This document shows, piece by piece, positions 1-64,000 of a stretch of DNA of 64,000 nt. The notes beneath the pieces were generated by a model, which worked only from the letters and a program-made list of their open reading frames with translations, did not search any database and was not told the DNA's origin. This stretch comes from a candidate division TA06 bacterium B3_TA06. Lineage in GTDB: Bacteria > Hydrothermota > Tepidihabitantia > B3-TA06. Both the position numbers and the translations under genes were made by a program. The stretch is from NCBI GenBank assembly GCA_005223075.1, contig NJBO01000012.1, positions 1 to 64,000 of the forward strand. Reading direction: 5' to 3'. The first letter of the stretch is position 1, and every line of letters starts with the position of its first letter.

Positions 1-143
1 AAGAGTTCTACACCGAGGGGATCAAGACCACCGTGCCGTTTCATTTAAAAGTCTTAGACGATGCAGAGTTCCGCGCCGGCAACCTTCACACCGGCTTCAT
101 CGCCGAAATGGCGGAACGGGCGAAGGCCAAAGAGAAGAAGTAA
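1..143 (+). CDS. accC: Biotin carboxylase, C-terminal end (partial)
   Basis: Only the last 46 codons are present, in the frame starting at base 3, ending with TAA at 141-143. The visible peptide has EGIKTTVPFHLKVL, then FRAGNLHTGFI, and a basic tail. This matches the C-terminal end of the biotin carboxylase subunit of acetyl-CoA carboxylase, where a 'dGIKTtv..h..il.d..F..G...T.fie' stretch closes the protein. The enzyme carboxylates biotin on BCCP with ATP and bicarbonate for fatty acid synthesis. A related biotin-dependent carboxylase (pyruvate or propionyl-CoA) is possible because the catalytic part lies outside the window. A terminator follows directly. Confidence 0.75.
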   Translation, partial: EFYTEGIKTTVPFHLKVLDDAEFRAGNLHTGFIAEMAERAKAKEKK

Positions 144-171
144 GTTCCACAAAATCAGAGAGATATGAAAG

Positions 172-196
172 ACGCCCCGCAAGGGGTGTTTTCTTT
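172..196 (+). terminator. Rho-independent terminator after accC
   Basis: A short stem (CGCCCC at 173-178, loop GCAA, GGGGTG at 183-188) is followed by TTTTCTTT. It lies 30 bp past the accC stop and would end that transcript. Confidence 0.75.
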
Positions 197-206
197 GCTA
201 AAAGAG

Positions 207-585
207 TTAAGAAGGCATTTGCTTCCTTTTGAGGAACTTCTTAGCCGTTGCATAGACGTCGTCATGCGGTCCGATTGTGAAAATCATAACAGAGTTGTCT
301 GAGCGATTCTTACATCCCTTGCAATTTAAAAATCCCTGTCTATTCTGCTCACGACATTCTTTGCATATGCAAATGAGCATAAGGAAGTTCTTTTTGATCT
401 TTACAGTACGTAACCCAACGAGATCGTGTCTTAACCGTTCACTAACGCTGGCGTCATTAAGGATGGGTTTTTAGAGCATTCGTCTTTCCTTTGATAGTAT
501 TTTTAAGATTCGCGAATTTTTCCCGGACCAGACTTTTGACATTTTCGGTGACAATTACTTCAAATTCGGGTGGGGTTTTACTCAA
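207..585 (-). pseudogene. RelE/YafQ-like mRNA interferase toxin, frameshifted
   Basis: Two minus-strand frames join into one roughly 125-residue toxin-like protein. Frame 1 starts at a TTG (585-583) overlapping the antitoxin stop, reads SKTPPEFEVIVTENV, and ends in ALKTHP followed by a stop at 459-457. Frame 2 resumes at 458 with NDASVSERLRHDLVGLRTVKI, carries two CxxC pairs (CKEC and CKGC), and ends DNSVMIFTIGPHDDVY then a Lys-rich tail. The break falls inside the family's usual 'HP(Y)ND..L.hdL.GlRs..i' motif. RelE/YafQ-type toxins are ribosome-dependent mRNA endonucleases that end in a similar 'IG.h..vY' segment. Position directly after a Panacea antitoxin supports a TA pair. The break could be a real inactivating indel (one base extra or two missing) or a sequencing or assembly error. 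Confidence 0.6.
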
Positions 586-1183
586 AAAGGGAATCGACCG
601 GATATAATTTGCCCCTTCTTGCGTCTTCTATTCCCCTTTTGAAAGATGCAAGAAGCTCAGGACTTCCTTCGATAATCTCCGTCGCAGTTAACTTATTGGC
701 AATAGCGATCAACTCTTTAACCTCTTCTTCGGAATCCAGAGAAGCGAGCTCCAAAGATACATAGCTTCTTGGCAGCAGGTGTATCCAGGCATAGTTTTGA
801 TGGCTTAAGTATATTACCATCTCGGTAGAACAGGAGAGGAACTCCTTGGCGACGCTGCGGAGCACTTTCTGTTCGGTCTCTGAGAAGACAGATAAATCGT
901 AGGGCTTTGCAGGCAAGAACGGAGTTTGATTCCTTCGTCCCTTCCTTATAAGTCTTGCCCGCTGCATAGAGTCCAGAACTTTATCAAATCCTGCAGGCAT
1001 TGGCCCCAGGTTCATCCGAAGGTAATCGATCCCAGTGATAGGCTCGTTTGTTGCTTTGTAGGCTTTCAGGTCCGCAAAAAACAACAGCTTCGCCAACTTC
1101 ACTTTACCCAATTTCCTATTGTTGGCTTCGTGAAGGAAGAACAAGATGGTATTTACCATCTTTGCCGGGAGAGTTCCACTCAT
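578..1183 (-). CDS. Panacea-domain (SocA/GepA-like, DUF4065) antitoxin
   Basis: 201 aa. The N-terminal part has the Panacea pattern: a helix 'NTILFFLHEANNRKLGKVKL', then 'LAKLLFFADLKAY', then 'PITGIDYLRMNLGPMPAGFDKVL'. This domain is known as a promiscuous antitoxin module that neutralises unrelated toxins. The C-terminal part is mostly helical and acidic. The gene is first in a two-gene unit, with the toxin frame starting inside its last codons. A TTGACA/CATAAT promoter lies only 6 bp before the ATG and no Shine-Dalgarno is visible, so the mRNA is probably leaderless. The function is inferred from domain and neighbour. Confidence 0.75.
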   Translation of the reverse strand: MSGTLPAKMVNTILFFLHEANNRKLGKVKLAKLLFFADLKAYKATNEPITGIDYLRMNLGPMPAGFDKVLDSMQRARLIRKGRRNQTPFLPAKPYDLSVFSETEQKVLRSVAKEFLSCSTEMVIYLSHQNYAWIHLLPRSYVSLELASLDSEEEVKELIAIANKLTATEIIEGSPELLASFKRGIEDARRGKLYPVDSLFE

Positions 1184-1189
1184 CGTTTA

Positions 1190-1217
1190 ATTATGTGCAT
1201 ATTTCAATGTTTGTCAA
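1190..1217 (-). promoter_or_regulatory. Promoter of the Panacea TA pair
   Basis: On the minus strand: TTGACA (1217-1212), 16-bp spacer, CATAAT (1195-1190). The ATG follows after 6 bp, so transcription should begin at or beside the start codon. Confidence 0.7.
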
Positions 1218-1301
1218 GGGCGGCCGAACTCTCACTCTTACGTTAAGTTTCACTTATAAATCATCTTCCGAAACCTGACGAATGCAATCGAAATCTGAGG
1301 G

Positions 1302-1350
1302 AGTAGGGGCCGACGTTCGCAACCTTTGGTTGCCCGCTTTGCGTCCCCTC
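1302..1350. repeat. GTAGGGGC-family intergenic palindrome
   Basis: Begins GTAGGGGCCGACG and ends CGTCCCCTC, with an internal GCAACC-TTT-GGTTGC hairpin. Related elements lie at 6243-6352, 18226-18291, 39371-39402 and 49156-49183. Confidence 0.5.
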
Positions 1351-1368
1351 GGTCCGGTATTACATCGC

Positions 1369-1396
1369 TTGAGGAACAGGTGGACGTTGGTATTAT
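1369..1396 (+). promoter_or_regulatory. Promoter of the FG-GAP protein gene
   Basis: TTGAGG (1369-1374), 16-bp spacer, TATTAT (1391-1396). A leader of about 23 nt follows and contains AGAAGGAGG. Confidence 0.6.
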
Positions 1397-1426
1397 TCTA
1401 CAGGTTGATTTAGAAGGAGGTAACCT

Positions 1427-3244
1427 ATGTTCCTTTTGGTGTTAGCCCTTTATGCAGGGGAGTGGGTGGAGACTACCCAGGAAGATTTCTGCGACGGCTG
1501 CTATGAAGTGAACCTATACGCTTCCCATCGCGGTGACGGGGCTTTGGAGTTTGTACCCCGCTGGGATGCAAATAACGACAGCTGGATAGACCTTCTATCC
1601 TGCCACGTTTACGGTGGATCCAAGCTCTTCTGGGGTAGCCCGCTTGGATTTTCGGATAGTCGCTGTTGCGATTATTATGCAGGAAGCGGAGGAGGATGCT
1701 TTGCCGACCTAAATCAGGATGGGTATCCTGATTATATCTCTACCGGCCCAATATGCATCTATTGGGGGAGTCCCGACGGTCCGGATACGACAAATTTCAC
1801 CACGCTCGAAAACGGGATGGAGGCCTGCCTGGTTGCCGATTTCAACAAGGACGGTTATCTGGACATCGCCTTCGACTACGCCGATTATGATTACGGAGGC
1901 ATCTACTGGGGTTCGCAACGGGGTTATTCAGAGACAAACCTAACCCTTCTGCCCACGGTTAAGGCGCAACACAATATAGAAGCAGCGGACCTCGACAAAA
2001 ATGGTTGGCTCGATCTTGTATTCGTTAATCAGGAAGGGAACTACAACGTTATCTATTGGGGCGCAGAATCAGGCTTCCGAGCTTCAAACCGAACGCACCT
2101 TGCTTATCTTATGGAATATCCCCACGGGTGCTCGGTCGCCGACCTGGATGCTGACGGGTGGCTGGATCTTATTTTCACTGGTAACTACAATATTGATGAG
2201 TCCTGGATCTACTGGGGACCTGACTTTTATTCATGGGAGAAAACCACACTAGCCACCGGCGAGTGCTACGGCGGGTCGGCGCTCTCAGACCTTAATGGCG
2301 ACAGTCTTCTGGATATAGTGTTCTTCCGTGGAGCAACAACCAACTATCTGACCCGTATCCAATGGGGAGACGGAAACCGCTTCAGAGACGATTCATTCAG
2401 TCTGGTCGGGCCTGCCTTCAGGGCATCAGGAGGGTTCGTTGCCGACTTTAACAAGGATGGGTACCTTGATGTCTTCATGAACTCTTACGATGAGGAGAGC
2501 CCCATCCTGTACGGCCCGGATTTCGATACTTCCAGTATGACTTGCCTTCACGGCGGGATAGACCACCATGCATTGGCCAGGGAGATAGGAAACGTTTACA
2601 CCAGGGAATATAAAGAGGCCTACTACTCCTCAATCTACGACGCACAGATAGATGTTGGTTATGTGGAGTTATCATGGGAAGATTCATGTCCTGGCAACAG
2701 CAGGATACGTTTTGCCATACGGACGGGCGAGAAGCCGGACACCACAAACAACTGGTGCATGTGGACTCCGCTTGCTAACGGTGAACGCGTGGTTATCCTG
2801 AATGACTTCTACTCCATCCACCGCTATATCCAGTACAAGGCGATCTTTGAATACACTAATCCTGCCGAGCTGCCGGTGCTCAAAGAGGTTCGCATCCGCT
2901 ACGAGGAGGCGGAAGGCGTTGAAGAAGACCGCAACCTGTCTTGCCCCTTCGGGCTCATCGTTACCCCCAAGAGTTTCTGTTCCGAGTGGAGTATCCGGTT
3001 CTCTACCTCAAGTCCAGGGCCGGTGGAGCTGGCTGTCTATGACATAAGAGGTTCCCGTGTACGTACCCTGATGCAGGAAAACGTATCTGTCGGACGCTTC
3101 TCGCTTATCTGGGACGGCTGCGACGAGGATGGCATCGTTCTGCCTGAGGGTGTTTACTTCGTTCGCCTGAGAACTCCAGAAGGTGAACAGGCCACTCTTG
3201 GCTTCAAGATTATCCAACGCGTGAATATGAAGGTGTGGCTTTGA
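1427..3244 (+). CDS. Secreted FG-GAP/VCBS-repeat beta-propeller protein with C-terminal sorting-like domain
   Basis: 605 aa. A short hydrophobic N-terminus (MFLLVLALYAG) acts as a weak signal peptide. Residues ~45-370 hold about seven FG-GAP-type repeats, each with a calcium-binding DxNxDGxxD-like loop (DANNDSWID, DLNQDGYPD, DFNKDGYLD, DLDKNGWLD, DLDADGWLD, DLNGDSLLD, DFNKDGYLD) and a recurrent 'IYWG' strand. Residues ~500-600 form an Ig-like module ('LAVYDIRGSRVRTL', 'DGIVLPEGVYFVRL') of the FlgD or type IX C-terminal kind. Such proteins are exported and surface-exposed; the ligand is unknown. The ATG has a strong AAGGAGG. The stop overlaps the -35 box of mfd. Confidence 0.8.
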   Translation: MFLLVLALYAGEWVETTQEDFCDGCYEVNLYASHRGDGALEFVPRWDANNDSWIDLLSCHVYGGSKLFWGSPLGFSDSRCCDYYAGSGGGCFADLNQDGYPDYISTGPICIYWGSPDGPDTTNFTTLENGMEACLVADFNKDGYLDIAFDYADYDYGGIYWGSQRGYSETNLTLLPTVKAQHNIEAADLDKNGWLDLVFVNQEGNYNVIYWGAESGFRASNRTHLAYLMEYPHGCSVADLDADGWLDLIFTGNYNIDESWIYWGPDFYSWEKTTLATGECYGGSALSDLNGDSLLDIVFFRGATTNYLTRIQWGDGNRFRDDSFSLVGPAFRASGGFVADFNKDGYLDVFMNSYDEESPILYGPDFDTSSMTCLHGGIDHHALAREIGNVYTREYKEAYYSSIYDAQIDVGYVELSWEDSCPGNSRIRFAIRTGEKPDTTNNWCMWTPLANGERVVILNDFYSIHRYIQYKAIFEYTNPAELPVLKEVRIRYEEAEGVEEDRNLSCPFGLIVTPKSFCSEWSIRFSTSSPGPVELAVYDIRGSRVRTLMQENVSVGRFSLIWDGCDEDGIVLPEGVYFVRLRTPEGEQATLGFKIIQRVNMKVWL

Positions 3245-3268
3245 CATCCCCACGATCGTCACTACAAT
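3241..3268 (+). promoter_or_regulatory. mfd promoter, leaderless type
   Basis: TTGACA (3241-3246) overlaps the stop codon of the upstream gene. A 16-bp spacer and TACAAT (3263-3268) follow. The ATG is 9 bp downstream with no Shine-Dalgarno. Confidence 0.7.
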
Positions 3269-3277
3269 CATCCTCCC

Positions 3278-6205
3278 ATGGCTGAACACCTGACTAAAAA
3301 AGACCTCTACGCGCGCTTCCTTGAATCCGCCTCGTTGATTCGCTTCCTTGGCTTATCCGAGCTGCCTCGCTCGGTTTCAGGACTGCCGGGAGGACTGCGT
3401 GCCTTCTTTCTTAAAGCACTTCGGGGGAGCGGGAGCCAGATGCTCTACCTGGCAAAGGACTCCGAAGAGGTGGAACGCTTACTTTTTGATCTAGAGGGGA
3501 TTGATCGTACGGGTATAGTTGCGATTCGCAGGATCGAGAGCCTCAACCTGTTACGTCTTTCGTCCGGCGCGCCGAGACTGATTCTCTGTCCTGCAGAGCT
3601 GTCCGAGCAAAGCATGGGCTGGCGAGAAGAACGAGCGTCAGTCTATTTTGAGCCCTCAGGCGAGGTGGAACTTGAGGAAGCCCTGAACTGGCTTGAAGAA
3701 AACGGCTTCGAGCGCGAAACACTCCTGACCGAGCCTGCTGAGTTCGCGCAAAGGGGAGGGATATTGGACGTCTTCTCCCCCTTGTGGTCCGAACCGGTGC
3801 GGATTGAGTTCGAGGGCGACAGGGTTGTATCTATCAGACGTTTTGATCCCCTTACCCAGCGCTCGCATGAGAAACTTTCCTCGGTTGAAATCATCTCAAA
3901 CAAGCCCCCTGACAGCCAGGGACCAACGCTCCGAGAGTATCTAAAGGATAGCTTGACAATCTCCGCTCTGCCTGAGGCCTCCCCCCGATTGCTGATTACC
4001 GATAAAGCCGCAGAATTTGCACCCCAAGAGGGGTACTTTGATTTCGGCTTTACACCCGCGGTAAAAGTCTTAGGACACTTCGAGGAGCTCCGAGAGCTCG
4101 AAAGCCAGGGGCTTGAACTTTGCTTCGCGCTTGATCCTGAGCACGGGGAATCTTATCTCTCCCATCATCTTGAGCGCTTCAAGCTGGTTGACGCTCATCT
4201 CTCCGGTGGGTGGGTGGATAGAGCTACAGGTTATGGTGTTTTCACCGAGCACGAGCTGTTCGGGGTCAGGCACCGGCGCCGCCTCCCACGCCACTTCAAA
4301 GGGATTCCCTCGGACGCAATCTATGAACTTCACCCTGGCGACTACGTGGTGCACATAGACTACGGCATCGGCATCTACCAGGGGCTAAAACGTTTGGAGA
4401 TTGGAGGCCAGGAGAAGGAGTTTTTGAAGATCTCCTATGCGGGCACCGACGTTCTTTATCTGCCGGTGGAGAACCTCGGGCTCCTGGACCGCTACATAGG
4501 TGCCGAGGGTCGCGCACCTAGGGTCAACCGGCTGGGTTCACAGCGCTGGAGGCTTGCGCGCAAGCACGCCCGCAAGGCCGCATACGACTACGCCCAGGAG
4601 CTTTTAGCCCTCTATGCTAAACGGTCGGTGGTGCGCGGCCACTCCTTCAGCCGCCATCCAGACGAGATGGAGTGGGTCGAGCTTACCTTCCCTTACGAGG
4701 AGACCCCGGATCAAAAGCGCGCCATTGAATCGATCTTAGCCGATATGGAGACGCCAAACCCCATGGACAGGCTTGTCTGCGGCGAGGTGGGATACGGCAA
4801 GACCGAGGTAGCGGTGCGCGCCGCCCTCAAAGCCGCACTTGACTCAAAACAGGTGGCCATGCTCGCCCCGACAACCATCCTGGCGCTTCAGCACTACCGG
4901 ACGTTCACCGAGCGCTTGAAAGAGCTACCAATAAGGGTCCAGATGCTCTCACGCTTCGTCGGGCTGGCAGAACGCAGAAAGACATTGGCAGAGTTGGCCT
5001 CAGGCAAGGTAGACGTGCTTATCGGCACCCACGCGTTGCTTGCCGAGGCGGTGAAATGGAACGATCTGGGGCTTCTTGTAGTAGACGACGAGCACCGCTT
5101 CGGGGTCAGACAGAAGGAGCGCATCCGCCGCAAGAAAGCTGAGGTGGATACCCTGACGCTGACCGCTACGCCGATCCCGCGCACGCTGTACATGAGCCTT
5201 GTGGGGATCCGCGACGTCTCAAGGATCGAGACACCTCCCGTTGGCCGAAAAGACGTGGTGACCGAGGTATCTAACTGGTCGGACGATATGGTAAGGGAAT
5301 GGGTGCTGCGCGAGCGCTCAAGGGGAGGATTGGTGCTCTTTATACACAACAGGATCGAGACCATCGAATCGTTAAGACGCAGGCTGGAAAGGCTTCTGCC
5401 CGGACTTCGCCTAGAGGTCGCCCATGGCCAGATGCCGGAGCGAAAGCTGGTTAGTATCTATGACAGCTTCATCGAACGCAAAATAGATATCCTCATCTCT
5501 ACCGCCATCCTCGAGGCCGGCATAGACATACCGGACCTGAACACGATAATCGTTGACCGCGCTGATCTGTTTGGCCTTGCCGATCTCCATCAATTGCGCG
5601 GCCGTGTGGGGCGAGGCCAGCGTCAGGGCTATGCGCTGTTTATCGTTCCGCGAAGGACTACCGACGACGCCCGCAAACGGCTTGCCGCAATCCGCGCCTA
5701 CGCCGAGCTTGGTGCAGGATACAGGCTGGCTGTGCGTGACATGGAGATACGCGGGGTGGGCAACCTGTTGGGAACCGAGCAGCACGGACACGTGAACTCC
5801 ATAGGTTTCATGCTCTACACGAAGCTCTTATCAGAGGCGGTGGCAAGGCTCAAGGGCGAGGAGTGGTTCACCGAACCTGTGCTGGAGATAGAGCATGGCG
5901 CGTACCTGCCTGAGACCTACATCGGCGATTCGGCGGAGCGCGTCTCTCTCTACAAGCGACTCCTCTCAGTGGAGGAGGAGAGAGAGATCGACGCCCTGCA
6001 TGAGGAACTTGCCGACCGCTTCGGCAAGATGCCCTCCTCTGCCTTAAAAATTCTGGACATCGCCCGGGTTAGGGCATTAGCGAGAAAGAAGAAGGTGAGC
6101 AAGGTCAGCTATCGAAAGGATTCCTGGTTCATCCTTGCCGCCGACCGCACCCTGCGCGGCACCGGCCCGTTTGAGATGCTTTTGGATCAGCTGAGGAGAT
6201 TGTAG
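3278..6205 (+). CDS. mfd: Transcription-repair coupling factor Mfd
   Basis: 975 aa, somewhat shorter than the usual ~1,100-1,150. Mfd displaces RNA polymerase stalled at DNA lesions and recruits UvrA. Seen in order: a UvrB-like N-terminal region (RGGILDVFSP, ~res 150); the CarD-like RNA-polymerase interaction domain (HPGDYVVHIDYGIGIYQGL, ~res 350); Walker A GEVGYGKTE (~res 500); a DEAD-box variant DDEHRFGV (~res 603, where most homologues have DEEQ); TATPIPRTLYMSL; the translocation motif region HQLRGRVGRG; and the TRCF C-terminal domain. It is a single gene with its own promoter and probably leaderless. Its stop is followed by a repeat-filled spacer. Confidence 0.97.
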   Translation: MAEHLTKKDLYARFLESASLIRFLGLSELPRSVSGLPGGLRAFFLKALRGSGSQMLYLAKDSEEVERLLFDLEGIDRTGIVAIRRIESLNLLRLSSGAPRLILCPAELSEQSMGWREERASVYFEPSGEVELEEALNWLEENGFERETLLTEPAEFAQRGGILDVFSPLWSEPVRIEFEGDRVVSIRRFDPLTQRSHEKLSSVEIISNKPPDSQGPTLREYLKDSLTISALPEASPRLLITDKAAEFAPQEGYFDFGFTPAVKVLGHFEELRELESQGLELCFALDPEHGESYLSHHLERFKLVDAHLSGGWVDRATGYGVFTEHELFGVRHRRRLPRHFKGIPSDAIYELHPGDYVVHIDYGIGIYQGLKRLEIGGQEKEFLKISYAGTDVLYLPVENLGLLDRYIGAEGRAPRVNRLGSQRWRLARKHARKAAYDYAQELLALYAKRSVVRGHSFSRHPDEMEWVELTFPYEETPDQKRAIESILADMETPNPMDRLVCGEVGYGKTEVAVRAALKAALDSKQVAMLAPTTILALQHYRTFTERLKELPIRVQMLSRFVGLAERRKTLAELASGKVDVLIGTHALLAEAVKWNDLGLLVVDDEHRFGVRQKERIRRKKAEVDTLTLTATPIPRTLYMSLVGIRDVSRIETPPVGRKDVVTEVSNWSDDMVREWVLRERSRGGLVLFIHNRIETIESLRRRLERLLPGLRLEVAHGQMPERKLVSIYDSFIERKIDILISTAILEAGIDIPDLNTIIVDRADLFGLADLHQLRGRVGRGQRQGYALFIVPRRTTDDARKRLAAIRAYAELGAGYRLAVRDMEIRGVGNLLGTEQHGHVNSIGFMLYTKLLSEAVARLKGEEWFTEPVLEIEHGAYLPETYIGDSAERVSLYKRLLSVEEEREIDALHEELADRFGKMPSSALKILDIARVRALARKKKVSKVSYRKDSWFILAADRTLRGTGPFEMLLDQLRRL

Positions 6206-6242
6206 CACAAACCTCAGCGTGCCACTGGCGAGTATCAGCCTC

Positions 6243-6352
6243 GTAGGGGCCGGTTTCGGTGTGCCCCCGTCGGGTATTAAACCGGCCCGATCTCTTTACC
6301 GGGCCGATCTGACACGAAGTGCGCAGCCTCGGCTGCGAAGGTCGGCCCCTAC
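6243..6352. repeat. Composite GTAGGGGC-type palindromic element
   Basis: Begins GTAGGGGCCGGTTT and ends GTCGGCCCCTAC, so the ends are inverted. Inner copies AAACCGGCCCG and CGGGCCGAT make nested hairpins. The spacer between mfd and the next gene (6206-6426) holds no gene that I can support. Confidence 0.65.
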
Positions 6353-6426
6353 AGACCTCCACATAGTTAGACATATGCATCTCGCAACATTCCAGGCACG
6401 CTAAAGGCTAGAAACCCCCTACCTTA

Positions 6427-6714
6427 TCACCCGATCTTCCACTCCCAAGAACCAGAACAAACCAATATAAGATGCTTGCCCAACCTCGCTCCGGCTTGGG
6501 AGACAACCCACAATAAGACCTTCTCCACCCAGTCGCGATCCGGAACATCATTTGATTCACGGGCATAGGTAGTGCTTGGCAAACCGGCAGCCTCCCCAGC
6601 ACTAGACCTGAGAAACGGACAGAATCCATACTTACCCAACGCCTCTGCCGTCTTCCTGTAATGATCGGGTGAAGGGTTCTTAAGGTCAAAAGATATGATA
6701 GCAAGTGAAGCCAT
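6427..6714 (-). CDS. Small hypothetical protein, possible Cas2/SinR-like ferredoxin fold
   Basis: 95 aa from the ATG at 6714, chosen because AAGGAGGAGG sits 5 bp before it; the longer frame to 6810 runs through the promoter. It begins MASLAIISFDLKNPSPDHY, a beta strand then helix pattern like small single-domain Cas2/SinR-like proteins. The middle has GLPSTTYARES and the end has LILVCSGSWEW. I do not recognise it firmly. No cas genes or repeats are nearby, so a CRISPR role is not suggested. It is transcribed divergently from argS. Confidence 0.5.
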   Translation of the reverse strand: MASLAIISFDLKNPSPDHYRKTAEALGKYGFCPFLRSSAGEAAGLPSTTYARESNDVPDRDWVEKVLLWVVSQAGARLGKHLILVCSGSWEWKIG

Positions 6715-6754
6715 TCGACCTCCTCCTTTGTTCGGATTGCTATAGCAATAACTT

Positions 6755-6782
6755 ATATTAACTTCCTTTTCAGGCATGTCAA
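6755..6782 (-). promoter_or_regulatory. Promoter of the small protein at 6427-6714
   Basis: Minus strand: TTGACA (6782-6777), 16-bp spacer, TAATAT (6760-6755). A leader of about 35 nt contains a Shine-Dalgarno. Confidence 0.55.
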
Positions 6783-6797
6783 GTCCCCTCTCCCTGC

Positions 6798-6826
6798 TTG
6801 ACACAAGCATCCCGCAATGTTACACT
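6798..6826 (+). promoter_or_regulatory. argS promoter
   Basis: TTGACA (6798-6803), 17-bp spacer, TACACT (6821-6826). It covers the ATG at 6817, which rules that codon out as the argS start. Confidence 0.7.
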
Positions 6827-6846
6827 TACTCCAAAGAGGAGAGAGA

Positions 6847-8652
6847 TTGAACTACGTATTGGATAGAATTTATGCCGATGTTGAGAGTCTTGCGGCAACT
6901 GAGTTCGGGCAGCCCAATCCTGAGATACGCCGACCGCCCAAGGGGTCGGAAGCGATCTACGCCGTGCCATGCTTCCAGTACGCGAAAGAGAAAGATACTA
7001 ATCCTATAAAGTTGGCAGAGGGGTTATCGGCTAAATGGAACCAGGGATTGCAAGCGGGCTCACTAATCGAAAGATTCGAGCCTGCACGCGGATACGTAAA
7101 TGTATTTGTAGATCAAAAAACTCTCCTTGCACGCATACTCAAAGACCTGCTAGATTATGGTGAAAAATATGGTTCCTACCCGAAACTCAACAAGACCATG
7201 GTGGTTGACTACTGCTCGCCCAACATCGCTAAGCCCTTGTCGGTAGGGCACTTAAGATCAACCATCATCGGCCAGGCGCTTATAAATATTCTACGAGCAA
7301 GGGGATACCGAGTAGTGGGCATAAACTTCATGGGTGACTGGGGAACGCAATTTGGCAAGCTTATTTATGCGTTTGAGCAGTGGGGTAACGAGAAGAAGTT
7401 GGAAGATGAGCCAATCCAGCATCTATTGGAACTTTACGTGCGCTTTCACAAGGAGGCCAAGGAAAACCCGGCTTTGGAGGATGAAGGTCGGGCGGCGTTC
7501 AAACGATTACAGCAGGGAGGAGAAAAGGAACGAGCGCTCTGGCAGCGCTTCCGAGAAAGTAGCCTTGAGGCCTTCGAAAAGACGGTAGCCCGACTGGGGG
7601 TTAAGTTTGACCACAACTGGTTTGAGAGCGAGTTCGAGGAGAGGGCGTGTGAGTTGGTGAACGAGCTACTTGCCAAAGGGATCGCCGAAGAGTCAGAAGG
7701 AGCAATAATAATCCGATTCAGACCTTTACTGCCAGCCGAATCTCCTGAGCCTCCGCCAGCCCAACCTCCACTTGTAATCCGTAAGTCTGACGGAACCACC
7801 CTCTACCCGACACGTGATCTCGCCTCAGCCGTGGAAAGAATCGAAAGGTTCCAGCCTGTCCATAGGTTGTTATATGCTGTAGCTTCAGAACAAACCCTTT
7901 ACTTCTCCCAGTTATGGAATGTCCTAGAGGAGATGCGGAAAAGGGGATTCTTCAAGCATGCGAAGATAAATCAACCAGGGATACTGAAGTATATACCCTT
8001 CGGGATGGTGTCACTGCCAACAGGTAAGATCTCCACACGCGAGGGGCGCATCGTTTATCTTGACGAACTCCTGGACGAGGCCGAGCGTCGAGCAGCCCAG
8101 ATCATAGCAGAAAAGAACCCGGATATGCCTGACGCCCGAAGGAAGGAGGTGGCAAGAAAGGTGGGGATCGGAGCCGTGATCTATGCCGACCTCTCTCAGG
8201 ATCGAATAAAGGACATCGTCTTCGACTGGTCAAAGATGCTGGCATTCGAGGGCAACAGTGCTCCTTATCTGCAGTACGCGGCGGTGCGCTGCGCCAGGAT
8301 ACTTGCCAAGGCCTCGCCTGAAGATCGCAAGTGTTTGGAGGAGCCCAAGGATGCCGACATCCCCAGGATGGTGGAAGAGATCAAGGAACCGCAGAGCATC
8401 GAGCTTCTTATGGCCTTGGGCCGATTCCCGCAGGCGATAGCAGAGGCCGCAGAGCGCTACGCCCCGCACGCCCTGGCCTCCTATCTATACGATCTTGCCA
8501 CCGCACTCAGCCGGTTCTACACCGAGGTGCCTGTTCTTAAAGCCAAAACCAACACTGCCCGTCTGGCAAGGCTGACGCTTATCGAGGCGACGGGCCGGGT
8601 CCTGCGCCGAGGCCTTGCTCTCCTGGGGATCGAGACGCCTGAGCAGATGTAA
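6847..8652 (+). CDS. argS: Arginyl-tRNA synthetase
   Basis: 601 aa. Class I synthetase charging tRNA-Arg. Features: N-terminal Add-1 domain; the HIGH-like motif in PLSVGHLRS (~res 130) preceded by SPNIAKP; a Rossmann core; LYPTRDLASAV; the KMSKS-equivalent loop GKISTREG; and a DALR-type helical C-terminus ending LLGIETPEQM. I chose the TTG at 6847 because GAGGAG lies just before it and the in-frame ATG at 6817 is inside the promoter. The -10 box is at 6821-6826, leaving a leader of about 14-20 nt. It is probably monocistronic or reads into the Rep-like gene at 8702. Confidence 0.95.
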   Translation: MNYVLDRIYADVESLAATEFGQPNPEIRRPPKGSEAIYAVPCFQYAKEKDTNPIKLAEGLSAKWNQGLQAGSLIERFEPARGYVNVFVDQKTLLARILKDLLDYGEKYGSYPKLNKTMVVDYCSPNIAKPLSVGHLRSTIIGQALINILRARGYRVVGINFMGDWGTQFGKLIYAFEQWGNEKKLEDEPIQHLLELYVRFHKEAKENPALEDEGRAAFKRLQQGGEKERALWQRFRESSLEAFEKTVARLGVKFDHNWFESEFEERACELVNELLAKGIAEESEGAIIIRFRPLLPAESPEPPPAQPPLVIRKSDGTTLYPTRDLASAVERIERFQPVHRLLYAVASEQTLYFSQLWNVLEEMRKRGFFKHAKINQPGILKYIPFGMVSLPTGKISTREGRIVYLDELLDEAERRAAQIIAEKNPDMPDARRKEVARKVGIGAVIYADLSQDRIKDIVFDWSKMLAFEGNSAPYLQYAAVRCARILAKASPEDRKCLEEPKDADIPRMVEEIKEPQSIELLMALGRFPQAIAEAAERYAPHALASYLYDLATALSRFYTEVPVLKAKTNTARLARLTLIEATGRVLRRGLALLGIETPEQM

Positions 8653-8701
8653 TAATGCACAAGTATCTAAATAAAAAAAGGAGGCAATTCTGCCTAATTC
8701 A

Positions 8702-9211
8702 ATGACTCCTAATAAGCATCTGATAGATGCTCTTGGCGATCACCTAGACGCGTTCTCATGGAAGCTGTGGGTAAGTGTGACAGTTAAGCCTTACTTGGAC
8801 GAGAAAGGGCAGGTATGCCGTCCTGATAACGAACAGGCCATGAGGACTTGGGGTAGATTCAATAAGCTTCTTAGGCATGAGATAGGTCATCGCTCAGAAT
8901 TCCTTGGACTCATCGAGAGACACAAGGAAGGCGTCACCCCCAGCTTTTGCGTTCACGGGCTATTCTGTGGAGAGGATCTGAAAAGAGTATCGACAGAAGT
9001 CTTCAGAGAAAAGTGTTTGAAGCACCTTGGTGAGACTGCGATCGAGACCTATGATCCGCATCGCGGAGCAAAACATTACTTGGTCAAATATCTCTCCGGA
9101 GACGGTGAAGCTGAGCTTATCTTTTCCCGTAATCTGCCCAGGTGGTTGCGTTCGATAGAGGATAGCTCTCAACGCGCTCACGCCGAAGCTATCCTCGCCT
9201 TACGGCCATAA
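8702..9211 (+). CDS. Degenerate HUH/rolling-circle Rep-like protein
   Basis: 169 aa. The arrangement resembles small rolling-circle replication or transposition proteins: a 'LWVSVTVKPY' strand, 'WGRFNKLLRH', 'LGLIERHKEGVTPSFCVHGLF', then 'YDPHRGAKHYLVKYLSG' and 'IFSRNLPRW'. In active relatives the first of these would read like PHFHLL, supplying the two metal-binding histidines; here both positions are Ser and Cys. The YxxKY region that carries the nucleophile is kept. That points to a domesticated or dead copy. The start is uncertain: AGGAGG at 8678-8684 is 17 bp from the ATG, and a CTG at 8690 fits it better. The assignment is from memory of the family pattern. Confidence 0.5.
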   Translation: MTPNKHLIDALGDHLDAFSWKLWVSVTVKPYLDEKGQVCRPDNEQAMRTWGRFNKLLRHEIGHRSEFLGLIERHKEGVTPSFCVHGLFCGEDLKRVSTEVFREKCLKHLGETAIETYDPHRGAKHYLVKYLSGDGEAELIFSRNLPRWLRSIEDSSQRAHAEAILALRP

Positions 9212-9280
9212 CTTCCCCAAAACCGAGTCGGAAAAACTCCCGACGGACGAGACCCCCGAAGAGATGTAGCCAAATCCTCC

Positions 9281-9300
9281 TTTTCTCCTGACGGAGAAAA
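9281..9300. repeat. Hairpin of the AATCCTCCTTT family
   Basis: TTTTCTCC-TGAC-GGAGAAAA, a perfect 8-bp stem, preceded by AATCCTCC and followed by GATCGGAG. The same layout recurs at 26860-26894. Confidence 0.5.
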
Positions 9301-9322
9301 GATCGGAGAAGAATAAAAGGAA

Positions 9323-9348
9323 GTAGCCGACGAAGTCGGCCACTTTTT
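9323..9348 (+). terminator. Rho-independent terminator after the Rep-like gene
   Basis: TAGCCGAC-GAA-GTCGGCCA stem followed by CTTTTT. It insulates the marR promoter that follows. Confidence 0.7.
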
Positions 9349-9394
9349 ACCTGCAATCTTCTACCCTGCAACAAAAAGAACCAGGTTTACACCC

Positions 9395-9422
9395 TTGACA
9401 AATCATTTTAATTGAGGATAGT
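9395..9422 (+). promoter_or_regulatory. marR promoter, leaderless type
   Basis: TTGACA (9395-9400), 16-bp spacer, GATAGT (9417-9422). ATG at 9430 is 7 bp downstream. Confidence 0.55.
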
Positions 9423-9429
9423 AAAAGGT

Positions 9430-9903
9430 ATGGCGCGTACCATAGACGAACAGATCAGACGCCTGGAAGAGCTGGGGCCGATTCTGATCAGAGGGTTTCA
9501 GTTGATCGGTTCCTCCACGCCCTTCGGCAGTGAGCTTTCCTTCTCCCAGTATATGATCCTACAGACGCTTCTCCTGAAAGAAGCGATGCGGATGAACGAA
9601 CTCGCCTCAACCCTGGGTGTATCAAAGGCGAACGTTACCGGATTGGCGGATCGTATGATACGCTCCCGGCTTCTCGAACGCCTGCGTTCGGATGAGGACC
9701 GCCGGGTGGTCTTCGTGAGACTCTCTCCCAAAGGACAGCGTATCGCCCAGCGTCTCTTAAATGCCCAGCGCAAGGATTGGAAACGTATCATGGAGAAGCT
9801 GCCACCTCGTAACCTTGAGATCTTCATGAACTCCCTCGATCAACTCGCCCATGCCCTGGCAGAGAGAACTCGTGAAGCCCCTCTGCCCGATGAAAAAGAC
9901 TAA
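9430..9903 (+). CDS. MarR-family transcriptional regulator
   Basis: 157 aa from the ATG at 9430; an in-frame TTG at 9412 lies within the promoter and is rejected. The winged-helix core is clear: 'SFSQYMILQTLLLKEAM', 'RMNELASTLGVSKANVTGLA', then the wing 'RLRSDEDRRVVFVRLSPKG'. MarR proteins are dimeric repressors that respond to small phenolic or lipophilic ligands. The gene overlaps or abuts a glycerophosphodiesterase gene, its likely co-transcribed partner. A leaderless start is inferred from the promoter position. Confidence 0.85.
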   Translation: MARTIDEQIRRLEELGPILIRGFQLIGSSTPFGSELSFSQYMILQTLLLKEAMRMNELASTLGVSKANVTGLADRMIRSRLLERLRSDEDRRVVFVRLSPKGQRIAQRLLNAQRKDWKRIMEKLPPRNLEIFMNSLDQLAHALAERTREAPLPDEKD

Positions 9904-9961
9904 TTTACCCTTCCCCTTCCCAATCAACGCCTCAGGCAAACCCCTTCACAAGGAGAAGGTT

Positions 9962-10846
9962 TTGGAACCAGGCCTCCGGGCAAGGGTCCTCGTGGTTCTC
10001 GCCATGAGTGCGGTCCCGGCCTTCGCCTACCTTGATCGGACAGAACCACCATTGATACTTGCCCACCGCGCAGGAGCGTTTGTTGTGCCTGAGAACACGA
10101 TTGAGGGATGGGCCGAGTCAAGGATTCGCTACCAGCCCGACGTCTGGGAACTGGATGTGCATCTCACCGAAGACGACAGTCTGGTGGTGATCCACGACGA
10201 GGAGATTGACCGCACAACCAACGGCACGGGTCTCGTCAGAGAGATGGCCTTTGTCCAGATCCGCTCCCTGGATGCGGGGTTCTGGTTCACCCCCGACTCA
10301 GGGGGAACCTACCCCTGGCGCGGGAAAGGGCTGCGTATACCGACACTTGGCCAGGTCTTTGATTCTTTTCCAAGGGACTTCTTCAACATCGAGATCAAGG
10401 ATTCCCTTACATACGCGGCGGCTCGCCTTGTAGGAATCATCCGCGAAAAAAGGATGCAGAATCAGGTGGTTGTGGTCTCGGAATATACCGAGGTTTTGGA
10501 ATGCTTCAGGGAATTTGATCCATCTGTGGCCACCGCCGCCACGCCGGACGAGATCCGCAAGTTCGTCATCTGGGGAAAGCTGGGACTTGGATTCCTGGCC
10601 AGGACCCCGATGGACGCGGTCCAGGTGCCCGAATACTCAGGCTCCATACACGTGGTTACGCCGGGTTTCGTTAAGCGCTGTCACCGTAAAGGAATCCAGG
10701 TGCACGTCTGGACCGTCAACGACGCTGAGTCCATTAAACGTTTGCTTGAAATGGGCGCAGACGGCGTCATCACCGACCGCCCCGATGTTGCAGACAGGGT
10801 CGCAAAAACCATGGGGTTCCGCGAGTTCCCCCGTAACACACCGTAA
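9962..10846 (+). CDS. Exported glycerophosphodiester phosphodiesterase
   Basis: 294 aa from the TTG at 9962, chosen for AAGGAG six bases upstream and because it gives a clean signal peptide (LRARVLVVLAMSAVPAFA). An upstream in-frame ATG at 9890 overlaps marR and has no Shine-Dalgarno. GDPD-family motifs: LILAHRAGAFVVPENT with the catalytic His and the Glu; WELDVHLTEDDSLVVIHD; NIEIKD; and the C-terminal HVWTVND and GADGVITDRP. The enzyme hydrolyses glycerophosphodiesters to glycerol 3-phosphate plus an alcohol, probably in the periplasm. The last codons (RNTP, stop) fall in a CCGTAACAC repeat that continues downstream. Confidence 0.88.
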   Translation: MEPGLRARVLVVLAMSAVPAFAYLDRTEPPLILAHRAGAFVVPENTIEGWAESRIRYQPDVWELDVHLTEDDSLVVIHDEEIDRTTNGTGLVREMAFVQIRSLDAGFWFTPDSGGTYPWRGKGLRIPTLGQVFDSFPRDFFNIEIKDSLTYAAARLVGIIREKRMQNQVVVVSEYTEVLECFREFDPSVATAATPDEIRKFVIWGKLGLGFLARTPMDAVQVPEYSGSIHVVTPGFVKRCHRKGIQVHVWTVNDAESIKRLLEMGADGVITDRPDVADRVAKTMGFREFPRNTP

Positions 10847-10863
10847 CACCCCCGTACACCTTC

Positions 10864-10937
10864 GGGGCAGAGCCTGCCCCTTGAAGTATTTTATACTTCA
10901 TAGGGTATTCTCATTATTACTTGGAGCTAATGCTCCA
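10864..10937. other. Three consecutive perfect hairpins
   Basis: GGGGCAG-AGC-CTGCCCC (10864-10880), TGAAGTAT-TTT-ATACTTCA (10882-10900) and TGGAGC-TAAT-GCTCCA (10922-10937) in the spacer after the glycerophosphodiesterase gene. None has a clear T-tract. They could form a 3' processing or structure block. Confidence 0.5.
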
Positions 10938-10952
10938 GAACATCTAAGAATA

Positions 10953-10986
10953 TAACACCCGTAACACCCGTAACACCCGTAACACA
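10953..10986. repeat. Tandem 9-bp repeat TAACACCCG
   Basis: Three complete TAACACCCG units plus a partial fourth, ending 8 bp before the -35 box of the next gene. The same 9-mer occurs twice in tandem at 38101-38118 and 42731-42748, and in variant form at 10832-10850. Confidence 0.75.
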
Positions 10987-10994
10987 TCCACCCC

Positions 10995-11022
10995 TTGACA
11001 TAAGCCCGTAAAGCGTTATCTT
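10995..11022 (+). promoter_or_regulatory. Promoter of the small lipoprotein gene, leaderless type
   Basis: TTGACA (10995-11000), 16-bp spacer, TATCTT (11017-11022). GTG start 9 bp downstream. Confidence 0.6.
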
Positions 11023-11031
11023 TAGGATGTA

Positions 11032-11427
11032 GTGAGAAAACTGCTGCCGATTCTTATAGTTCTTGCAAGCGTGCTGGGGGGGTGCGGGCGCAGGGTAAGC
11101 GTTACTGGGGCGCTAACCCACAGTGAGACCGGGCGGCCCATTGCCGGAGCGTGGGTTTATGATCCAACCCTTGACACGCTCGCGATAGACTCCCTTGCAA
11201 CGCCCGATATTGAACCGCTTGATGGCATACACCCGAATAAACAGATAGTCACCACGGACAGCGCGGGCCGCTATTTGTTGGAGAACATCTCGGCGCGCAG
11301 GCACTTCATCTACTTTGCCGCCAAGGACTTTGAGTGGATCAAGGTGGACTTCAAAGCAAAGGGACGCGACTCAATATTCGAGCTAAACGTCAAGCTCGAG
11401 CCCGAACCCATCGAGGTGATCTACTAG
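11032..11427 (+). CDS. Small lipoprotein with carboxypeptidase-regulatory-like domain
   Basis: 131 aa, GTG start. Signal peptide and lipobox MRKLLPILIVLASVLGGC, so Cys20 should be lipidated. The mature part reads like a transthyretin-type carboxypeptidase-regulatory fold: 'VTGALTHSETGRPIAGAWVY', 'TTDSAGRYLLENI', 'HFIYFAAKDFE'. Such modules occur in surface proteins as beta-sandwich spacers. No catalytic motif is visible. It sits between a rightward block and the leftward KAP gene. Confidence 0.75.
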   Translation: MRKLLPILIVLASVLGGCGRRVSVTGALTHSETGRPIAGAWVYDPTLDTLAIDSLATPDIEPLDGIHPNKQIVTTDSAGRYLLENISARRHFIYFAAKDFEWIKVDFKAKGRDSIFELNVKLEPEPIEVIY

Positions 11428-11439
11428 AGCTATTACCCC

Positions 11440-12720
11440 TTACGTTACATTGTCATCGAAGAAATGGGCTGAACTCTCAATTATTCCCTTACCCTTACGC
11501 CAGTCGTTTTTTGCTACGCTCAACAAACCACGTTTGACCTGTCTACAGATATCGATTATATCTTCGTCTAGGCAGAACGATTTTACATTCTCTCCGTGTT
11601 TTTTCACAATCTCATCGATTTGAAGGTTAAGCTTTTCAACCGTTCCAAGCCTTAAAATTATTTCCCCGTCACGCTTAACGAAGCTGTAAAAATCATGGTA
11701 GATTTCTCTCAGCAGAAGAAGTGGAAACATTACGAAGATTTCTCGTTTCCTATCGGGACTCTCAATACGAGAAACAAGAGAAAGTATCTTTTCTACAGCT
11801 CGCAGTATGCGGCGGGGATTGCCCATCGCTTTAGGTCCATACCCCTTGGATCTATCCCACCATCTACCTATAGCTTTCTCAAAATCCTTATCTGCCTCTA
11901 TTCCAACCAACTCTTTATATTTCTTCGTCACAAATCCCTGGAAATGTTCGTGAGTAGGAAGAGGAATCCTATACATCCTATCAATTAGTTTCTCCAGATA
12001 CCAATGTCCATTGATATTAACATCCTTACCAAAACGTGCCGTGATAGCATCGGCAACGACTTCTTTATCTAACGCGACGATAAAAATAACTCTTTCGCTG
12101 TCAAAGAATAACCTAAGTTTCTCTAAAAACTCGAGTGCCTTATCTGGCAAACAACGATCGAGGTCATCTACAGGTACAACAATTTTGGTATTCTTCGATT
12201 TACCCTCTAAACCTTTCTCCACCAACTCGTCGAATTGTTCGTGAAGTTCCTTCTCAGCAGCTTTCCAGATATTATAAATTTCGTCAGGTTTAGAATGCAC
12301 GTTGACCCCAGGAAGCCCTATTGACACCCACGATGCAAACTTGAATAATGTATCTCTTACCTTACCGAGCAATTCCTTGGCGCTTTCCTTTTGGGACAAC
12401 CTTAAATGTTCAGTAATAGTCTCAACCATGGCCGTTGCAAGATCAACCCTCCCAGAAAACCTCCAAAGCTCCATTCTATCAACGACTTCTAACGTTGGAT
12501 ATCTTTTTGCCCTTTGCTTTATACACTCAACAAGGAAACTCGACTTCCCTATCCCCCACTCGCCTGTAAGGCCAATCACGTATGGCGGATCGGTGGCCCT
12601 TAACTCTTCTACAAATTGCGGGACAAGTTTATCAAAACCCAGCAAGTCGTTTTTGATGTCGTCAATCGGCTCGCGCCGCTTGAAGCGGATAGTTGGTTTA
12701 GGTTCTTCGGCTTTGGTCAT
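11440..12720 (-). CDS. KAP-family P-loop NTPase
   Basis: 426 aa. Walker A GEWGIGKSS (res 53-61) after 'PPYVIGLT'; Walker B VVPVDDLD (res 181-188) followed by RCLPDKALEFLEKLRLFF and 'VIFIVALDKEVVADAI', which is the KAP signature. KAP NTPases often carry inserted membrane helices; only a weak hydrophobic stretch (~res 127-140) is seen here. Members occur in phage-exclusion and other conflict systems, so a defence role is possible but unproven, and no partner gene adjoins it. The base composition looks A+T-richer than its neighbours, suggesting acquisition. Own promoter, and GGAGGAG before the ATG. Confidence 0.85.
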   Translation of the reverse strand: MTKAEEPKPTIRFKRREPIDDIKNDLLGFDKLVPQFVEELRATDPPYVIGLTGEWGIGKSSFLVECIKQRAKRYPTLEVVDRMELWRFSGRVDLATAMVETITEHLRLSQKESAKELLGKVRDTLFKFASWVSIGLPGVNVHSKPDEIYNIWKAAEKELHEQFDELVEKGLEGKSKNTKIVVPVDDLDRCLPDKALEFLEKLRLFFDSERVIFIVALDKEVVADAITARFGKDVNINGHWYLEKLIDRMYRIPLPTHEHFQGFVTKKYKELVGIEADKDFEKAIGRWWDRSKGYGPKAMGNPRRILRAVEKILSLVSRIESPDRKREIFVMFPLLLLREIYHDFYSFVKRDGEIILRLGTVEKLNLQIDEIVKKHGENVKSFCLDEDIIDICRQVKRGLLSVAKNDWRKGKGIIESSAHFFDDNVT

Positions 12721-12737
12721 CGCTCCTCCTTTGCGTT

Positions 12738-12765
12738 AATATACAAAAAGCCTGCCCTTTGTCAA
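12738..12765 (-). promoter_or_regulatory. Promoter of the KAP NTPase gene
   Basis: Minus strand: TTGACA (12765-12760), 16-bp spacer, TATATT (12743-12738). Leader of about 10-17 nt with GGAGGAG. It is back to back with the pdp promoter. Confidence 0.65.
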
Positions 12766-12777
12766 CCGTTACCACCC

Positions 12778-12805
12778 TTGACTACCTACAATCTCACGGT
12801 ATCCT
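12778..12805 (+). promoter_or_regulatory. pdp promoter, leaderless type
   Basis: TTGACT (12778-12783), 16-bp spacer, TATCCT (12800-12805). ATG only 5 bp downstream. Confidence 0.65.
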
Positions 12806-12810
12806 TCCCC

Positions 12811-14118
12811 ATGCCCATCTCGCCCTACGAGTTCATCCGATATAAACGTCTAGGCAAATCGGCTGATCCCAAGGATATAAAGGAGTTCATTCAAGGTTAT
12901 CTGGATGCTAGCGTCGCCGACTACCAGATGTCCGCTTGGCTGATGGCGGTGTGCTTTAACGGACTATCGGATGCCGAGCTTTTTGCCTACACTGAAGCAC
13001 TTATAGAGTCTGGCGAGCGGTTTGATCTCTCGGAAATCCCTGGCTGCAAGGTGGACAAGCACTCCACCGGCGGGGTGGGGGACAAGGTGTCACTGGTGCT
13101 CGCTCCGCTGGTAGCTTCTTGCGGGGTTGCGGTGCCCATGGTCTCGGGCAGAGGGTTAGGCCACACCGGAGGGACGTTGGACAAGCTGGCCTCCATCCCT
13201 GGATTCTGCACGGACTTGAGCGTGGATGAGTTCAAGCGCTATCTTTCCAAGATCGGGGTGGCGATGATGGGCCAGAGTGTTGATTTATGTCCGGCGGACG
13301 GAAGAATTTACGCTTTGCGTGACGTCACCGCCACGGTTGATTCGATTCCGCTGATCGCGGCGTCTATATCGTCAAAGAAGATCGCCGAGGGGGCCCAGGG
13401 TCTAGTTTTGGACGCGAAGGTAGGCTCGGGCGCGTTCATGAAGGATGAAAGCAAAGCCGAGGAGCTGGCCAAGACGATCGTGTGTGTTACGGGGAGGTTC
13501 GGGGTACGTACCACCGCTCTCTTGACCGACATGAGCCAGCCGCTGGGCAGGGCCGTTGGCAACGCCCTGGAAGTAGCCGAGGCTATCGATTGTCTTAAAG
13601 GCCAAGGGCCGGATGATCTGAGAAAGATAGTGCTTGAACTCGCTGCCGAGATGCTGCTACTGGCCGGGCGCAAGGATCACGAGCAGGCCAGAAAGGAGGC
13701 AGAGGATGCCCTGGAGCGAGGCAGGGCGCTTGAGAAGTTTCAGGAGATGGTCAAGATGCAAGGAGGTGATCCGGGGATAGTAGATGATCTATCTCTCCTG
13801 CCTCATGCAGCTCATGATATTCCGGTCCTAGCCGAGAGTAACGGGGTTGTGCAGTCTGTAGATACCTATAGGGTCGGTATGCTTGCGGTCGATCTGGGTG
13901 CGGGAAGAAGACACAAGGAGGATTTAATCGATCCGGCGGTGGGGTTTACGATACTCAAAAAGATCGGTGATGAGGTCAAGCAGAGCGAGGTGCTGGCGAC
14001 CGTTCACGCAAGTAACGCATCAAAAGGGGTTAGAGTCGGCAACGAACTGGTAAACTGTTTTAAGATAGGCGATGGAAGCCCAAACGTGCCCCAACTTATA
14101 ACCAAGAGGATCACATAG
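12811..14118 (+). CDS. pdp: Pyrimidine-nucleoside (thymidine) phosphorylase
   Basis: 435 aa, the usual length for the family. It cleaves pyrimidine nucleosides with phosphate, giving a base and (deoxy)ribose 1-phosphate for salvage. Motifs: the phosphate-binding KHSTGGVGDKVSL (~res 80), then the signature SGRGLGHTGGTLDKL, and ALLTDMSQPLGRAVGN; the C-terminal alpha/beta domain has AGRRHKEDLIDPAVG. ATG at 12811 is fixed by the promoter 5 bp upstream; an upstream extension of the frame runs back into the divergent KAP gene. It could be deoA-type thymidine-specific, since the two families are hard to separate by eye. Confidence 0.93.
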   Translation: MPISPYEFIRYKRLGKSADPKDIKEFIQGYLDASVADYQMSAWLMAVCFNGLSDAELFAYTEALIESGERFDLSEIPGCKVDKHSTGGVGDKVSLVLAPLVASCGVAVPMVSGRGLGHTGGTLDKLASIPGFCTDLSVDEFKRYLSKIGVAMMGQSVDLCPADGRIYALRDVTATVDSIPLIAASISSKKIAEGAQGLVLDAKVGSGAFMKDESKAEELAKTIVCVTGRFGVRTTALLTDMSQPLGRAVGNALEVAEAIDCLKGQGPDDLRKIVLELAAEMLLLAGRKDHEQARKEAEDALERGRALEKFQEMVKMQGGDPGIVDDLSLLPHAAHDIPVLAESNGVVQSVDTYRVGMLAVDLGAGRRHKEDLIDPAVGFTILKKIGDEVKQSEVLATVHASNASKGVRVGNELVNCFKIGDGSPNVPQLITKRIT

Positions 14119-14181
14119 ATTCAACGATGAACTAACTCGTCTAAGGGACGTAAAAAGGAGACTTAATTGGACTGCAAGCGT

Positions 14182-14209
14182 TTGACTTCCCCCTCCCTGC
14201 GCGTAGAAT
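14182..14209 (+). promoter_or_regulatory. gyrA promoter, leaderless type
   Basis: TTGACT (14182-14187), 16-bp spacer, TAGAAT (14204-14209). ATG at 14217 is 7 bp away and no Shine-Dalgarno is present. Confidence 0.7.
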
Positions 14210-14216
14210 TAGGGTT

Positions 14217-16643
14217 ATGGACGATAGCCGAATGCAACCAGTATACATAGAGGACGAGGTTCGCCAATCCTACCTCGACTACGCGATGAGCGTGATAGTG
14301 GGCCGGGCTTTGCCCGACATACGCGACGGCCTAAAGCCGGTTCAGCGCCGCATCCTTTACGCGATGAAGGAGCTGGGCCTTGATCCTAACAAAGCCTATC
14401 GCAAGTGTGCTACAGTGGTGGGTGAGGTTCTGGGTAAGTATCACCCTCACGGCGACCTGGCGGTCTACGACGCACTCGCGCGCATGGCCCAGGATTTCAG
14501 CCTGCGCTATCTGCTGGTGGACGGCCAGGGCAACTTCGGTTCCATAGACGGCGATCCGCCCGCGGCCTACCGTTACACCGAGGCCAAGCTGCAAAGACTG
14601 AGCCTTTCACTACTGGAGGACCTGGATAAGGAGACCGTTGATTTCGCGCCCAACTTTGACGGTTCGCGCCAGGAGCCGGAGGTTCTGCCTGCCGCCTTCC
14701 CCAACCTTCTGGTGAACGGTGCGGCCGGGATCGCTGTGGGCATGGCTACCTCCATCCCCCCTCACAACTTCTCAGAGATCACCGACGCCCTTGCAGCCAT
14801 GATCGGCGAGCCAGGGGTCTCGGATGAGAAGCTCTGTGAGATTGTTCAGGGGCCTGACTTCCCCACCGGCGGTCTGATCCTGGGGCGCGAGGGGATAACC
14901 CAGGCCTACAAGACCGGACGTGGAAAGGTAACCGTACGCGGAAGGGCGCGATTCGAGGAGCCAAAACCCGGACGCCAGGCTATCGTCATAACCGAGATAC
15001 CATACCAGCTCAACAAGTCCCAGCTCATCGAGCGCATCGTTAATCTGGCACGTTCAAAGAAGCTTTCAGACATCTCCGACCTGCGGGACGAATCAGACCG
15101 GGAGGGCATCCGCATCGTTATCGAACTCAAGCGAGGCGCCAACCGCGAGGTGGTGCTCAACAGGCTCTATCAGCACACGCCGCTGCAGTCCACCTATTCC
15201 ATGATACTTTTGACCATCTCCAACCTGACGCCCAGGATATATCCCTTAAAGAAGATACTGGAAGAGTTCCTTGAGTTCCGCTACCAGAGCGTGCGGCGCC
15301 GCACCTCCTTTGAGCTTAGAAAAGCCGAGGAAAGGGCTCACATACTGGAAGGGCTGAAGATCGCATTGGACAACATCGATGAGGTCGTAGGGATCATCAA
15401 GAAGTCAAAAGATACCAAGATCGCCAAGGAAAGGCTGATGGAGCGCTTCAAGCTCTCCGATGTTCAGTCGCAGGCGATACTTGACATGCGGCTGGCGCGG
15501 CTGACAGGTCTTGAGCGGGGAAAGATCGAGGCTGAGTACCGGGAGCTGATCAAGGAGATAGAGCGCTTGAAATCGATCCTTGCATCGCGTACCGGGGTGA
15601 TGGCGGTGATTACCGAGGAGTTAAAGGAGCTCAAGAAGCGCTTTGGCGATGAGCGCCGCACCGAGATCAGAGCCGAGAAGCCTGAGGAGATCACCCTTGA
15701 GGACCTTATCAGTGAGGAAGACGTAACCATCACCCTTACCCTGCGAGGCTACATCAAGCGCACGCCGGTATCCGGCTACCGCAAACAGGGCCGGGGCGGA
15801 ACCGGACGGGGGACAATAGACCTGGGCAAGCAGGATATGGTCACGACTCTTTTAACCGGCTCGACCCACGACTCCATACTCTTCTTCTCCAACCTGGGAC
15901 GCGCATATCTGCTTAAAGCTTATGAGGTTCCGGAGGGTTCGCTGACTGCCAAGGGAAGGCCGATATACCAGCTGTTTAACCTCTCCGAGGGCGAGCGCAT
16001 AACCCAGCTCTTGCGGGTCAAGGAGTTCACCGAAAACGCCCATGTGGTGGTTGTAACCGAGAGAGGCGTTATAAAGCGTACCCCGCTCAAGCTTTTGGAG
16101 AACACCCGGCGCTCAGGTGTGATCGCCATCACCCTCAAGGAGGGAGACAGACTGCAGGATGTCCTTCTTGTGGAGGATGGAACCGATATCTGCCTGTTCT
16201 CAGCCGAAGGCCAAGGCATCCGATTCTCGACCGATGAGGTTCGTCCCATGGGCCGGGCCGCCGCAGGAGTGCGAGGAATTAAGCTGGCAGAGGAGGACAA
16301 GCTGGTCGCTGCGGTACTGGTGCGCAAAGATGTCTCGCTCCTCTTCGTCACCCGGAACGGCTACGGCAAGCGTATGAAGTTTGAAGAAATCCGACCTATC
16401 CACAGAGGAGGCAAGGGAGTTCGTGCCATCGCAGTAAACGAGAAATCGGGACTGCTGGTGGGCGTAAAGGTCATCAGTGAAGCCGGACACGCCATCATCG
16501 TAACCAAACACGGCACCGGTATCCGCATCGCCGCCAAGCAGGTGAAGCCCCTGAAGCGAGCAAGTCTGGGGGTTCGCCTCATCTCACTGCGCGCGGAGGA
16601 TGAGGTGGCCGAAGTGGCGATCGTTCCAGAAGACGAGGAGTAG
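14217..16643 (+). CDS. gyrA: DNA gyrase subunit A
   Basis: 808 aa. Type IIA topoisomerase subunit that cleaves and rejoins DNA. Features: N-terminal [39 protein letters not shown]; the catalytic Tyr in AYRYTEAKL (~res 120); coiled-coil 'tower' segments (~res 365-480); and a six-bladed pinwheel C-terminal domain starting with a GyrA-box-like QGRGGTG (~res 522). The GyrA box separates it from ParC. The C-terminal tail is acidic (EDEE). It is first of an apparent operon with dCMP deaminase, rsmD and coaD. No gyrB or dnaA is nearby, so this is not the replication-origin region. Confidence 0.95.
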
Positions 16644-16682
16644 ACATCAACCCATCGGAAACTAAAACCACGAGCAGAGGAG

Positions 16683-17147
16683 ATGAACAAAGCACCTGAA
16701 AGAATCCCGTGGGATCACTATTTCATGAAGATAGCTCAGCTAGTGGCCGAGCGCTCCACCTGCGTCCGCCGCAAGGTGGGTGCGGTGATCGTTCGGGACA
16801 AACACATCCTTACCACCGGCTACAACGGCGCACCCAAGGAACTTCCGCACTGCACCCAGATCGGCTGTCTGCGGGAGGAGCTGGGAATCCCCTCGGGTGA
16901 GCGGGTGGAGATATGCCGCGGCATCCACGCCGAACAGAACGCCCTGGTGCAGGCCTCGCGGTTCGGTATCTCACTAGAGGGCGGCACGCTCTACTCGAGC
17001 ACCCAGCCATGCGTTACCTGCGCCAAACTTTTGATCAACGCAGGTATAGTGAAGATACTCTACCTTGAAGGCTACGCGGACAAGTTGGGTAAGGAGATGT
17101 TAAGTGAGGCGGGGGTGGAGCTCGAACAACTAAAGTTCGAGGAGTAG
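16683..17147 (+). CDS. comEB: Deoxycytidylate (dCMP) deaminase
   Basis: 154 aa. Zinc deaminase converting dCMP to dUMP for dTMP synthesis. Zinc ligands and the catalytic Glu are in [11 protein letters not shown], and the two Cys in [11 protein letters not shown]. The substrate-binding N-terminal part has '[16 protein letters not shown]' and '[13 protein letters not shown]', typical of dCMP rather than cytidine deaminases. The ATG follows GAGGAG. It lies 39 bp after gyrA and 2 bp before rsmD, probably in one transcript. Confidence 0.92.
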
Positions 17148-17149
17148 CC

Positions 17150-17707
17150 ATGCCCAGGATAACCGCAGGCGAGTTCAAGGGACGCAACTTGCGTTATCCC
17201 GAAGGCGCGAGGTTCAGACCTACCATGGACAAGGTAAAGGAGGCGCTGTTTTCTATAGTTGCCGAAGAGATTATCGACGCACGTGTGCTCGATCTTTATG
17301 CGGCAGCTGGGGGACTGGGATTGGAGGCGCTCTCACGTGGGGCAAGACAGGCGGTGTTCGTGGAGCAGAACCCCCAGGCGTGCAGGCATCTTGAGGCAAA
17401 TATCCGAGCCCTTAAGGTGTCTGACCGCACCATAGTGGTTCGGCAGGACGTTCGCGTCTACCTCAAGCAATCGAAGTTCTTCGCCACCCATATCTTCTGC
17501 GACCCACCCTATTATTACAGCCTGGCCAAAGAGACCCTCGAGCTTCTTGCAAAGAACCCGGGTGTGACCACCGAAACCTTAATCATCCTCGAACACGCCT
17601 CAGATGAGGAGATAGCCATACCAAAGGGCCTTGAACTGAGAGAAACAAGGGAATACGGGGAGACCAAGTTGAGCTTCATCGGCAAGAAAGAAAGGAGGGT
17701 AAAGTGA
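17150..17707 (+). CDS. rsmD: 16S rRNA (guanine966-N2)-methyltransferase RsmD
   Basis: 185 aa. SAM-dependent methyltransferase modifying G966 of 16S rRNA in the 30S subunit. Motifs: N-terminal RITAGEFKGRNL; RPTMDKVKEALFSI; SAM-binding VLDLYAAAGGLGLEALSRGA; VFVEQNP; and the catalytic DPPYYY (~res 121). In most homologues the glycine loop reads 'DLFAGSGalGiEAlSRGA'. The stop overlaps the coaD start by four bases, the common rsmD-coaD pairing. Confidence 0.92.
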   Translation: MPRITAGEFKGRNLRYPEGARFRPTMDKVKEALFSIVAEEIIDARVLDLYAAAGGLGLEALSRGARQAVFVEQNPQACRHLEANIRALKVSDRTIVVRQDVRVYLKQSKFFATHIFCDPPYYYSLAKETLELLAKNPGVTTETLIILEHASDEEIAIPKGLELRETREYGETKLSFIGKKERRVK

Positions 17708-18189
17708 GGATTGCGATCTATCCAGGCACCTTTGATCCCATAACCTACGGACATCTTGATGTTATCAAGCGCGCGCTCTCTTTATGCGATAAGCTCGTGG
17801 TGGCAGTGGCCGATCGCAGGGAGAAGGCCCCGCTCTTTTCGGCAGAAGAACGCGCCGAGCTGATACGAGAGGTGCTTGCCGACGAGCCTAGGGTGGAGAC
17901 AGAGGCGTTCTCCGGCCTTCTTACCGAGTTCGCCAAATCCAAGAATGCAAACTTCCTGATCCGCGGGCTTCGAGCAGTATCCGATTTCGACTACGAGCTG
18001 CAGATGGCATTAACCAACCGCAACCTCGCCCCTGAGATAGAGACCATCTTCCTCATGCCTGCCGAGAACTACATCTTCATCTCCTCATCGCTTGCAAAGG
18101 AGATCGCCCGTCTTGGCGGAGACGTTTCCGAGCTTGTGCCGCCGGCGGTCGAGAAGGCCTTACACGAGTGCTTCGCGGGCAACGACTGA
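17704..18189 (+). CDS. coaD: Phosphopantetheine adenylyltransferase
   Basis: 161 aa, GTG start overlapping rsmD. It catalyses the fourth step of coenzyme A synthesis, joining 4'-phosphopantetheine and ATP to give dephospho-CoA. Nucleotidyltransferase motifs: YPGTFDPITYGHLDVI with the TxGH site; RGLRAVSDFDYELQMAL; and the ISSSLAKEIARLGGDV motif. Full family length. Last gene of the gyrA cluster, followed by a repeat-rich spacer. Confidence 0.95.
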   Translation: MRIAIYPGTFDPITYGHLDVIKRALSLCDKLVVAVADRREKAPLFSAEERAELIREVLADEPRVETEAFSGLLTEFAKSKNANFLIRGLRAVSDFDYELQMALTNRNLAPEIETIFLMPAENYIFISSSLAKEIARLGGDVSELVPPAVEKALHECFAGND

Positions 18190-18225
18190 GCCGTTTTGCC
18201 ATTGGAGGAAAGGGTTATTTAAGAA

Positions 18226-18291
18226 GTAGGGGCAAGGCATACCCTATGAGACGCCAAGCATCTCAAGGGGCACGCTGTGCCGTGTCCCTAC
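18226..18291. repeat. GTAGGGGC-family palindromic element
   Basis: Begins GTAGGGGCAAGGCATACC and ends CGTGTCCCTAC, with an inner GGGGCACGCTGTGCCGTG portion. Inverted ends place it in the same family as 49156-49183. Confidence 0.55.
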
Positions 18292-18630
18292 AAATTCTGA
18301 CTAGAGAGATATTTCCCGGGGTCCCCGAACGGATGCGCCTGTACCCCCGTCGGGTGAAGCAGCCGTTTGGGGTGTATAATCCCCTCCCCCTTGATCCCCC
18401 TTACCCGACTGGGGCACTTACGCCACCAGGGAGGGGGAAACGATTTATCAGAGGGTTCTCCTCTCTCTTTGGGAGACGTAAGTGCCACCGTCTGGCAGAA
18501 GTTAGAGGTGAGGGTGTCATTGCGAGGGAGACGGAGTCACCCGAAGCAATCTCATAATATTCATTTGGAGTGCAACAACCGCGTTGTTGCGTTGTTGTTT
18601 CAGCATGACAGAATAACAGGGTTGCTCCAT
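18292..18630. other. Repeat-filled spacer before hslU
   Basis: No gene can be supported here. It holds a C-rich and G-rich inverted arrangement (CCCCTCCCCCTTGATCCCCC near 18380 and CCAGGGAGGGGG near 18425) like that at 37781-37864. A GTCATTGCGAG...GAAGCAATCTCAT element lies at 18515-18558 (variant at 29125-29190), and the GTTGTTGC element at 18562-18590. Confidence 0.5.
18562..18590. repeat. GTTGTTGC dispersed element, copy 1
   Basis: CATTTGGAGTGCAACAACC then GCGTTGTTGC, containing the GCAACAAC/GTTGTTGC inverted repeat. It is repeated at 39412-39441 with a single extra T. Confidence 0.8.
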
Positions 18631-18639
18631 AATTCTGAC

Positions 18640-18667
18640 TTGACATACGCCGTATCCATCTTATCAT
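18640..18667 (+). promoter_or_regulatory. hslU promoter, leaderless type
   Basis: TTGACA (18640-18645), 16-bp spacer, TATCAT (18662-18667). ATG 6 bp downstream. Confidence 0.7.
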
Positions 18668-18673
18668 AGAAGT

Positions 18674-20062
18674 ATGGCTGAAGCTTTAGAGCGTATATCG
18701 GCTCCTTTGGGAGTGCTTATACAGAACGGTATGTTCACGCCGTCGCAGATAGTCAGAGAGCTTGACCGCTACATCATCGGTCAGGATGCGGCCAAGCGCG
18801 CGGTGGCCATAGCGCTCAGAAACCGCTGGCGCCGACAAAGGGTCTCCGGACCCTTACGTGACGAGATATATCCCAACAACATCATGATGATCGGCCCAAC
18901 CGGCGTGGGCAAGACCGAGATCGCCCGACGTCTGGCCCAGCTGGCAGAGGCACCGTTCGTCAAGGTCGAGGCCTCCAAGTTCACCGAGGTCGGATACGTG
19001 GGCCGGGACGTTGAGTCCATGATACGCGAGCTTGTCGAGATCGCGGTCAAGATGGTCAGGGAAGAACAGACCCTAAAGGTCCAGGCCAAGGCTGAAGAGC
19101 ACGCACGGGAGAGGGTGGTCGACCTCCTCTTACCCAGCATGCCACAACCCAGGGAGGGCGAACCGGACACTCGCGCCGAGACCCGTGCCAAGCTCAGAAA
19201 GATGCTTGATTCAGGCAGGCTGGATGAACGCACGGTGGAGATCAACACCTCACGTGAGCCCGCAGGACTCTTCGACCTCTTCCGCATGAGCGGCATGGAC
19301 GAGGTCAATGTCGAGCTTCAGGATATGCTTCAAAACGCCCTGCCGCGCAAGCAAAAAACGCGCCGCGCAACCGTAAAGGAGGCCCTAAGGATACTTATCC
19401 AGGAGGAGGCGGCCAAGCTTGTAGATATGGAAGAGGTAACCCGGCTGGCCAAGCAGCGTGCCGAGAACTCGGGGATCGTCTTTATAGACGAGATAGACAA
19501 GATCGCGGTGGGCGAGGGCACGCGGGGGCATGCAGGACCGGACGTATCGCGCGAGGGCGTGCAGCGAGACCTTTTGCCCATCATAGAAGGATCAAACGTA
19601 TCCACAAAGTACGGGCTGGTTCGCACCGATCATATCCTTTTTATCGGTGCGGGTGCTTTCCACAAGACCAAGCCCTCGGATCTGATCCCCGAGCTTCAGG
19701 GCCGCATGCCCATAAGGGTGGAGCTTGACTCCTTGACCAAGGAGGATTTCGAGCGCATTCTGACCGAGCCTGAGACAGCGCTCGTAAAGCAGTACCAGGC
19801 TCTGGTCGAGACCGAGAACACAAAGCTTAGCTTCACCAAGGATGGCATCGTGGCCGTGGCGGAGATCGCGGCACTGGTTAACGAGCGTTCTGAGAACATA
19901 GGCGCGCGCCGGCTGCACACGGTGATGACTACCTTATTGGAGGATTATCTCTACAACCTGCCGGAGTCGGGCGAGCGGGCGATTAAGATCACTGGCAAGG
20001 CCGTTCGCGCCAAGCTAGACGCCATCGTCGCCGACGAGGACCTGAGCCAGTACATTCTGTAA
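18674..20062 (+). CDS. hslU: ATP-dependent protease ATPase subunit HslU
   Basis: 462 aa. AAA+ unfoldase that feeds substrates to the HslV peptidase. Seen: N-terminal '[34 protein letters not shown]'-type start; Walker [10 protein letters not shown] (~res 74); the GYVGRDVES pore loop; the helical I-domain (~res 110-230); Walker [13 protein letters not shown] (~res 266); and the C-terminal tail [10 protein letters not shown], which docks into HslV. hslV normally lies just upstream, but here the upstream DNA is repeats and a private promoter. The intact tail predicts hslV elsewhere in the genome. Confidence 0.95.
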
Positions 20063-20081
20063 AAACTTGATTACAACGGCC

Positions 20082-20109
20082 TTGACAAAATCCAACTTCT
20101 AGTTATACT
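20082..20109 (+). promoter_or_regulatory. Promoter of the 334-aa/PIN gene pair
   Basis: TTGACA (20082-20087), 16-bp spacer, TATACT (20104-20109). Leader of about 10-16 nt with TTGGAGGCG before the ATG. Confidence 0.7.
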
Positions 20110-20125
20110 GTAATTATATTCCAAC

Positions 20126-21130
20126 TTGGAGGCGATCATGGCTGGAAGTAACGTTACACATCTACTCACGATAAAGCTTGACGGCCCCAAGATCAAGCCG
20201 GGGCGTATCCCATTAAGTGATCTAGTGGCTTTAGGCGATAGGCTGATGAAAGCCATTGAACGCTCCGCAATGATATTAGGAGGAAAAGCGGTTAGTCTAA
20301 AGCGTGGCCGCAGAGCCAAGAAATTAAGGGAACCCTGTGCTCTTGACTTGGTAAGTATAGGCAGAGGAAGTGTTACTCTGGGATTCGAACGTACAACGAA
20401 GTTACCCGAGTTTGACGAAACAGATCCGGGATTGCAGGTAATAGAGAAAAGTATACAGGGACTAAACAAAGTCGTAAGTGACGTTGAAAAACCACTACCT
20501 CCTGGCTTTGACGAAGGGGTTTTGCTGGCGTGGCGAGATGTAGGGAAGCCTCTCCTCAGTAAACGCATAACCAAGATGGAATTCACCCTCAACCACCAGA
20601 GGACGCCTTTAACCGTAACTTACAACAAAACCGGCTTCAATAGGATACAAAAACGTATTCGGAAACCCGTAACAAACCAAAGAACAATAGAAGGCCGTCT
20701 ATTGATGGCTGATTTCAAAGAAGAAGGTCCACGAATCAGAGTGCATCCCTCAATAGGTAAACCCGTAATCTGCTACTTTAAGGATTCGCTACGTGAGGAG
20801 GTGTATGAAAACATTCTGCACTTCGTAGAGGTAACGGGTGAAGCAAATATTAATCCTCAAACAGGGGAAATTATTAGCATCAAGATTTCAGATGTAAATC
20901 GCCTAGAAAGCAAAGAAGACGAACTCACAGACAAACTACCCTCCGGTTCACCCTTACAGGAAGGCTTTTGGTCAGAACTTTCTTTAGAGGAACTTGCTGA
21001 AGCGCAAGGCGTGAAGCGCTTAACTAATATCGAAGAAATCCTCGGTAAGTGGCCAGGGGATGAAAACGAGGGGGATATAGCGGAAGAAATCCGTAAATGG
21101 CGAGCCGAAGATCTCCACGAGGTTCGTTAG
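20126..21130 (+). CDS. Putative large antitoxin partner of a PIN toxin
   Basis: 334 aa, no recognised family. The N-terminal ~200 residues form an unassigned domain ('IPLSDLVALGDRLMKAIERSA', 'ALDLVSIGRGSVTLGFE', 'PPGFDEGVLLAWRDVGKPL'). The middle has TIEGRLLMADFKE and RIRVHPSIGKPVICYF. The C-terminal ~50 residues look like the toxin-binding tail of VapB-type antitoxins: FWSELSLEELAEAQGVKRL, then EILGKWPGDENE and IRKWR. A PIN gene starts directly at its stop. It is far longer than a normal VapB (about 70-90 aa). Function as antitoxin, autoregulator or RNA-binding partner is inferred from tail and context. A Shine-Dalgarno (GGAGGCG) precedes the ATG. Confidence 0.6.
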   Translation: MEAIMAGSNVTHLLTIKLDGPKIKPGRIPLSDLVALGDRLMKAIERSAMILGGKAVSLKRGRRAKKLREPCALDLVSIGRGSVTLGFERTTKLPEFDETDPGLQVIEKSIQGLNKVVSDVEKPLPPGFDEGVLLAWRDVGKPLLSKRITKMEFTLNHQRTPLTVTYNKTGFNRIQKRIRKPVTNQRTIEGRLLMADFKEEGPRIRVHPSIGKPVICYFKDSLREEVYENILHFVEVTGEANINPQTGEIISIKISDVNRLESKEDELTDKLPSGSPLQEGFWSELSLEELAEAQGVKRLTNIEEILGKWPGDENEGDIAEEIRKWRAEDLHEVR

Positions 21131-21529
21131 GTGGAACACGTTCTGATCGACACCAACGTACTCTCTTACATCTTTAAAAATGATACCAGAAGTTCTTCCT
21201 ATTTGCCATACCTTTCATCCGACAAACTCCTCGCTGTTTCTTTCCAGACTGTAGCTGAGCTATACCTTTGGGCAGAAAAGCAATCTTGGTCGAACCCCAA
21301 AATCAATGAACTGCAAAACCTGCTCCAGAAATTCATCATTGTCCTTTATGATAACAAACTAGCACATATTTGGGCCGGAATTGTCGCTACACGAGAAAGA
21401 ATCGGCACGCCTATTTCTTGCGCTGATGCATGGGTAGCTTCCTGCGCTTTACGACACTCCGCAACGCTCATTACACATAACAGAAAAGATTTCGAAAATA
21501 TTCCTAAACTTAAGGTTATTTCCCACTAA
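21131..21529 (+). CDS. PIN-domain (VapC-like) ribonuclease toxin
   Basis: 132 aa, GTG start immediately after the upstream stop. PIN fold with the four acidic positions expected for metal-dependent RNase activity: D7 in LIDTNVL, E43 in VAELYLW, D99 in CADAWVAS, and D120 in THNRKDF. VapC-type toxins cleave tRNA or rRNA when freed from the antitoxin. The tight coupling with the 334-aa gene supports a TA operon. All key residues are present, so it looks active. It converges on the PorV-like gene. Confidence 0.85.
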   Translation: MEHVLIDTNVLSYIFKNDTRSSSYLPYLSSDKLLAVSFQTVAELYLWAEKQSWSNPKINELQNLLQKFIIVLYDNKLAHIWAGIVATRERIGTPISCADAWVASCALRHSATLITHNRKDFENIPKLKVISH

Positions 21530-21562
21530 AATCCGATCAACTGTTATTGGCTTTGTAGAAAC

Positions 21563-23596
21563 TTACCCGCCGGCGAGGGCTTCGAGTTTGGCCTGGGCGC
21601 GGGCAAGGTTCTTGCGCGCGTTGGCGTGGCCCGGGTCTATCTCAAGAACCCGCTGCCAGTAGGAGATAGCAAGCTCGTAGTTGTTCTCGGAGTATGATTC
21701 AACCCCTAAAAGGTAGAGCTTCTGCACGTCGGCAGCCTTCTTTGCCGCCTTCTCGATCTCGGCCAGGTTCTGCTGCACCTCTATGTTTGCAGGATCAAGC
21801 TGCAGCGCGGCCCTTAGCTCCTTCTCCGAACGCGCCGGGTCCTGGGTTTCCTTGGCGCGCGCCAGGCGTCGCTGCACGTCCTCTGAGAGCCTGCGGTCTA
21901 TCTCGCCCAGCTTCTGCAAAAGCTCGGCGTTCTGGGGAGCAAGCCTTAAAAGCCCACGTACCTTAGACTTTGCCTCGGAGTAGCGGCTGCGACCCAGCAG
22001 TGCGCCAACCTCCTTGATCTCGGCTGATATATAGCGGTCGATCTCCTCCTTGGTCTTGCGCATGTAGTCGCGAGCCACCTCGTTGTCGCGATCGTAGTCA
22101 AGCACCTTCTCGAAGGAACGCATGGCGGTAAGGTAGTCCTGTGTGGCAAGTGCCTCGATGCCTTTCCGCAGGTCGTCCTGTATCACGACAGGGGCCGAGG
22201 CGATAAGCTCTTTGGTAACACCCTCTTCTGCATCCTCTTGATAGAACAGGGCAAGGCTGTGGGTTGAATCCTGGGCCAGTATCTGCTCGGCCAGCACCAC
22301 CAGCGCCACGTAGTTCTTGCTCACGTAGGCCTTTTTTGCCCCCTCAACCAAGGAGTTCAGCGCCATCTGTTCCTTCTCTGCATTAACCTTGGCAATCATC
22401 CCCTGCGCCTGGGTGTTCTCCGGCCACCAGATAAGTGCCAGATCCCAGCTCGCCAGCGCTTCGTCGTATCTGTCCATGTTGTAGGAGGTCATCCCCTGCT
22501 CATACAGGCTCTGGCTGGTGAGCTTCATCCGTTCAAGCGCCTCTTTCTCGGCCTCTTTGCGCGCCTCGGCAAGGAGCCGCTCTCGCTCCGCCTCGCTTGC
22601 ACCGAAGTGAAAACCTATATCAAGCCCGTGAATGCCGCCTGCGCCGAAGTATGTATTGGGCAGGTAGGAGTAGTTGATCTCCAGGTTGGCAAGCTGCAGG
22701 CCGAAGCCGGTGGCCAGACCGTTGATGAGGTGGCCGGCGATCCGCTCGGAGGTATAGCCCATTCTGAGCGAGAGGACCCGCCAGAGGGAGTACTCCAAAG
22801 CGCCCGAGATCACCAGCCCGCGCGCACCGTACCCCGCGCCTGCCAGGAGCGCAAGCTTGTCTTCCAAAAGCCCGTAGCGTGCAGAACCGCAGACGTAAAG
22901 CGGCTGCAGGGCGCCGTTGCTTTCGACGGTGTCGCCCGAGAGGGTGTCGGAGCCTGCAAGATCGAACCTCATGCGGGGACCGAGATTCTGAACAACAAGC
23001 CCCAGGCTCAAATCCCCGAGTTCCTGATACGCTCCGAGGTCTACAGCCACCGATGCGGCCTGGAAATCGGGGCTATCTTCGAGGTAGGGATTTGTGCCAA
23101 GGGAGACGGTCTGCGCGCGAAGGGCCAATCCGGCACTGAAACTTCCAAATCGACGGGAAAAGGAGAGCGCAGGGGCAAAGGCGGAAGCATTCGTGTTGTC
23201 TAGATAATAGTCGGGATTGGCAGGGTCGGGACGCACCTCGATGCCCTGCACATTGGCTCCCTTGAACCCCACGCTGAAGGTTCCGAACCTCGCTGGGAAG
23301 ACCCCGATCAGCCCCGCTGAATTCACAAACCCCATGTTCTGCATGCCCGCGATGACCACCGTCTGCTCGGCAAACGCCGAGGTAGCCGGGTTGTTATAAA
23401 GGCTCATGCGATCCGCGGGCACGGCCTGCATGACCTCTGCCAAGGCAAGACCTCGCGCGCCGAAGGAGACGTCAAGGATCGAAAGCCCGGGGGCCGAGGC
23501 CTCAGGAATGGACTGGGCAAGAACAGAGACTACCCCCAAACCCATCATCACCCCCAACATCAGAGAAAATCTCAACGAACTCTTGATAACACCCAT
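21563..23596 (-). CDS. PorV/PorQ-like outer-membrane protein with C-terminal TPR repeats
   Basis: 677 aa. A signal peptide ends at VLAQ (~res 28). Residues ~30-330 resemble the PorV/PorQ (UPF0164) beta-barrel: 'FGARGLALAEVMQAVPADRM', 'LYNNPATSAF', 'LSFSRRFGSFSAGLALRAQT', 'LGLVVQNLGPRM', and 'LGMGYTS'-like late strands. A Lys/Glu-rich linker ('EREAL..A..EAEKEAL') leads to several TPR units (~res 360-675) such as 'YEQGMTSYNMDRYDEALASW' and 'SYWQRVLEIDPGHANARKNL'. PorV helps type IX secretion in Bacteroidetes. The fused TPR half is unusual and may scaffold partners in the periplasm. It overlaps the upstream propeller gene by one base, forming an operon. Confidence 0.75.
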   Translation of the reverse strand: MGVIKSSLRFSLMLGVMMGLGVVSVLAQSIPEASAPGLSILDVSFGARGLALAEVMQAVPADRMSLYNNPATSAFAEQTVVIAGMQNMGFVNSAGLIGVFPARFGTFSVGFKGANVQGIEVRPDPANPDYYLDNTNASAFAPALSFSRRFGSFSAGLALRAQTVSLGTNPYLEDSPDFQAASVAVDLGAYQELGDLSLGLVVQNLGPRMRFDLAGSDTLSGDTVESNGALQPLYVCGSARYGLLEDKLALLAGAGYGARGLVISGALEYSLWRVLSLRMGYTSERIAGHLINGLATGFGLQLANLEINYSYLPNTYFGAGGIHGLDIGFHFGASEAERERLLAEARKEAEKEALERMKLTSQSLYEQGMTSYNMDRYDEALASWDLALIWWPENTQAQGMIAKVNAEKEQMALNSLVEGAKKAYVSKNYVALVVLAEQILAQDSTHSLALFYQEDAEEGVTKELIASAPVVIQDDLRKGIEALATQDYLTAMRSFEKVLDYDRDNEVARDYMRKTKEEIDRYISAEIKEVGALLGRSRYSEAKSKVRGLLRLAPQNAELLQKLGEIDRRLSEDVQRRLARAKETQDPARSEKELRAALQLDPANIEVQQNLAEIEKAAKKAADVQKLYLLGVESYSENNYELAISYWQRVLEIDPGHANARKNLARAQAKLEALAGG

Positions 23597-26500
23597 CAGC
23601 GCACCACCACGAAGGGCTTTGTGACCACCACCACGTCGTCGGGTTTTTCACCATCCGGAGCAGCATCACGAATCGCCTGGAAAGTTGGGTTATCACGGGC
23701 ATCAACGGTCAGGCGGAAGAAGTATACGTCCGCACCAAGATCTGATATGTCTATCTCCACGTAGTTGTGGTAGCCTGCGGAAACAAGATCGCCGCCTGCC
23801 TCCTCGTGATACAGGAGCCGCCTGGCGCGCGCGGTGAAGATCTCAAGCGTTACGCGCGCGTCGTAGCCCAGGTCGTAATAGACCCGACCCGTGCTCTGGT
23901 TGACCGCAGGCGAAGGCACAAAGAAGACCTGTTTGGGGTCAACAAGGATAGTGGTGTCGGGCCGGGCAAGCACCTCAAGGGTATCCTCAACCTTCGACTC
24001 AAGGACACCGCTTTGAGCATCGGCAATCACCCGATAACTTCCCTCAGGGAACTCGCCGGTTTTGGAGAAGCAAGCGTAAAGCGAGTCGTAATCTGCGGAA
24101 TCGGTGGGAAAACAGTAGTCGGGATAGAACTCATCGCCAAGCTCTGCATGCTGCAGGTGAAGCTGGATGGAGTCTGCGAGGATGTTGGACTTGACTACTA
24201 CCTGAAAGGTATCGCCTGCAAATATCTGATCCGGTGCGGAAAGGGTAAGGATGAGTATGTCAGGCAGGGTATCCGCCACCACGGTAAGGGTATCCACCAC
24301 CGAGGTAGTATCCAGTTCCACATAGGCGTTGGCAATCACCCGGTAGCTCCCCTCCGGAAACCCGGCGGTGTTTGAGAAGCGGGCGTAAAGCGAGTCGTAG
24401 CCTGTTGAATCGGCAGGGAAGCGGTAGTCGGGATAGAACTCATCGCCAAGCTCAATATGCTGCAGGTGAAGTTGGATGGAGTCCGTGAGGATGTTGGCCG
24501 TAACCGCAACCTCAAGGGTATCTCCTGCAAATATCTGATCGGGTGCTGAAAGGGTGAGGATGAGTGTGTCAGGCAGGGTATCCGCCACCACGGTAAGGGT
24601 ATCCACGGCGGCAGTAATATCCATCCCAAGGTAGGCCTGGGCTGTTGCTTGATAAAGGCCGATTTCAAGTTCTCCAGTGTTGAAAAACCATGCGGTAAGC
24701 GAGTCGTAGTTCACCGAGTCCTGAGGGGGATAGATGGAGTCTGGCCACGATACCTGCATGTCGGTAAGATGTTTTATGTGCACGGTTATGGAATCCACAA
24801 GCCTGTTGGCCCGCACCGAGATGTTGAAGGCGTCACCTTGTTGAACGGTATCGGGCAGCCAGAGGCTGAGCTGGACTTCAGGGGGCGGAAGGTCAACCTC
24901 GAACACATCGTAGAAAACACCTTCCGCCGAAGCCACGTAGACATGCGCCTTGGATTCTGCAACCCTGACCTCGCAGACCTGCGCCATGCCGGGCGCCGGA
25001 TCGGGACGAACGTCCCAGTTCTCGCCGCCGTCGGTGGTAAAATAGACGGAGAACCCCTTCTTAATCTGCTTGTACACGTCGGCGGCTAGCAGGAACTCGG
25101 GCAGCGAGGGGTCGGTTGCGATCCGCTGAACGTTCACGCTCTCCAGACCGGTGACCTTGCTCCAGCTTTCCGCACCGTCGGTGCTTACGCATACCTGATT
25201 GTTATCCAGGAGCGTATAGAGACGGGTTCCCGCGACCTCAAACTGGATCGGCAGGCCGTTGGCAGGCAAACCAGCATCTGCGGTCTGTTTAAGACTACCC
25301 TTCACCTCCGGCTCGTCGGTGCGGAAGCTACCCAGAACGGTGGCAACGTAGAGCTTGCGATCCAGGGGAGAGTAAGTGAGATCGGCTACCGCTCTCCACT
25401 CAAGGTTCTCGGTGACGATGTAGTTATCCAACCCGTCGCTGCTGTAGCAGATGCGATACTGGGTCTGGCCACCCCACCTGCCTATGGCGACAAACCAGAC
25501 CTCGTTTCCGTTCCCAGGATTAGAAACCACAAAGGGGACGATGCAGGGAGCACCCGTCTCGTCCGAAATTGTATACACGAGCCAACTTCTCCCTTCGTCT
25601 TTGGAGACCCCGATGCCGTTGAACAGCCCGGCATAAAAGATAGACCCTTCGTTGGTTTCTCCTGAGGCGAGATCGAAGGCCAGGGTTATATCGTTTGCGC
25701 CGGTTCTATCCCAACTCTCACCGGCGTTATCACTTATAAACCCGCCGCTGCCAAACGAAGAAACCATAAGCCTGGTTGGGGCATCCAGGTTGACCACGAT
25801 GCCCGTAAACGTCTGTGCGGGTAATTCCTCTATCACAGCCCATCCGCTTCCGACTCGGCGGTAAAGCCCGTCGAACGTAGCGGCCATAACGCCTCCTTCC
25901 CAACCGGCGAGATCGGTAACAAAAAGCGAAACCAAACCGTTACTTGCCTCAGACCAGCTGGAGCCGTGGTCGTGAGAAAGTGCAATCCCCCCGAACGTGG
26001 CTGCGTAAAGATCACCTCCGGCTGCCGCAAGATCTTGGATCTGCACACCCACAAGTTCCATGTCCCCCTTCCAGTCGCCCGGCCCTATGTGGGGATTTAA
26101 GACATAGGTGACCCCGCTCGCAGTCCCTACGTGAAGATACAGGGCACCGATGCTGCCGGATGTCCACTCCAATGAAAGGATTCCACTTGGCACATAGCCG
26201 GGAAGCTCTTCCGTTCTCCAGGTGTCCAGCGGCCGCCGGATTCGAATCTGGCGGTAGTTGGAGACCGCAACGGCAAGAACCTTTTCATGGACCGCGAGAG
26301 CCGAGATCTTTGCCCCTGGGACATGCCAGTCAGGAAAAATCTGAAACGATGCCCCGTTATCCTCCGAGAGCCACAAGCCGTTGCTCTGGGTGGCGACGAC
26401 AATGGTATCCCCAATACCGCAGATCCCCACGACATCGGCGTCGGTCGGGATGCCCTGAGCCTGAGACCAACCGGGCGCATCCTCTGCGTGCCACCAAAGA

Positions 26501-26769
26501 CCCCCTTTCCTGGGGCACGACCAGAGCTTGCTCTCGATAAACGCAACCTCGTTCATCCAGTCCACTGTGAAGGGGATCGGCTCGTATCCGTCTATCCTCT
26601 GCCAGTCAAAGCCGCCCAGCTTGCGGTAGAAGCCCTCGTTAGTGTATATGTAGGGGTTGGCGCCGCCGTCCACGCAGACCGCCTCCCCCAGACCGCCGTA
26701 AGGGCCGTTACTGCTCCACACCTGCGTGATGGAAAGAAGAACCTTGAACCCTAAAAGAAGACCCGCCAT
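23596..26769 (-). CDS. Large exported beta-propeller protein with three Ig-like repeats
   Basis: 1,057 aa. N-terminal hydrophobic segment MAGLLLGFKVLLSITQVWSS as signal. Residues ~30-640 contain many BNR/sortilin-like blades ('LWLSEDNGASFQIF', 'LSHDHGSSWSEASNG', 'ISDNAGESWDRTG', 'FTTDGGENWDVRP'). Residues ~650-950 hold three tandem Ig-like repeats of about 103 residues, the last two almost identical. The C-terminal ~90 residues form a sorting-like domain ('VTLEIFTARARRLLYHEEAG', 'DLGADVYFFRLTVDA'). Probably a surface protein exported together with its PorV-like neighbour. The promoter lies 8 bp before the ATG and there is no Shine-Dalgarno. Confidence 0.75.
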   Translation of the reverse strand: MAGLLLGFKVLLSITQVWSSNGPYGGLGEAVCVDGGANPYIYTNEGFYRKLGGFDWQRIDGYEPIPFTVDWMNEVAFIESKLWSCPRKGGLWWHAEDAPGWSQAQGIPTDADVVGICGIGDTIVVATQSNGLWLSEDNGASFQIFPDWHVPGAKISALAVHEKVLAVAVSNYRQIRIRRPLDTWRTEELPGYVPSGILSLEWTSGSIGALYLHVGTASGVTYVLNPHIGPGDWKGDMELVGVQIQDLAAAGGDLYAATFGGIALSHDHGSSWSEASNGLVSLFVTDLAGWEGGVMAATFDGLYRRVGSGWAVIEELPAQTFTGIVVNLDAPTRLMVSSFGSGGFISDNAGESWDRTGANDITLAFDLASGETNEGSIFYAGLFNGIGVSKDEGRSWLVYTISDETGAPCIVPFVVSNPGNGNEVWFVAIGRWGGQTQYRICYSSDGLDNYIVTENLEWRAVADLTYSPLDRKLYVATVLGSFRTDEPEVKGSLKQTADAGLPANGLPIQFEVAGTRLYTLLDNNQVCVSTDGAESWSKVTGLESVNVQRIATDPSLPEFLLAADVYKQIKKGFSVYFTTDGGENWDVRPDPAPGMAQVCEVRVAESKAHVYVASAEGVFYDVFEVDLPPPEVQLSLWLPDTVQQGDAFNISVRANRLVDSITVHIKHLTDMQVSWPDSIYPPQDSVNYDSLTAWFFNTGELEIGLYQATAQAYLGMDITAAVDTLTVVADTLPDTLILTLSAPDQIFAGDTLEVAVTANILTDSIQLHLQHIELGDEFYPDYRFPADSTGYDSLYARFSNTAGFPEGSYRVIANAYVELDTTSVVDTLTVVADTLPDILILTLSAPDQIFAGDTFQVVVKSNILADSIQLHLQHAELGDEFYPDYCFPTDSADYDSLYACFSKTGEFPEGSYRVIADAQSGVLESKVEDTLEVLARPDTTILVDPKQVFFVPSPAVNQSTGRVYYDLGYDARVTLEIFTARARRLLYHEEAGGDLVSAGYHNYVEIDISDLGADVYFFRLTVDARDNPTFQAIRDAAPDGEKPDDVVVVTKPFVVVR
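23958..24573 (-). repeat. Two 309-bp in-frame tandem repeats
   Basis: Unit 1 is 24573-24265 and unit 2 begins at 24264; each starts with the codons for PD(T/I)LILTLSAPDQIFAGDT. A third, more diverged unit precedes them in the protein. The close DNA match points to recent duplication or homogenisation. Confidence 0.75.
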
Positions 26770-26777
26770 ACATTATC

Positions 26778-26805
26778 ACTTTACGGAATATTATTAACTT
26801 GTCAA
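26778..26805 (-). promoter_or_regulatory. Promoter of the propeller/PorV operon
   Basis: Minus strand: TTGACA (26805-26800), 16-bp spacer, TAAAGT (26783-26778). ATG 8 bp downstream. Confidence 0.5.
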
Positions 26806-26861
26806 TAGGGAATTCACCCCACGCCGTTGCTTCGCAACGCCGCGGGGACCCCGAACTTAAT

Positions 26862-26894
26862 CCTCCTTTCGCCTTGCAGGCGAAAGATCGGAGG
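26862..26894. repeat. Hairpin of the AATCCTCCTTT family
   Basis: CCTCCTTTCGCCT-TGC-AGGCGAAAG-ATC-GGAGG, a long interrupted stem between two leftward genes. It shares flanks AATCCTCCTTT and GATCGGAG with 9275-9307. It may end the upstream (26904-28325) transcript. Confidence 0.55.
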
Positions 26895-26903
26895 ATCGGA
26901 ATT

Positions 26904-28325
26904 CTACGGAATGAGAATTACCTTTTGGATAGCTGCCGGTCTATAGACCTCCCGAATAAAGTAGACTCCCGGCGTGTAACCTTCACCCCAAATAAGTGTA
27001 CCTGAGGGGGCTGTACAGTGCATCTGATCCACTTTGCGGCCTGCAGCATCGAAAATCTCCGCACAGAAACCATCGGGACGATCGGAATACCGCAGCACTA
27101 TCTTTTGACCGACAGGGGAGATTATCTGCCAGTTCACACGAGAATCAACGATCGGCTCTTCTTTAACTGCATCTATGAGTCCTTCGGAGTTGGTTTTCAT
27201 AAGAAGCAGATCGCTGCCCGCACTAGCCCAGGTCTCGGTTGAACCGGTCAGGATGTAGCCGCCGTCTGATGTTTGCAGTACCCACCTTGCATCGTCTTCC
27301 TGGGGATTCTCGCCGTACAGACGGGTCCATAAGGTGTCGCCTTCCGAATCGGTCTTTAGAAGCCATGCGTCGCCGTTTTCGAAAGAATAACCTGACCACT
27401 CCCATGAGTAGGCCCCTGCCACTATATAGCAACCATCTGAGGTCTCTTGCACACAATATCCAAAATCGTAATGATCCTCTCTCATATCTCCATAGGTCTT
27501 TTCCCATACGAGGCTTCCATCTTCGTCCAATTTTACTAAAACTAGGTCTCCATCATTGGTTTGACCTGCGGAGACGTAGGCATTATCCGTAGTCTGCTGT
27601 ATGCAGTTCATAGAAGAACCAGCTCGGTAAGTCCACACGGTATCTCCTGCAGAGTCGGTCTTCATTATCGCGATGGCCTTAGAGGTAGCCTGAGAGTACA
27701 GGGCGTAGCAAGCGATGATGTAGCCTCCGTCACTGGTCTGGCTTACGTGGTTGCCGAAGTCGGTCCTGTCTTCGCCGTAGGTCCTGGTCCACATTGTATC
27801 ACCGTGGGGGTCGGTCTTCAAGAGCCACATATCCCCGGACATATAGTAGTTGGGACCATCCCGGTGACCGGTAATTATGTAGCCGCCATCTTCGGTCTGC
27901 TGTACCCAGTAAGCGGCATCGTATTGCGGTCCGCCGTATGTCTTTGTCCATAGGGTGTCGCCTGCTTCGTCCGTTTTTAGGAGCCAAATATCTCGGATTC
28001 CTGCACCAAAAGATTCAGTGTAGCCGGCAAGAATATAACCACCGTCAACTGTCTGCTGACCACAGTAGCAGTATTCAGGAGCTTGTCCGCCGTAGGTTTT
28101 TGTCCATAAGGTATCGCCCTGGGCATCGGTTTTGAGGAGCCATATGTCGCTCGAACCGGCACCTGAGACGATGTTTCCAAAGACAACGAAGCCGCCGTCC
28201 GAAGTCCCCTGGATTACATACCCGGATTCGTCGTCTTCTCCGCCGTAGGTTTTTATCCAGCCCGCTTGAAGGGATAAAGCGGTAAAGGTTGTCGCTAAGA
28301 CAACCAGTAATACAAGGTTTTTCAT
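26904..28325 (-). CDS. Exported 'GDTLWTKTYGG' beta-propeller protein
   Basis: 473 aa from the ATG at 28325, preceded by TTGGAGGCAGG; the frame extends five codons further but lacks a ribosome site. Signal peptide MKNLVLLVVLATTFTALSLQA. The body consists of about seven blades, each with 'QT.DGGYI..G', 'WLLKTD..GDTLWT', and 'YGG', typical of uncultured WOR-3-like bacteria. The C-terminal ~80 residues are a sorting-like domain ('AEIFDAAGRKVDQM', 'GEGYTPGVYFIREV'). Function unknown; probably surface-attached. It is a paralogue of 37866-39227. Confidence 0.8.
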   Translation of the reverse strand: MKNLVLLVVLATTFTALSLQAGWIKTYGGEDDESGYVIQGTSDGGFVVFGNIVSGAGSSDIWLLKTDAQGDTLWTKTYGGQAPEYCYCGQQTVDGGYILAGYTESFGAGIRDIWLLKTDEAGDTLWTKTYGGPQYDAAYWVQQTEDGGYIITGHRDGPNYYMSGDMWLLKTDPHGDTMWTRTYGEDRTDFGNHVSQTSDGGYIIACYALYSQATSKAIAIMKTDSAGDTVWTYRAGSSMNCIQQTTDNAYVSAGQTNDGDLVLVKLDEDGSLVWEKTYGDMREDHYDFGYCVQETSDGCYIVAGAYSWEWSGYSFENGDAWLLKTDSEGDTLWTRLYGENPQEDDARWVLQTSDGGYILTGSTETWASAGSDLLLMKTNSEGLIDAVKEEPIVDSRVNWQIISPVGQKIVLRYSDRPDGFCAEIFDAAGRKVDQMHCTAPSGTLIWGEGYTPGVYFIREVYRPAAIQKVILIP

Positions 28326-28600
28326 ACCTGCCTCCAACATTTTGATTTTATTATCAAGAATATACGCAGGTGGGTTGAGTTGTCAAGCATACATGCTCCT
28401 TTTGACCAAAGGTCAAAGGATCGCAGGAAGAGAGGATCTCTAAGCTTATCCTGCTGGTCCTCGGTAAGGTTAAGCTCCTTAACGGCCCGAGGCGATAGGA
28501 GCCTGCCAAGACCTCCCATGTGCATTCCACCGCGCTGGCCGCGCGGCGACCCGAAAAGCCCCACGAGGATTAAAGGTAGTGCTGCTGCTATCCTAAACAT
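28322..28600 (-). pseudogene. LTXXQ (Spy/CpxP-like) protein, 3'-truncated
   Basis: The ATG at 28600 follows GAAAGGAGGAATGAA. It encodes a signal segment MFRIAAALPLILVGLFG, a Gly/Met/His-rich stretch (RGGMHMGGLGRLL), then AVKELNLTEDQQDKLRD, the first LTxxQ helix of Spy/CpxP-type periplasmic proteins. After that residue the homology stops and the frame runs through the -35/-10 boxes of the next gene, ending over its start codon. Full-length members are about 150 residues and have a second LTxxQ. I read it as a gene cut by a deletion that joined it to the 26904-28325 promoter. A TTTGACC-AAA-GGTCAAA inverted repeat (28401-28417) marks the joint. Confidence 0.5.
28359..28386 (-). promoter_or_regulatory. 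Promoter of 26904-28325
   Basis: Minus strand: TTGACA (28386-28381), 16-bp spacer, TATATT (28364-28359). Leader of about 27-34 nt with a Shine-Dalgarno. Confidence 0.65.
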
Positions 28601-28670
28601 TTCATTCCTCCTTTCAAAAGATTCATTCGTAACCGTTGGACACGCCAACCTCAAAAAGGTTTAATCGGCC

Positions 28671-28698
28671 TTGACAGCTTCCCAGCACCGCCTATGCT
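28671..28698 (+). promoter_or_regulatory. Promoter of 28705-29124, leaderless type
   Basis: TTGACA (28671-28676), 16-bp spacer, TATGCT (28693-28698). ATG 6 bp downstream. Confidence 0.65.
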
Positions 28699-28704
28699 TA
28701 ACGA

Positions 28705-29124
28705 ATGGCGATGCTTCTACTTGCTTTTTTAGGGGTGATGGATACGTTAGAATTACCAGAACCTGCCTCGGCTATCTTTGCCACAACCGATGGTAAGCTT
28801 GGGTATCTTTCAAGAACCGGTGAGGAGATATTAATCAAAGAAGAAAAGGGGTGGAAGAAGTTTCCCCTGCCCGAGCGTTTTCTCCTGGTGCAGAGGATTC
28901 TTGTAAAAGGCTCTTTATGTTACATCCTTGCAGAGCGCACCCTGAGGCTTTTTGATCTGCGCACCTCGCGCAAAGCAGTGATCGCCGAGGACGTTGACGA
29001 TGCTGCCATCAATCGCTACGGCGAGTTATGGGTGCTTTCTGCGTTCAATCTACGGCGGCTGTCGCCTTTGGGAAGGGAACTTGAGATTCGCAAGCTCAAG
29101 ACCCTACCTGCCTCAATCTCTTAG
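28705..29124 (+). CDS. Hypothetical exported protein
   Basis: 139 aa. A hydrophobic start (MAMLLLAFLGVMDTL) may be a short signal. The rest alternates short strands: 'AIFATTDGKLGYLSRTGEEI', 'LCYILAERTLRLFDL', 'INRYGELWVLSAFNLRRL', like two or three beta-propeller blades. Too small for a full propeller, so possibly a fragment or an oligomeric blade protein. No family recognised. The promoter is 6 bp before the ATG, which supports it being expressed. Confidence 0.5.
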   Translation: MAMLLLAFLGVMDTLELPEPASAIFATTDGKLGYLSRTGEEILIKEEKGWKKFPLPERFLLVQRILVKGSLCYILAERTLRLFDLRTSRKAVIAEDVDDAAINRYGELWVLSAFNLRRLSPLGRELEIRKLKTLPASIS

Positions 29125-29190
29125 TCATTCCGAGCAAGCCAAAAGCTTGTAAGGTTCCGAAGGGCGACGTATACGGAGCAATCTCATATG
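29125..29190. repeat. GTCATTNCGAG...GCAATCTCATA element
   Basis: Starts GTCATTCCGAGCAAGCC and ends GGAGCAATCTCATAT. Its counterpart at 18515-18558 has GTCATTGCGAG...GAAGCAATCTCATA. Part of a 334-bp spacer without an intact gene. Confidence 0.45.
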
Positions 29191-29313
29191 TAGTACAATC
29201 CGAGGATTCATCCCCCAACTGGTTATCACCCTCTTATCCGGATCGAGTGCGATCAAAGATATATGGGATCACCGCGCGGTCCTCGACCGCTCGCGATGAC
29301 AAGGTGGGGGATG

Positions 29314-29347
29314 TAGAACAGGCTGGAGAGCCTGTTCTTTAATATTT
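29314..29347. terminator. Perfect hairpin, probable terminator
   Basis: GAACAGGCT-GGAG-AGCCTGTTC (29316-29337), a 9-bp perfect stem followed by TTTAATATTT. It is placed to end the 28705-29124 transcript. Confidence 0.55.
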
Positions 29348-29352
29348 GCGCG

Positions 29353-29457
29353 CACCCGGTGTTAAGGCACAGGTTGGTGACCTCCTTCGCAGCCGAGGGC
29401 ATCTCTGCCGATGACCTGGAGACCGGCTGCTTGCCGAGAAGTAACCTGACCTCATAA
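29353..29457 (+). pseudogene. MoxR-type AAA ATPase, C-terminal remnant
   Basis: An open stretch reads HPVLRHRLVTSFAAEGISAD then DLETGCLPR and a stop at 29455-29457. MoxR ATPases close with 'P(V/A)LRHRI....A...G...DD', so this looks like the last 35 codons of such a gene. No upstream remainder is seen: a hairpin and repeats precede it. No start codon or promoter is expected. The short length makes the call tentative. Confidence 0.4.
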
Positions 29458-29458
29458 G

Positions 29459-30895
29459 TTACTTGAGAATAATCGCTTTCTTGACTTCGTGTATACCCTT
29501 ATCAAACGTTACCTTCGCAAAATAAAGGCCTGTCTTTACGTTTGAGCTTTTCCCCCACTCGATGGTGCCCGAATTCCCGGATTTCTTAAACTCGACAACC
29601 TTCTTGCCTGACAGATCAAAAATCTTACACACAAAATACCCATGCCAATCCTTATAGGTAATTCGTACGTAATCGCCCCGAGATTCGATCTCCCACAATG
29701 AACCGAAATCCAACTTTATCTGTTTGGGTTTGATTAACTCTCCCTTCTCCAGCCGGTCCCTTAAAGAAATGTCGCCGAGACCATGAACGTATGGTAAAAC
29801 AGTATAATCTTCTCTCTTAAAGCTGTGACTTTTACCCCAGATTATTTTACCGTCGGTTCTTTCTGTCTCTTTCATGTGTAAAGGAACGTTAGAGTGAGAA
29901 TTAAATATCTTGATCCCCATGTGTTTGTTGCGAGGCCAGTTTTGATATTCTATGATCACGTGCAGGTCGCCGAACTGGTCCCTTTTGAATTCTGCCTTCA
30001 GGGAAAGAGGTTTTTTAGCAAGCAGTTCAAATCGCTCACGGATAGCGAAAGGGTCAATATCTACTTCAAACCAGTATTCACCGGGATCGGCACGCGAGCC
30101 CCAGGTAAAGGTGCCCTTGCCCGGTGGAATATTTACGTCATACACCTTGGTTTTCTTGTAGTCGGTGATTCTGCCTGTGATCCGCTCGGAAGTTTTGTAG
30201 TTAAACTTCAGCTCTTTAACCGGCTTGTCTGGAAAAGGGATATCAAGAGCGAGCTTGCCTTTCTGCCTCGTAGTAGGAACCGTATCACCTGACCATGGGA
30301 AGAACCGATTGTTGTAGCTCTTATTTGGTACCCTTGCGTATCTTGCCACGTGTTGATGGGCAAATGCCCCACCTACAGATATACCTGTGGCTTCTTCAGG
30401 GTTATTGAACACTATGCCGTTAATAGCCAGTAATGCAAGCTCCATTAGTTCGTGCCATATCGCTTTCCTCAACTCTATCCGATGATTTTTCCTTATTTTT
30501 AGATCGGGATTGTGGATGTCAAACTGAGGGGCAAATCCAATTTTTACTGAACCTAGGGGCGCTCCGGTCGGACTCCAGAGAGTGCTGTATGTCCCACCAT
30601 CTCTGCTATTCACATTGTAATCAATATCTCCATTAGATAATGCTAAACTGAAATTGCCATTTACGTGGCAGTCTACTTTTATGCCTAAGCGTTCCAACAC
30701 CTTCTCCGCGTGTCCTGGGCTTGAGAGCCTGATGCTGCCGTCGCTCGACACCGCATCCGACACCCTGTCGTAATACCTCTTGCTTATTATCTTTATTTCC
30801 TTACCATGGGCTTTCAATTTGTAGCTGGTAGGCATCCCCATGCGTTTAGTCAACCACGCCTGCATCTTTAGATCGTTCGGCTGGAGGTCTGCCAT
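29459..30895 (-). CDS. Unknown protein with C-terminal sorting-like domain but no signal peptide
   Basis: 478 aa. The N-terminus (MADLQPNDLKMQAWLTKRMG) is polar, without a signal sequence. Residues ~120-200 contain 'RKAIWHELMELALLAINGI', 'VFNNPEEATGISVGG' and 'AFAHQHVARYARV'; the HELME and HQH pieces hint at a metal site but do not match HExxH. Residues ~215-340 have two beta-rich blocks, and the last ~75 residues are a FlgD/type IX-like domain ('CKIFDLSGKKVVEFK', 'SNVKTGLYFAKVTFD'). The combination is odd because sorting domains require export. The ATG has AAAGGAGGAG. The leader contains a 14-bp palindrome shared with the LRR gene at 34077. Confidence 0.6.
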   Translation of the reverse strand: MADLQPNDLKMQAWLTKRMGMPTSYKLKAHGKEIKIISKRYYDRVSDAVSSDGSIRLSSPGHAEKVLERLGIKVDCHVNGNFSLALSNGDIDYNVNSRDGGTYSTLWSPTGAPLGSVKIGFAPQFDIHNPDLKIRKNHRIELRKAIWHELMELALLAINGIVFNNPEEATGISVGGAFAHQHVARYARVPNKSYNNRFFPWSGDTVPTTRQKGKLALDIPFPDKPVKELKFNYKTSERITGRITDYKKTKVYDVNIPPGKGTFTWGSRADPGEYWFEVDIDPFAIRERFELLAKKPLSLKAEFKRDQFGDLHVIIEYQNWPRNKHMGIKIFNSHSNVPLHMKETERTDGKIIWGKSHSFKREDYTVLPYVHGLGDISLRDRLEKGELIKPKQIKLDFGSLWEIESRGDYVRITYKDWHGYFVCKIFDLSGKKVVEFKKSGNSGTIEWGKSSNVKTGLYFAKVTFDKGIHEVKKAIILK

Positions 30896-30897
30896 AA

Positions 30898-30981
30898 CTC
30901 CTCCTTTCCAAAAGGATAACCGGTTATCTACTAAAAGTGTTCTCTAGAGTGTCCCTCTATTCTTGACGAAGTCAATAGAAG
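30898..30981 (-). promoter_or_regulatory. Duplicated regulatory segment, copy A, with GATAACCGGTTATC palindrome
   Basis: TTGACT (30975-30970), 16-bp spacer, GACACT (30953-30948), then a leader with the perfect palindrome GATAACCGGTTATC (30928-30915) and an AAAGGAGGAG Shine-Dalgarno. Copy B at 34080-34162 differs by one substitution and one single-base deletion. Confidence 0.7.
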
Positions 30982-31001
30982 CCTGACGAAAAGAACGGAA
31001 G

Positions 31002-32456
31002 TTAATCAGACCGTTTAGCGCAAATAATCTCACATTCTGGCAAGGCTCTTTGTAAACTCGCCATCCCCTCGGCGGTTACCTCGGTATAAGAAATGTTCAG
31101 CCTTCTTAAGGTAGTTAGCTTCTTAAGGTGCTCAACCCCGGCGTCCGTGATCTCATTGTTCGATAAATCCAGATCCCGGAGTTCTGTGAGGTTCTCAAGA
31201 TGTTTGAGTCCCTCGTCGGTAACGCCTACAGCTCCCACATCAAGACGTCTGAGGTTGGTTATCGACCCGATACCCTCCAGATCCTCGGTGGTCAGCTTTA
31301 CATCATAGTGATAGAAGTCAAGCTCCCGCAGATAGGGAAGCTGGGCAAGATGCCGCCAGCCTTCGGCTGTGGTGTGCGGTATGAATAAAGAACCGTATTG
31401 GTAGGGAAATTCTTCAATGAATCCCACGTAATCAAATCGGTCTGAATACTGTCCAGAACTACACGTAAAGATGGTTAGATTTTCAAACCAGAAACGAAAA
31501 TCCTCGCGTGTGTGCGGCTGGAACTCCTCCAGCCTCAGACTCCTCAAGGAGCGTATCTTCGCCAGATGACGAAGCCCCCGGTCGGTTATCTTGATGCCAT
31601 CCAGAGTCAAGGTGTGCAGATTCTTAAGATTAGCCAAGTGCTTCAGTTCATCGTCGTTTACGGTGAAGAATCTAAGCTTTAATTGCCTCAGGTTCCTCAT
31701 CTTCCCTATACGTTCGAGGGTTCTGCCAGCCAAGGGGTACACATAGGCATCGAGTCCCTTAAGATTCTTAAGCCGCGCAAGCTTACGGGGATCAGGGCTC
31801 CGCATGTATACATAGAACACATAGAGGTCAATATTTTCAGAGATTTTTCTAAGATTACGGAGAGGCAAGGGGCGACGAGGCAAGTTTATATTGCTATAGG
31901 AAATCCCCACCGCAGCAACATTCGGATACTGCTTCAGACTGTCGATGTTTACAAGATAGTAATCCCCGATACAAACGATCTCTTCAGGGTTTGTAACTCC
32001 TAATTCTCCGTAAATATCGGTATCTAATCCAACCAACTTGCCTTGAAAGTAAGGCATGCCTTGCAGGTTAATTGTATCGGCTAAATTGTTTTTTTGTAAT
32101 CTATAGTCGCCATAGTACCCGCAGTAGAAGTAAATCGTGGTATCCTGAGGATCACCCCTGACCAATAGATGATCATTAGTATAACTGTACATAATGGTAT
32201 CTTCGCCTTGCCAGGGATATGGGATTATAGTGTGCTCCCCGTAAATAATTACCGCATCCTCGCCTTCTTCCCAGCCGGTAACGTCGATGATTTTTACATA
32301 AGGCTTTTCCATGTACGGCTCGTCCCTGATAAGCACCAGCTCGCGCGGCTGGGAGACATCTTGCCCTGCTGGAGCCGTGACCTCCACCTCCTCTCGGCAG
32401 GAAAGAACCCCCAGCGCCGCCGCAAGGATCAAAGCTGATTTAAGGACGCTCTTCAT
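31002..32456 (-). CDS. Leucine-rich-repeat lipoprotein A
   Basis: 484 aa. Signal and lipobox MKSVLKSALILAAALGVLSC, so Cys20 should be lipidated. Residues ~40-170 are an unassigned beta-rich domain with the motif PYPWQGEDTIMYSYTND, shared by both neighbouring paralogues. Residues ~200-480 are LRRs of about 24 residues, for example 'LTELRDLDLSNNEITDAGVE' and 'LKNLHTLTLDGIKITDRGLR', capped by LQRALPECEI. Bacterial LRR lipoproteins are surface adhesion or recognition scaffolds; the ligand here is unknown. It has its own promoter and a GGAGGAG Shine-Dalgarno. Confidence 0.8.
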   Translation of the reverse strand: MKSVLKSALILAAALGVLSCREEVEVTAPAGQDVSQPRELVLIRDEPYMEKPYVKIIDVTGWEEGEDAVIIYGEHTIIPYPWQGEDTIMYSYTNDHLLVRGDPQDTTIYFYCGYYGDYRLQKNNLADTINLQGMPYFQGKLVGLDTDIYGELGVTNPEEIVCIGDYYLVNIDSLKQYPNVAAVGISYSNINLPRRPLPLRNLRKISENIDLYVFYVYMRSPDPRKLARLKNLKGLDAYVYPLAGRTLERIGKMRNLRQLKLRFFTVNDDELKHLANLKNLHTLTLDGIKITDRGLRHLAKIRSLRSLRLEEFQPHTREDFRFWFENLTIFTCSSGQYSDRFDYVGFIEEFPYQYGSLFIPHTTAEGWRHLAQLPYLRELDFYHYDVKLTTEDLEGIGSITNLRRLDVGAVGVTDEGLKHLENLTELRDLDLSNNEITDAGVEHLKKLTTLRRLNISYTEVTAEGMASLQRALPECEIICAKRSD

Positions 32457-32478
32457 CGCTCCTCCTTTGTGTAAACTA

Positions 32479-32506
32479 TTGTAGCGAACAAAAACCCGGT
32501 GTCAAC
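32479..32506 (-). promoter_or_regulatory. Promoter of LRR lipoprotein A
   Basis: Minus strand: TTGACA (32506-32501), 16-bp spacer, TACAAT (32484-32479), followed by AGTTTAC. The same TACAATAGTTTAC start region occurs at LRR gene C. Confidence 0.7.
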
Positions 32507-32553
32507 CTATACTGACGAATGCAATAGAAACCTGAATATTAGAATGCAACTAA

Positions 32554-34077
32554 CTACCGACGACCGGCCCAAACTACGTCGCAATCAGGCAAGGCTTCTT
32601 GCAGCCTTGCAGCTCCGTCCGCAGTCATTAATGTGTAAGAAATGTTAAGTTTTTTTAGGCTCGTTAATTTCATTAGCAAGGGAAGACTAGCATCAGTAAT
32701 CTCAGTGCTGGTTAAATTGAGATCGCAGAGTTTTGTGAGATTCTCAAGATACTTAATCCCTACGTCGGTAATGTTCCCTCCAATCTGATCTAGACGTCTG
32801 AGGCTGGTGATTTGACCGATTCCACGCAGGTCCTCATCAGTTATAATCACACCATAGAGTTTAAGTTCTTCCAGAACGGAAAGCTCTGCAAAATTCTGCC
32901 AGCCTTCGGCGGTGGTGGGCTTTATAAACATTGAGCCGTACGCGTAAGGGAAAATCTCCAGGAATTCGATGATATCATCAAAGAAAATGTGAAGTTCAGT
33001 CCAAAGATCGAATTCATTATACGAGCCAAACACGTCGCACCAGTAAAGGAAATCGTCGAATCCATGACGTTGATAGTTATCCAAGGTCAGGCTTCTCAAT
33101 GAAGGAATCTTTCCCAGATGACTTAATCCCCGATCGGTTATCTTGATACGGTCAAGGGTCAAGGTGTGCAGGTTCTTTAGCCTGGCTAGGTGCCTGAGCT
33201 TACGGTCGTTTGCACTGTAGTAACGGATATCAAGCTGTCTCAGGTTCCTCATCCTCCCGATGTGGCGAAGAACGTTGTTTGCCCAAGGTGGAATGTAACA
33301 GACCAGCCCCGCTAGATTCTTACGGCGTGAAAGCACACGAGACTTACAATTACACAAACCCGGAGTCGGGTGAGAATAATCAACGTACAAATCAAGGTTT
33401 TCTGGTATCTTTCTGAGATTTCTGCGATAATTGATGAGGTATACGTAACTGCTGAAATCAAAGATACAGCCGTAGTCGTTGCTGAATCCAACAGCGACAA
33501 GGTTTGGATACTGTTCAAGGCTGTCAGGAACCATGTAAAATCCTTCACCGACACAGACGATGTCTTCGGGATTCTCGATCTCCATCCTGTAGTATCTGTG
33601 GGTACTCAAACCTATCACTCGACCTTGCGCCCAGTAGTTATAAGGTGGTTCGTAGAATTCTATTGAGAGGGTATCTTTAGCTTTTCCTTTCTCCCACACA
33701 TCGTAACGTTCGTAATCATTCGGACGGTATCCAAAAACAAAGAAAAAGGTCGTGTCCTGCGGTTTCGTTCTGACCCATAAGTAATCACCGTCATAAGCGT
33801 ATATAATCGTGTCTTCACCTTGCCAGGGATATGGGATTATAGTGTGAGCCCCGTGAATAATAATCGCGTCTCTGCCCTCTTCCCACCAGGTGACGTCTAC
33901 GGTTTGCACGTAATATTCATCCATGTGTGGATCTCTTCTGATAAGCACAAGCGTGCGCGGCTCGGGAGCATCTTGCACTGCTGAAGCCGCTACCTCCTTC
34001 TTGCAAGCCAGGACTCCCAGCGCCGCCACCAAGGTCAAAGCTGATTTGATCAATACCAGCTTAAGGACGCTCTTCAT
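32554..34077 (-). CDS. Leucine-rich-repeat lipoprotein B
   Basis: 507 aa, paralogue of A. Signal SALTLVAALGVLAC with lipidated Cys25. The N-terminal domain repeats PYPWQGEDTIIYAYDGDYLW and the DTT(F/I)(F/Y)F follow-up; the DNA around this motif is nearly identical to gene A. The LRRs run ~res 230-490 ('LKNLHTLTLDRIKITDRGLS', 'LTKLCDLNLTSTEITDASLP'), ending LQEALPDCDVVW. An insert near res 350-390 is rich in aromatic and acidic residues. Its regulatory segment is copy B of the 84-bp duplicate, so it is controlled like 29459-30895 rather than like its LRR sisters. Confidence 0.8.
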   Translation of the reverse strand: MKSVLKLVLIKSALTLVAALGVLACKKEVAASAVQDAPEPRTLVLIRRDPHMDEYYVQTVDVTWWEEGRDAIIIHGAHTIIPYPWQGEDTIIYAYDGDYLWVRTKPQDTTFFFVFGYRPNDYERYDVWEKGKAKDTLSIEFYEPPYNYWAQGRVIGLSTHRYYRMEIENPEDIVCVGEGFYMVPDSLEQYPNLVAVGFSNDYGCIFDFSSYVYLINYRRNLRKIPENLDLYVDYSHPTPGLCNCKSRVLSRRKNLAGLVCYIPPWANNVLRHIGRMRNLRQLDIRYYSANDRKLRHLARLKNLHTLTLDRIKITDRGLSHLGKIPSLRSLTLDNYQRHGFDDFLYWCDVFGSYNEFDLWTELHIFFDDIIEFLEIFPYAYGSMFIKPTTAEGWQNFAELSVLEELKLYGVIITDEDLRGIGQITSLRRLDQIGGNITDVGIKYLENLTKLCDLNLTSTEITDASLPLLMKLTSLKKLNISYTLMTADGAARLQEALPDCDVVWAGRR

Positions 34078-34079
34078 CG

Positions 34080-34162
34080 CTCCTCCTTTCCAAAAGGATA
34101 ACCGGTTATCTACTAAAAGTTTCTCTAGAGTGTCCCTCTATCCTTGACGAAGTCAATAGAAG
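34080..34162 (-). promoter_or_regulatory. Duplicated regulatory segment, copy B, with GATAACCGGTTATC palindrome
   Basis: TTGACT (34156-34151), 16-bp spacer, GACACT (34134-34129), palindrome GATAACCGGTTATC (34110-34097), then AAAGGAGGAG. Nearly identical to 30898-30981. Confidence 0.7.
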
Positions 34163-34199
34163 AGAGAAGAATTGAATGCCCAGAATCCGATTTATCTAC

Positions 34200-35366
34200 C
34201 TAATATATCCATACGGCATCATGTGGATGGTAAGGCGGATTCCTTAATTCACCTACATACCCTGTCTCGCAGCCAGGCATTGTCTTGCCGAACTCCTCGT
34301 ATCCATAAGAGGTTACTTTGGTTTCCCACAACCCCAGCTTCTGTAATTCGATAAGACCTTTAAGATGATCAAGTCCGGCATCGGTTATTTGATTACCTCC
34401 TAAATAAAGCTCTCTTAATCCCTCAAGTGTCCCTATATGTTTCAGCCCTTGGTCGGTAAGATTACAATAAGAAAGTTCTAGCTTTCTGAGGTTTGGCAGG
34501 CCCTTAAGATAAGTAAGATCGCTATCGGTGACAGAGGTGCCTTCCAGTGTAAGCACTCTGAGATTTTCTAAATTGGCGATGTATTCAAGCTCTGCGTCCC
34601 CTACCCCTTCCCCGCTCAATCCCAACTCCTTCAGGTTCTTGAGTCGCGCAATATTCCGTAAGTCGCTTCCAGCCGGGGCATTAAGAACCAGTTTCTCAAG
34701 ATTCTCAAGGCCCCGGGGGAATCTTAATCCCCTATCCTCCAAATATGTCACTACCAGCCCCTTCAAGTTTGGTATCAAACTCAGCTTCCATAGCTCGAAA
34801 TTGGTAATCCCGGAGTAATAAAAGTAGAGGTCAATATCTTCAGGTATTTCTTTAAAATCCCAAATCGAAATAATATGCGCAATCCACGGCATCATATGGC
34901 TAGTATAGGATATTCCTACCGCTCTTAAATTAGGCAGGTATTCGCGGAACCCCTCGACGTGACGCCCAAATTTCACCTCACAGGAAAGGATGCTGTCAGG
35001 ATCGGCCCTTGGATGGCTTTCAAGCACAGACACATACTCTATCCCTACTACTTTTCCATTTACCTTAATGTAATCCCCTTCGAAGTCGTAAAAATAAACG
35101 ATGGTATCCTCACCCTGCCAGAAATAAGGCATGATGTAAGGCGCGTGAGAGGCATGATAAACAAAAAGGATGACATCTTCCCCCACCTCCCAATCAGCCA
35201 CGTCTATCTCTCGCACCACATCCCCCCACTCATCTTCAATAACCAGCCATCGCGGCTCAGGGTTGTCGTAAGCAACAGGGATCTCCTCCATCTCCTTCTT
35301 ACAGAATGTGATCGATCCCGCAAGGACCGTGAGGTACAGGATCGTTATCTGTTTAAACACGTTCAT
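34200..35366 (-). CDS. Leucine-rich-repeat lipoprotein C
   Basis: 388 aa from the ATG at 35366 (GGAGGAGCAGTG upstream; an adjacent in-frame GTG at 35369 is less well spaced). Signal TILYLTVLAGSITFC with a Cys at ~22, a weaker lipobox than A and B. The N-terminal domain keeps PYFWQGEDTIVYFYDFEGDY. LRRs at ~res 200-365 ('LENLRVLTLEGTSVTDSDLT', 'LPNLRKLELSYCNLTDQGLK', 'LEGLRELYLGGNQITDAGLD'), capped by FGKTMPGCETG. Shortest and most diverged of the trio. Its promoter matches that of gene A. Confidence 0.78.
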   Translation of the reverse strand: MNVFKQITILYLTVLAGSITFCKKEMEEIPVAYDNPEPRWLVIEDEWGDVVREIDVADWEVGEDVILFVYHASHAPYIMPYFWQGEDTIVYFYDFEGDYIKVNGKVVGIEYVSVLESHPRADPDSILSCEVKFGRHVEGFREYLPNLRAVGISYTSHMMPWIAHIISIWDFKEIPEDIDLYFYYSGITNFELWKLSLIPNLKGLVVTYLEDRGLRFPRGLENLEKLVLNAPAGSDLRNIARLKNLKELGLSGEGVGDAELEYIANLENLRVLTLEGTSVTDSDLTYLKGLPNLRKLELSYCNLTDQGLKHIGTLEGLRELYLGGNQITDAGLDHLKGLIELQKLGLWETKVTSYGYEEFGKTMPGCETGYVGELRNPPYHPHDAVWIY

Positions 35367-35389
35367 CACTGCTCCTCCTTCTGTAAACT

Positions 35390-35417
35390 ATTGTAGCAAG
35401 CGACGCCTCGTTGTCAA
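35390..35417 (-). promoter_or_regulatory. Promoter of LRR lipoprotein C
   Basis: Minus strand: TTGACA (35417-35412), 16-bp spacer, TACAAT (35395-35390), then AGTTTACAGAAGGAGG. Confidence 0.7.
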
Positions 35418-35506
35418 CCCCCCTGGATTACAAGCATAAAGAGATATTGCAATCCGCATGTAGAGAGAGGGGGTGTGATGCGTGGGGTATGTGTGAAGGG
35501 CGGTGG

Positions 35507-36358
35507 CTAGCGGATCTCCACCAGCTGGTAGAGGCGAACGCTTTGGACGATGTAGGTAGAAGGTGGTTTTTCGCCCTCAGGCACGATGCGTGCGGTGGAG
35601 GTATAGAAAGAGTCGCGCTGCTGGATAGGCAGCCCCACCTGGGGTGCAAACCAGATACTTCCCTTGACCTCGCCCTGTTCCAGGAGCCTTCTGCCCTTGC
35701 TTTCGTAAGGGATGAACGACTTACTGTGGTAGTCAATCCGCAGACAGATATACTCCCCAACCTTTTCCCATCCCTTAACATTGAACTGGCTTTCAGCGGT
35801 CAAGATACGATCCTCAAACACCACCTTGGTTTCCTGAATCCATGTCTCTCCGGGTTTGAGTTCACGGTCAGGATAGGTCGGCTGGGTCTGCTCAAAGTAC
35901 TGCTTGCGGTACTCGCTGCGTTCCCTGCTGGGGATGGAACGGGGAGCCGAGCCTGTATCAACTTCGGACATACCGTAGAGTCTACCGTTGGGGGCCATGC
36001 TGTAGGTAACAATAGTGGGCTTGAACTCCTGTCCCTCCCTGATAAGGTTGATAGCCTCGCGTATCCGGAAGGCGGAATCAGGCCCTATCCCAAGCACACT
36101 CATCTCGGTCTCGATCAGGTTCCCGAACTCACCGCTGCGTTCTCCCTTTTCCCAGCCCTCGATTCTCCAACTACCTGTAACCTCGCTGCGGTAGACGTAG
36201 GTTTTGCCCTGCTCAAGCTTCCAGCGCAGCTTTGCAGACCTGCGCTCACAGGATATGGTGAAGGAAAGCATGAATGCTGCGAGTCCTCCAAGAATCAGCA
36301 TCGCCCACAACCTGCTCTTCGCACGTAACGGCACAGACCTGGCGAAAGCAGAACTCAC
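35507..36358 (-). CDS. Lipoprotein of an ECF sigma operon, function unknown
   Basis: 283 aa, GTG start overlapping the anti-sigma stop. A membrane or lipoprotein signal lies at res ~17-38 (AMLILGGLAAFMLSFTISC). The mature domain is all-beta in look: 'LEQGKTYVYRSEVTGSWRI', 'LKPGETWIQETKVVFED', 'CLRIDYHSKSF', 'GEVKGSIWFAPQVGLPIQQR'. This resembles the DUF-type outer-surface domains that measure polymer or lipoprotein load, but I cannot name a family. Being third in a sigma/anti-sigma operon, it may be a sensor or the main target. Confidence 0.65.
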   Translation of the reverse strand: MSSAFARSVPLRAKSRLWAMLILGGLAAFMLSFTISCERRSAKLRWKLEQGKTYVYRSEVTGSWRIEGWEKGERSGEFGNLIETEMSVLGIGPDSAFRIREAINLIREGQEFKPTIVTYSMAPNGRLYGMSEVDTGSAPRSIPSRERSEYRKQYFEQTQPTYPDRELKPGETWIQETKVVFEDRILTAESQFNVKGWEKVGEYICLRIDYHSKSFIPYESKGRRLLEQGEVKGSIWFAPQVGLPIQQRDSFYTSTARIVPEGEKPPSTYIVQSVRLYQLVEIR

Positions 36359-36867
36359 AATCCCTCCATCCTCTGCCAGGCGGCGGCACGCTCCGAAGGG
36401 GTGGGCTGTCCCAGGGAAAGGTTCGCAAGTTCAAGCGAGATGCGCTGCTCGGCATCTTCTTCCAGGATCGCAGGCGGAGCGGTGGGGAGATCTGTGAAGT
36501 AGGATGCATCATGCGTTGTCAATACCGGTGCGAAGAAAGAACGAGCAAGAACGAATAGAGATACAGCCGCGGCAGCGGCCAGGGCACCCGCACCGGCTAA
36601 AGCCCAGCGAAGCCAGAGCCTGGGGCGGCGCTGACGGCGTTGGACTAACGCGGCCTGCACGCGCGGCCAGATGCGCTCCCAGTAGCCGGGATCGACCTCA
36701 AGACGCATGCCCTCACGCATAACACGGTTGAGACCGATCTCCTGTGCCAGCAGCTTGCGGCACCTCTCACACGAACGCAGATGCCTCTGAACAGCCTCTA
36801 ACTCCCATCCCTTCAGCTCTCCAGCCAGGTAGGCGGCAAGAGACTCCTTGACAGCCTCACACCTCAT
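36355..36867 (-). CDS. Zinc-finger anti-sigma factor
   Basis: 170 aa from the ATG at 36867, where the zf-HC2 domain begins (MRCEAVKESLAAYLAGEL, then HLRSCERCRKLL with the H-x3-C-x2-C zinc site). A longer frame reaches 36930 and would overlap the sigma gene. One transmembrane helix at ~res 90-112 (WALAGAGALAAAAAVSLFVL) anchors it, leaving a short periplasmic tail. It should hold the upstream ECF sigma factor inactive until a periplasmic signal. Order sigma, anti-sigma, lipoprotein is a self-contained signalling operon. Confidence 0.8.
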   Translation of the reverse strand: MRCEAVKESLAAYLAGELKGWELEAVQRHLRSCERCRKLLAQEIGLNRVMREGMRLEVDPGYWERIWPRVQAALVQRRQRRPRLWLRWALAGAGALAAAAAVSLFVLARSFFAPVLTTHDASYFTDLPTAPPAILEEDAEQRISLELANLSLGQPTPSERAAAWQRMEGL

Positions 36868-36913
36868 CTGCACACCTTTCTTATTCTGCGATCTCTCTCT
36901 ATCTCTGTGCCTT

Positions 36914-37645
36914 CTATCCCTTGCGAACAAATCCTGCCTCCAAATCGCGTAACCGCGGGCCTAAAAGCTCCTGCAGCCGTTTGCGTGCCCGGTGCAGATG
37001 CGTCCGAACGGTCACCTCTTCGCACCCAAGCACCTCTGCAATCTCCGCATAGCTCAAACCTTCCATAAAGGAAAGCACTACCACGCGCCTCTGTCTTAAA
37101 GAAAGCTGCCCTAAGGCCCATTGAATCAAAGCGGCAAGCTCCTTGCGTTTCGCACTCTTCTGAGGCGTTTGACCATCCTCAATCGCCAGCGTCTCCCCAG
37201 CGCCCAAGTCTTCAAGGGACACAGTCTGACGTCTCTTGACACGACGCAGGCGGTCTATGCACTCATTCGTGACACTGCGCGCCAGGTAGGTCTTGAGAGC
37301 TTTAGCCTTGCGCAATCTACCCGCTTTCTCAAAGAACCTGATGAAGACCTGCTGCACCGCGTCATCTGCCTCGCCGTGGTCTCCCAAAAACTTATAGGAG
37401 ATACTGTAAAGCAGGCGTTGATAACGCTCCACGATGGCGCGGCATGCCTGAAAATCTCCAGCGCGAACACCTGCCAGGAGATCTGCATCGGACGCAAGCC
37501 CCTCTCGTCCGGCCGCAGACTCCATCTTTCTATTAGACGAACCGTTTCTGGGCTCTGTTGACATGGAAAGATAGCCCCTCGGGAGTGAGTCAAGGGTATT
37601 TTGAGCCGCTGTCCTCGGAACGGCAAGCACTGAGCGCTCCTTCAC
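36914..37645 (-). CDS. ECF-family RNA polymerase sigma factor
   Basis: 243 aa from GTG at 37645. Region 2: LLYSISYKFLGDHGEADDAV then QQVFIRFFEKAGRL and YLARSVTNECIDRLRR. Region 4 helix-turn-helix: 'LSLRQRRVVVLSFMEGLSYA', 'EIAEVLGCEEVTVRTHLHRA'. The long N-terminal ~65 residues are not typical, and internal starts at 37564 or 37525 are possible. However, the promoter sits 7 bp before the GTG, which fits a leaderless start there. A block of five 11-bp repeats lies upstream. It directs polymerase to an unknown regulon. Confidence 0.85.
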   Translation of the reverse strand: MKERSVLAVPRTAAQNTLDSLPRGYLSMSTEPRNGSSNRKMESAAGREGLASDADLLAGVRAGDFQACRAIVERYQRLLYSISYKFLGDHGEADDAVQQVFIRFFEKAGRLRKAKALKTYLARSVTNECIDRLRRVKRRQTVSLEDLGAGETLAIEDGQTPQKSAKRKELAALIQWALGQLSLRQRRVVVLSFMEGLSYAEIAEVLGCEEVTVRTHLHRARKRLQELLGPRLRDLEAGFVRKG

Positions 37646-37652
37646 GATAACG

Positions 37653-37681
37653 ATTGTAACTCGGATTCAACCTCAAGTCAA
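37653..37681 (-). promoter_or_regulatory. ECF sigma gene promoter, leaderless type
   Basis: Minus strand: TTGACT (37681-37676), 17-bp spacer, TACAAT (37658-37653). GTG 7 bp downstream. The standard boxes suggest the housekeeping sigma, not autoregulation. Confidence 0.65.
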
Positions 37682-37704
37682 GGTTTGAGTGCAACTCGTC
37701 GCAA

Positions 37705-37759
37705 AAAAGCTGGACAAAAGGTGGTCAAAAGCTGGACAAAAGGTGGACAAAAAGGGGGC
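37705..37759. repeat. Five 11-bp tandem repeats upstream of the sigma gene
   Basis: Units AAAAGCTGGAC, AAAAGGTGGTC, AAAAGCTGGAC, AAAAGGTGGAC, AAAAAGGGGGC, starting 24 bp upstream of the sigma -35 box. Period 11 keeps every unit roughly on one helix face. Confidence 0.75.
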
Positions 37760-37780
37760 AATTTTGGGGTTTTGAGGTGT

Positions 37781-37864
37781 ATCCCCGCCCCCTTTATCCC
37801 CCTACCCTATGGGGTGCAGTAAAGTTAGCACCCCAAGGGGCACACTGTCCACCAAGGAGGGGGA
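37781..37864. repeat. C-rich/G-rich intergenic element
   Basis: CCCCCTTTATCCCCC near 37788 pairs with CCAAGGAGGGGG at the right end. GGGGTGC and GCACCCC are inverted inside. A related element lies near 18380-18435. It may serve as a bidirectional end between the two leftward genes. Confidence 0.45.
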
Positions 37865-37865
37865 G

Positions 37866-39227
37866 TTAATGGATCAAGATCACCTTGTGAGTGGTAGCTG
37901 ACGCGTCACCCTCAATCCTGATGAAATACACGCCGGGTCTGTAACCCTCGCCCCAGGTGAGTGTTTGACCAGCAAGGTGTATTTCATCAACCTTGCGGCC
38001 AGAAGCGTCGAACACGGCGAGGTTGAGAGGTACCAAGCCCTCCAGCGCACGCAGGGTGATGTGAGGACCGATGGTGGTGACAATCTGCCAATCGGGTTGT
38101 GTTACGGGTGTTACGGGTGCGGGTTCTTCTATACCACTGACGATACCCATGGAGTCGGTTTTGATGAGCCACAGGTATGGTTTATTATCACTCCCACTAA
38201 TTGTCGCACTGATTATATAACCGCTATCTGATGTTTCACGCACTGAGTTGCCCTCGCCACCGTACTTGTGAGTCCATAAAGTATCGCCTGACGCGTTTGT
38301 TTTGATAAGAGAGTATGGCTCGCCGGTTATTATATATCCCCCGTCACTTGTTTGGCAGAGCGAATTCCCTACGCCTGTGCCCAGACTACGAGTCCAGAGG
38401 GTATCACCAAGAGAATCGGTTTTGAGAAGCCATATAAGTTTTTCAGCGGTCGAATCGGGGTTTGTCTTATAACCTGTCAGTATATATCCACCATCGTCAG
38501 TCATGCAAACGCAATTCCCAGCCTCGTCATAATCATTTGACTCACTTGCTTTGTATTCCTTATCCCATACTATTTTTCCGTCATTGCCGGCTTTAAAAAG
38601 CCAGAGATCCAAGTTGTGGTAGAATGCTTCCCAGTTGCCTTTTATGCCTGAAACAATATAACCACCTGAAGGGCATTCAATTACAGATAAACCCTCCCTG
38701 TAATTTGCGTCCGTTACCGCACCTCCGTAAGTTCTAGTCCAAAGGGTGTCTCCGTTTGCCTTGGTTCTTACAAGGTATACTGATTTGCTGGCCCCCTGGA
38801 TAGAGTCAAGCTCCTGAGCTTCGCCAACAGCGATGTACCCGCCATCGGATGTTTGTTTAACGCACCGACCACAGCTCTCAGCTTGCCGGACTCGATACGT
38901 TCGACTCCATTGAGTATCACCAGCACTGTTCGTTTTAAAGAGGCATAGGGCGTTAATTTTGCTTCCAGTTAGTATATAACCAGAATCGGTTGTCTGTTCG
39001 ACGCTTCCCGCAAAGAAATCATAGTTCTTTGCCCACAAGATGGCTCCGTCTTTATCGGTTTTAATGAGTGATTGGGGTGTACTTGAGACTATATATTCCC
39101 CTTCCAAAGTTTCTCTGGCGCTGTTATTGGAAAAGGCTCCTTCTTCTCCGAGATTCTTTTCCCAGCCTGCATAGGCTGTGGTAAGAAAAACCAACAATAT
39201 CGCTGTAATGACGTGAAACTTCTTCAT
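37866..39227 (-). CDS. Exported beta-propeller protein, paralogue of 26904-28325
   Basis: 453 aa from the ATG at 39227 (GAGGAGGAAAG before it; five upstream codons are ignored). Signal MKKFHVITAILLVFLTTAYA. About seven blades with 'QTSDGGYI..G' and 'LLKTD..GDTLWT'-like strands. C-terminal sorting-like domain 'LAVFDASGRKVDEI', 'GEGYRPGVYFIRIEG'. The PVTPVT segment just before that domain is encoded by a doubled GTTACGGGT repeat. A 12-bp palindrome TAAACCGGTTTA sits in its leader. Confidence 0.8.
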   Translation of the reverse strand: MKKFHVITAILLVFLTTAYAGWEKNLGEEGAFSNNSARETLEGEYIVSSTPQSLIKTDKDGAILWAKNYDFFAGSVEQTTDSGYILTGSKINALCLFKTNSAGDTQWSRTYRVRQAESCGRCVKQTSDGGYIAVGEAQELDSIQGASKSVYLVRTKANGDTLWTRTYGGAVTDANYREGLSVIECPSGGYIVSGIKGNWEAFYHNLDLWLFKAGNDGKIVWDKEYKASESNDYDEAGNCVCMTDDGGYILTGYKTNPDSTAEKLIWLLKTDSLGDTLWTRSLGTGVGNSLCQTSDGGYIITGEPYSLIKTNASGDTLWTHKYGGEGNSVRETSDSGYIISATISGSDNKPYLWLIKTDSMGIVSGIEEPAPVTPVTQPDWQIVTTIGPHITLRALEGLVPLNLAVFDASGRKVDEIHLAGQTLTWGEGYRPGVYFIRIEGDASATTHKVILIH

Positions 39228-39242
39228 CTTTCCTCCTCTCAA

Positions 39243-39254
39243 TAAACCGGTTTA
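39243..39254. promoter_or_regulatory. TAAACCGGTTTA palindrome in the leader
   Basis: Perfect 12-bp palindrome 16 bp upstream of the ATG at 39227. It shares the AACCGGTT core with the GATAACCGGTTATC sites at 30915 and 34097. Candidate operator. Confidence 0.5.
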
Positions 39255-39298
39255 CGCAACATTAACTAGCACAAAACATGCCATCCTCATCAGTTTCT

Positions 39299-39326
39299 AT
39301 GTTATTGAAAATCGGCGGGTTGTCAA
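39299..39326 (-). promoter_or_regulatory. Promoter of 37866-39227
   Basis: Minus strand: TTGACA (39326-39321), 16-bp spacer, TAACAT (39304-39299). Leader of about 65 nt. Confidence 0.5.
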
Positions 39327-39370
39327 ATGGGAAAATCTGAATCTTTATACATTTGTATAATCTGATTGAC

Positions 39371-39402
39371 GTAGACGGGCCGGTTTGAAAACCGGCCCCT
39401 AC
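39371..39402. repeat. GTAGGGGC-family palindrome
   Basis: GTAG-AC-GGGCCGGTTT, GAA, AACCGGCCCCTAC: an inverted repeat in the spacer (39328-39524) that otherwise shows only repeats. Confidence 0.6.
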
Positions 39403-39411
39403 GAGGTCTTT

Positions 39412-39441
39412 CATTTTGGAGTGCAACAACCGCGTTGTTGC
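39412..39441. repeat. GTTGTTGC dispersed element, copy 2
   Basis: CATTTTGGAGTGCAACAACC then GCGTTGTTGC, matching 18562-18590 except for one added T. Confidence 0.8.
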
Positions 39442-39524
39442 TGAATTAAATTACGCAATAACATGGTCCTCTCACCGCATAATAATCTGCGTCATCTGCG
39501 TAATCTGCGGTTTAAACAATTCGG

Positions 39525-39552
39525 TTGACTTCCGATAGTCGGTCAGTAGAAT
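39525..39552 (+). promoter_or_regulatory. ftcD promoter
   Basis: TTGACT (39525-39530), 16-bp spacer, TAGAAT (39547-39552). Leader of about 22-28 nt with GAAGGAGG. Confidence 0.65.
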
Positions 39553-39580
39553 CAATCCTTAAATCCCCGAAGGAGGCCTC

Positions 39581-41269
39581 ATGAAGATTGTCGAGTGCGT
39601 ACCTAACATCAGTGAGGGCAGGGACAAGGCGAAGATTGATGCGGTAACTTCCGTAGTTGAAGAGGTTGAAGGAGTAAAGCTGTTGGACGTGGACCCGGGT
39701 GAGGCAACCAACCGCACGGTTATTACGTTCATCGGAGACCCCGACGGCGTGGCCGAGGCCGCGTTCCAGCTGGTGAAGAAAGCATCGGAGCTCATCGACA
39801 TGCGCACCCACAAAGGGGCTCACCCGCGCATGGGCGCAACCGACGTGTGCCCGTTCGTTCCCGTATCCGGCGTCACCATGGAAGACTGCGCCGAGATAGC
39901 AAGAAAAGTGGGTGCCAGGATAGGTGACGAGCTGGGCATCCCGGTGTATCTGTATGAGGAGGCAGCCTCCAAGCCGGAGTGGAAGAATCTTGCCAACGTG
40001 CGCAAGGGCGAGTACGAGGGGTTGGCAGATAGGTTTACTGGCCCTGATGCCGAGTACTGGAAGCCTGACTTCGGCCCGGCCTCCTTCAACCCTACAGCAG
40101 GGGCGACGGCAGTTGGGGCAAGGGAGTTCCTTGTCGCCTACAACATCAACCTCAGCACCCGGGACCGCAAGGTAGCCCATGACATCGCACTCGACATCCG
40201 CGAAGCTGGCCGGGCAAAGAGGGATACGAAGGGCAACATCGTCCGCGACGAGAAGGACAAGGTGATAAAGAAGCCGGGGATTTTTACGCACGTGAAGGCG
40301 GTGGGCTGGACCATCGAGGAGTACGGCAGGGCACAGATCTCGATCAACTTTACCAATTACAAGATCACGCCGGTGCATGTGGTGTTCGACGAGTGCGTGA
40401 AACAGGCCTCCAAACGCGGCGTGCGGGTGACCGGCTCCGAGCTGGTGGGACTCATCCCCAGAAAGGCGTTGCTTGATGCCGGTAGGTATTACCTTGCGAA
40501 GATGGGCCGCTCCACCGGTGTGCCCTCCTCGGAGTTGATTCATATCGCGGTGCTGTCGCTGGGACTGGATGACCTTTACCCGTTCAAGCTGGAAGAAAAG
40601 ATCGTTGAGGCGTTCGTAGAAAAGGAAGGCTGGCTTGAGGGGATGAAGATTGCCGATTACTTCGACGAGCTCTCTACAGATTCACCTGCCCCTGGCGGCG
40701 GCTCGGTGGCTGCGGTATCTGGTGCACAGGCGGCAGCGCTGGTCTCCATGGTGGCCAACCTCACCCACGGCAAGAAGGGTTATGAGGATGCGTGGGAAGA
40801 TATGGAGAAGGTGGCTATTGAGGCGCAGAAACTCAAGGACGAACTTGCAAAATCCATCGACCGGGACACCAACGCTTTCAACGCGCTCATGGCCGCAAAC
40901 CGCATGCCAAAGAAGACCGATGAGCAGAAGGCGGAGCGTGAGCGGGCGATCCAGGAAGCGACCCTTGGTGCGATCGAGGTTCCGCTCTCGGTTGTTCGGA
41001 ACATGATCAAGGTTATGGAACTTGCCAAGATAGCCGCTGAAAAGGGTAACCGCAATTCCATATCGGACGTGTCTACCGCAGCGGCCCAGGCTCGGGCAGC
41101 GGCCGAGGCAGCAGCGGACAACGTGATGATAAACGTGCCCGGCCTTGCGGATAGAAAAAAAACTAAAGCCCTGCTTGAGGAATCAACTAAGCTCCTTACC
41201 GAGATCCGCAAGGCGGCGGATGAGGTGATAACTCAAGTTCACAAGGTTCTCGAAGGGAATCTGAAGTAA
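39581..41269 (+). CDS. ftcD: Bifunctional glutamate formiminotransferase / formiminotetrahydrofolate cyclodeaminase
   Basis: 562 aa. The N-terminal ~330 residues form the formiminotransferase (ECVPNISEGRDK, THKGAHPRMGATDVCPFVP, INFTNYKITPVHVVFDECVK, RVTGSELVGLIP), which transfers the formimino group from formiminoglutamate to tetrahydrofolate. The C-terminal ~190 residues are the cyclodeaminase ('TDSPAPGGGSVAAVSGAQAA', 'NRNSISDVSTAAAQARAAAE'), which releases ammonia to make 5,10-methenyl-THF. The fusion is in the vertebrate-like order. No hut genes are nearby, so the histidine-catabolic source is not shown in this window. Strong GAAGGAGG before the ATG. Confidence 0.93.
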   Translation: MKIVECVPNISEGRDKAKIDAVTSVVEEVEGVKLLDVDPGEATNRTVITFIGDPDGVAEAAFQLVKKASELIDMRTHKGAHPRMGATDVCPFVPVSGVTMEDCAEIARKVGARIGDELGIPVYLYEEAASKPEWKNLANVRKGEYEGLADRFTGPDAEYWKPDFGPASFNPTAGATAVGAREFLVAYNINLSTRDRKVAHDIALDIREAGRAKRDTKGNIVRDEKDKVIKKPGIFTHVKAVGWTIEEYGRAQISINFTNYKITPVHVVFDECVKQASKRGVRVTGSELVGLIPRKALLDAGRYYLAKMGRSTGVPSSELIHIAVLSLGLDDLYPFKLEEKIVEAFVEKEGWLEGMKIADYFDELSTDSPAPGGGSVAAVSGAQAAALVSMVANLTHGKKGYEDAWEDMEKVAIEAQKLKDELAKSIDRDTNAFNALMAANRMPKKTDEQKAERERAIQEATLGAIEVPLSVVRNMIKVMELAKIAAEKGNRNSISDVSTAAAQARAAAEAAADNVMINVPGLADRKKTKALLEESTKLLTEIRKAADEVITQVHKVLEGNLK

Positions 41270-41362
41270 CAGTGACGGTTATCGGCTGAATCCTGGATCA
41301 AAACCGACGGTAGCAGATGAGTTACAATAAGATGTGCAGTGTTCAAATGGGGTGTCAAGGCC

Positions 41363-41390
41363 TTGACAAGCCCGCTGACTCGGTTATATT
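41363..41390 (+). promoter_or_regulatory. Promoter of the TolB-like lipoprotein gene
   Basis: TTGACA (41363-41368), 16-bp spacer, TATATT (41385-41390). Leader of about 20-25 nt with TTGGAGG. Confidence 0.7.
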
Positions 41391-41415
41391 GATTCAAACA
41401 GCATTGGAGGCGTGC

Positions 41416-42369
41416 ATGAAGCGAATCCTTTTATTCCCAATCGCGGCAATTATAGCCGTCTTAGCAGTTACCGGATGCGAGAAGCCGCTCCCTGAAGGCC
41501 TCAAGGGTGAGATTGCGTTCATAAGTTCGATGGACAACGACGGAGCGTTCGACATCTACGTCATCAGCCTGCCTTCAAAGGAGATCCGCCAGCTTACGCA
41601 TACCGAGGGGCGAGGCATAGAAAACGTGTGGCTTGACTGGTGCCTGGCAGGCCCGATTGCCTTTGCAAGCACCCGCGACGGCAACTATGAGATATATATG
41701 ATTAACCCCGACGGATCAGGTGAGGTTCGCCTGACCGAAAACGACTACGACGACTTCTACCCGACCCTGCGCTGGGACGGCAAGATGGTAGCCTTCTCGT
41801 CCTCAGTGGCGACCAAAAAAGGCCCGCCCCAGAAAGACATCTTCATCATGGATATCGCAACCCGTAAGACAAAACGCATAACCAAGACACCCGAGGACGA
41901 GATTGCCCTGAACTGGTCGCCGGACGGCAAGAAGATTGCCTACTCAAAGTATGTGAGGGGACAGCCTGATATCTTCATACTCGATCTTGCCACCAAGACC
42001 TCCACCCGGATAACGTACAGCCCTGGCGAGGATTTAAATCCGGTGTGGACATCCGACTCCAAATACCTGGTCTTTTCCTCCGATCGCACCGACACCGTAA
42101 ACGTGGCCGGCGAAAGGCTCTACAGTATCTTCACAGTTGACGCGGAAGGAAAGACTCCACCTGAGCTGCTAATCCATAAGGAGAAATATACCATGGGCAG
42201 CCCGTCTATCTCTCCTGATAACAAGTGGATCGCCTATCAGTTCAAGCGGGTAGATTGGAACTGGATGTATATAGGGATCCGCAGCACCACCAATCCCAAA
42301 GAGTCCTACACCCTGGTCAAGAACATCTACTTCAACCGCAACCCGGTCTGGAAACCGACCTTAGATTAA
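41416..42369 (+). CDS. TolB-like beta-propeller lipoprotein
   Basis: 317 aa from the ATG at 41416 (TTGGAGGCGTGC upstream; the longer frame crosses the promoter). Signal and lipobox MKRILLFPIAAIIAVLAVTGC. The body has PD40/WD40-like repeats of the TolB type: 'FDIYVISLPSKEIRQLT', 'YEIYMINPDGSGEVRLT', 'DIFIMDIATRKTKRIT', 'LNWSPDGKKIAYSKYVRGQP', 'PSISPDNKWIAYQF'. TolB proper is soluble and works with Pal; this one is lipidated, so it is more likely a surface or periplasmic binding propeller. A terminator follows. Confidence 0.82.
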   Translation: MKRILLFPIAAIIAVLAVTGCEKPLPEGLKGEIAFISSMDNDGAFDIYVISLPSKEIRQLTHTEGRGIENVWLDWCLAGPIAFASTRDGNYEIYMINPDGSGEVRLTENDYDDFYPTLRWDGKMVAFSSSVATKKGPPQKDIFIMDIATRKTKRITKTPEDEIALNWSPDGKKIAYSKYVRGQPDIFILDLATKTSTRITYSPGEDLNPVWTSDSKYLVFSSDRTDTVNVAGERLYSIFTVDAEGKTPPELLIHKEKYTMGSPSISPDNKWIAYQFKRVDWNWMYIGIRSTTNPKESYTLVKNIYFNRNPVWKPTLD

Positions 42370-42372
42370 ATC

Positions 42373-42398
42373 CGGACGCTCGGAGGGGTTGCGTCCGA
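42373..42398. other. Two mutually exclusive hairpins
   Basis: CGGACGC can pair with GCGTCCG, or the overlapping CGCTCGG with CCGAGCG. The two 7-bp stems cannot form together. They lie between the lipoprotein stop and its terminator. Confidence 0.5.
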
Positions 42399-42404
42399 GC
42401 GAGA

Positions 42405-42436
42405 AAAGGAGGCCTAAGGGTCTCCTTTGTTTTTTT
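42405..42436 (+). terminator. Strong Rho-independent terminator
   Basis: AAAGGAGGCC-TAAG-GGTCTCCTTT, a 10-bp stem with one G-T pair, followed by GTTTTTTT. The reverse strand has a shorter TTTTCTC run, so it may also serve the converging glyS transcript. Confidence 0.85.
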
Positions 42437-42442
42437 AGGGGG

Positions 42443-44506
42443 CTACCCCTCGACTACGATCCGGGAGAAGTCGGCTACCTTGAGGAACTCGTTGCGGACG
42501 GCTGCTAACAGGTGAAGCCGGTTGGTGCGAACCTTCTCCTCATCAACCATCACGAACACCTCGTCGAAGAAGCGATCAATCGCGGGCCGAATGGATAAGA
42601 GCAACTCCAGGGCCTTGCGATAGTCTCTGGATTCAACTGCGGACTCAAGGTTAGGCCGGATGCGGTTGGCTTTTTCCCAAAGCTCTTTCTCCTCATTTTG
42701 ATCGAACAGTGAATCATCAGGAAGTGGTGTGTTACGGGTGTTACGGGTGATGTTCGCGACACGTTTTTGCCCTACTGCCACCAGGCGGAACTCCTCGCCC
42801 TTGTCAAGTTCCCGGAACGCCGCCAGCCTCTGGTAAGCGTCGTAGGGTTCATCGCCTGCAACCGCCAGAACCGCGTCCACCCAGTCGTAAGCAAAGTCCT
42901 GATCGGTAAGAAAGAGCCGCAGGCGATTGACAAGGAAGGTGTATATCGCCTCGCGTTTGTCTTCACCCTTACCGATAAGCCGGAGGGTTCGATCCAGCGC
43001 GGCGGGGAGACTAACAGATAGTTCACGATCTATTATGATCTTCATTATCGCCCCGGCTTGCCTGCGCAGGGCAAAGGGATCGGATGAGCCCTTGGGCGGC
43101 TTGCCAACTATGAAGGTAGCGGCGATGTTGAGGAGCCGGTCGGAGATCGCCAGTATGGCGGACTCGTTGGAGGTGGGCGAGTCGGTGTACTGCTGCCCGA
43201 TTGCGTTCGAGACTTCAGGCTTTTCGCCTGACCGTTCGGTGTAGATCGCACCTGCTATACCCTGGAGTGAGGTAAACTCCTTCTCGCGCACCAGGTTGGT
43301 CAATAGGTCGGCTTTTGCAAGGTGCGCGGCGCGGATATAGGTTTCCTTATCGAAACCGTCTATGTTTGTTCCCAAGGATGTCACAAGCTCGGTAAGCCAG
43401 CGGGTCTTGTCCGAGAGTGTGCCGATCCCCTTGACCCACTCCACGCGTGATTCCTCTTCAACAAGGGACCCAAGACCCTTGTTAAGGTCTTCTTTGATGA
43501 AGAAGTCGGCGTCCTCAAGACGCGAGGCAGCCATGCGCTCGAACCAGGGCTTGGAAAGCTTTGGATCGAGTGCGGCGGAGTTGGTAACCACCAAAAAGTG
43601 CGGAAGGAGCTTTCCTTTCTTTTCAACAACGAACGCACGCTGGTGCTTTGCCAAAGCGGTCTGGAGCACCTCGCGCGGCAAATCAGTAAACCCACCCAGA
43701 CTACAGGCGAGGATTTTGGGGCACTCCACGAGATTCGTGACCTCGTCGATGAGCTCTTGATTCTCCACCAGCTCGCCTCCCAGCTTCTTCGCGGCTTTGG
43801 ATAGCTCGGCGACGATCTGCTGCTTGCGTTCGTTCTGGTCAACAAAAACGAAGCCCTCGTTCTTCAGTCTTTGTACGTATTCTTCAGGGTTGTTAATGGC
43901 AATAGGCTCAGGATGTGCGAACCGGTGACCAAAGGTCTGGTTGGACGGGGTCAGTTCGGGGAATTGGAACTTGACCACCTCATCACCAAACAGGCAACAG
44001 AGCCAGCGGATAGGGCGTGCGAAAGTAACACTCTTGTACTTCAGCCATCTCATTCTTTTAGGGAAAGGAATCTTAAAAATTAGGGAAGGAATAGTATCCG
44101 CAAGGAAATCGTAGGTCTTCTCTTCCTTGGATATTATCTTGGCAAAGACGTAACTACCCTTTTCACTTTCTTCAATAGAAAGAGCCGATTCGTCTACCCC
44201 GTGCCTCTCTGCGAATTTCTTTGCTGCTTTCGTCCAGTTCCCGTCGGCATCTTTAGCTACTTTCGCAGGAGGACCTTGAGTAAGATAGCTCTTCCGAAGA
44301 GTCATCAAAGGGATATCTTCTACGATCAAAGTCAACCGACGAGGTGTCCACATCCTTTTAACCCCCCCGTAAGGGTTCCCGGGATAGCCAATAGCATCCA
44401 ACTTTTTCTTTAGTTCCTCAGCCAGCCAACTGACCGCCGGTTCCAGGTAAGCCGCCGGGATCTCCTCGGTGCCGATCTCAAGAAGGAAGGTTCTGGTCTC
44501 AGGCAT
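42443..44506 (-). CDS. glyS: Glycyl-tRNA synthetase beta subunit
   Basis: 687 aa. Partner of the alpha subunit in the (alpha-beta)2 synthetase. It supplies tRNA recognition and the anticodon-binding domain. N-terminal '[20 protein letters not shown]', [11 protein letters not shown], '[20 protein letters not shown]', then an HD-like region and a DALR-type C-terminus. It overlaps glyQ by eight bases. Odd point: a doubled GTTACGGGT repeat (42731-42748) is read in frame as ITRNTRNT, in a variable region near res 587-592, which looks like an inserted repeat tolerated by the protein. Confidence 0.95.
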
Positions 44507-45401
44507 CCTTCACCTCCCCTTCGGGGTCGGAGTCGGTGTCTGGCCCCTCCACGTAGAGCTTGGCGACCGCCATGGCAAGCTTGCGAACACGCAGTATGGT
44601 GGCCGCACGCTCGGTAACGCTTATCGCACCACGAGCATCTAACAAATTAAAAAAGTGCGAGCACTTTATAACCGCATCATAAGCCGGCATCAGGAGGCCT
44701 TTGGAGACCAGCCGCGAACATTCTTCTTCGTAGTGATCGAAAGCCCTCCTCAGGAATTCTGGATCCGCTTCCTTCAGAGAGTAGGCGGAGAAGTCCTTCT
44801 CATTTCGCAGGAACACGTCACCCCAGGTCATCTGCTTACCGTCCACCCCACCCCAGGTGATGTCGAATATGGATTCCACACCTTGCAGGAACATGGCGAT
44901 GCGCTCCAGGCCGTAGGTGTACTCCACCGGGATAACTGGCAAATCCAACCCGCCTACCTGCTGGAAGTAGGTGAACTGGGTTATCTCGATCCCGTCAAGC
45001 TCCACCTGCCAGCCAAGACCCCACGCACCCAGGGTCGGAGACTCCCAGTCATCTTCGGTAAATCGCAGGTCGTGCCGCTCAAGGGGTATACCAAGAGCAC
45101 GAAGACTGCCCAGATAGAGTTCCTGTGAATCCTCGGGGGCGGGCTTGAGGATCACCTGCATCTGCCAGTGCTGGTATACGCGCAAGGGGTTCTCTGCGTA
45201 TCGTGCGTCTCGCGGGCGCTTTGACGGCTCCACGTACACGCATCGCCAGGGCCGCTCGTCGAGAACTCGAAGGAAGGATGCAGGATTAAACGTCCCCGCT
45301 CCAACCTCTGAGGAGTAGGGCTGCATCAAGACACAACCCTTATCTATCCAGTAATCCTGCAGCCGAAGGATAATCTCCTGAAAGCTGAGGGGTTTACTCA
45401 T
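44499..45401 (-). CDS. glyQ: Glycyl-tRNA synthetase alpha subunit
   Basis: 300 aa from the ATG at 45401 (GGGAGAG upstream; a TTG four codons earlier is possible). Class II synthetase catalytic subunit charging tRNA-Gly. Motifs: '[20 protein letters not shown]', '[20 protein letters not shown]', '[20 protein letters not shown]', and '[20 protein letters not shown]'. Full family length. It lies between the HD gene and glyS in one leftward operon. Confidence 0.95.
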
Positions 45402-45433
45402 CAACTCTCCCAAAAACCTAGAAGAAAAGAGCG

Positions 45434-45985
45434 CTAAAGACCAAGCTCATCCCGGATACCACGCATCGCCTCAAGAGAGATCGATACGAACTCGGAAAGC
45501 TGTATGCCTAACTCGGAGCAGGTCCTTATCTGATCGCGGTCAGCACCCGCGGCGAAGCGCTTGTCCTTGAAGCGTTTTAGCACGCTTTTGGCCTGAATCC
45601 CGGCAAGCTTTTCCGGATGCATAAGTGCCGCGGCTACGATCAGACCGGTCAAAGGATCAACTGCATAGAGCGCCTTGTCGAAGTTAGTGACCCTGGGGAC
45701 GTCACCCAGGTGGGCGCGAATCGCCTGCACCGCATCCGGGGGCAGACCTTTCTCATCCGCTACCCTCGCCCCCATCTCGCCGTGCAGCATCATGTCCCCT
45801 GCTTTCTCTGCATCCTCGTAGGATACATCGTGCAGGAGCCCGGTAAGTCCCCAGACCTCGGGGTCTGCGCCAAGCTTCGAGGCAAGAGCCTTTAAACAAA
45901 CCTCGGTGGCAAGCATGTGCTTGCGCAGATTGACGTTGGATACCTTCTCTTCAAGCAACTTCAATGCTTGTTCACGTGTAATCAT
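45434..45985 (-). CDS. HD-domain phosphohydrolase
   Basis: 183 aa. HD superfamily metal-binding signature: the first His in [25 protein letters not shown] (HD pair), [14 protein letters not shown], then a later Asp in [17 protein letters not shown]. Small HD proteins of this type hydrolyse phosphate esters or nucleotides; the substrate is not known. First gene of the HD-glyQ-glyS operon. The promoter is 6 bp upstream of the ATG, so it is probably leaderless. Its promoter and first ~24 codons are copied at 52369-52474 next to tRNA-Thr. Confidence 0.82.
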
Positions 45986-45991
45986 AGCATA

Positions 45992-46019
45992 AGGATAGGG
46001 AAAATGGGAGCCAAGTCAA
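45992..46019 (-). promoter_or_regulatory. Promoter of HD-glyQ-glyS operon, leaderless type
   Basis: Minus strand: TTGACT (46019-46014), 16-bp spacer, TATCCT (45997-45992). ATG 6 bp downstream. Confidence 0.7.
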
Positions 46020-46057
46020 CGCCTGAGATCGAACCAGCGACTGCGTCTGACTGAGGC

Positions 46058-49000
46058 TTATATCTTTCTTTGTGTCCTGCGTTCGGCAAACCAGGAATAG
46101 AGCACCGGAACGAGGATAAGGTTGGCCGCGGTGGCGGTTAACAGTCCGCCTACCGTGGGTGCGGCCATGGGCTTGACCACCTCTGAGCCTGTACCCTGGG
46201 AGAAGAGGATAACAACCATAGCCAGCATGGTGGTGGCCACGGTCATGAGTGCAGGGCGAACACGCAGGGAAGCGGCATCGAGCACCCCATCCCGGACAGC
46301 TTTAGGATCACGGAAGAGCTTATCCTTCAATCGGTTGCGCAACACCGACATCATCAGCACCCCGGAGTCGGTGGCAACGCCAAAGAGTGCGATGTAGCCC
46401 ACCCAGACCGCAACCGAGAAGTTGTAGCCCAGGATTATCTGCAGGAGCAGCCCTCCGGCGATGGAAAGAGGAAGACCCAGAGCGATTATCCCCAGATCCC
46501 TGAACGACTTGAAGCCCTGATAGAGGATGAGAAGGATAATCAAAAGCGAGATGGGTACGATGATAGAGAGACGTTTACGGGCGCTCACCTGGTGGGTGAA
46601 GCTTCCACCCCAGGAGATGGAGTAGCCGGGGGGCAATTCGACTCTTGAAGCGACGGTTCGGGAGGCCTCACGCACGAAGCTCATCACGTCGCGGCCACGC
46701 ACGTTGGCAAGTACGTAGCTGCGCGGGATGCCGTTGGTGGAGTTGATCATCGCCGGCCCCATGGTGCGCTTGATGGCAGCGATCTGGCCCAGGGGAACCA
46801 CGGCTCCTTGCTTGGTGGGTACAAGCACTCGTTCCAGGTCCCGGACCTCGGTGCGCATCGCCCTGGGGTAACGAAGCTGAAGACCGTAGCGCTCCCTGCC
46901 TGCGAAGATGGTGGTAACCTCCATCCCTCCCACCGCAGTCATTAGCACATTCTGCACGTCACCCACCGACAGCCCGTACCGCGCCGCCTGTCGGCGGTTT
47001 ATCTCTATCTCGACATAAGGCTTGCCGACCGGCCGCTCGGTGAAGAGGTCAGCCGCGCCGGGTACTTCACGCAGCACCCTCTCTACCTCCAGACCGATGC
47101 GCTCCAGTTCGCGGATGTCCGGCCCCATGATCTTGGCACCCACCTGTGTCCTTATGCCTGTGGCGAGCATATCAATGCGGTTGATGATCGGCTGGGTCCA
47201 GATGTTGGATACGCCGGGGATCTGCAATGCGGCGTCCATCTCTCCGATTAGCTTCTCCTTGGTCATGCCTCTGCGCCACTTACGGCGCGGCTTGAGGTTG
47301 ATTACCGTCTCGATCATGGATACAGGTGCGGGATCGGTGGCGGTCTCGGCGCGGCCCAGTTTGCCGACCACGCTGGAAACCTCGGGGAAGGTGGAGAGCA
47401 CTGAATCCTGGGTACGCATCACCTGCATCACCTGAGGAAGAGAAGCGGACGGCAGGGTGACGGGCATAAAGAGTATGGAGCCCTCGTCCAGCGGCGGCAT
47501 GAACTCCCCTCCGATGAAGGGCACGGTTGCAAGGCCTCCCACGGTAATGACAGCAGCGGTGATTACTACGACAAGCTTATGCTTGAGTGCCCAGTTAAGA
47601 ATCGGCCGGTAGCCTCGCACGATCGCATGGGAGACCGGATTCTCCTCTACTTTGCGGAGACGACCGCGCAAAATGAATGAGGTGAGGACGGGTATGAGAA
47701 ACAGAGATATCAGAGCGGCGGCACCGATGGCCAGGGTTTTGGTCCATGCAAGGGGCCCGAACAGCTTGCCCTCCTGACCGGTTAACGCGAACACCGGGGC
47801 GAAGGAGATGAGGGTGGTGAGGATTGCCACCAGGATCGGCGGGGCTACTTCTCGCGCCGCCTGGGCGGTAACTTTGAGCGGCGGTTCTCCGGGTGCTTCA
47901 GCCCTTCGACGAAAGATATTCTCGGTCATTATGATGCCGTAGTCCACCATAACCCCGACGGCGATCGCCACTCCGCCCAGCGACATCACGTTGGAGGTGA
48001 TACCTATAATCTTCATAAATACGAAACTTGTGGCCACGCCGACAGGAAGTACAAGGGAGACGGCGAAGGTGGAGGCGAAGTGGAGAAGAAACAAAGTGAC
48101 GACCAGGATCACAATGATGATCTCGATTATGAGGGTAGTGCGCAGGGTCCCGATGGTGCGGTTTATGAGTCCGGAGCGATCGTAGAACGGAACGATCTTG
48201 ACACCCTGGGGAAGTCCGGGTTCGATCTCGGCTATCTTGGTCTTGACCTTCTTTATAACCTCAAGGGGATTGGAGCCATACCGGACGATAACCACCCCGC
48301 CAACCGCCTCCTGCCCGTTTTTATCCAAAGCACCGCGGCGGAACGCGGGACCTAACTGGACGGTGGCCACATTCCGGACATAGATGGGGATGCCGTCGCG
48401 GGCGGTTATCACGATGTTTTCGATATCCTCAACGTCTTTGATGAAACCGATGCCCCGGACAACGAACTCCATCCCCCCTTGCTGGATCACCTTAGCTCCT
48501 ACGTCCACGTTGGAGCGCTCGATAGCCCTGGATAGCTCATGGATACTGATGCCGTGGTCGGCCAACCGGTTGGGGTCAACGTCCACCTGGTACTGACGCA
48601 CGAACCCGCCTACCGCAGCGACTTCAGCGACACCCTGAACCGACTGCAGCTGATAGCCGATGTAGAAATCCTGGATGGCACGCAGCTCGTCTAAAGAGTA
48701 ACCCTCGCCCTCCACCGTGTACCAGAACACCTGCCCCAGACCGGTGGCGTCCGGGCCGAGTACTGGCACAGCGTCAGGTGGGAGTTCTCCCTTAAGCTGG
48801 GCTAATCGTTCCAGAACCCTCGTGCGCGCCCAGTAGAAGTCCACGTTGTCGGCAAAGATCACATAGATCATCGAGAACCCGAACCCGGACTGACCGCGCA
48901 CCTCCTTCACTCCGGGAAGACCCTGAAGCTGAACCGAGAGTGGGTAGGTTACCTGATCCTCAACGTCCTTGGGGCTTCGACCCATCCATTCGGTGAACAC

Positions 49001-49132
49001 GATCTGCTGGTTCTCACCAACGTCAGGTATGGCGTCCACCGGCGTCTCGGTCAGCGCCCAGATGCCTGCACCCAGAAGAAGCAGGAAGAACGCCAGGATC
49101 AAAAGTCGGTTTTTTAAGAGCCAGGAAAACAT
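46058..49132 (-). CDS. cusA: Heavy-metal efflux RND transporter, CusA/CzcA family
   Basis: 1,024 aa. Proton-driven inner-membrane pump exporting metal ions through an adaptor and outer-membrane channel. N-terminal helix 'LLILAFFLLLLGAGIWALTE', then ETPVDAIPDVGENQ, porter domains, 12 predicted membrane helices in two sets (res ~335-530 and ~850-1010), the TM4 acidic motif VAVGVMVDYGIIMTENI, and 'GGEFMPPLDEGSILFMPVTL'. The CzcA-type DFG is DYG here, closer to monovalent (Cu/Ag) transporters, but metal choice cannot be settled by eye. Last gene of a four-gene operon. Confidence 0.9.
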   Translation of the reverse strand: MFSWLLKNRLLILAFFLLLLGAGIWALTETPVDAIPDVGENQQIVFTEWMGRSPKDVEDQVTYPLSVQLQGLPGVKEVRGQSGFGFSMIYVIFADNVDFYWARTRVLERLAQLKGELPPDAVPVLGPDATGLGQVFWYTVEGEGYSLDELRAIQDFYIGYQLQSVQGVAEVAAVGGFVRQYQVDVDPNRLADHGISIHELSRAIERSNVDVGAKVIQQGGMEFVVRGIGFIKDVEDIENIVITARDGIPIYVRNVATVQLGPAFRRGALDKNGQEAVGGVVIVRYGSNPLEVIKKVKTKIAEIEPGLPQGVKIVPFYDRSGLINRTIGTLRTTLIIEIIIVILVVTLFLLHFASTFAVSLVLPVGVATSFVFMKIIGITSNVMSLGGVAIAVGVMVDYGIIMTENIFRRRAEAPGEPPLKVTAQAAREVAPPILVAILTTLISFAPVFALTGQEGKLFGPLAWTKTLAIGAAALISLFLIPVLTSFILRGRLRKVEENPVSHAIVRGYRPILNWALKHKLVVVITAAVITVGGLATVPFIGGEFMPPLDEGSILFMPVTLPSASLPQVMQVMRTQDSVLSTFPEVSSVVGKLGRAETATDPAPVSMIETVINLKPRRKWRRGMTKEKLIGEMDAALQIPGVSNIWTQPIINRIDMLATGIRTQVGAKIMGPDIRELERIGLEVERVLREVPGAADLFTERPVGKPYVEIEINRRQAARYGLSVGDVQNVLMTAVGGMEVTTIFAGRERYGLQLRYPRAMRTEVRDLERVLVPTKQGAVVPLGQIAAIKRTMGPAMINSTNGIPRSYVLANVRGRDVMSFVREASRTVASRVELPPGYSISWGGSFTHQVSARKRLSIIVPISLLIILLILYQGFKSFRDLGIIALGLPLSIAGGLLLQIILGYNFSVAVWVGYIALFGVATDSGVLMMSVLRNRLKDKLFRDPKAVRDGVLDAASLRVRPALMTVATTMLAMVVILFSQGTGSEVVKPMAAPTVGGLLTATAANLILVPVLYSWFAERRTQRKI

Positions 49133-49155
49133 TAAATTCTCATTTTCTCAAATCC

Positions 49156-49183
49156 GTAGGGGCACGGCATGCCGTGCCCCTAC
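49156..49183. repeat. Perfect 28-bp GTAGGGGC palindrome
   Basis: GTAGGGGCACGGCA then TGCCGTGCCCCTAC, fully self-complementary, in the spacer between cusA and the YHS gene. Simplest member of the GTAGGGGC family. In the mRNA it would form a 14-bp stem. Confidence 0.85.
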
Positions 49184-49187
49184 ATTC

Positions 49188-49505
49188 TTACATCCTGTGA
49201 TGCTCGCCCTCTCCGTGCATCTCCTCTTCCATCTCTTCGTGGTGCTCTTCCATGTACTCGCCAGGATCAGCCACGAACTTGGTTTTGCAATCTGCGGAAC
49301 AGAAGTAGTAGGTTTTGCCTTCGTATTCGTAAGTGGGGGTCTCGTCGGTGACAGTTACCTCCATGCCGCAGGTGGGATCTGTTGCCTTCTTGGTAACCTC
49401 ATCGGTCTTCGCCTTGCTGCCACAGCCGGCAAGGAAGCCTACCAGAACAACGGCTCCGAAAAGCAACGCCGCTCCTAAAAGAGTGGGTAGGGTTTTCTTT
49501 AGCAT
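49188..49505 (-). CDS. YHS-domain lipoprotein, probable metal-binding
   Basis: 105 aa. Lipobox in VLVGFLAGC gives a lipidated Cys. The YHS domain follows: DPTCGMEV, YEYEGKTYYFCSADCKTKF, and ADPGEYM, with Cys residues that bind Cu, Ag or similar metals. The tail is His/Glu/Met-rich (EEHHEEMEEEMHGEGEHHRM), another metal-binding feature. Placed between the adaptor and pump genes, it probably acts as a periplasmic metal sponge or chaperone handing ions to the pump. A Shine-Dalgarno AAGGAGG precedes the ATG. Confidence 0.85.
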   Translation of the reverse strand: MLKKTLPTLLGAALLFGAVVLVGFLAGCGSKAKTDEVTKKATDPTCGMEVTVTDETPTYEYEGKTYYFCSADCKTKFVADPGEYMEEHHEEMEEEMHGEGEHHRM

Positions 49506-49519
49506 CTTTTCCTCCTTAC

Positions 49520-50818
49520 TTAGTGTTGATGCAAGTGAGCGGGAGGCGCTTCGCCTCCTCCCGCGTCCACCTCGGAGGCGCCGCCGTAAAGCGCGGAGGA
49601 GCCTCCGGTTATCCTTGTTTCCGAATCTATGAGAAATCCTCCCCGGGCGACCACCTTCTCACCCTCAGCCAGTCCGGAGATCACCGGGTAGTAACCGTCC
49701 GCCGAAGGTCCAACCTCGACCTTTCGGGCGATGAACATCCCGTCACCGGCATCAACGTAGACGATCAACTCCTCCCCGGTATCGATCACCGCGTCACGTG
49801 GCACAGCCAGTACCTTGCCCACCGGCTGGTGGATGTCCACGTCAACGTACATTCCGGGCTTGACGTAAGAACTGGTTGATTTGGGTTGAATCCTCACCTT
49901 GACCGACCGGGTGGCCTCATCGAGCACCGGTGCGATGAACGTAACCTTGCCTTCGTATTTTTGCGACGGGTCGCCGGGCAAGGAGAACACCGCGTGCTGG
50001 CCGAGCTTGACCGATGAGATATCCTGTTCATACACCGCTGTCTGGATCCACACCCGATGAGGGTTGCCGATCTCGAACAAAGGCTGACCGGTCTTCACGT
50101 ACTCGCCCTGGACCACGTGCTGGCGGGTGACAGTGCCCGATTGCGGGGCAACGATGGCCATGACACTGCCGGTGCGTTCAAGCTCGGCGATCTGGGCGTC
50201 GGTGATTCCCCATAACCTCAACCTGTCTTTTGCGGCATCAAGAAGGGCCTTTGCGTTGGCAATGACCTGATCCGATGCCCCCTCGGCCAAAGATTCGTAA
50301 GAAGCTTTGGCCGATATGTATTCCTGCTGGGCCGCGGCCAGCTCCGGGCTGTAGATCTCAGCCAGCGCTGAACCGGCATTCACCACCGCACCCTGAAAGT
50401 TCACGTAAAGCCGCTCGATGCGGCCGCCGAATCTCGCAGAAACCGTGGCCAGGGCGCGCTCGTCGAACACCACCGTGCCCGTGGTCTTTATGGAATGATT
50501 CAGTTCAAGCTTCTCCACCGTTGCCGTGCCTACCCCGGCAAGGTTCATCTGGTTTGCTGACAGCTGGATCATGCGTGGGGCGTCCACGTCATGGGAGTGC
50601 TCCGTTCCACCTGATTTTACCGGTATCAGATCCATGCCGCAGATGGGGCAGTCGCCCGGCTCCTCGGACCTGACCTGGGGATGCATCCCGCACGTCCAGC
50701 CCGCATCCGCGTCAGAGCCCTCCTCAGCAACACTGTCAGATTTGCAGCTTATTACAGAAATGGACAGTGCTGCTATCAAAACTACCCCGATAAAAATGAT
50801 TTTCGGAATTTTCTTCAT
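49520..50818 (-). CDS. cusB: RND efflux periplasmic adaptor, CusB family
   Basis: 432 aa. Signal or lipoprotein N-terminus (IFIGVVLIAALSISVISC). An N-terminal heavy-metal-binding domain follows: WTCGMHPQVRSEEPGDCPIC then GMDLIPV. Next are the membrane-fusion parts: barrel-sandwich 'IKTTGTVVFDERALATVSAR', helical hairpin (~res 165-205), 'IVAPQSGTVTRQHVVQGEYV', beta-barrel and membrane-proximal domain 'VLAVPRDAVIDTGEELIVYV'. The C-terminus is His-rich (PAHLHQH). It overlaps the channel gene start by four bases. Confidence 0.9.
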   Translation of the reverse strand: MKKIPKIIFIGVVLIAALSISVISCKSDSVAEEGSDADAGWTCGMHPQVRSEEPGDCPICGMDLIPVKSGGTEHSHDVDAPRMIQLSANQMNLAGVGTATVEKLELNHSIKTTGTVVFDERALATVSARFGGRIERLYVNFQGAVVNAGSALAEIYSPELAAAQQEYISAKASYESLAEGASDQVIANAKALLDAAKDRLRLWGITDAQIAELERTGSVMAIVAPQSGTVTRQHVVQGEYVKTGQPLFEIGNPHRVWIQTAVYEQDISSVKLGQHAVFSLPGDPSQKYEGKVTFIAPVLDEATRSVKVRIQPKSTSSYVKPGMYVDVDIHQPVGKVLAVPRDAVIDTGEELIVYVDAGDGMFIARKVEVGPSADGYYPVISGLAEGEKVVARGGFLIDSETRITGGSSALYGGASEVDAGGGEAPPAHLHQH

Positions 50819-52059
50819 CTTGTCTCCCTTTTAATTTCATATCCTCCCAGAAGTGCTCGCAGATCAGCGAGTGAGGTCTGATACTCGAATCGGGACGCTT
50901 CCAAGGACATCCTTGCCGACCGCCAGCTCCGCTCCACTTCAAGAAGGGTGTTGAACTCCACCGCCCCGGTCTCGTAAGCCAGCCGGGAGCTGGCCAACGC
51001 CTGCTCGGCCAAAGGCAGCACCTCGTGCTGGATGCGCTCGATCTCCGCCCGGGAAGCGGTCAGCTTTGCCGTAAGTTTTGCATACATGGTTTCCACCTGA
51101 TTACTGGTCGCCTGATTCTGATAGATTGCTACTTTGCGTTCAGCCGAGGCTTCGGTGATTCGATTGCTTCCTTTAGGCCAAACCCAAATAGGAAGGGTTA
51201 TGCCGACCATTACGTCGCCGGATCCCATCCCACCGTCCGCCTCACGCCAACGATACGCAGCCATGAAGTCAGGCGCGAGCGCAAGCCACGATCCGGTAAG
51301 CTGACGTCTACTGGCTCGCAGTTTCGCCTCGCTTGCCTCGATCATTGGAGCGGATTCGGTGGGAGGGAGATCGGCGGAGGTAAACTCTACGGGAATCTCA
51401 TCAGGCAGTTTAGGCAGATCATCTGATTCTCTGCCTAAAAGCAAAGCAAGCTCCACTCCGGAGGCGTCGAGTTTTTCTTCAAGACCTATAAGCTTCACCT
51501 CGACCTCTGAACGCGCCAGCTGCGCCCTTAACACCTCGGCCTGGGGTGTGGCACCGGTGGCGTACCGCGACCGGGCACTGGCAAGAAGCTGACCAAGAAG
51601 TACCAGGCTCTCGTTGAGAATATCCCGATCCCTGGACAACCGGTAGACGGTCCAGTAGGCGCGCTCAACATCGGCAAGGGTGCGAGAGACAGTGGCGTCG
51701 GATTGTGCCTCGACCATATCCTGCTTGGCTGCCATAGCCGTTCCCCTCGCAAGTGTCTTGCCCGGGAACGCAATCATCTGCGACACCGCGTACTGCCTCA
51801 TTCCTGCGTCAGCCGGATCCAGAGAACCCGGAGGGATATTCATCCACATCACCTCGAAGGAGGGATCGGGCCACAGGAAACTGGGTAAGACCCTGGCGGA
51901 AGCGGCATCAACCTGGGCATCGGCGGCCAGGATGGTGGGATTGTTACGCATCGCTTCCTCAAGTGCCTCCTCCAAAATCAGCACCTCGGAGGCATACCCT
52001 ACTATAATAGTAAAGATTAAGGCCAAGACTATCCCCTTACTGAAGTGCTTCACCCTCAT
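50815..52059 (-). CDS. cusC: Outer-membrane efflux channel, TolC/CusC family
   Basis: 414 aa. Signal peptide in 'GIVLALIFTIIVGYASE'. Two structurally repeated outer-membrane-efflux domains: 'LEEALEEAMRNNPTILAADA', 'ASARVLPSFLWPDPSFEVMW', and a second half with 'AKLTASRAEIERIQHEVLPL' and 'AYETGAVEFNTLLEVERSWR'. It forms the trimeric exit duct of the tripartite pump. First gene of the operon, from a strong promoter 64 bp upstream. Confidence 0.88.
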   Translation of the reverse strand: MRVKHFSKGIVLALIFTIIVGYASEVLILEEALEEAMRNNPTILAADAQVDAASARVLPSFLWPDPSFEVMWMNIPPGSLDPADAGMRQYAVSQMIAFPGKTLARGTAMAAKQDMVEAQSDATVSRTLADVERAYWTVYRLSRDRDILNESLVLLGQLLASARSRYATGATPQAEVLRAQLARSEVEVKLIGLEEKLDASGVELALLLGRESDDLPKLPDEIPVEFTSADLPPTESAPMIEASEAKLRASRRQLTGSWLALAPDFMAAYRWREADGGMGSGDVMVGITLPIWVWPKGSNRITEASAERKVAIYQNQATSNQVETMYAKLTAKLTASRAEIERIQHEVLPLAEQALASSRLAYETGAVEFNTLLEVERSWRSARMSLEASRFEYQTSLADLRALLGGYEIKRETR

Positions 52060-52122
52060 CTCTCATCCTTTAACTTGACACCAAGGTATTCCCATACAAA
52101 TGGTAGGAATAAACGCCGGTTG

Positions 52123-52150
52123 ATTATAGTAATTTCTGCCCCTGCGTCAA
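52123..52150 (-). promoter_or_regulatory. cus-like operon promoter
   Basis: Minus strand: TTGACG (52150-52145), 16-bp spacer, perfect TATAAT (52128-52123). The leader holds an imperfect inverted repeat ATTCCCAT-acaa-ATGG-ta-GGAAT (plus strand 52088-52110), a candidate metal-regulator site. No regulator gene adjoins. Confidence 0.7.
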
Positions 52151-52280
52151 GGGCATATCTACGCCAGAGAATTTTATCTTACACTTTATGGATGGATCCC
52201 TTCCATGTGTTATTAAGGCGAAAACAGAATTATCGTTTGGGGGCCCAGCGGAGTCACGGAGTGACTCCGTGAGGTGCAAG

Positions 52281-52352
52281 AGCCGACGAGTGGATTCGAA
52301 CCACTGGCCTACGCGTTACGAAAGCGTTGCTCTACAACTGAGCTACGTCGGC
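52281..52352 (-). tRNA. tRNA-Thr (anticodon CGU), possibly degenerate
   Basis: Cloverleaf on the minus strand: acceptor GCCGACG/CGTCGGC, D stem GCTC/GAGC, anticodon loop TTCGTAA, T arm AGTGG-TTCGAAT-CCACT, discriminator T, no encoded CCA. Two oddities: the D loop AGTTGTA has only one G where two are near-universal, and the anticodon stem has a T-C mismatch at its base next to the loop (ACGCT/CGCGT). Codon ACG can also be read by a UGU tRNA, so decay would be tolerated. A hairpin (CACGGAG-TCA-CTCCGTG) follows the 3' end. Confidence 0.8.
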
Positions 52353-52368
52353 ATGCCTCTGTCGCCCA

Positions 52369-52474
52369 CATGTGCTTGCGCAGATTGACGTTGGATACCT
52401 TCTCTTCAAGCAACTTCAATGCTTGTTCACGTGTAATCATAGCTTAAGAATAGGGAAAATGGAAGCCAAGTCAA
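52369..52474 (-). repeat. Copy of the HD-gene promoter and 5' end
   Basis: 75 bp (52369-52443) are identical to 45914-45988, and the match continues to 52474 with three mismatches. It carries the promoter (TTGACT 52474-52469, TATTCT 52452-52447), the ATG (52440) and about 24 codons ([20 protein letters not shown]...). The reading frame then runs into tRNA-Thr and stops inside it at GCG-TAG. The copied promoter points at the tRNA and is the only promoter seen for it. Confidence 0.85.
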
Positions 52475-52523
52475 CGGCATCTTAGTGGAGACTCGCCAAT
52501 AAAAAGGATGTCTTTGCCCAGCT

Positions 52524-53015
52524 TCAGGGAGAGGGAAGTTCCGGGATCCTAAGCGTATCCCCTTTCTTGACCCCGTGGGCACCGAACCAGCCTTCCTCCA
52601 TCTCGATCGCATATCGAAACGGCCTGAACGGCATGTGCATGGTGGTGGTATCAAAGGGCTGCATCTGGCGGATGCCCACAATCTCGCCGGCGGAGTTTAT
52701 AAAAGCGATACAGAGTGGTATCTTGGTGTTCTTCATCCAGAAGGGATAGATAGCTTCCTGAGAAAAAACAAAAAGCATGCCGCTGTTAGGCAAAAGTGAA
52801 TCCCGGAACATCAAGCCGCGACGACGGGTATCTTCATCATCGGCCACCTCCAGGGTCACCTTGGTTCCTCCCACCATCATCTCCACCTGCTTCGGTTTAT
52901 CCGGGGTCTCCTGGTTTGGAGCAGATTTCGCCTTACATCCACAAGGTCCAACAACTCCCAGCATTCCGATCACCGCACTCAGCACCGCCCCGGAAAGCCA
53001 GCCTTGAGGTAGCAA
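52524..53015 (-). CDS. DUF192 lipoprotein
   Basis: About 163 aa. The start is uncertain: the frame is open far upstream inside the preceding gene, and a TTG at 53015 after AGGGG gives a sensible lipoprotein signal (AVLSAVIGMLGVVGPCGC). The domain matches DUF192: KVTLEVADDEDTRRRGLMFR, 'SGMLFVFSQEAIYPFWMKNT', 'IPLCIAFINSAGEIVGI', 'YAIEMEEGWFGAHGVKKGD'. The family is widespread, small and of unknown biochemical role. It lies 22 bp after the zinc-ribbon gene, in a PTS-ribbon-DUF192 operon. Confidence 0.82.
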   Translation of the reverse strand: MLPQGWLSGAVLSAVIGMLGVVGPCGCKAKSAPNQETPDKPKQVEMMVGGTKVTLEVADDEDTRRRGLMFRDSLLPNSGMLFVFSQEAIYPFWMKNTKIPLCIAFINSAGEIVGIRQMQPFDTTTMHMPFRPFRYAIEMEEGWFGAHGVKKGDTLRIPELPSP

Positions 53016-53037
53016 GAAACCCCTGCCTGCCTGTACC

Positions 53038-53388
53038 TTAATCCCAGTATATAAAGCGTCCGCAGTTCGGACAGTTGTGGACTGCCCTACGCTGACCTGA
53101 AAGCTCTGTTGGAACCTTGCTGAAGCACCCGCCACAAAAGCCATTCACAACAGGGACAATCGCCCAATCATTGTAGCGACTGATTATGCGCTGATACATC
53201 TGGTAAAGTGCAGGGTTGATCCGCTCCAGAAGCTTCTTGCGCTTCTTTAAGAGCATCTGGACAGGGTCTTCGGCGGTTGTTTGGAAACCAATCTTCTGGA
53301 ACTCGCGTCTCATCTCGGTGTTACGCCAATCCTTGATCATATAATCCAGATGCTGCAGCTCTAGGAGGGACTTGAGTTCATCAGACAT
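53038..53388 (-). CDS. Small C4 zinc-ribbon protein
   Basis: 116 aa. A helical, charged N-terminal part (LQHLDYMIKDWRN, 'LLKKRKKLLERINPALYQMY') is followed by a zinc ribbon with two CxxC pairs: GFCGGCFSKVP and NCPNCGRFIYW. It resembles the C-terminal half of COG1579-type 'coiled-coil plus zinc ribbon' proteins but with a short coiled coil. Function unknown; nucleic-acid contact is possible. Start and upstream stop overlap by one base, so it is translationally coupled to the PTS IIA gene. Confidence 0.75.
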   Translation of the reverse strand: MSDELKSLLELQHLDYMIKDWRNTEMRREFQKIGFQTTAEDPVQMLLKKRKKLLERINPALYQMYQRIISRYNDWAIVPVVNGFCGGCFSKVPTELSGQRRAVHNCPNCGRFIYWD

Positions 53389-53843
53389 CAGAGCTCCCCT
53401 TCGATCTCTTTAACAAGGGCTATAAACTCCTCAGGTGTTTGCGGTTTTTCGTAACGTTTGCGCTTGAGGAGTTCCTGGCAAACGACCGCAACCCTGCCCA
53501 GGGTTATAAGGTACTGATTACCTGGATCCTGGGGAGGTGCAACTATCAGGAAGAATAGATGCACAGGTTTCTTGTCGATAGCGTTAAACTCCACCCCGGC
53601 ATCAGAACGCCCCACTACAACCTCTAACTTGTCTGCAACCAAAGAACGTCCGTGCGGGATTGCAACGCCCTTGCCGATTCCTGTGGAACCGAGATCCTCC
53701 CGCTTGAGTAACGTTGAGACAAGAAGGTCTGAATCTTTGTCCTTGCGGATGCAGCCCACCAGCTCCCGCAACACATCCTTCTTCTTCCGCCCCGAAAGGC
53801 TGAGGCTTATACACTCCGGTTTGAGCAGATTGTAGAGATTCAC
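53388..53843 (-). CDS. PTS IIA (PtsN/fructose-type) domain protein
   Basis: 151 aa from the GTG at 53843, chosen for TAAAGGAGG four bases upstream; an in-frame TTG at 53867 lies near the -10 box. The IIA fold has the phosphorylatable His in GVAIPHGRS, with 'REDLGSTGIGKGVAI' before it and 'VHLFFLIVAPPQDPGNQYLI' after. Such proteins are phosphoryl carriers. With no sugar permease genes here, a regulatory PtsN-like role is more likely than transport. Confidence 0.85.
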   Translation of the reverse strand: MNLYNLLKPECISLSLSGRKKKDVLRELVGCIRKDKDSDLLVSTLLKREDLGSTGIGKGVAIPHGRSLVADKLEVVVGRSDAGVEFNAIDKKPVHLFFLIVAPPQDPGNQYLITLGRVAVVCQELLKRKRYEKPQTPEEFIALVKEIEGEL

Positions 53844-53869
53844 CGAACCTCCTTTAAGACATCGCAATT

Positions 53870-53897
53870 AACATAAGGCTATTTTGACCTCTGTCAA
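53870..53897 (-). promoter_or_regulatory. Promoter of the PTS IIA operon
   Basis: Minus strand: TTGACA (53897-53892), 16-bp spacer, TATGTT (53875-53870). The -35 box overlaps the end of rsfS. Confidence 0.6.
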
Positions 53898-54244
53898 GTC
53901 TTTTGAGTAAAATTAACATCCTTCGCATCACCCCACAATTGCTCAAGTTCATAAAATGAACGCGTCTTGGGAAGGAAAAGATGGACTATCACCTCAACGA
54001 AATCCAAAAGAATCCAATCCCCTCCACCCAGCCCCTCAATATGATGCAAACCCCAATCCTTTTTGCTCTTCAGACGCAACTCCTCTGCGAGGGTTCGGTT
54101 GTGGACGCTTGAGGAAGCCGTGGCAAAAACGAAAAAATCCGTAACATCCGAAAGCCTACGAACATCAAGGATGCGGACATCCTCCGCCTTCTTCTCAACA
54201 AGCAGTCTTGCGACCTTCTTGACAAAAGCGCCGCTTAATTTCAC
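53894..54244 (-). CDS. rsfS: Ribosomal silencing factor RsfS
   Basis: 116 aa, usual size. It binds ribosomal protein L14 and blocks subunit joining under starvation. Motifs: VEKKAEDVRILDVRRLSDVT, DFFVFATASSSVHNRTLAEE, 'HHIEGLGGGDWILLDFVEVI', and VHLFLPKTRSFYELEQLW. It overlaps the LytR_C gene by four bases and is the last gene of the ribosomal cluster transcript. Confidence 0.92.
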   Translation of the reverse strand: MKLSGAFVKKVARLLVEKKAEDVRILDVRRLSDVTDFFVFATASSSVHNRTLAEELRLKSKKDWGLHHIEGLGGGDWILLDFVEVIVHLFLPKTRSFYELEQLWGDAKDVNFTQKT

Positions 54245-54663
54245 TGGATGGTCTCCACGGTATCCGGGAGATACTTCCCGTAATCCTCGCCGATGATAAG
54301 CGTTACCGAGACAGGGGAAAGTGAGTCAAGTAACTGGGTTACATCAGTTTCATCAAGCCTGAGTGTGCGCGCCAGCAGCCGGGCATTTGTGTTCGTGGGA
54401 CTGCGACGCTCCACGATTATTGTCTGAGGAAAGTGGCCCTTAGCGTCCCCTATACCCAGGATATCGTATCCCTTGCCACGCAGATAAGCCCTGGCGCGTC
54501 GGGCAACACCGGCCTCACCACACCCATTGAGTATCTCGACACGAACAGACCCCACGACCTGTGGCCTCGCAACCCTTTCCCCCTTAGTTAAAAGGTAGTA
54601 TGCAATAGAAGCCGCTGCTCCCACAACAAGGAGCACAAGGACTACGAGGATGAACTTTTTGAT
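54241..54663 (-). CDS. LytR_C-domain membrane protein, non-canonical start
   Basis: About 140 aa. One N-terminal membrane helix (FILVVLVLLVVGAAASIAYY), then a LytR C-terminal domain: 'VRVEILNGCGEAGVARRARA', YLRGKGYDILGIGDA, and 'TNTNARLLARTLRLDETDVT'. The frame overlaps glmU and has no ATG, GTG or TTG near the helix. The best placed codon is ATC at 54663 after AAAGGGG; CTG is another choice. It may be translated from a rare AUC start or by coupling or frameshift from glmU. LytR_C proteins act in cell envelope assembly. Neighbour rsfS often sits beside such a gene. Confidence 0.65.
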   Translation of the reverse strand: MKKFILVVLVLLVVGAAASIAYYLLTKGERVARPQVVGSVRVEILNGCGEAGVARRARAYLRGKGYDILGIGDAKGHFPQTIIVERRSPTNTNARLLARTLRLDETDVTQLLDSLSPVSVTLIIGEDYGKYLPDTVETIQ

Positions 54664-55595
54664 CGCAACCCCTTTATACAGCTGTTGCCTTCTATCACTG
54701 TATCTTCCAAGGTAACGAAAGGACCTACGCGAGATCCAGAACCGATACGTGTAGACCCTCTGAGTACTGTTCTGCCGTTCACCTGGGCCCCAGCGGCCAA
54801 CTCGACCTCGCTGTCTGCAAACACCATAAGGGGATTCTGTATCCTGGCCCCTGCGCGTCGCCAACGAGAAAGAAGCCGGCGGCGAAAAATATCCTCCACC
54901 CGCTTGAGTGCCGCGGGATCGTTGACACCCATCAGTTCGCTGCTGTCCTCTATCTTAAGAGCCTCCACACGCATTTCCACCTCAACAAGCATGGCGACCA
55001 CATCTGTCAAGTAATACTCACCCGTGGCAGGGCTGGGCTCAACACGTTCGAGCATATCAAACAAAAGGTTTGACTCGAAGATATATGTACCGGAGTTAAT
55101 CTCACGGATCGCTCGCTGGGCCGAAGATGCATCCTTATCCTCCACGATCCGGCGGACGGTGCCATCGCCGTTACGCACTATACGTCCGTATCCTGAGGGA
55201 TCAGGAAACTCTGTGGAGAGCAAGGTAGCTGCTGCTCCGCGCGACTGATGCGACGCTATCATGTCAGAGAGGGTTCCCGAACGGAGAAGTGGAACGTCCC
55301 CGCATAGAACCATAACCCTGCGGGTCGTGACTTCATCTCGACAACGTCTAACCGCATCTGCCGTACCCAAAGCCTCGGGCTGAATGATATAACGGATGCC
55401 CTCGTCACTAAGTTCCTGACTGATCACCTCGTGTCCCTTCGGATCCACCACCACAAGCAGATGCTCCGGAGAAAAACGCTGCACCGTTAGCAGGATATGT
55501 GAAATCATGGGCCGCCCAAGCAAGGGACGCATCACCTTAGGGGTAGCCCCCCTCATCCGCTTACCACTACCAGCAGCCAGGATGATGAATGTCAC
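54642..55595 (-). CDS. glmU: GlmU-like UDP-GlcNAc pyrophosphorylase with shortened C-terminus
   Basis: 317 aa; bifunctional GlmU has ~450. The uridyltransferase half is complete: LAAGSGKRMRGATPKVMRPL, QPEALGTADAVRRC, VMVLCGDVPLL, GYGRIVRNGDG, EINSGTYIF, and GEYYLTDVV. It forms UDP-GlcNAc from GlcNAc-1-P and UTP. Only two or three left-handed-helix turns follow (NPLMVFADSEVELAAGAQVN, TRIGSGSRVGPFVTL) before the frame ends in SKSSSS. The acetyltransferase half is missing, so a separate acetyltransferase is needed, or the protein is a related sugar nucleotidyltransferase. Confidence 0.82.
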   Translation of the reverse strand: MTFIILAAGSGKRMRGATPKVMRPLLGRPMISHILLTVQRFSPEHLLVVVDPKGHEVISQELSDEGIRYIIQPEALGTADAVRRCRDEVTTRRVMVLCGDVPLLRSGTLSDMIASHQSRGAAATLLSTEFPDPSGYGRIVRNGDGTVRRIVEDKDASSAQRAIREINSGTYIFESNLLFDMLERVEPSPATGEYYLTDVVAMLVEVEMRVEALKIEDSSELMGVNDPAALKRVEDIFRRRLLSRWRRAGARIQNPLMVFADSEVELAAGAQVNGRTVLRGSTRIGSGSRVGPFVTLEDTVIEGNSCIKGLRSKSSSS

Positions 55596-55939
55596 GTCTT
55601 CTCCAGCGGACTGTTATCGGAATCCACCTTGATAATAAGAGGGGTTATGCTCTCAGAAACCTCAAGGTATACAAACGCCATCACTATCAATCTATCACCT
55701 ATCTCGCCAAGCCTTGCGGCTCCGCCTTTTAACCAACACGCGCCCTCTTCCTCCTCCTCGATAAGGTATGTTTCAAACCGTTTGCCATTGGCGAGATTAA
55801 CGACCAAGACCCGCTCGCCAGCAGCAAGACCCGCTTCTTTTATGAGGGCTCTTGAAAGTCCCAAGCTCCCTTCATATTCGAGATTCTTCCCGGTCACTCG
55901 AACCGGATACAGCTTGACTTGAAGAAACGCTCGCAGCAC
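55592..55939 (-). CDS. panD: Aspartate 1-decarboxylase
   Basis: 115 aa. Makes beta-alanine from aspartate for pantothenate and CoA. It is a pyruvoyl enzyme made by self-cleavage between Gly and Ser in YEGS (res ~23-26). Other expected pieces: MLRAFLQVKLYPVRVT with Lys9, NLANGKRFETYLI with the Arg and Tyr, and GAARLGEIGDRLIVMAFV. It overlaps glmU by four bases and starts just before the L17 stop region. Placement after rplQ is unusual but clear. Confidence 0.9.
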   Translation of the reverse strand: MLRAFLQVKLYPVRVTGKNLEYEGSLGLSRALIKEAGLAAGERVLVVNLANGKRFETYLIEEEEEGACWLKGGAARLGEIGDRLIVMAFVYLEVSESITPLIIKVDSDNSPLEKT

Positions 55940-56482
55940 CTATCCAGACTTCTGTTTGGAGGTTGGCTTCTTCTTCGCTGCGGCGGGCTTGCGCTCCTTG
56001 CCGGCTTCTTTCTTAGGAGATTTCGCTTTGGCTTTAGGTTTGGCCTTCGACTTACCGATTTCCCTTGCCGGCGATTTCGCAGCGGTCTTCGTTGCTTGCT
56101 TGGTCTTCTTCGCTTTCTTGGTCTCTCCCTTTACGGCCATCTCAAGAACAGCCATCTGGGCCCCGTCCCCAGGTCGTGATCCCAGCATAAAGATCCGTGT
56201 GAAACCGCTCGCGCGGTCCTCAAAACGCGGAGATATCTCGCCGAAGAGGCGGGCTACCAGTTCGTGATCGCCAAGATGTACGTAAGCGTATCGTCGTGCT
56301 GCAAGATCATCGCGGCGGCTTCGGCTCACCAGCCTTTCGGCTAATCGCTGAGCAGCCTTGGCCTTAGTCAGGGTGGTTTTGATGCTCTCGTAAAGAAACA
56401 ACGAACGCACAAGCGATTGCACCAACGCTTTCCGATGCGCACGCGGACGCCCAAGTTTTGAGAGATCTTTCCTATGCCTCAT
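55940..56482 (-). CDS. rplQ: 50S ribosomal protein L17 with Lys/Ala-rich tail
   Basis: 180 aa from the ATG at 56482, where the protein normally begins (MRHRKDLSKLGRPRAHRKAL). The core (to ~res 118) has LVRSLFLYESIKTTLTKAKA, VHLGDHELVARLFGEISPRF and SGFTRIFMLGSRPGDGAQMA. A roughly 60-residue tail of Lys, Ala and Pro follows (TKQATKTAAKSPA ... KPAAAKKKPTSK), not found in compact L17s. It probably contacts rRNA or is disordered. It overlaps the end of rpoA by 11 bases, as is usual for rpoA-rplQ. Confidence 0.95.
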   Translation of the reverse strand: MRHRKDLSKLGRPRAHRKALVQSLVRSLFLYESIKTTLTKAKAAQRLAERLVSRSRRDDLAARRYAYVHLGDHELVARLFGEISPRFEDRASGFTRIFMLGSRPGDGAQMAVLEMAVKGETKKAKKTKQATKTAAKSPAREIGKSKAKPKAKAKSPKKEAGKERKPAAAKKKPTSKQKSG

Positions 56483-57470
56483 CTTTGTTACCCTCTTTTG
56501 TCTCCTCCTCGGTTGGCTGCTTGGCAAACTCGGCACCAATGCCCTTCAACCGAGAGCGCAACGTGGAGAAGGAACGAGGCTTTATATCACCCCACTCTTT
56601 AATCTCTTCCTCGGTATAACCAACGAGCTCAGCAACCGTCTTTATGCCGTGATCTGCCAAGGCCTTCTTAACCGTCTGTGGCACATCCAAAGACTCCACC
56701 AACACCTCGTTCCAGGTGGATTCTTCTGCCTCCCCGGACTCAGCCAAACTAGCCTGAGGGTCAATAATCTTAGAAAGGGCCTCGACATGACTCCTAAGGA
56801 GCTCCGCTGTTTGAACAAGTGTCTCCTCAGGGGTAACACTGCCGTCGGTGGCGACCTCAAAGACTACCTGCTCGTAGTCGGTCCGCTCTCCGTAGCGCAC
56901 ATTGGCTACGTCAATCTTCACCTGACGAACAGGCGAGTAGAAGGCATCGAGGAAGATCGTCCCGGATGGCTCAGCGGGCGAACGCTTCTTCACCAACTCC
57001 TGACTTTCATAACCCCTCCCACGCTCAACCTTTATCTCCATGTGAACTGGACGGTCTTTTGCGCTAAGGGTAAGGATTGGAGTATCGGTGTTTACAAGTT
57101 CCAGGTTTGGGGGCAACTCGAGGTCTGCCCCGGTGTATTCTCGGGGTTCTGCTGCATGCAGACGGGCGTATTCAAAATCTACACCTTCGAGCTTGAAGCG
57201 CAGTTTCTTCACGTTCAGAACGATCAATGGCACGTCCTCCAGCACCCCGTCGATACTGGAGAACTCATGAATAACCCCATCTATTCGCAGTTGCGTAGGC
57301 GCCGCACCCTCAACCGAGGAAAGCATCGCACGGCGCAGTACCGTCCCCATTGTCCAACCCCACCCACGCGCCAACGGACTCAAAGTAAAACGACCGAAGG
57401 TATCGGTGAGCGTCTCCCGGTCCACCGCAACCGCTTCGGCAATCTTTATGAATCTAGTTCGCTCAGACAC
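56472..57470 (-). CDS. rpoA: RNA polymerase alpha subunit
   Basis: 332 aa from the GTG at 57470, preceded by GGAGGGG; an ATG at 57482 overlapping the rpsD stop is the alternative. N-terminal domain: RFTLSPLARGWGWTMGTVLR and RRAMLSSVEGAAPTQLRIDG for dimer and beta contacts. C-terminal domain: 'ESLDVPQTVKKALADHGIKT', 'VAELVGYTEEEIKEWGDIKP', 'SFSTLRSRLKGIG' with two helix-hairpin-helix motifs that bind UP elements and activators. The tail is acidic. Part of the alpha operon. Confidence 0.96.
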   Translation of the reverse strand: MSERTRFIKIAEAVAVDRETLTDTFGRFTLSPLARGWGWTMGTVLRRAMLSSVEGAAPTQLRIDGVIHEFSSIDGVLEDVPLIVLNVKKLRFKLEGVDFEYARLHAAEPREYTGADLELPPNLELVNTDTPILTLSAKDRPVHMEIKVERGRGYESQELVKKRSPAEPSGTIFLDAFYSPVRQVKIDVANVRYGERTDYEQVVFEVATDGSVTPEETLVQTAELLRSHVEALSKIIDPQASLAESGEAEESTWNEVLVESLDVPQTVKKALADHGIKTVAELVGYTEEEIKEWGDIKPRSFSTLRSRLKGIGAEFAKQPTEEETKEGNKDEA

Positions 57471-57481
57471 TAACCCCTCCA

Positions 57482-58096
57482 TTACTTGGAGTAGAGCCCA
57501 ACGACGAGCTGGGTATTAATCGGGATATCGGCTACATCCTCAGCCGCCGGAAGACGCTCAATCTGCGCCTTCTTGCCGCCACTGTCAGCAGAAAGCCAGG
57601 GGACTAACTTCGTTGTATCAACAAGCTCGGCACGTTCCTGCGCAGAAGCCCCCTCCGGCTTACGCAGTTCTATCTGATCCGCTGCCTTCACAAGATAGGA
57701 AGTGATATCCACCTTGTGTCCAGAAACGGCTATATGCCCGTGACGAACCATCTGCCTGGCCTGTGGACGACTCTGAGCCCAACCGATCCGGTAGACAACG
57801 TTATCCAACCTGCGTTCCAGGAGCAGCAAAAGCCCAATAGCCGGATTGCCACGTTTCGCCGCCATCTTGAAGAAACGGCGGAACTGGCCCTCGAACATCC
57901 CATACATAAGACGCAGTTTCTGTTTCTCCTTAAGCTGAAGGGCGTAAGCCGAGGCGCGCCTGCTGTAGCGCGATCTCTCCTTTGCACCACGACGAGAAAG
58001 AGCGCACTTCTCAGACAGACAACGCTCGCCCTTCAGAAAGAGCTTCTCGCCCTCACGGCGGCACCTCTTGCAGGATGGTGATAGATCTCGAGCCAT
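57482..58096 (-). CDS. rpsD: 30S ribosomal protein S4, zinc-binding form
   Basis: 204 aa. Primary 16S rRNA binder that starts 30S assembly. N-terminal zinc site with four Cys (CKRC at 9-12, then C26 and C31 in ERCLSEKC), the C+ form. S4 RNA-binding domain: RRLDNVVYRIGWAQSRPQAR, QMVRHGHIAVSGHKVDI. Ends LVVGLYSK. It follows rpsK and leads into rpoA by a TAATG overlap. Confidence 0.96.
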   Translation of the reverse strand: MARDLSPSCKRCRREGEKLFLKGERCLSEKCALSRRGAKERSRYSRRASAYALQLKEKQKLRLMYGMFEGQFRRFFKMAAKRGNPAIGLLLLLERRLDNVVYRIGWAQSRPQARQMVRHGHIAVSGHKVDITSYLVKAADQIELRKPEGASAQERAELVDTTKLVPWLSADSGGKKAQIERLPAAEDVADIPINTQLVVGLYSK

Positions 58097-58104
58097 AGCC
58101 CCTC

Positions 58105-58491
58105 CTAGATTCGCCGCTGTTTAGGTGGCCTGCAACCGTTGTGAGGGATAGGGGTTGTATCCACGATCTTGGTGATCTGCAGCCCTGCGTTTTGAATGGA
58201 GCGAATAGCAGCCTCACGACCGGGTCCCGGACCCTTAACATAAACCTCAACCTTCTTGAGACCCCGCGAAGCAGCATCACGTGCGGCTGATTCCGTTGCC
58301 TGCTGGGCTGCAAAAGGTGTGCCTTTCTTGGCTCCCTTAAAACCTATACATCCGCCTGAAGTCCAAACGAGGATATTGCCCTCAAAATCGCCGATCGAGA
58401 CTATCGTGTTATTGAAGGTTGCAGATATCTTAACGATTCCCACCTCGGGAAATCGCTTCTTCTTGCGACGAGCTCTCTTTCTGGCCAACAA
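58105..58491 (-). CDS. rpsK: 30S ribosomal protein S11
   Basis: 128 aa. Platform protein of the 30S subunit near the mRNA exit. TTG start after AGGAGG (two adjacent TTGs). Motifs: '[20 protein letters not shown]', '[20 protein letters not shown]', [20 protein letters not shown], and the conserved end [16 protein letters not shown]. Confidence 0.96.
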
Positions 58492-58496
58492 TCCTC

Positions 58497-58874
58497 CTAG
58501 GCTTTCTTCTTCTTAAGCACACCGCTTGTTTTCTTAGGACCCTTGCGGGTGCGGGCATTCGTATGCGTGCGCTGTCCTCGAACCGGTAGACCCATCTTGT
58601 GGCGAGTACCTCTATAGCAGTTGATCTCCACTAAACGCTTGATATCAGCTGCCACCTCCACACGAAGGCTACCCTCAATCTTGTAGTTCTCTTCAATCTC
58701 CTTACGAATCAGGGTTAACTCCTTCTCATCCAGATCCTTGGCCTTCTTGCGTGGATCAACGCCGGTCCTTGCAAGGATCTTTTTAGAAGTAGAAAGTCCG
58801 ATACCGTAGATATAGGGCAGGGCGTATGCAATCGCCTTGCCAGAAGGCAGATCCACACCAGCAATCCTTGCCAT
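58497..58874 (-). CDS. rpsM: 30S ribosomal protein S13
   Basis: 125 aa. Head protein that contacts the P-site tRNA and bridges to L5. '[20 protein letters not shown]', [45 protein letters not shown] tail. It follows rpmJ by nine bases and precedes rpsK by five. Confidence 0.96.
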
Positions 58875-58882
58875 CCGGGCTC

Positions 58883-58999
58883 CTAACCCTGCCTCTGTTT
58901 GTGTTTAGGGTTGCGCTTGCAGATCACAAACACCCTTCCATGGCGCTTGACGATCTTGCAGTGCATACACCTTTTCTTTACAGACGATTTAACTTTCAT
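58883..58999 (-). CDS. rpmJ: 50S ribosomal protein L36, zinc-binding form
   Basis: 38 aa, in the gap between infA and rps[39 protein letters not shown]. The zinc ligands CMHC, a third Cys and a His are all present. The ATG follows GGAG-TTTTTGGT. Standard position in the alpha operon. Confidence 0.95.
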
Positions 59000-59020
59000 A
59001 CCAAAAACTCCTTCCAGCAT

Positions 59021-59239
59021 TTACTTAAACCTGTAAACAATCCGGCCACGGGTAAGATCGTAGGGCGAAAGCTCCACGAGCACCCGATCGCCCGGAAGGA
59101 TCTTGATGTAGTGCATACGCATCTTGCCTGAAAGATGCGCCAGCACCCTGAAACCGTTATCCAACTCCACCCTGAAGGTCGCGTTTGGCAACGCTTCTAC
59201 AACCGATCCTTCGGTTTGAATCAAATCCTTTTTAGACAT
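59021..59239 (-). CDS. infA: Translation initiation factor IF-1
   Basis: 72 aa. OB-fold protein that blocks the ribosomal A site during initiation. [40 protein letters not shown] and [15 protein letters not shown] match the family end to end. The start overlaps the last codons of map. Confidence 0.96.
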
Positions 59240-59987
59240 AACTCGTTAATATCTCCGCTCCGTTTTCGGTAACCGCAATGGTATGCTCGAAGTGGGCTGA
59301 GCTTTTCCCGTCGGCTGTAACCACGGTCCAGCGATCCTCGCAAAGCTTAACCTTACCGATTCCCAGGGTAAGCATCGGTTCTATAGCTATCGTCATACCC
59401 TCCTGGAGACGAGGGCCGACACCGGCAGGGCCGAAGTTGGGGATATTGGGCTCCTCGTGCAGGGCAAGTCCTGTCCCGTGCCCGAAGTAATCACGCACCA
59501 CCGCAAGACCGGCGGCTCTCGCCACCTCTTCAACAGCATGGCTTATGTCACCCACCCTATTCCCTGGCCTTGCCTGCTTGATCCCTGCCTGTAACGCTTT
59601 GCTGGTCACCTCCATCAATCGCTTAACATCTCCGTTAACATCTCCAACAGGAATGCTTCTGGCCGAATCCGCGATAAAACCGTCCTTTGTAACCCCAGCA
59701 TCTACCTTCACCAGATCACCCTCCTTGATAACCCGATCCCCAGGGATCCCGTGAATCACCTCTTCATTTATGCTTATGCATGCAGCGGCAGGAAACCCAC
59801 GATACCCCTTGAAGGTAGGCTCAGCACCCTGGGAACGTATAAACTCCTCAATCACCGCATCCAGGACGGCTGTCGTGCAACCCGGCAGCGCTTTCTTGGA
59901 AACCAAATCCAAAGCCCGCGCCAATATCCTGCCTGCGCGGCGGATGCCTTCGATCTCTGCATCGGATTTAATCACTATGCCGGACAC
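59232..59987 (-). CDS. map: Methionine aminopeptidase, type I
   Basis: 251 aa, GTG start overlapping adk. Removes the initiator methionine. Metal ligands: D in [19 protein letters not shown] (two Asp), H in [19 protein letters not shown], and two Glu in [12 protein letters not shown] and [15 protein letters not shown]. No N-terminal zinc extension, so type Ia. Its place after adk and before infA is the common arrangement. Confidence 0.95.
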
Positions 59988-60607
59988 AGCTCGCCTCGAA
60001 TCCTCTCAAGAACCTTATCGCCCGATAGATTACCATCCACTCTTAGGAGCTCACGAGCGAAGTAATCAACTAAAGGTGCCGTCTCCCTCAAGTATACCTG
60101 GTAGCGATCGCGGATCACCTCCTCGGTATCATCCTTTCGACGGATGAGTGTGGTGCTACAATTATCACAAACCCCGTCTTTCTTCGGGGGCTTAAACCGC
60201 ATGTTGTATATCTCCCCACACCCAGGACATACCCGCCTCGAAGTTAAACGAGATGTGATGGTTTCTTCTGACGCATCGAGGTAGATAACGTGCAGATCAT
60301 CCTCTGCGGATACGAGTGAACGCAATCCTGCAGCTTGCCTTGTGGTGCGGGGGAAGCCGTCAAAGAGCACACCTTCCGGATGGGCCGCAAGGAACTCTTG
60401 CGCAAGTGCAAGGATCATTTCATCATCCACCAATCGTCCCGCCTCAACATCTGCCTTGACCTTCTCGCCGAGCTTGCTTTTCGCATCAATCGCCGCACGC
60501 AACGCGTCACCGGTCACAAAAACGGCAACCCCCAAGTGCTCGGATAAAGATGTGGCCAGGGTGCCCTTACCGGAACCAGGAGGGCCCAGAAGCACAACAA
60601 CCCTCAA
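59975..60607 (-). CDS. adk: Adenylate kinase with zinc LID
   Basis: 210 aa, TTG start overlapping the secY stop. Balances ATP + AMP and 2 ADP. P-loop LLGPPGSGKGTLA, AMP-binding 'VTGDALRAAIDAKSKLGEKV', and FDGFPRTTRQAAGL. The LID carries a four-Cys zinc site (CPGCGEIYNMRF then CDNCSTTL). Usual length. Confidence 0.95.
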   Translation of the reverse strand: MRVVVLLGPPGSGKGTLATSLSEHLGVAVFVTGDALRAAIDAKSKLGEKVKADVEAGRLVDDEMILALAQEFLAAHPEGVLFDGFPRTTRQAAGLRSLVSAEDDLHVIYLDASEETITSRLTSRRVCPGCGEIYNMRFKPPKKDGVCDNCSTTLIRRKDDTEEVIRDRYQVYLRETAPLVDYFARELLRVDGNLSGDKVLERIRGELCPA

Positions 60608-61926
60608 CGTCTTCCCCTGAGTTTCGTCCCCTTGAGCAACCCCTCGTAAGATCGCATGAGAAGGTGAGATTCTATCTGCTGGATCGTATCAAGCGCAACA
60701 CCCACTATGATAAGGTAGGTCGTGCCTCCGAAGAAGAAACTTACACCAAGCCCCTTTATAAGCCACCAGGGCATAAGGGCCACAAGGGCAAGGAAGATGG
60801 CCCCAGGAAGTGTGATACGGGTAAGCACCGTGTTTATGTACTCGGCTGTTCTTACACCCGGACGTATGCCGGGTACGAACCCGCCCATACGCTTCATGTT
60901 GTTGGCGATATCCTGTGGGTTGAAGACGATCGAGGTGTAGAAGTAGGCGAAGAAGATGATGAAGAGGGCGTAGAGGCCGTCGTAAAGCGGGCGCCCAGGC
61001 TGAAGCAAAAGCTGCAACCCCTCGGTAAAGTTCGTCTTGCCGAAGAAAGCGGCAACGGTCCCAGGGATCATTATGATACTCTGGGCAAATATGATCGGGA
61101 TCACACCTGCGGTGTTTACCCGCAGAGGGATGAAGGTAGACTGGCCTCCGTAAATCCTTCTTCCTATGACCCGTCTGGGATACTGAACAGGTATCTTGCG
61201 TACCGCCTGGGTCATAAGAACCATGGCACCGAAGGTGAAAACAATCACGGCAACAAGCACCACCAAAACGAACCAGGAGATCTCCCCGGCCGCAACCTGC
61301 TGGATGGTACGACCCAAATCAGTAGGGATACGATCAAGACAACCGATGAAGATGAGAAAGCTTATACCGTTACCGATGCCCTTCTCCGTGATCAGCTCAC
61401 CGATCCACATGAGGAAGATAGTGCCCGTTGTCAGGGTAAAGATGGTAAGTATTCGCAGTATAAACCCAGTCTGCGAAACAAGAGGTACAACCCGACCGTC
61501 AGGAAGCGCCACAGGCGGCTGACCTTCGAGGAATACCGCAATCCCTATAGCGTAAAGGAAAGCCAGGAGAACCGTAAAGTAGCGAGTGTACTGGTTGACC
61601 TTGCGTCGTCCTTCTTCATCTTGCTGTAACTTCTGCAGCTTCGGGAACACCGAGCCCAGGATCTGGAACATAATCGAGGCGGAGATGTAGGGCATCACCC
61701 CGAGAGCAAACACGGACGCACGCGCGAGTGCGCCGCCCACAAAGAGATCGTAAAGTCCGAAGACAGTGCCCCTCATCTGGCTGAGAAGAATACCCACAGC
61801 TTGAGGGTTAAGGCCCGGTGTAGGGATATGAGTTCCGAGGCGGTAAACCACCACCATAAGCAAGGTGAAGAGGACCTTCTTTCTGAGATCCGGGATCTTG
61901 AAGATGTTCCCTATGCCTTGCATCAT
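60604..61926 (-). CDS. secY: Protein translocase subunit SecY
   Basis: 440 aa, ten membrane helices. Central channel of the Sec translocon for export and membrane insertion. 'LLMVVVYRLGTHIPTPGLNP', 'LGVMPYISASIMFQILGSVF', 'IPVQYPRRVIGRRIYGGQST', 'FIPLRVNTAGVIPIIFAQSI', and 'NNMKRMGGFVPGIRPGVRTA' match. ATG (of an ATGATG pair) overlaps the rplO stop; GGAGGTGA lies upstream in rplO. Confidence 0.96.
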   Translation of the reverse strand: MMQGIGNIFKIPDLRKKVLFTLLMVVVYRLGTHIPTPGLNPQAVGILLSQMRGTVFGLYDLFVGGALARASVFALGVMPYISASIMFQILGSVFPKLQKLQQDEEGRRKVNQYTRYFTVLLAFLYAIGIAVFLEGQPPVALPDGRVVPLVSQTGFILRILTIFTLTTGTIFLMWIGELITEKGIGNGISFLIFIGCLDRIPTDLGRTIQQVAAGEISWFVLVVLVAVIVFTFGAMVLMTQAVRKIPVQYPRRVIGRRIYGGQSTFIPLRVNTAGVIPIIFAQSIIMIPGTVAAFFGKTNFTEGLQLLLQPGRPLYDGLYALFIIFFAYFYTSIVFNPQDIANNMKRMGGFVPGIRPGVRTAEYINTVLTRITLPGAIFLALVALMPWWLIKGLGVSFFFGGTTYLIIVGVALDTIQQIESHLLMRSYEGLLKGTKLRGRR

Positions 61927-62399
61927 GGGTTCACCTCCAGCTTGCCTCCGGCCTTTTCGACAATCTTTTGTGCCTTTGCAGAGGCTGCATGCACCTTTAT
62001 CTCAAGCGGCTGTTTAAGTTCGCCTCGAGCCAGAAGCTTCACCGGGCGATCGCTGTGACGAATGCAACCATGTTTGGCAAGGCTCTCTGGGGTAACAGGC
62101 TCGGCCGGGTCCCACGATGCGAGGCGAACAAAGTTGATAACCTGGTAGCGACGCCTTCGGCTCCCCTTGGCCCGGTGCATACGATTTATCTTCTTGCCCT
62201 TCTGCATGCCGCGTTTGGGGATACGCCGCATAAGCGGCATCTGTCCACCCTCAAACTTCGGGCCATGCTCTTTGCCGGAACGCTGCCCAGCCCCTTTGTT
62301 GCCGCGACCGCAGGTTCCACCCCTGCCTGATGCCGGGCCTGTCCCCAAACGCCTGCGCCGCTTATGAGCCTTGGGGTGCCTCTTAAGCAGCTCAGCCAT
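61923..62399 (-). CDS. rplO: 50S ribosomal protein L15
   Basis: 158 aa from the ATG at 62399 (GAGGAGG six bases upstream). 'KRRRRLGTGPASGRGGTCGR', GNKGAGQRSGKEHGPKFEGG, QMPLMRRIPKRG in the extended N-terminal arm; the globular C-terminus ends AQKIVEKAGGKLEVNP. Overlaps rpmD and secY. Confidence 0.95.
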   Translation of the reverse strand: MAELLKRHPKAHKRRRRLGTGPASGRGGTCGRGNKGAGQRSGKEHGPKFEGGQMPLMRRIPKRGMQKGKKINRMHRAKGSRRRRYQVINFVRLASWDPAEPVTPESLAKHGCIRHSDRPVKLLARGELKQPLEIKVHAASAKAQKIVEKAGGKLEVNP

Positions 62400-62592
62400 C
62401 TGCAACCTCCTCTACCCTAACAAGATGCGCAACCCTTGCTATCATCCCACGGATCACCGGCGTATCCTCATGGATACGGCTCGCTCCGCGACGGCGCAAC
62501 CCCAAGGCGCGCGCATTCTTTTTATGCACGGGCTTTGAATCAATCAGGCTGCGTTCAAGCGTTACCTTCAGCTTCTTACCCTTTGCTGGCAT
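62392..62592 (-). CDS. rpmD: 50S ribosomal protein L30
   Basis: 66 aa from the ATG at 62592 (MPAKGKKLKVTLERSLIDSK). L30 pattern: SLIDSKPVHKKNARALGLRR, RGASRIHEDTPVIRGMIARV, AHLVRVEEV. The longer upstream frame lies within rpsE and is ignored; the start overlaps the rpsE stop. Confidence 0.93.
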   Translation of the reverse strand: MPAKGKKLKVTLERSLIDSKPVHKKNARALGLRRRGASRIHEDTPVIRGMIARVAHLVRVEEVADG

Positions 62593-63106
62593 CCCTTCGC
62601 TCCGTAAAGTAAGAGATCGGTTTGTTGCGGAGACGGGCTGTCTCTTCAAGGCTACGAACACCCTTTAGAGCCTGAATAGTTGCCATGGCCAGGTTGTAGG
62701 GGGTATGCGCGCCCAATGACTTGGTAAGCGCATCCTTAAAACCACACATCTGGAGGACGGCCTTTACCGGAAGGGTTGCAACAAGTCCTGTTCCCGCTGA
62801 AGCTGGTTTAAGGATCACCTTGCTGGCGGAAAAACGTGCCCCGGCCTGGTGAGCAAGGGTTCTACCAAAAGACACATTGGTCATGGATTTGCGAGCCTGC
62901 TCACGCCCTTTGGCTACGGCGATAGCCACCTCGCCCGCCTTCCCGTGACCTACTCCAACGTGCCCGGCACCGTCTCCTACAACAACCGTGGCCGAGAGCT
63001 TGAAGTTCTTTCCGCCCTTAACCACCTTGGTCACACGCTTAATCTCTATCACCTGGTCGAGCAAATCATCCTGGGGGGTCATCATCTTTGACCTATCTCT
63101 AAACAT
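62576..63106 (-). CDS. rpsE: 30S ribosomal protein S5
   Basis: 176 aa. Decoding-fidelity protein. N-terminal dsRNA-binding-like domain 'VIEIKRVTKVVKGGKNFKLS', ATVVVGDGAGHVGVGHGKAG, EVAIAVAKGREQARKSM; C-terminal domain 'ILKPASAGTGLVATLPVKAV', MCGFKDALTKSLGAHTPYNL. One base separates it from the rplR stop. Confidence 0.95.
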   Translation of the reverse strand: MFRDRSKMMTPQDDLLDQVIEIKRVTKVVKGGKNFKLSATVVVGDGAGHVGVGHGKAGEVAIAVAKGREQARKSMTNVSFGRTLAHQAGARFSASKVILKPASAGTGLVATLPVKAVLQMCGFKDALTKSLGAHTPYNLAMATIQALKGVRSLEETARLRNKPISYFTERRDASKG

Positions 63107-63107
63107 G

Positions 63108-63470
63108 CTAGAACTCCAGTCCTTCCTTGCGGGCGGCTTCGGCCAGAGCCTTCACCCTGCCGTGATACTTAAAGCCCGCCCGATCAAACACTATCCGAGC
63201 AACCCCGCGTTTCTTAAGTTCCCCTGCAAGAAGCTTCCCAACGGCTGCGGCTTGAGCCTTCTTGTCTCCCTCGACACCAAGCTCCCTGAAGGCAGGTGAA
63301 AGCGATGAAACACCTGTCAATACACGACCTTCGTAGTCGTCTACCACCTGAGCGTAGATGTGACGGTTGGAACGGAACACAACCACCCTGGGCCGCTTGG
63401 AAGTTCCTTTGAGCCTGTGACGGATATGCAGATGACGTCTGCGGCGACCGAGTTGCTTAACCCTCTTCAT
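63108..63470 (-). CDS. rplR: 50S ribosomal protein L18
   Basis: 120 aa. Binds 5S rRNA in the central protuberance. RRHLHIRHRLKGTSKRPRVV, VFRSNRHIYAQVVDDYEGRV, FDRAGFKYHGRVKALAEAAR, KEGLEF end. Overlaps the rplF stop. Confidence 0.95.
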   Translation of the reverse strand: MKRVKQLGRRRRHLHIRHRLKGTSKRPRVVVFRSNRHIYAQVVDDYEGRVLTGVSSLSPAFRELGVEGDKKAQAAAVGKLLAGELKKRGVARIVFDRAGFKYHGRVKALAEAARKEGLEF

Positions 63471-64000
63471 TCCTCGACCACTACAGCACGCTTGCCAAGT
63501 TTGCGACGAACATACTCGTCCTTGTAGCGAATCCCTTTGCCCTTGTAAGGCTCAGGAGGACGAAGACGCCTGATGTCTGCCGCTACCTGCCCAACAAGCT
63601 GTTTGTCCATCCCCTTAATCGTTATATCTGCTATCCAGTCCTTGTCTTCGCGCGAACGCGGTTCGAATATCTCCGCCTCGATACCCTGGGGGAGCTCAAA
63701 GACAACGTTGTGGGTATAACCCAGCGAAAGGTTAAGTTTGCGCCCTTCCTTCTGCACCTTGTATCCTGTTCCTCGCAGGGTCAAGACCTTCCTAAACCCC
63801 TGGGTAACACCGGTGACGGCGTTGGAGAGCAACGCCACAGCAAGACCAAGCATGGCCTTGTTTTCCGGCGTGATAGTATAGGAAAGCTTCAGGGCTCCAT
63901 CCTCCTCTTTAACCGCAATACCGGGAACAAAGCCGACATCCAAATCACCCTTTGGCCCTTTGATTGCGTATCCTTGCTCTCCCTGACCAAAGCTTACGCC
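63467..64000 (-). CDS. rplF: 50S ribosomal protein L6 (5' end outside the window)
   Basis: 177 residues visible; about the first dozen codons are missing. The frame is open to base 64000 (GVSFGQGEQGYAIKGPKGDL, then the repeat of the fold). C-terminal half: FRKVLTLRGTGYKVQKEGRK, LNLSLGYTHNVVFELPQGIE, 'IRRLRPPEPYKGKGIRYKDE', RRKLGKRA. The tail PYKGKGIRY contacts the sarcin-ricin loop region. Confidence 0.95.
   Translation of the reverse strand, partial: GVSFGQGEQGYAIKGPKGDLDVGFVPGIAVKEEDGALKLSYTITPENKAMLGLAVALLSNAVTGVTQGFRKVLTLRGTGYKVQKEGRKLNLSLGYTHNVVFELPQGIEAEIFEPRSREDKDWIADITIKGMDKQLVGQVAADIRRLRPPEPYKGKGIRYKDEYVRRKLGKRAVVVEE

Follow-up and report, generated by a model that had tools for sequence, protein, structure and literature searches.

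The window, a stretch of 64,000 nucleotides, contains on its forward strand a gene pair which is flanked by hslU (18674-20062) on one side and by a convergent gene of 677 aa (end at 21563) on the other. A sigma-70-like operon promoter, TTGACA and TATACT with a spacing of 16 nucleotides (20082-20109, +), matches the consensus at 11 of 12 positions, and its -35 region is retained beside a PIN relic in a sister genome. The repeat TCCAACTT (20091-20098 and 20120-20127, +) is, judged from its sequence, a candidate operator. For the first gene, a putative antitoxin gene (20138-21130, +), a length of 334 aa was given in the preliminary description. The ORF is present, but the preferred start is the ATG at 20138, which is preceded by GGAGG (20128-20132) and leads to a product of 330 aa, while 334 aa would result from the alternative start TTG at 20126. 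The stop codon (21128-21130) abuts the GTG (21131) of the second gene, a VapC-type PIN-domain toxin gene of 132 aa (21131-21529, +), and a single promoter is located upstream of both.

The assignment of the toxin is based on a Pfam PIN match of 3.3e-14 and on matches to solved VapC toxins, the best of which was 6nkl (1.2e-11). In agreement with the preliminary description, which had reported a PIN toxin with all four acidic residues beginning at the stop of the long gene, D7, E43, D99 and D120 are present, and D120 aligns with the glutamate of the N-x-(K/R)-E-F motif in solved VapCs. The VapC lineage resembles the tRNA(fMet)-specific VapC, for which the NCBIfam model gave 65.5 bits compared to a cut-off of 140 bits. 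The antitoxins usually encoded 5' of this PIN lineage carry small DNA-binding N-terminal domains (AbrB, Phd). The closest plasmid relative of the toxin was observed on a Deinococcus plasmid (L012, 997-3381), in a defence-like cluster of AIPR, HTH, small ORF, VapC and DNA methylase. A type I-F CRISPR locus on a Vitreoscilla plasmid (L017, 1235-1890) contains a VapC-like toxin pair between its cas3f and csy1 genes.

The 330-aa protein showed no match in Pfam, NCBIfam (both up to E=10) or PHROGs, and a VapB DNA-binding domain (AbrB, RHH, Phd) was not found in it with Pfam and NCBIfam up to the same value. The single PADLOC match was PDC-M32A (E=6e-4, residues 54-239), where PDC denotes a phage defence candidate (PMC12429752). 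With the same model, a paralogue was found in the same genome (L002, contig C17, E=6e-36). A PIN gene, which belongs to a VapC lineage other than that in the window, overlaps its end by 4 nt, and an ortholog of the paralogue (L003/L036) is present in a sister species with the title Candidatus Stahlbacteria. An HMM of the N-terminal domain, built from 16 relatives with the window protein left out, matched the window protein collinearly over residues 57-258 with 15.9 bits. Among 4,000 shuffled sequences (2,000 each of the window protein and of L020), the best reached 13.2 bits, and those made from the window protein stayed at or below 7.4 bits. A comparison by hhalign resulted in 220 columns that are collinear end to end (P=3e-4). 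Since the PADLOC M32A model also assigns E=0.005 to a phage capsid gene in another genome, the M32A link of the window protein is suggestive and not decisive. It gains weight by the N-terminal position of the domain and the PIN neighbour, both of which are common to the paralogue. The domain of about 280 residues, regarded as unplaceable in the preliminary description, is in this way placed by profile search with the N-terminal domain of PDC-M32A, to which residues 1-258 appear to be distantly and collinearly related.

Pattern scans of viral and genome contigs yielded no relatives when the query was the window protein, the paralogue or a single M32A protein; a small alignment did retrieve relatives in the genome contigs. 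A tblastn search of the window protein against plasmids and phages yielded nothing. Two candidates, the phage capsid gene L004 and L023, were discarded as chance matches. One PIN-linked relative matches PDC-M63B (1.9e-6).

AlphaFold2 models were obtained for the window protein (pLDDT 69) and for the ortholog of the paralogue (pLDDT 77). Both comprise the same order of elements, namely strand, long helix, two strands, helices, two strands and helix, and in the last part of both models the order strand-strand-strand-helix-strand-strand corresponds to an OB topology. In the window protein, an alpha/beta subdomain (residues 1-175; 20138-20662, +), indicated by PADLOC, HMM, hhalign and AlphaFold2, forms the N-terminal half of the M32A-like domain. 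Next comes the predicted OB fold (residues 178-255; 20669-20902, +), which holds IEGRLLMADFKE and RVHPSIGKPV. Since the input alignments contained M32A relatives, the two models are not independent of each other or of the M32A kinship. A Foldseek comparison with the PDB returned mostly OB folds for both models, including single-stranded DNA-binding proteins, RPA, Stn1, anticodon-binding domains of class II tRNA synthetases, IF1 and eIF5A. For the window model, many of the matches had a probability of about 1 and none an E below 0.001; they point to OB folds in general. The nucleic-acid-binding function suggested in the preliminary description is consistent with this predicted fold.

Among viral models, three covered most of the ortholog's fold, namely a DUF6575 protein (3.8e-9), a myovirus protein without a name (1.2e-8) and one from Leptospira phage LE1 (2.9e-8). 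The low TM-scores of 0.30-0.40 indicate that the orientation of the subdomains differs between the ortholog and these proteins. DUF6575 is among the domains of E. coli defence systems obtained by functional selection (PMC9519451). The LE1 protein, taken to be LE1-0037 from its length of 381 aa, belongs to the PADLOC family PDC-M02B (1e-64), and a DUF4365 gene of PDC-M02A precedes it. This M02A/M02B pair (L086, 38735-40413, reverse strand) is annotated as hypothetical only. Kinship to PDC-M02B at the sequence level found no support in the comparison and applies to the fold level. A further module-like arrangement of helix and OB fold was observed at the C-terminus of a 348-aa protein (L069, reverse complement 826-1869), which is encoded immediately 5' of a type III Mod-like methylase.

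Behind the OB fold, residues 265-330 (20930-21127, +) were modelled with low confidence and are predicted to be disordered except for a helix at 311-328, as might plausibly be expected for the tail of an unbound antitoxin. The VapB-like character ascribed before to the last 50 or so residues is plausible in view of these features, but the tail was not recognised by profiles or databases: searches in Pfam, NCBIfam and sequence databases gave no recognised antitoxin or significant relative. Weak matches to methylases, unrelated genes and a long Streptomyces protein were dismissed. Since no relatives are recognised, its role as a putative toxin-binding tail is assigned by analogy with the PIN-linked loci.

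To describe the combinations of domain, tail and partner, about 1,000 genomes and database loci were surveyed, which resulted in about 30 independent loci, most of them from metagenome-assembled genomes. With a VapB-type tail behind the N-terminal domain, a PIN gene comes next in 8 of 9 loci (the window, L002/L036, L029, L030, L033, L059, L061 and L063), the window being counted by analogy of its tail. With the M32A C-terminal domain in this position, a PIN gene comes next in 0 of 21, where M32B or an unassigned gene is found instead (tail type versus PIN partner, Fisher p=1.5e-6). The preliminary description had made its proposal dependent on a conserved co-occurrence of the long gene with PIN. 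This does not hold for the N-terminal domain family, which mostly lacks a PIN neighbour, so that a PIN-specific N-terminal domain was rejected, but it does hold for the homologues with a VapB-type tail. In the lone exception among the nine, L067 (reverse complement 1438-3667, see also L071), an XRE-ImmA metallopeptidase gene, and not a PIN gene, overlaps the gene with the VapB-type tail. In seven of the eight PIN loci the two genes overlap by 4 nt, whereas those of the window abut. Since the architecture recurs with a diverged PIN in the same genome and at six other loci, it is not attributed to chance.

Both types of tail also occur without the N-terminal domain. A Stanieria plasmid encodes a 102-aa antitoxin with the tail of the paralogue, and its PIN is 49% identical to that of the paralogue. 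At L070, L082, L083 and L085, the M32A C-terminal domain stands alone before M32B. Since the tails keep the same partners with or without the N-terminal domain, the tail appears to set the partner, and the N-terminal domain would be the common, transferable part. A possible further toxin type was observed in genome G083 (L020, 886-1899 and 601-879, reverse strand), where a 338-aa gene with a HicB-like C-terminus precedes a HicA-like gene (E=0.07 with Pfam HicA, below the cut-off). The N-terminal domain of the 338-aa gene was not significant and the locus was left uncounted.

Altogether, the pair is probably a toxin-antitoxin operon of type II, similar to VapBC, in which the antitoxin carries a transferable, M32A-related alpha/beta and OB input module that governs the release of the toxin. 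This upholds the earlier proposal of a toxin-antitoxin-like pair whose antitoxin bears a large additional domain. In the 330-aa protein, the C-terminal tail would wrap and inhibit the PIN RNase encoded just downstream, and the first 258 or so residues would act as the input module, which is also placed before other antitoxin-like tails. The module would most likely bind a nucleic acid or a protein which arises or is altered in the course of an attack by phage or foreign DNA, or on failure of a neighbouring restriction system. Binding of this ligand, or degradation of the antitoxin, would free the PIN toxin, which would then cleave tRNA and stop translation; tRNA is the expected target because of the names of the solved VapC relatives. 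The gene order, the PIN family with its active-site residues, the modularity of tails and partners, the defence neighbours of four related cassettes and the joint gene loss in the sister species are read directly from sequence, and the OB fold and disordered tail are predictions. For the pair itself, we infer the neutralisation, the ligand of the OB fold, the trigger, the tRNA target and the role in defence. Tentatively, it is also conceivable that the module was grafted onto unrelated tails (two VapB types, the M32A C-terminal domain and perhaps a HicB-like one), giving abortive-infection switches coupled to phage or restriction.

In few toxin-antitoxin systems is it understood what sets the toxin free. 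A separate large domain recurring before different toxin-binding tails makes this trigger directly testable, and the module may be a reusable sensor which times the release of an RNA-cutting toxin. The predicted OB fold also represents a first structural hypothesis for PDC-M32, a family of defence candidates of unknown function, and the two-gene layout of this family could be explained as one form of the modular scheme.

A plain VapBC addiction or stress module, in which the N-terminal domain only dimerises and binds the operator for autoregulation without sensing of phage or restriction, is considered a serious, although rather unlikely, alternative. The small DNA-binding antitoxins typical of this PIN lineage, the presence of the TCCAACTT repeat on both sides of the -10 element, an OB fold able to bind DNA, and the window locus itself, which has no adjoining defence or restriction-modification genes, would all be in line with it. 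However, the domain is far bigger than the usual VapB DNA-binding domain and also occurs in PADLOC defence candidates, and of the eight PIN cassettes, four are situated in loci for restriction-modification or defence. Two of these, L029 and L030, are located upstream of HsdM genes, L072 has a methylase gene on one side and a type III Res-like gene on the other, and L074 lies close to an OLD-like ATPase and a Mod-like methylase; these identities were obtained by reading the translations and not by profile search. Together with the PDC-M32A kinship, these neighbours of related cassettes favour the link to defence suggested in the preliminary description.

An M32A-related input module would be absent if residues 1-258 were unrelated to PDC-M32A and represented another large domain on a similar antitoxin of the same genome. 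The marginal pairwise scores and the chance match of similar score elsewhere would allow for this. It is nevertheless improbable in view of the full-length collinear alignment, the matching succession of predicted secondary-structure elements in the two models, and the PIN partner in both the window pair and the paralogue.

In the sister species G001, the corresponding hslU-flanked site still contains the -35 region and a 3' relic of the PIN gene (63% identity over residues 84-131) but lacks the antitoxin gene and the larger part of the PIN gene. This relic indicates that the cassette was present before the two species diverged and that its genes were lost together. A nuclease recruiter outside the toxin-antitoxin class, in which the 330-aa protein binds nucleic acid and guides the PIN nuclease to its target as a two-component effector, would fit an OB fold beside a nuclease and the pairing of canonical M32A with another partner of unknown function, M32B, but is very improbable given this joint loss, the disordered helical tail, the antitoxin-toxin gene order, the 4-nt overlaps and the tail and PIN pair with a short antitoxin lacking the domain. 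Downstream of hslU (L039-L041), the site was found to be variable in the genus, with a PIN relic in one species and unrelated DNA in two others.

By its layout the window pair resembles a VapBC system, yet it is neither a PDC-M32 nor a Panacea antitoxin system. It shares with VapBC the PIN toxin with its acidic tetrad and the antitoxin gene directly 5', and possibly a C-terminal toxin-binding tail. In contrast, its antitoxin carries an alpha/beta and OB domain of about 258 residues where a small domain of the AbrB, RHH or Phd type would be usual. In the literature library searched, the arrangement of domain, tail and PIN was not described in any paper.

With PDC-M32 (M32A and M32B), the pair appears to have the N-terminal domain in common, by a weak match of the window protein and a clear one of the paralogue. 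The M32A C-terminal domain is missing, since the PADLOC match stops at residue 239 and the tail is different, and PADLOC gave no match for M32B; a VapB-type tail and a PIN gene take their places. A distantly related candidate, PDC-M63 (PDC-M63AB), showed no defence activity in one test in the native host (PMC12409345).

Hyperpromiscuous antitoxins are described for Panacea (PanA), and an antitoxin containing this domain neutralises diverse toxins (PMC10440598). The joining of one domain family with unrelated toxins through partner swapping is similar, but the window protein has no Panacea (DUF4065) match in Pfam up to E=10, and in loci of the window type the partner goes with the swapped tail. 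PD-T4-10 and CmdTAC are defence toxin-antitoxin operons with an unusual or chaperone-linked antitoxin that act by abortive infection (PMC9519451). They resemble the pair as antitoxin-toxin operons with an unusual antitoxin, while the toxins differ and the PADLOC scan showed no sequence kinship. PrrC is a latent anticodon nuclease which is silenced by a type I restriction-modification complex. A likeness would exist if the PIN toxin were freed on disabling of a neighbouring restriction system; the nuclease fold is different, and linkage to restriction-modification is found in related cassettes and not at the window locus.

Two further genes on the reverse strand of the window were identified by eye. 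A 201-aa protein (581-1183) appears to contain a Panacea/DUF4065-like antitoxin domain (VKLAKLLFFADLKAYK), and a 426-aa P-loop protein (11443-12720) appears KAP-NTPase-like, a class that is frequently linked to phage exclusion or defence.
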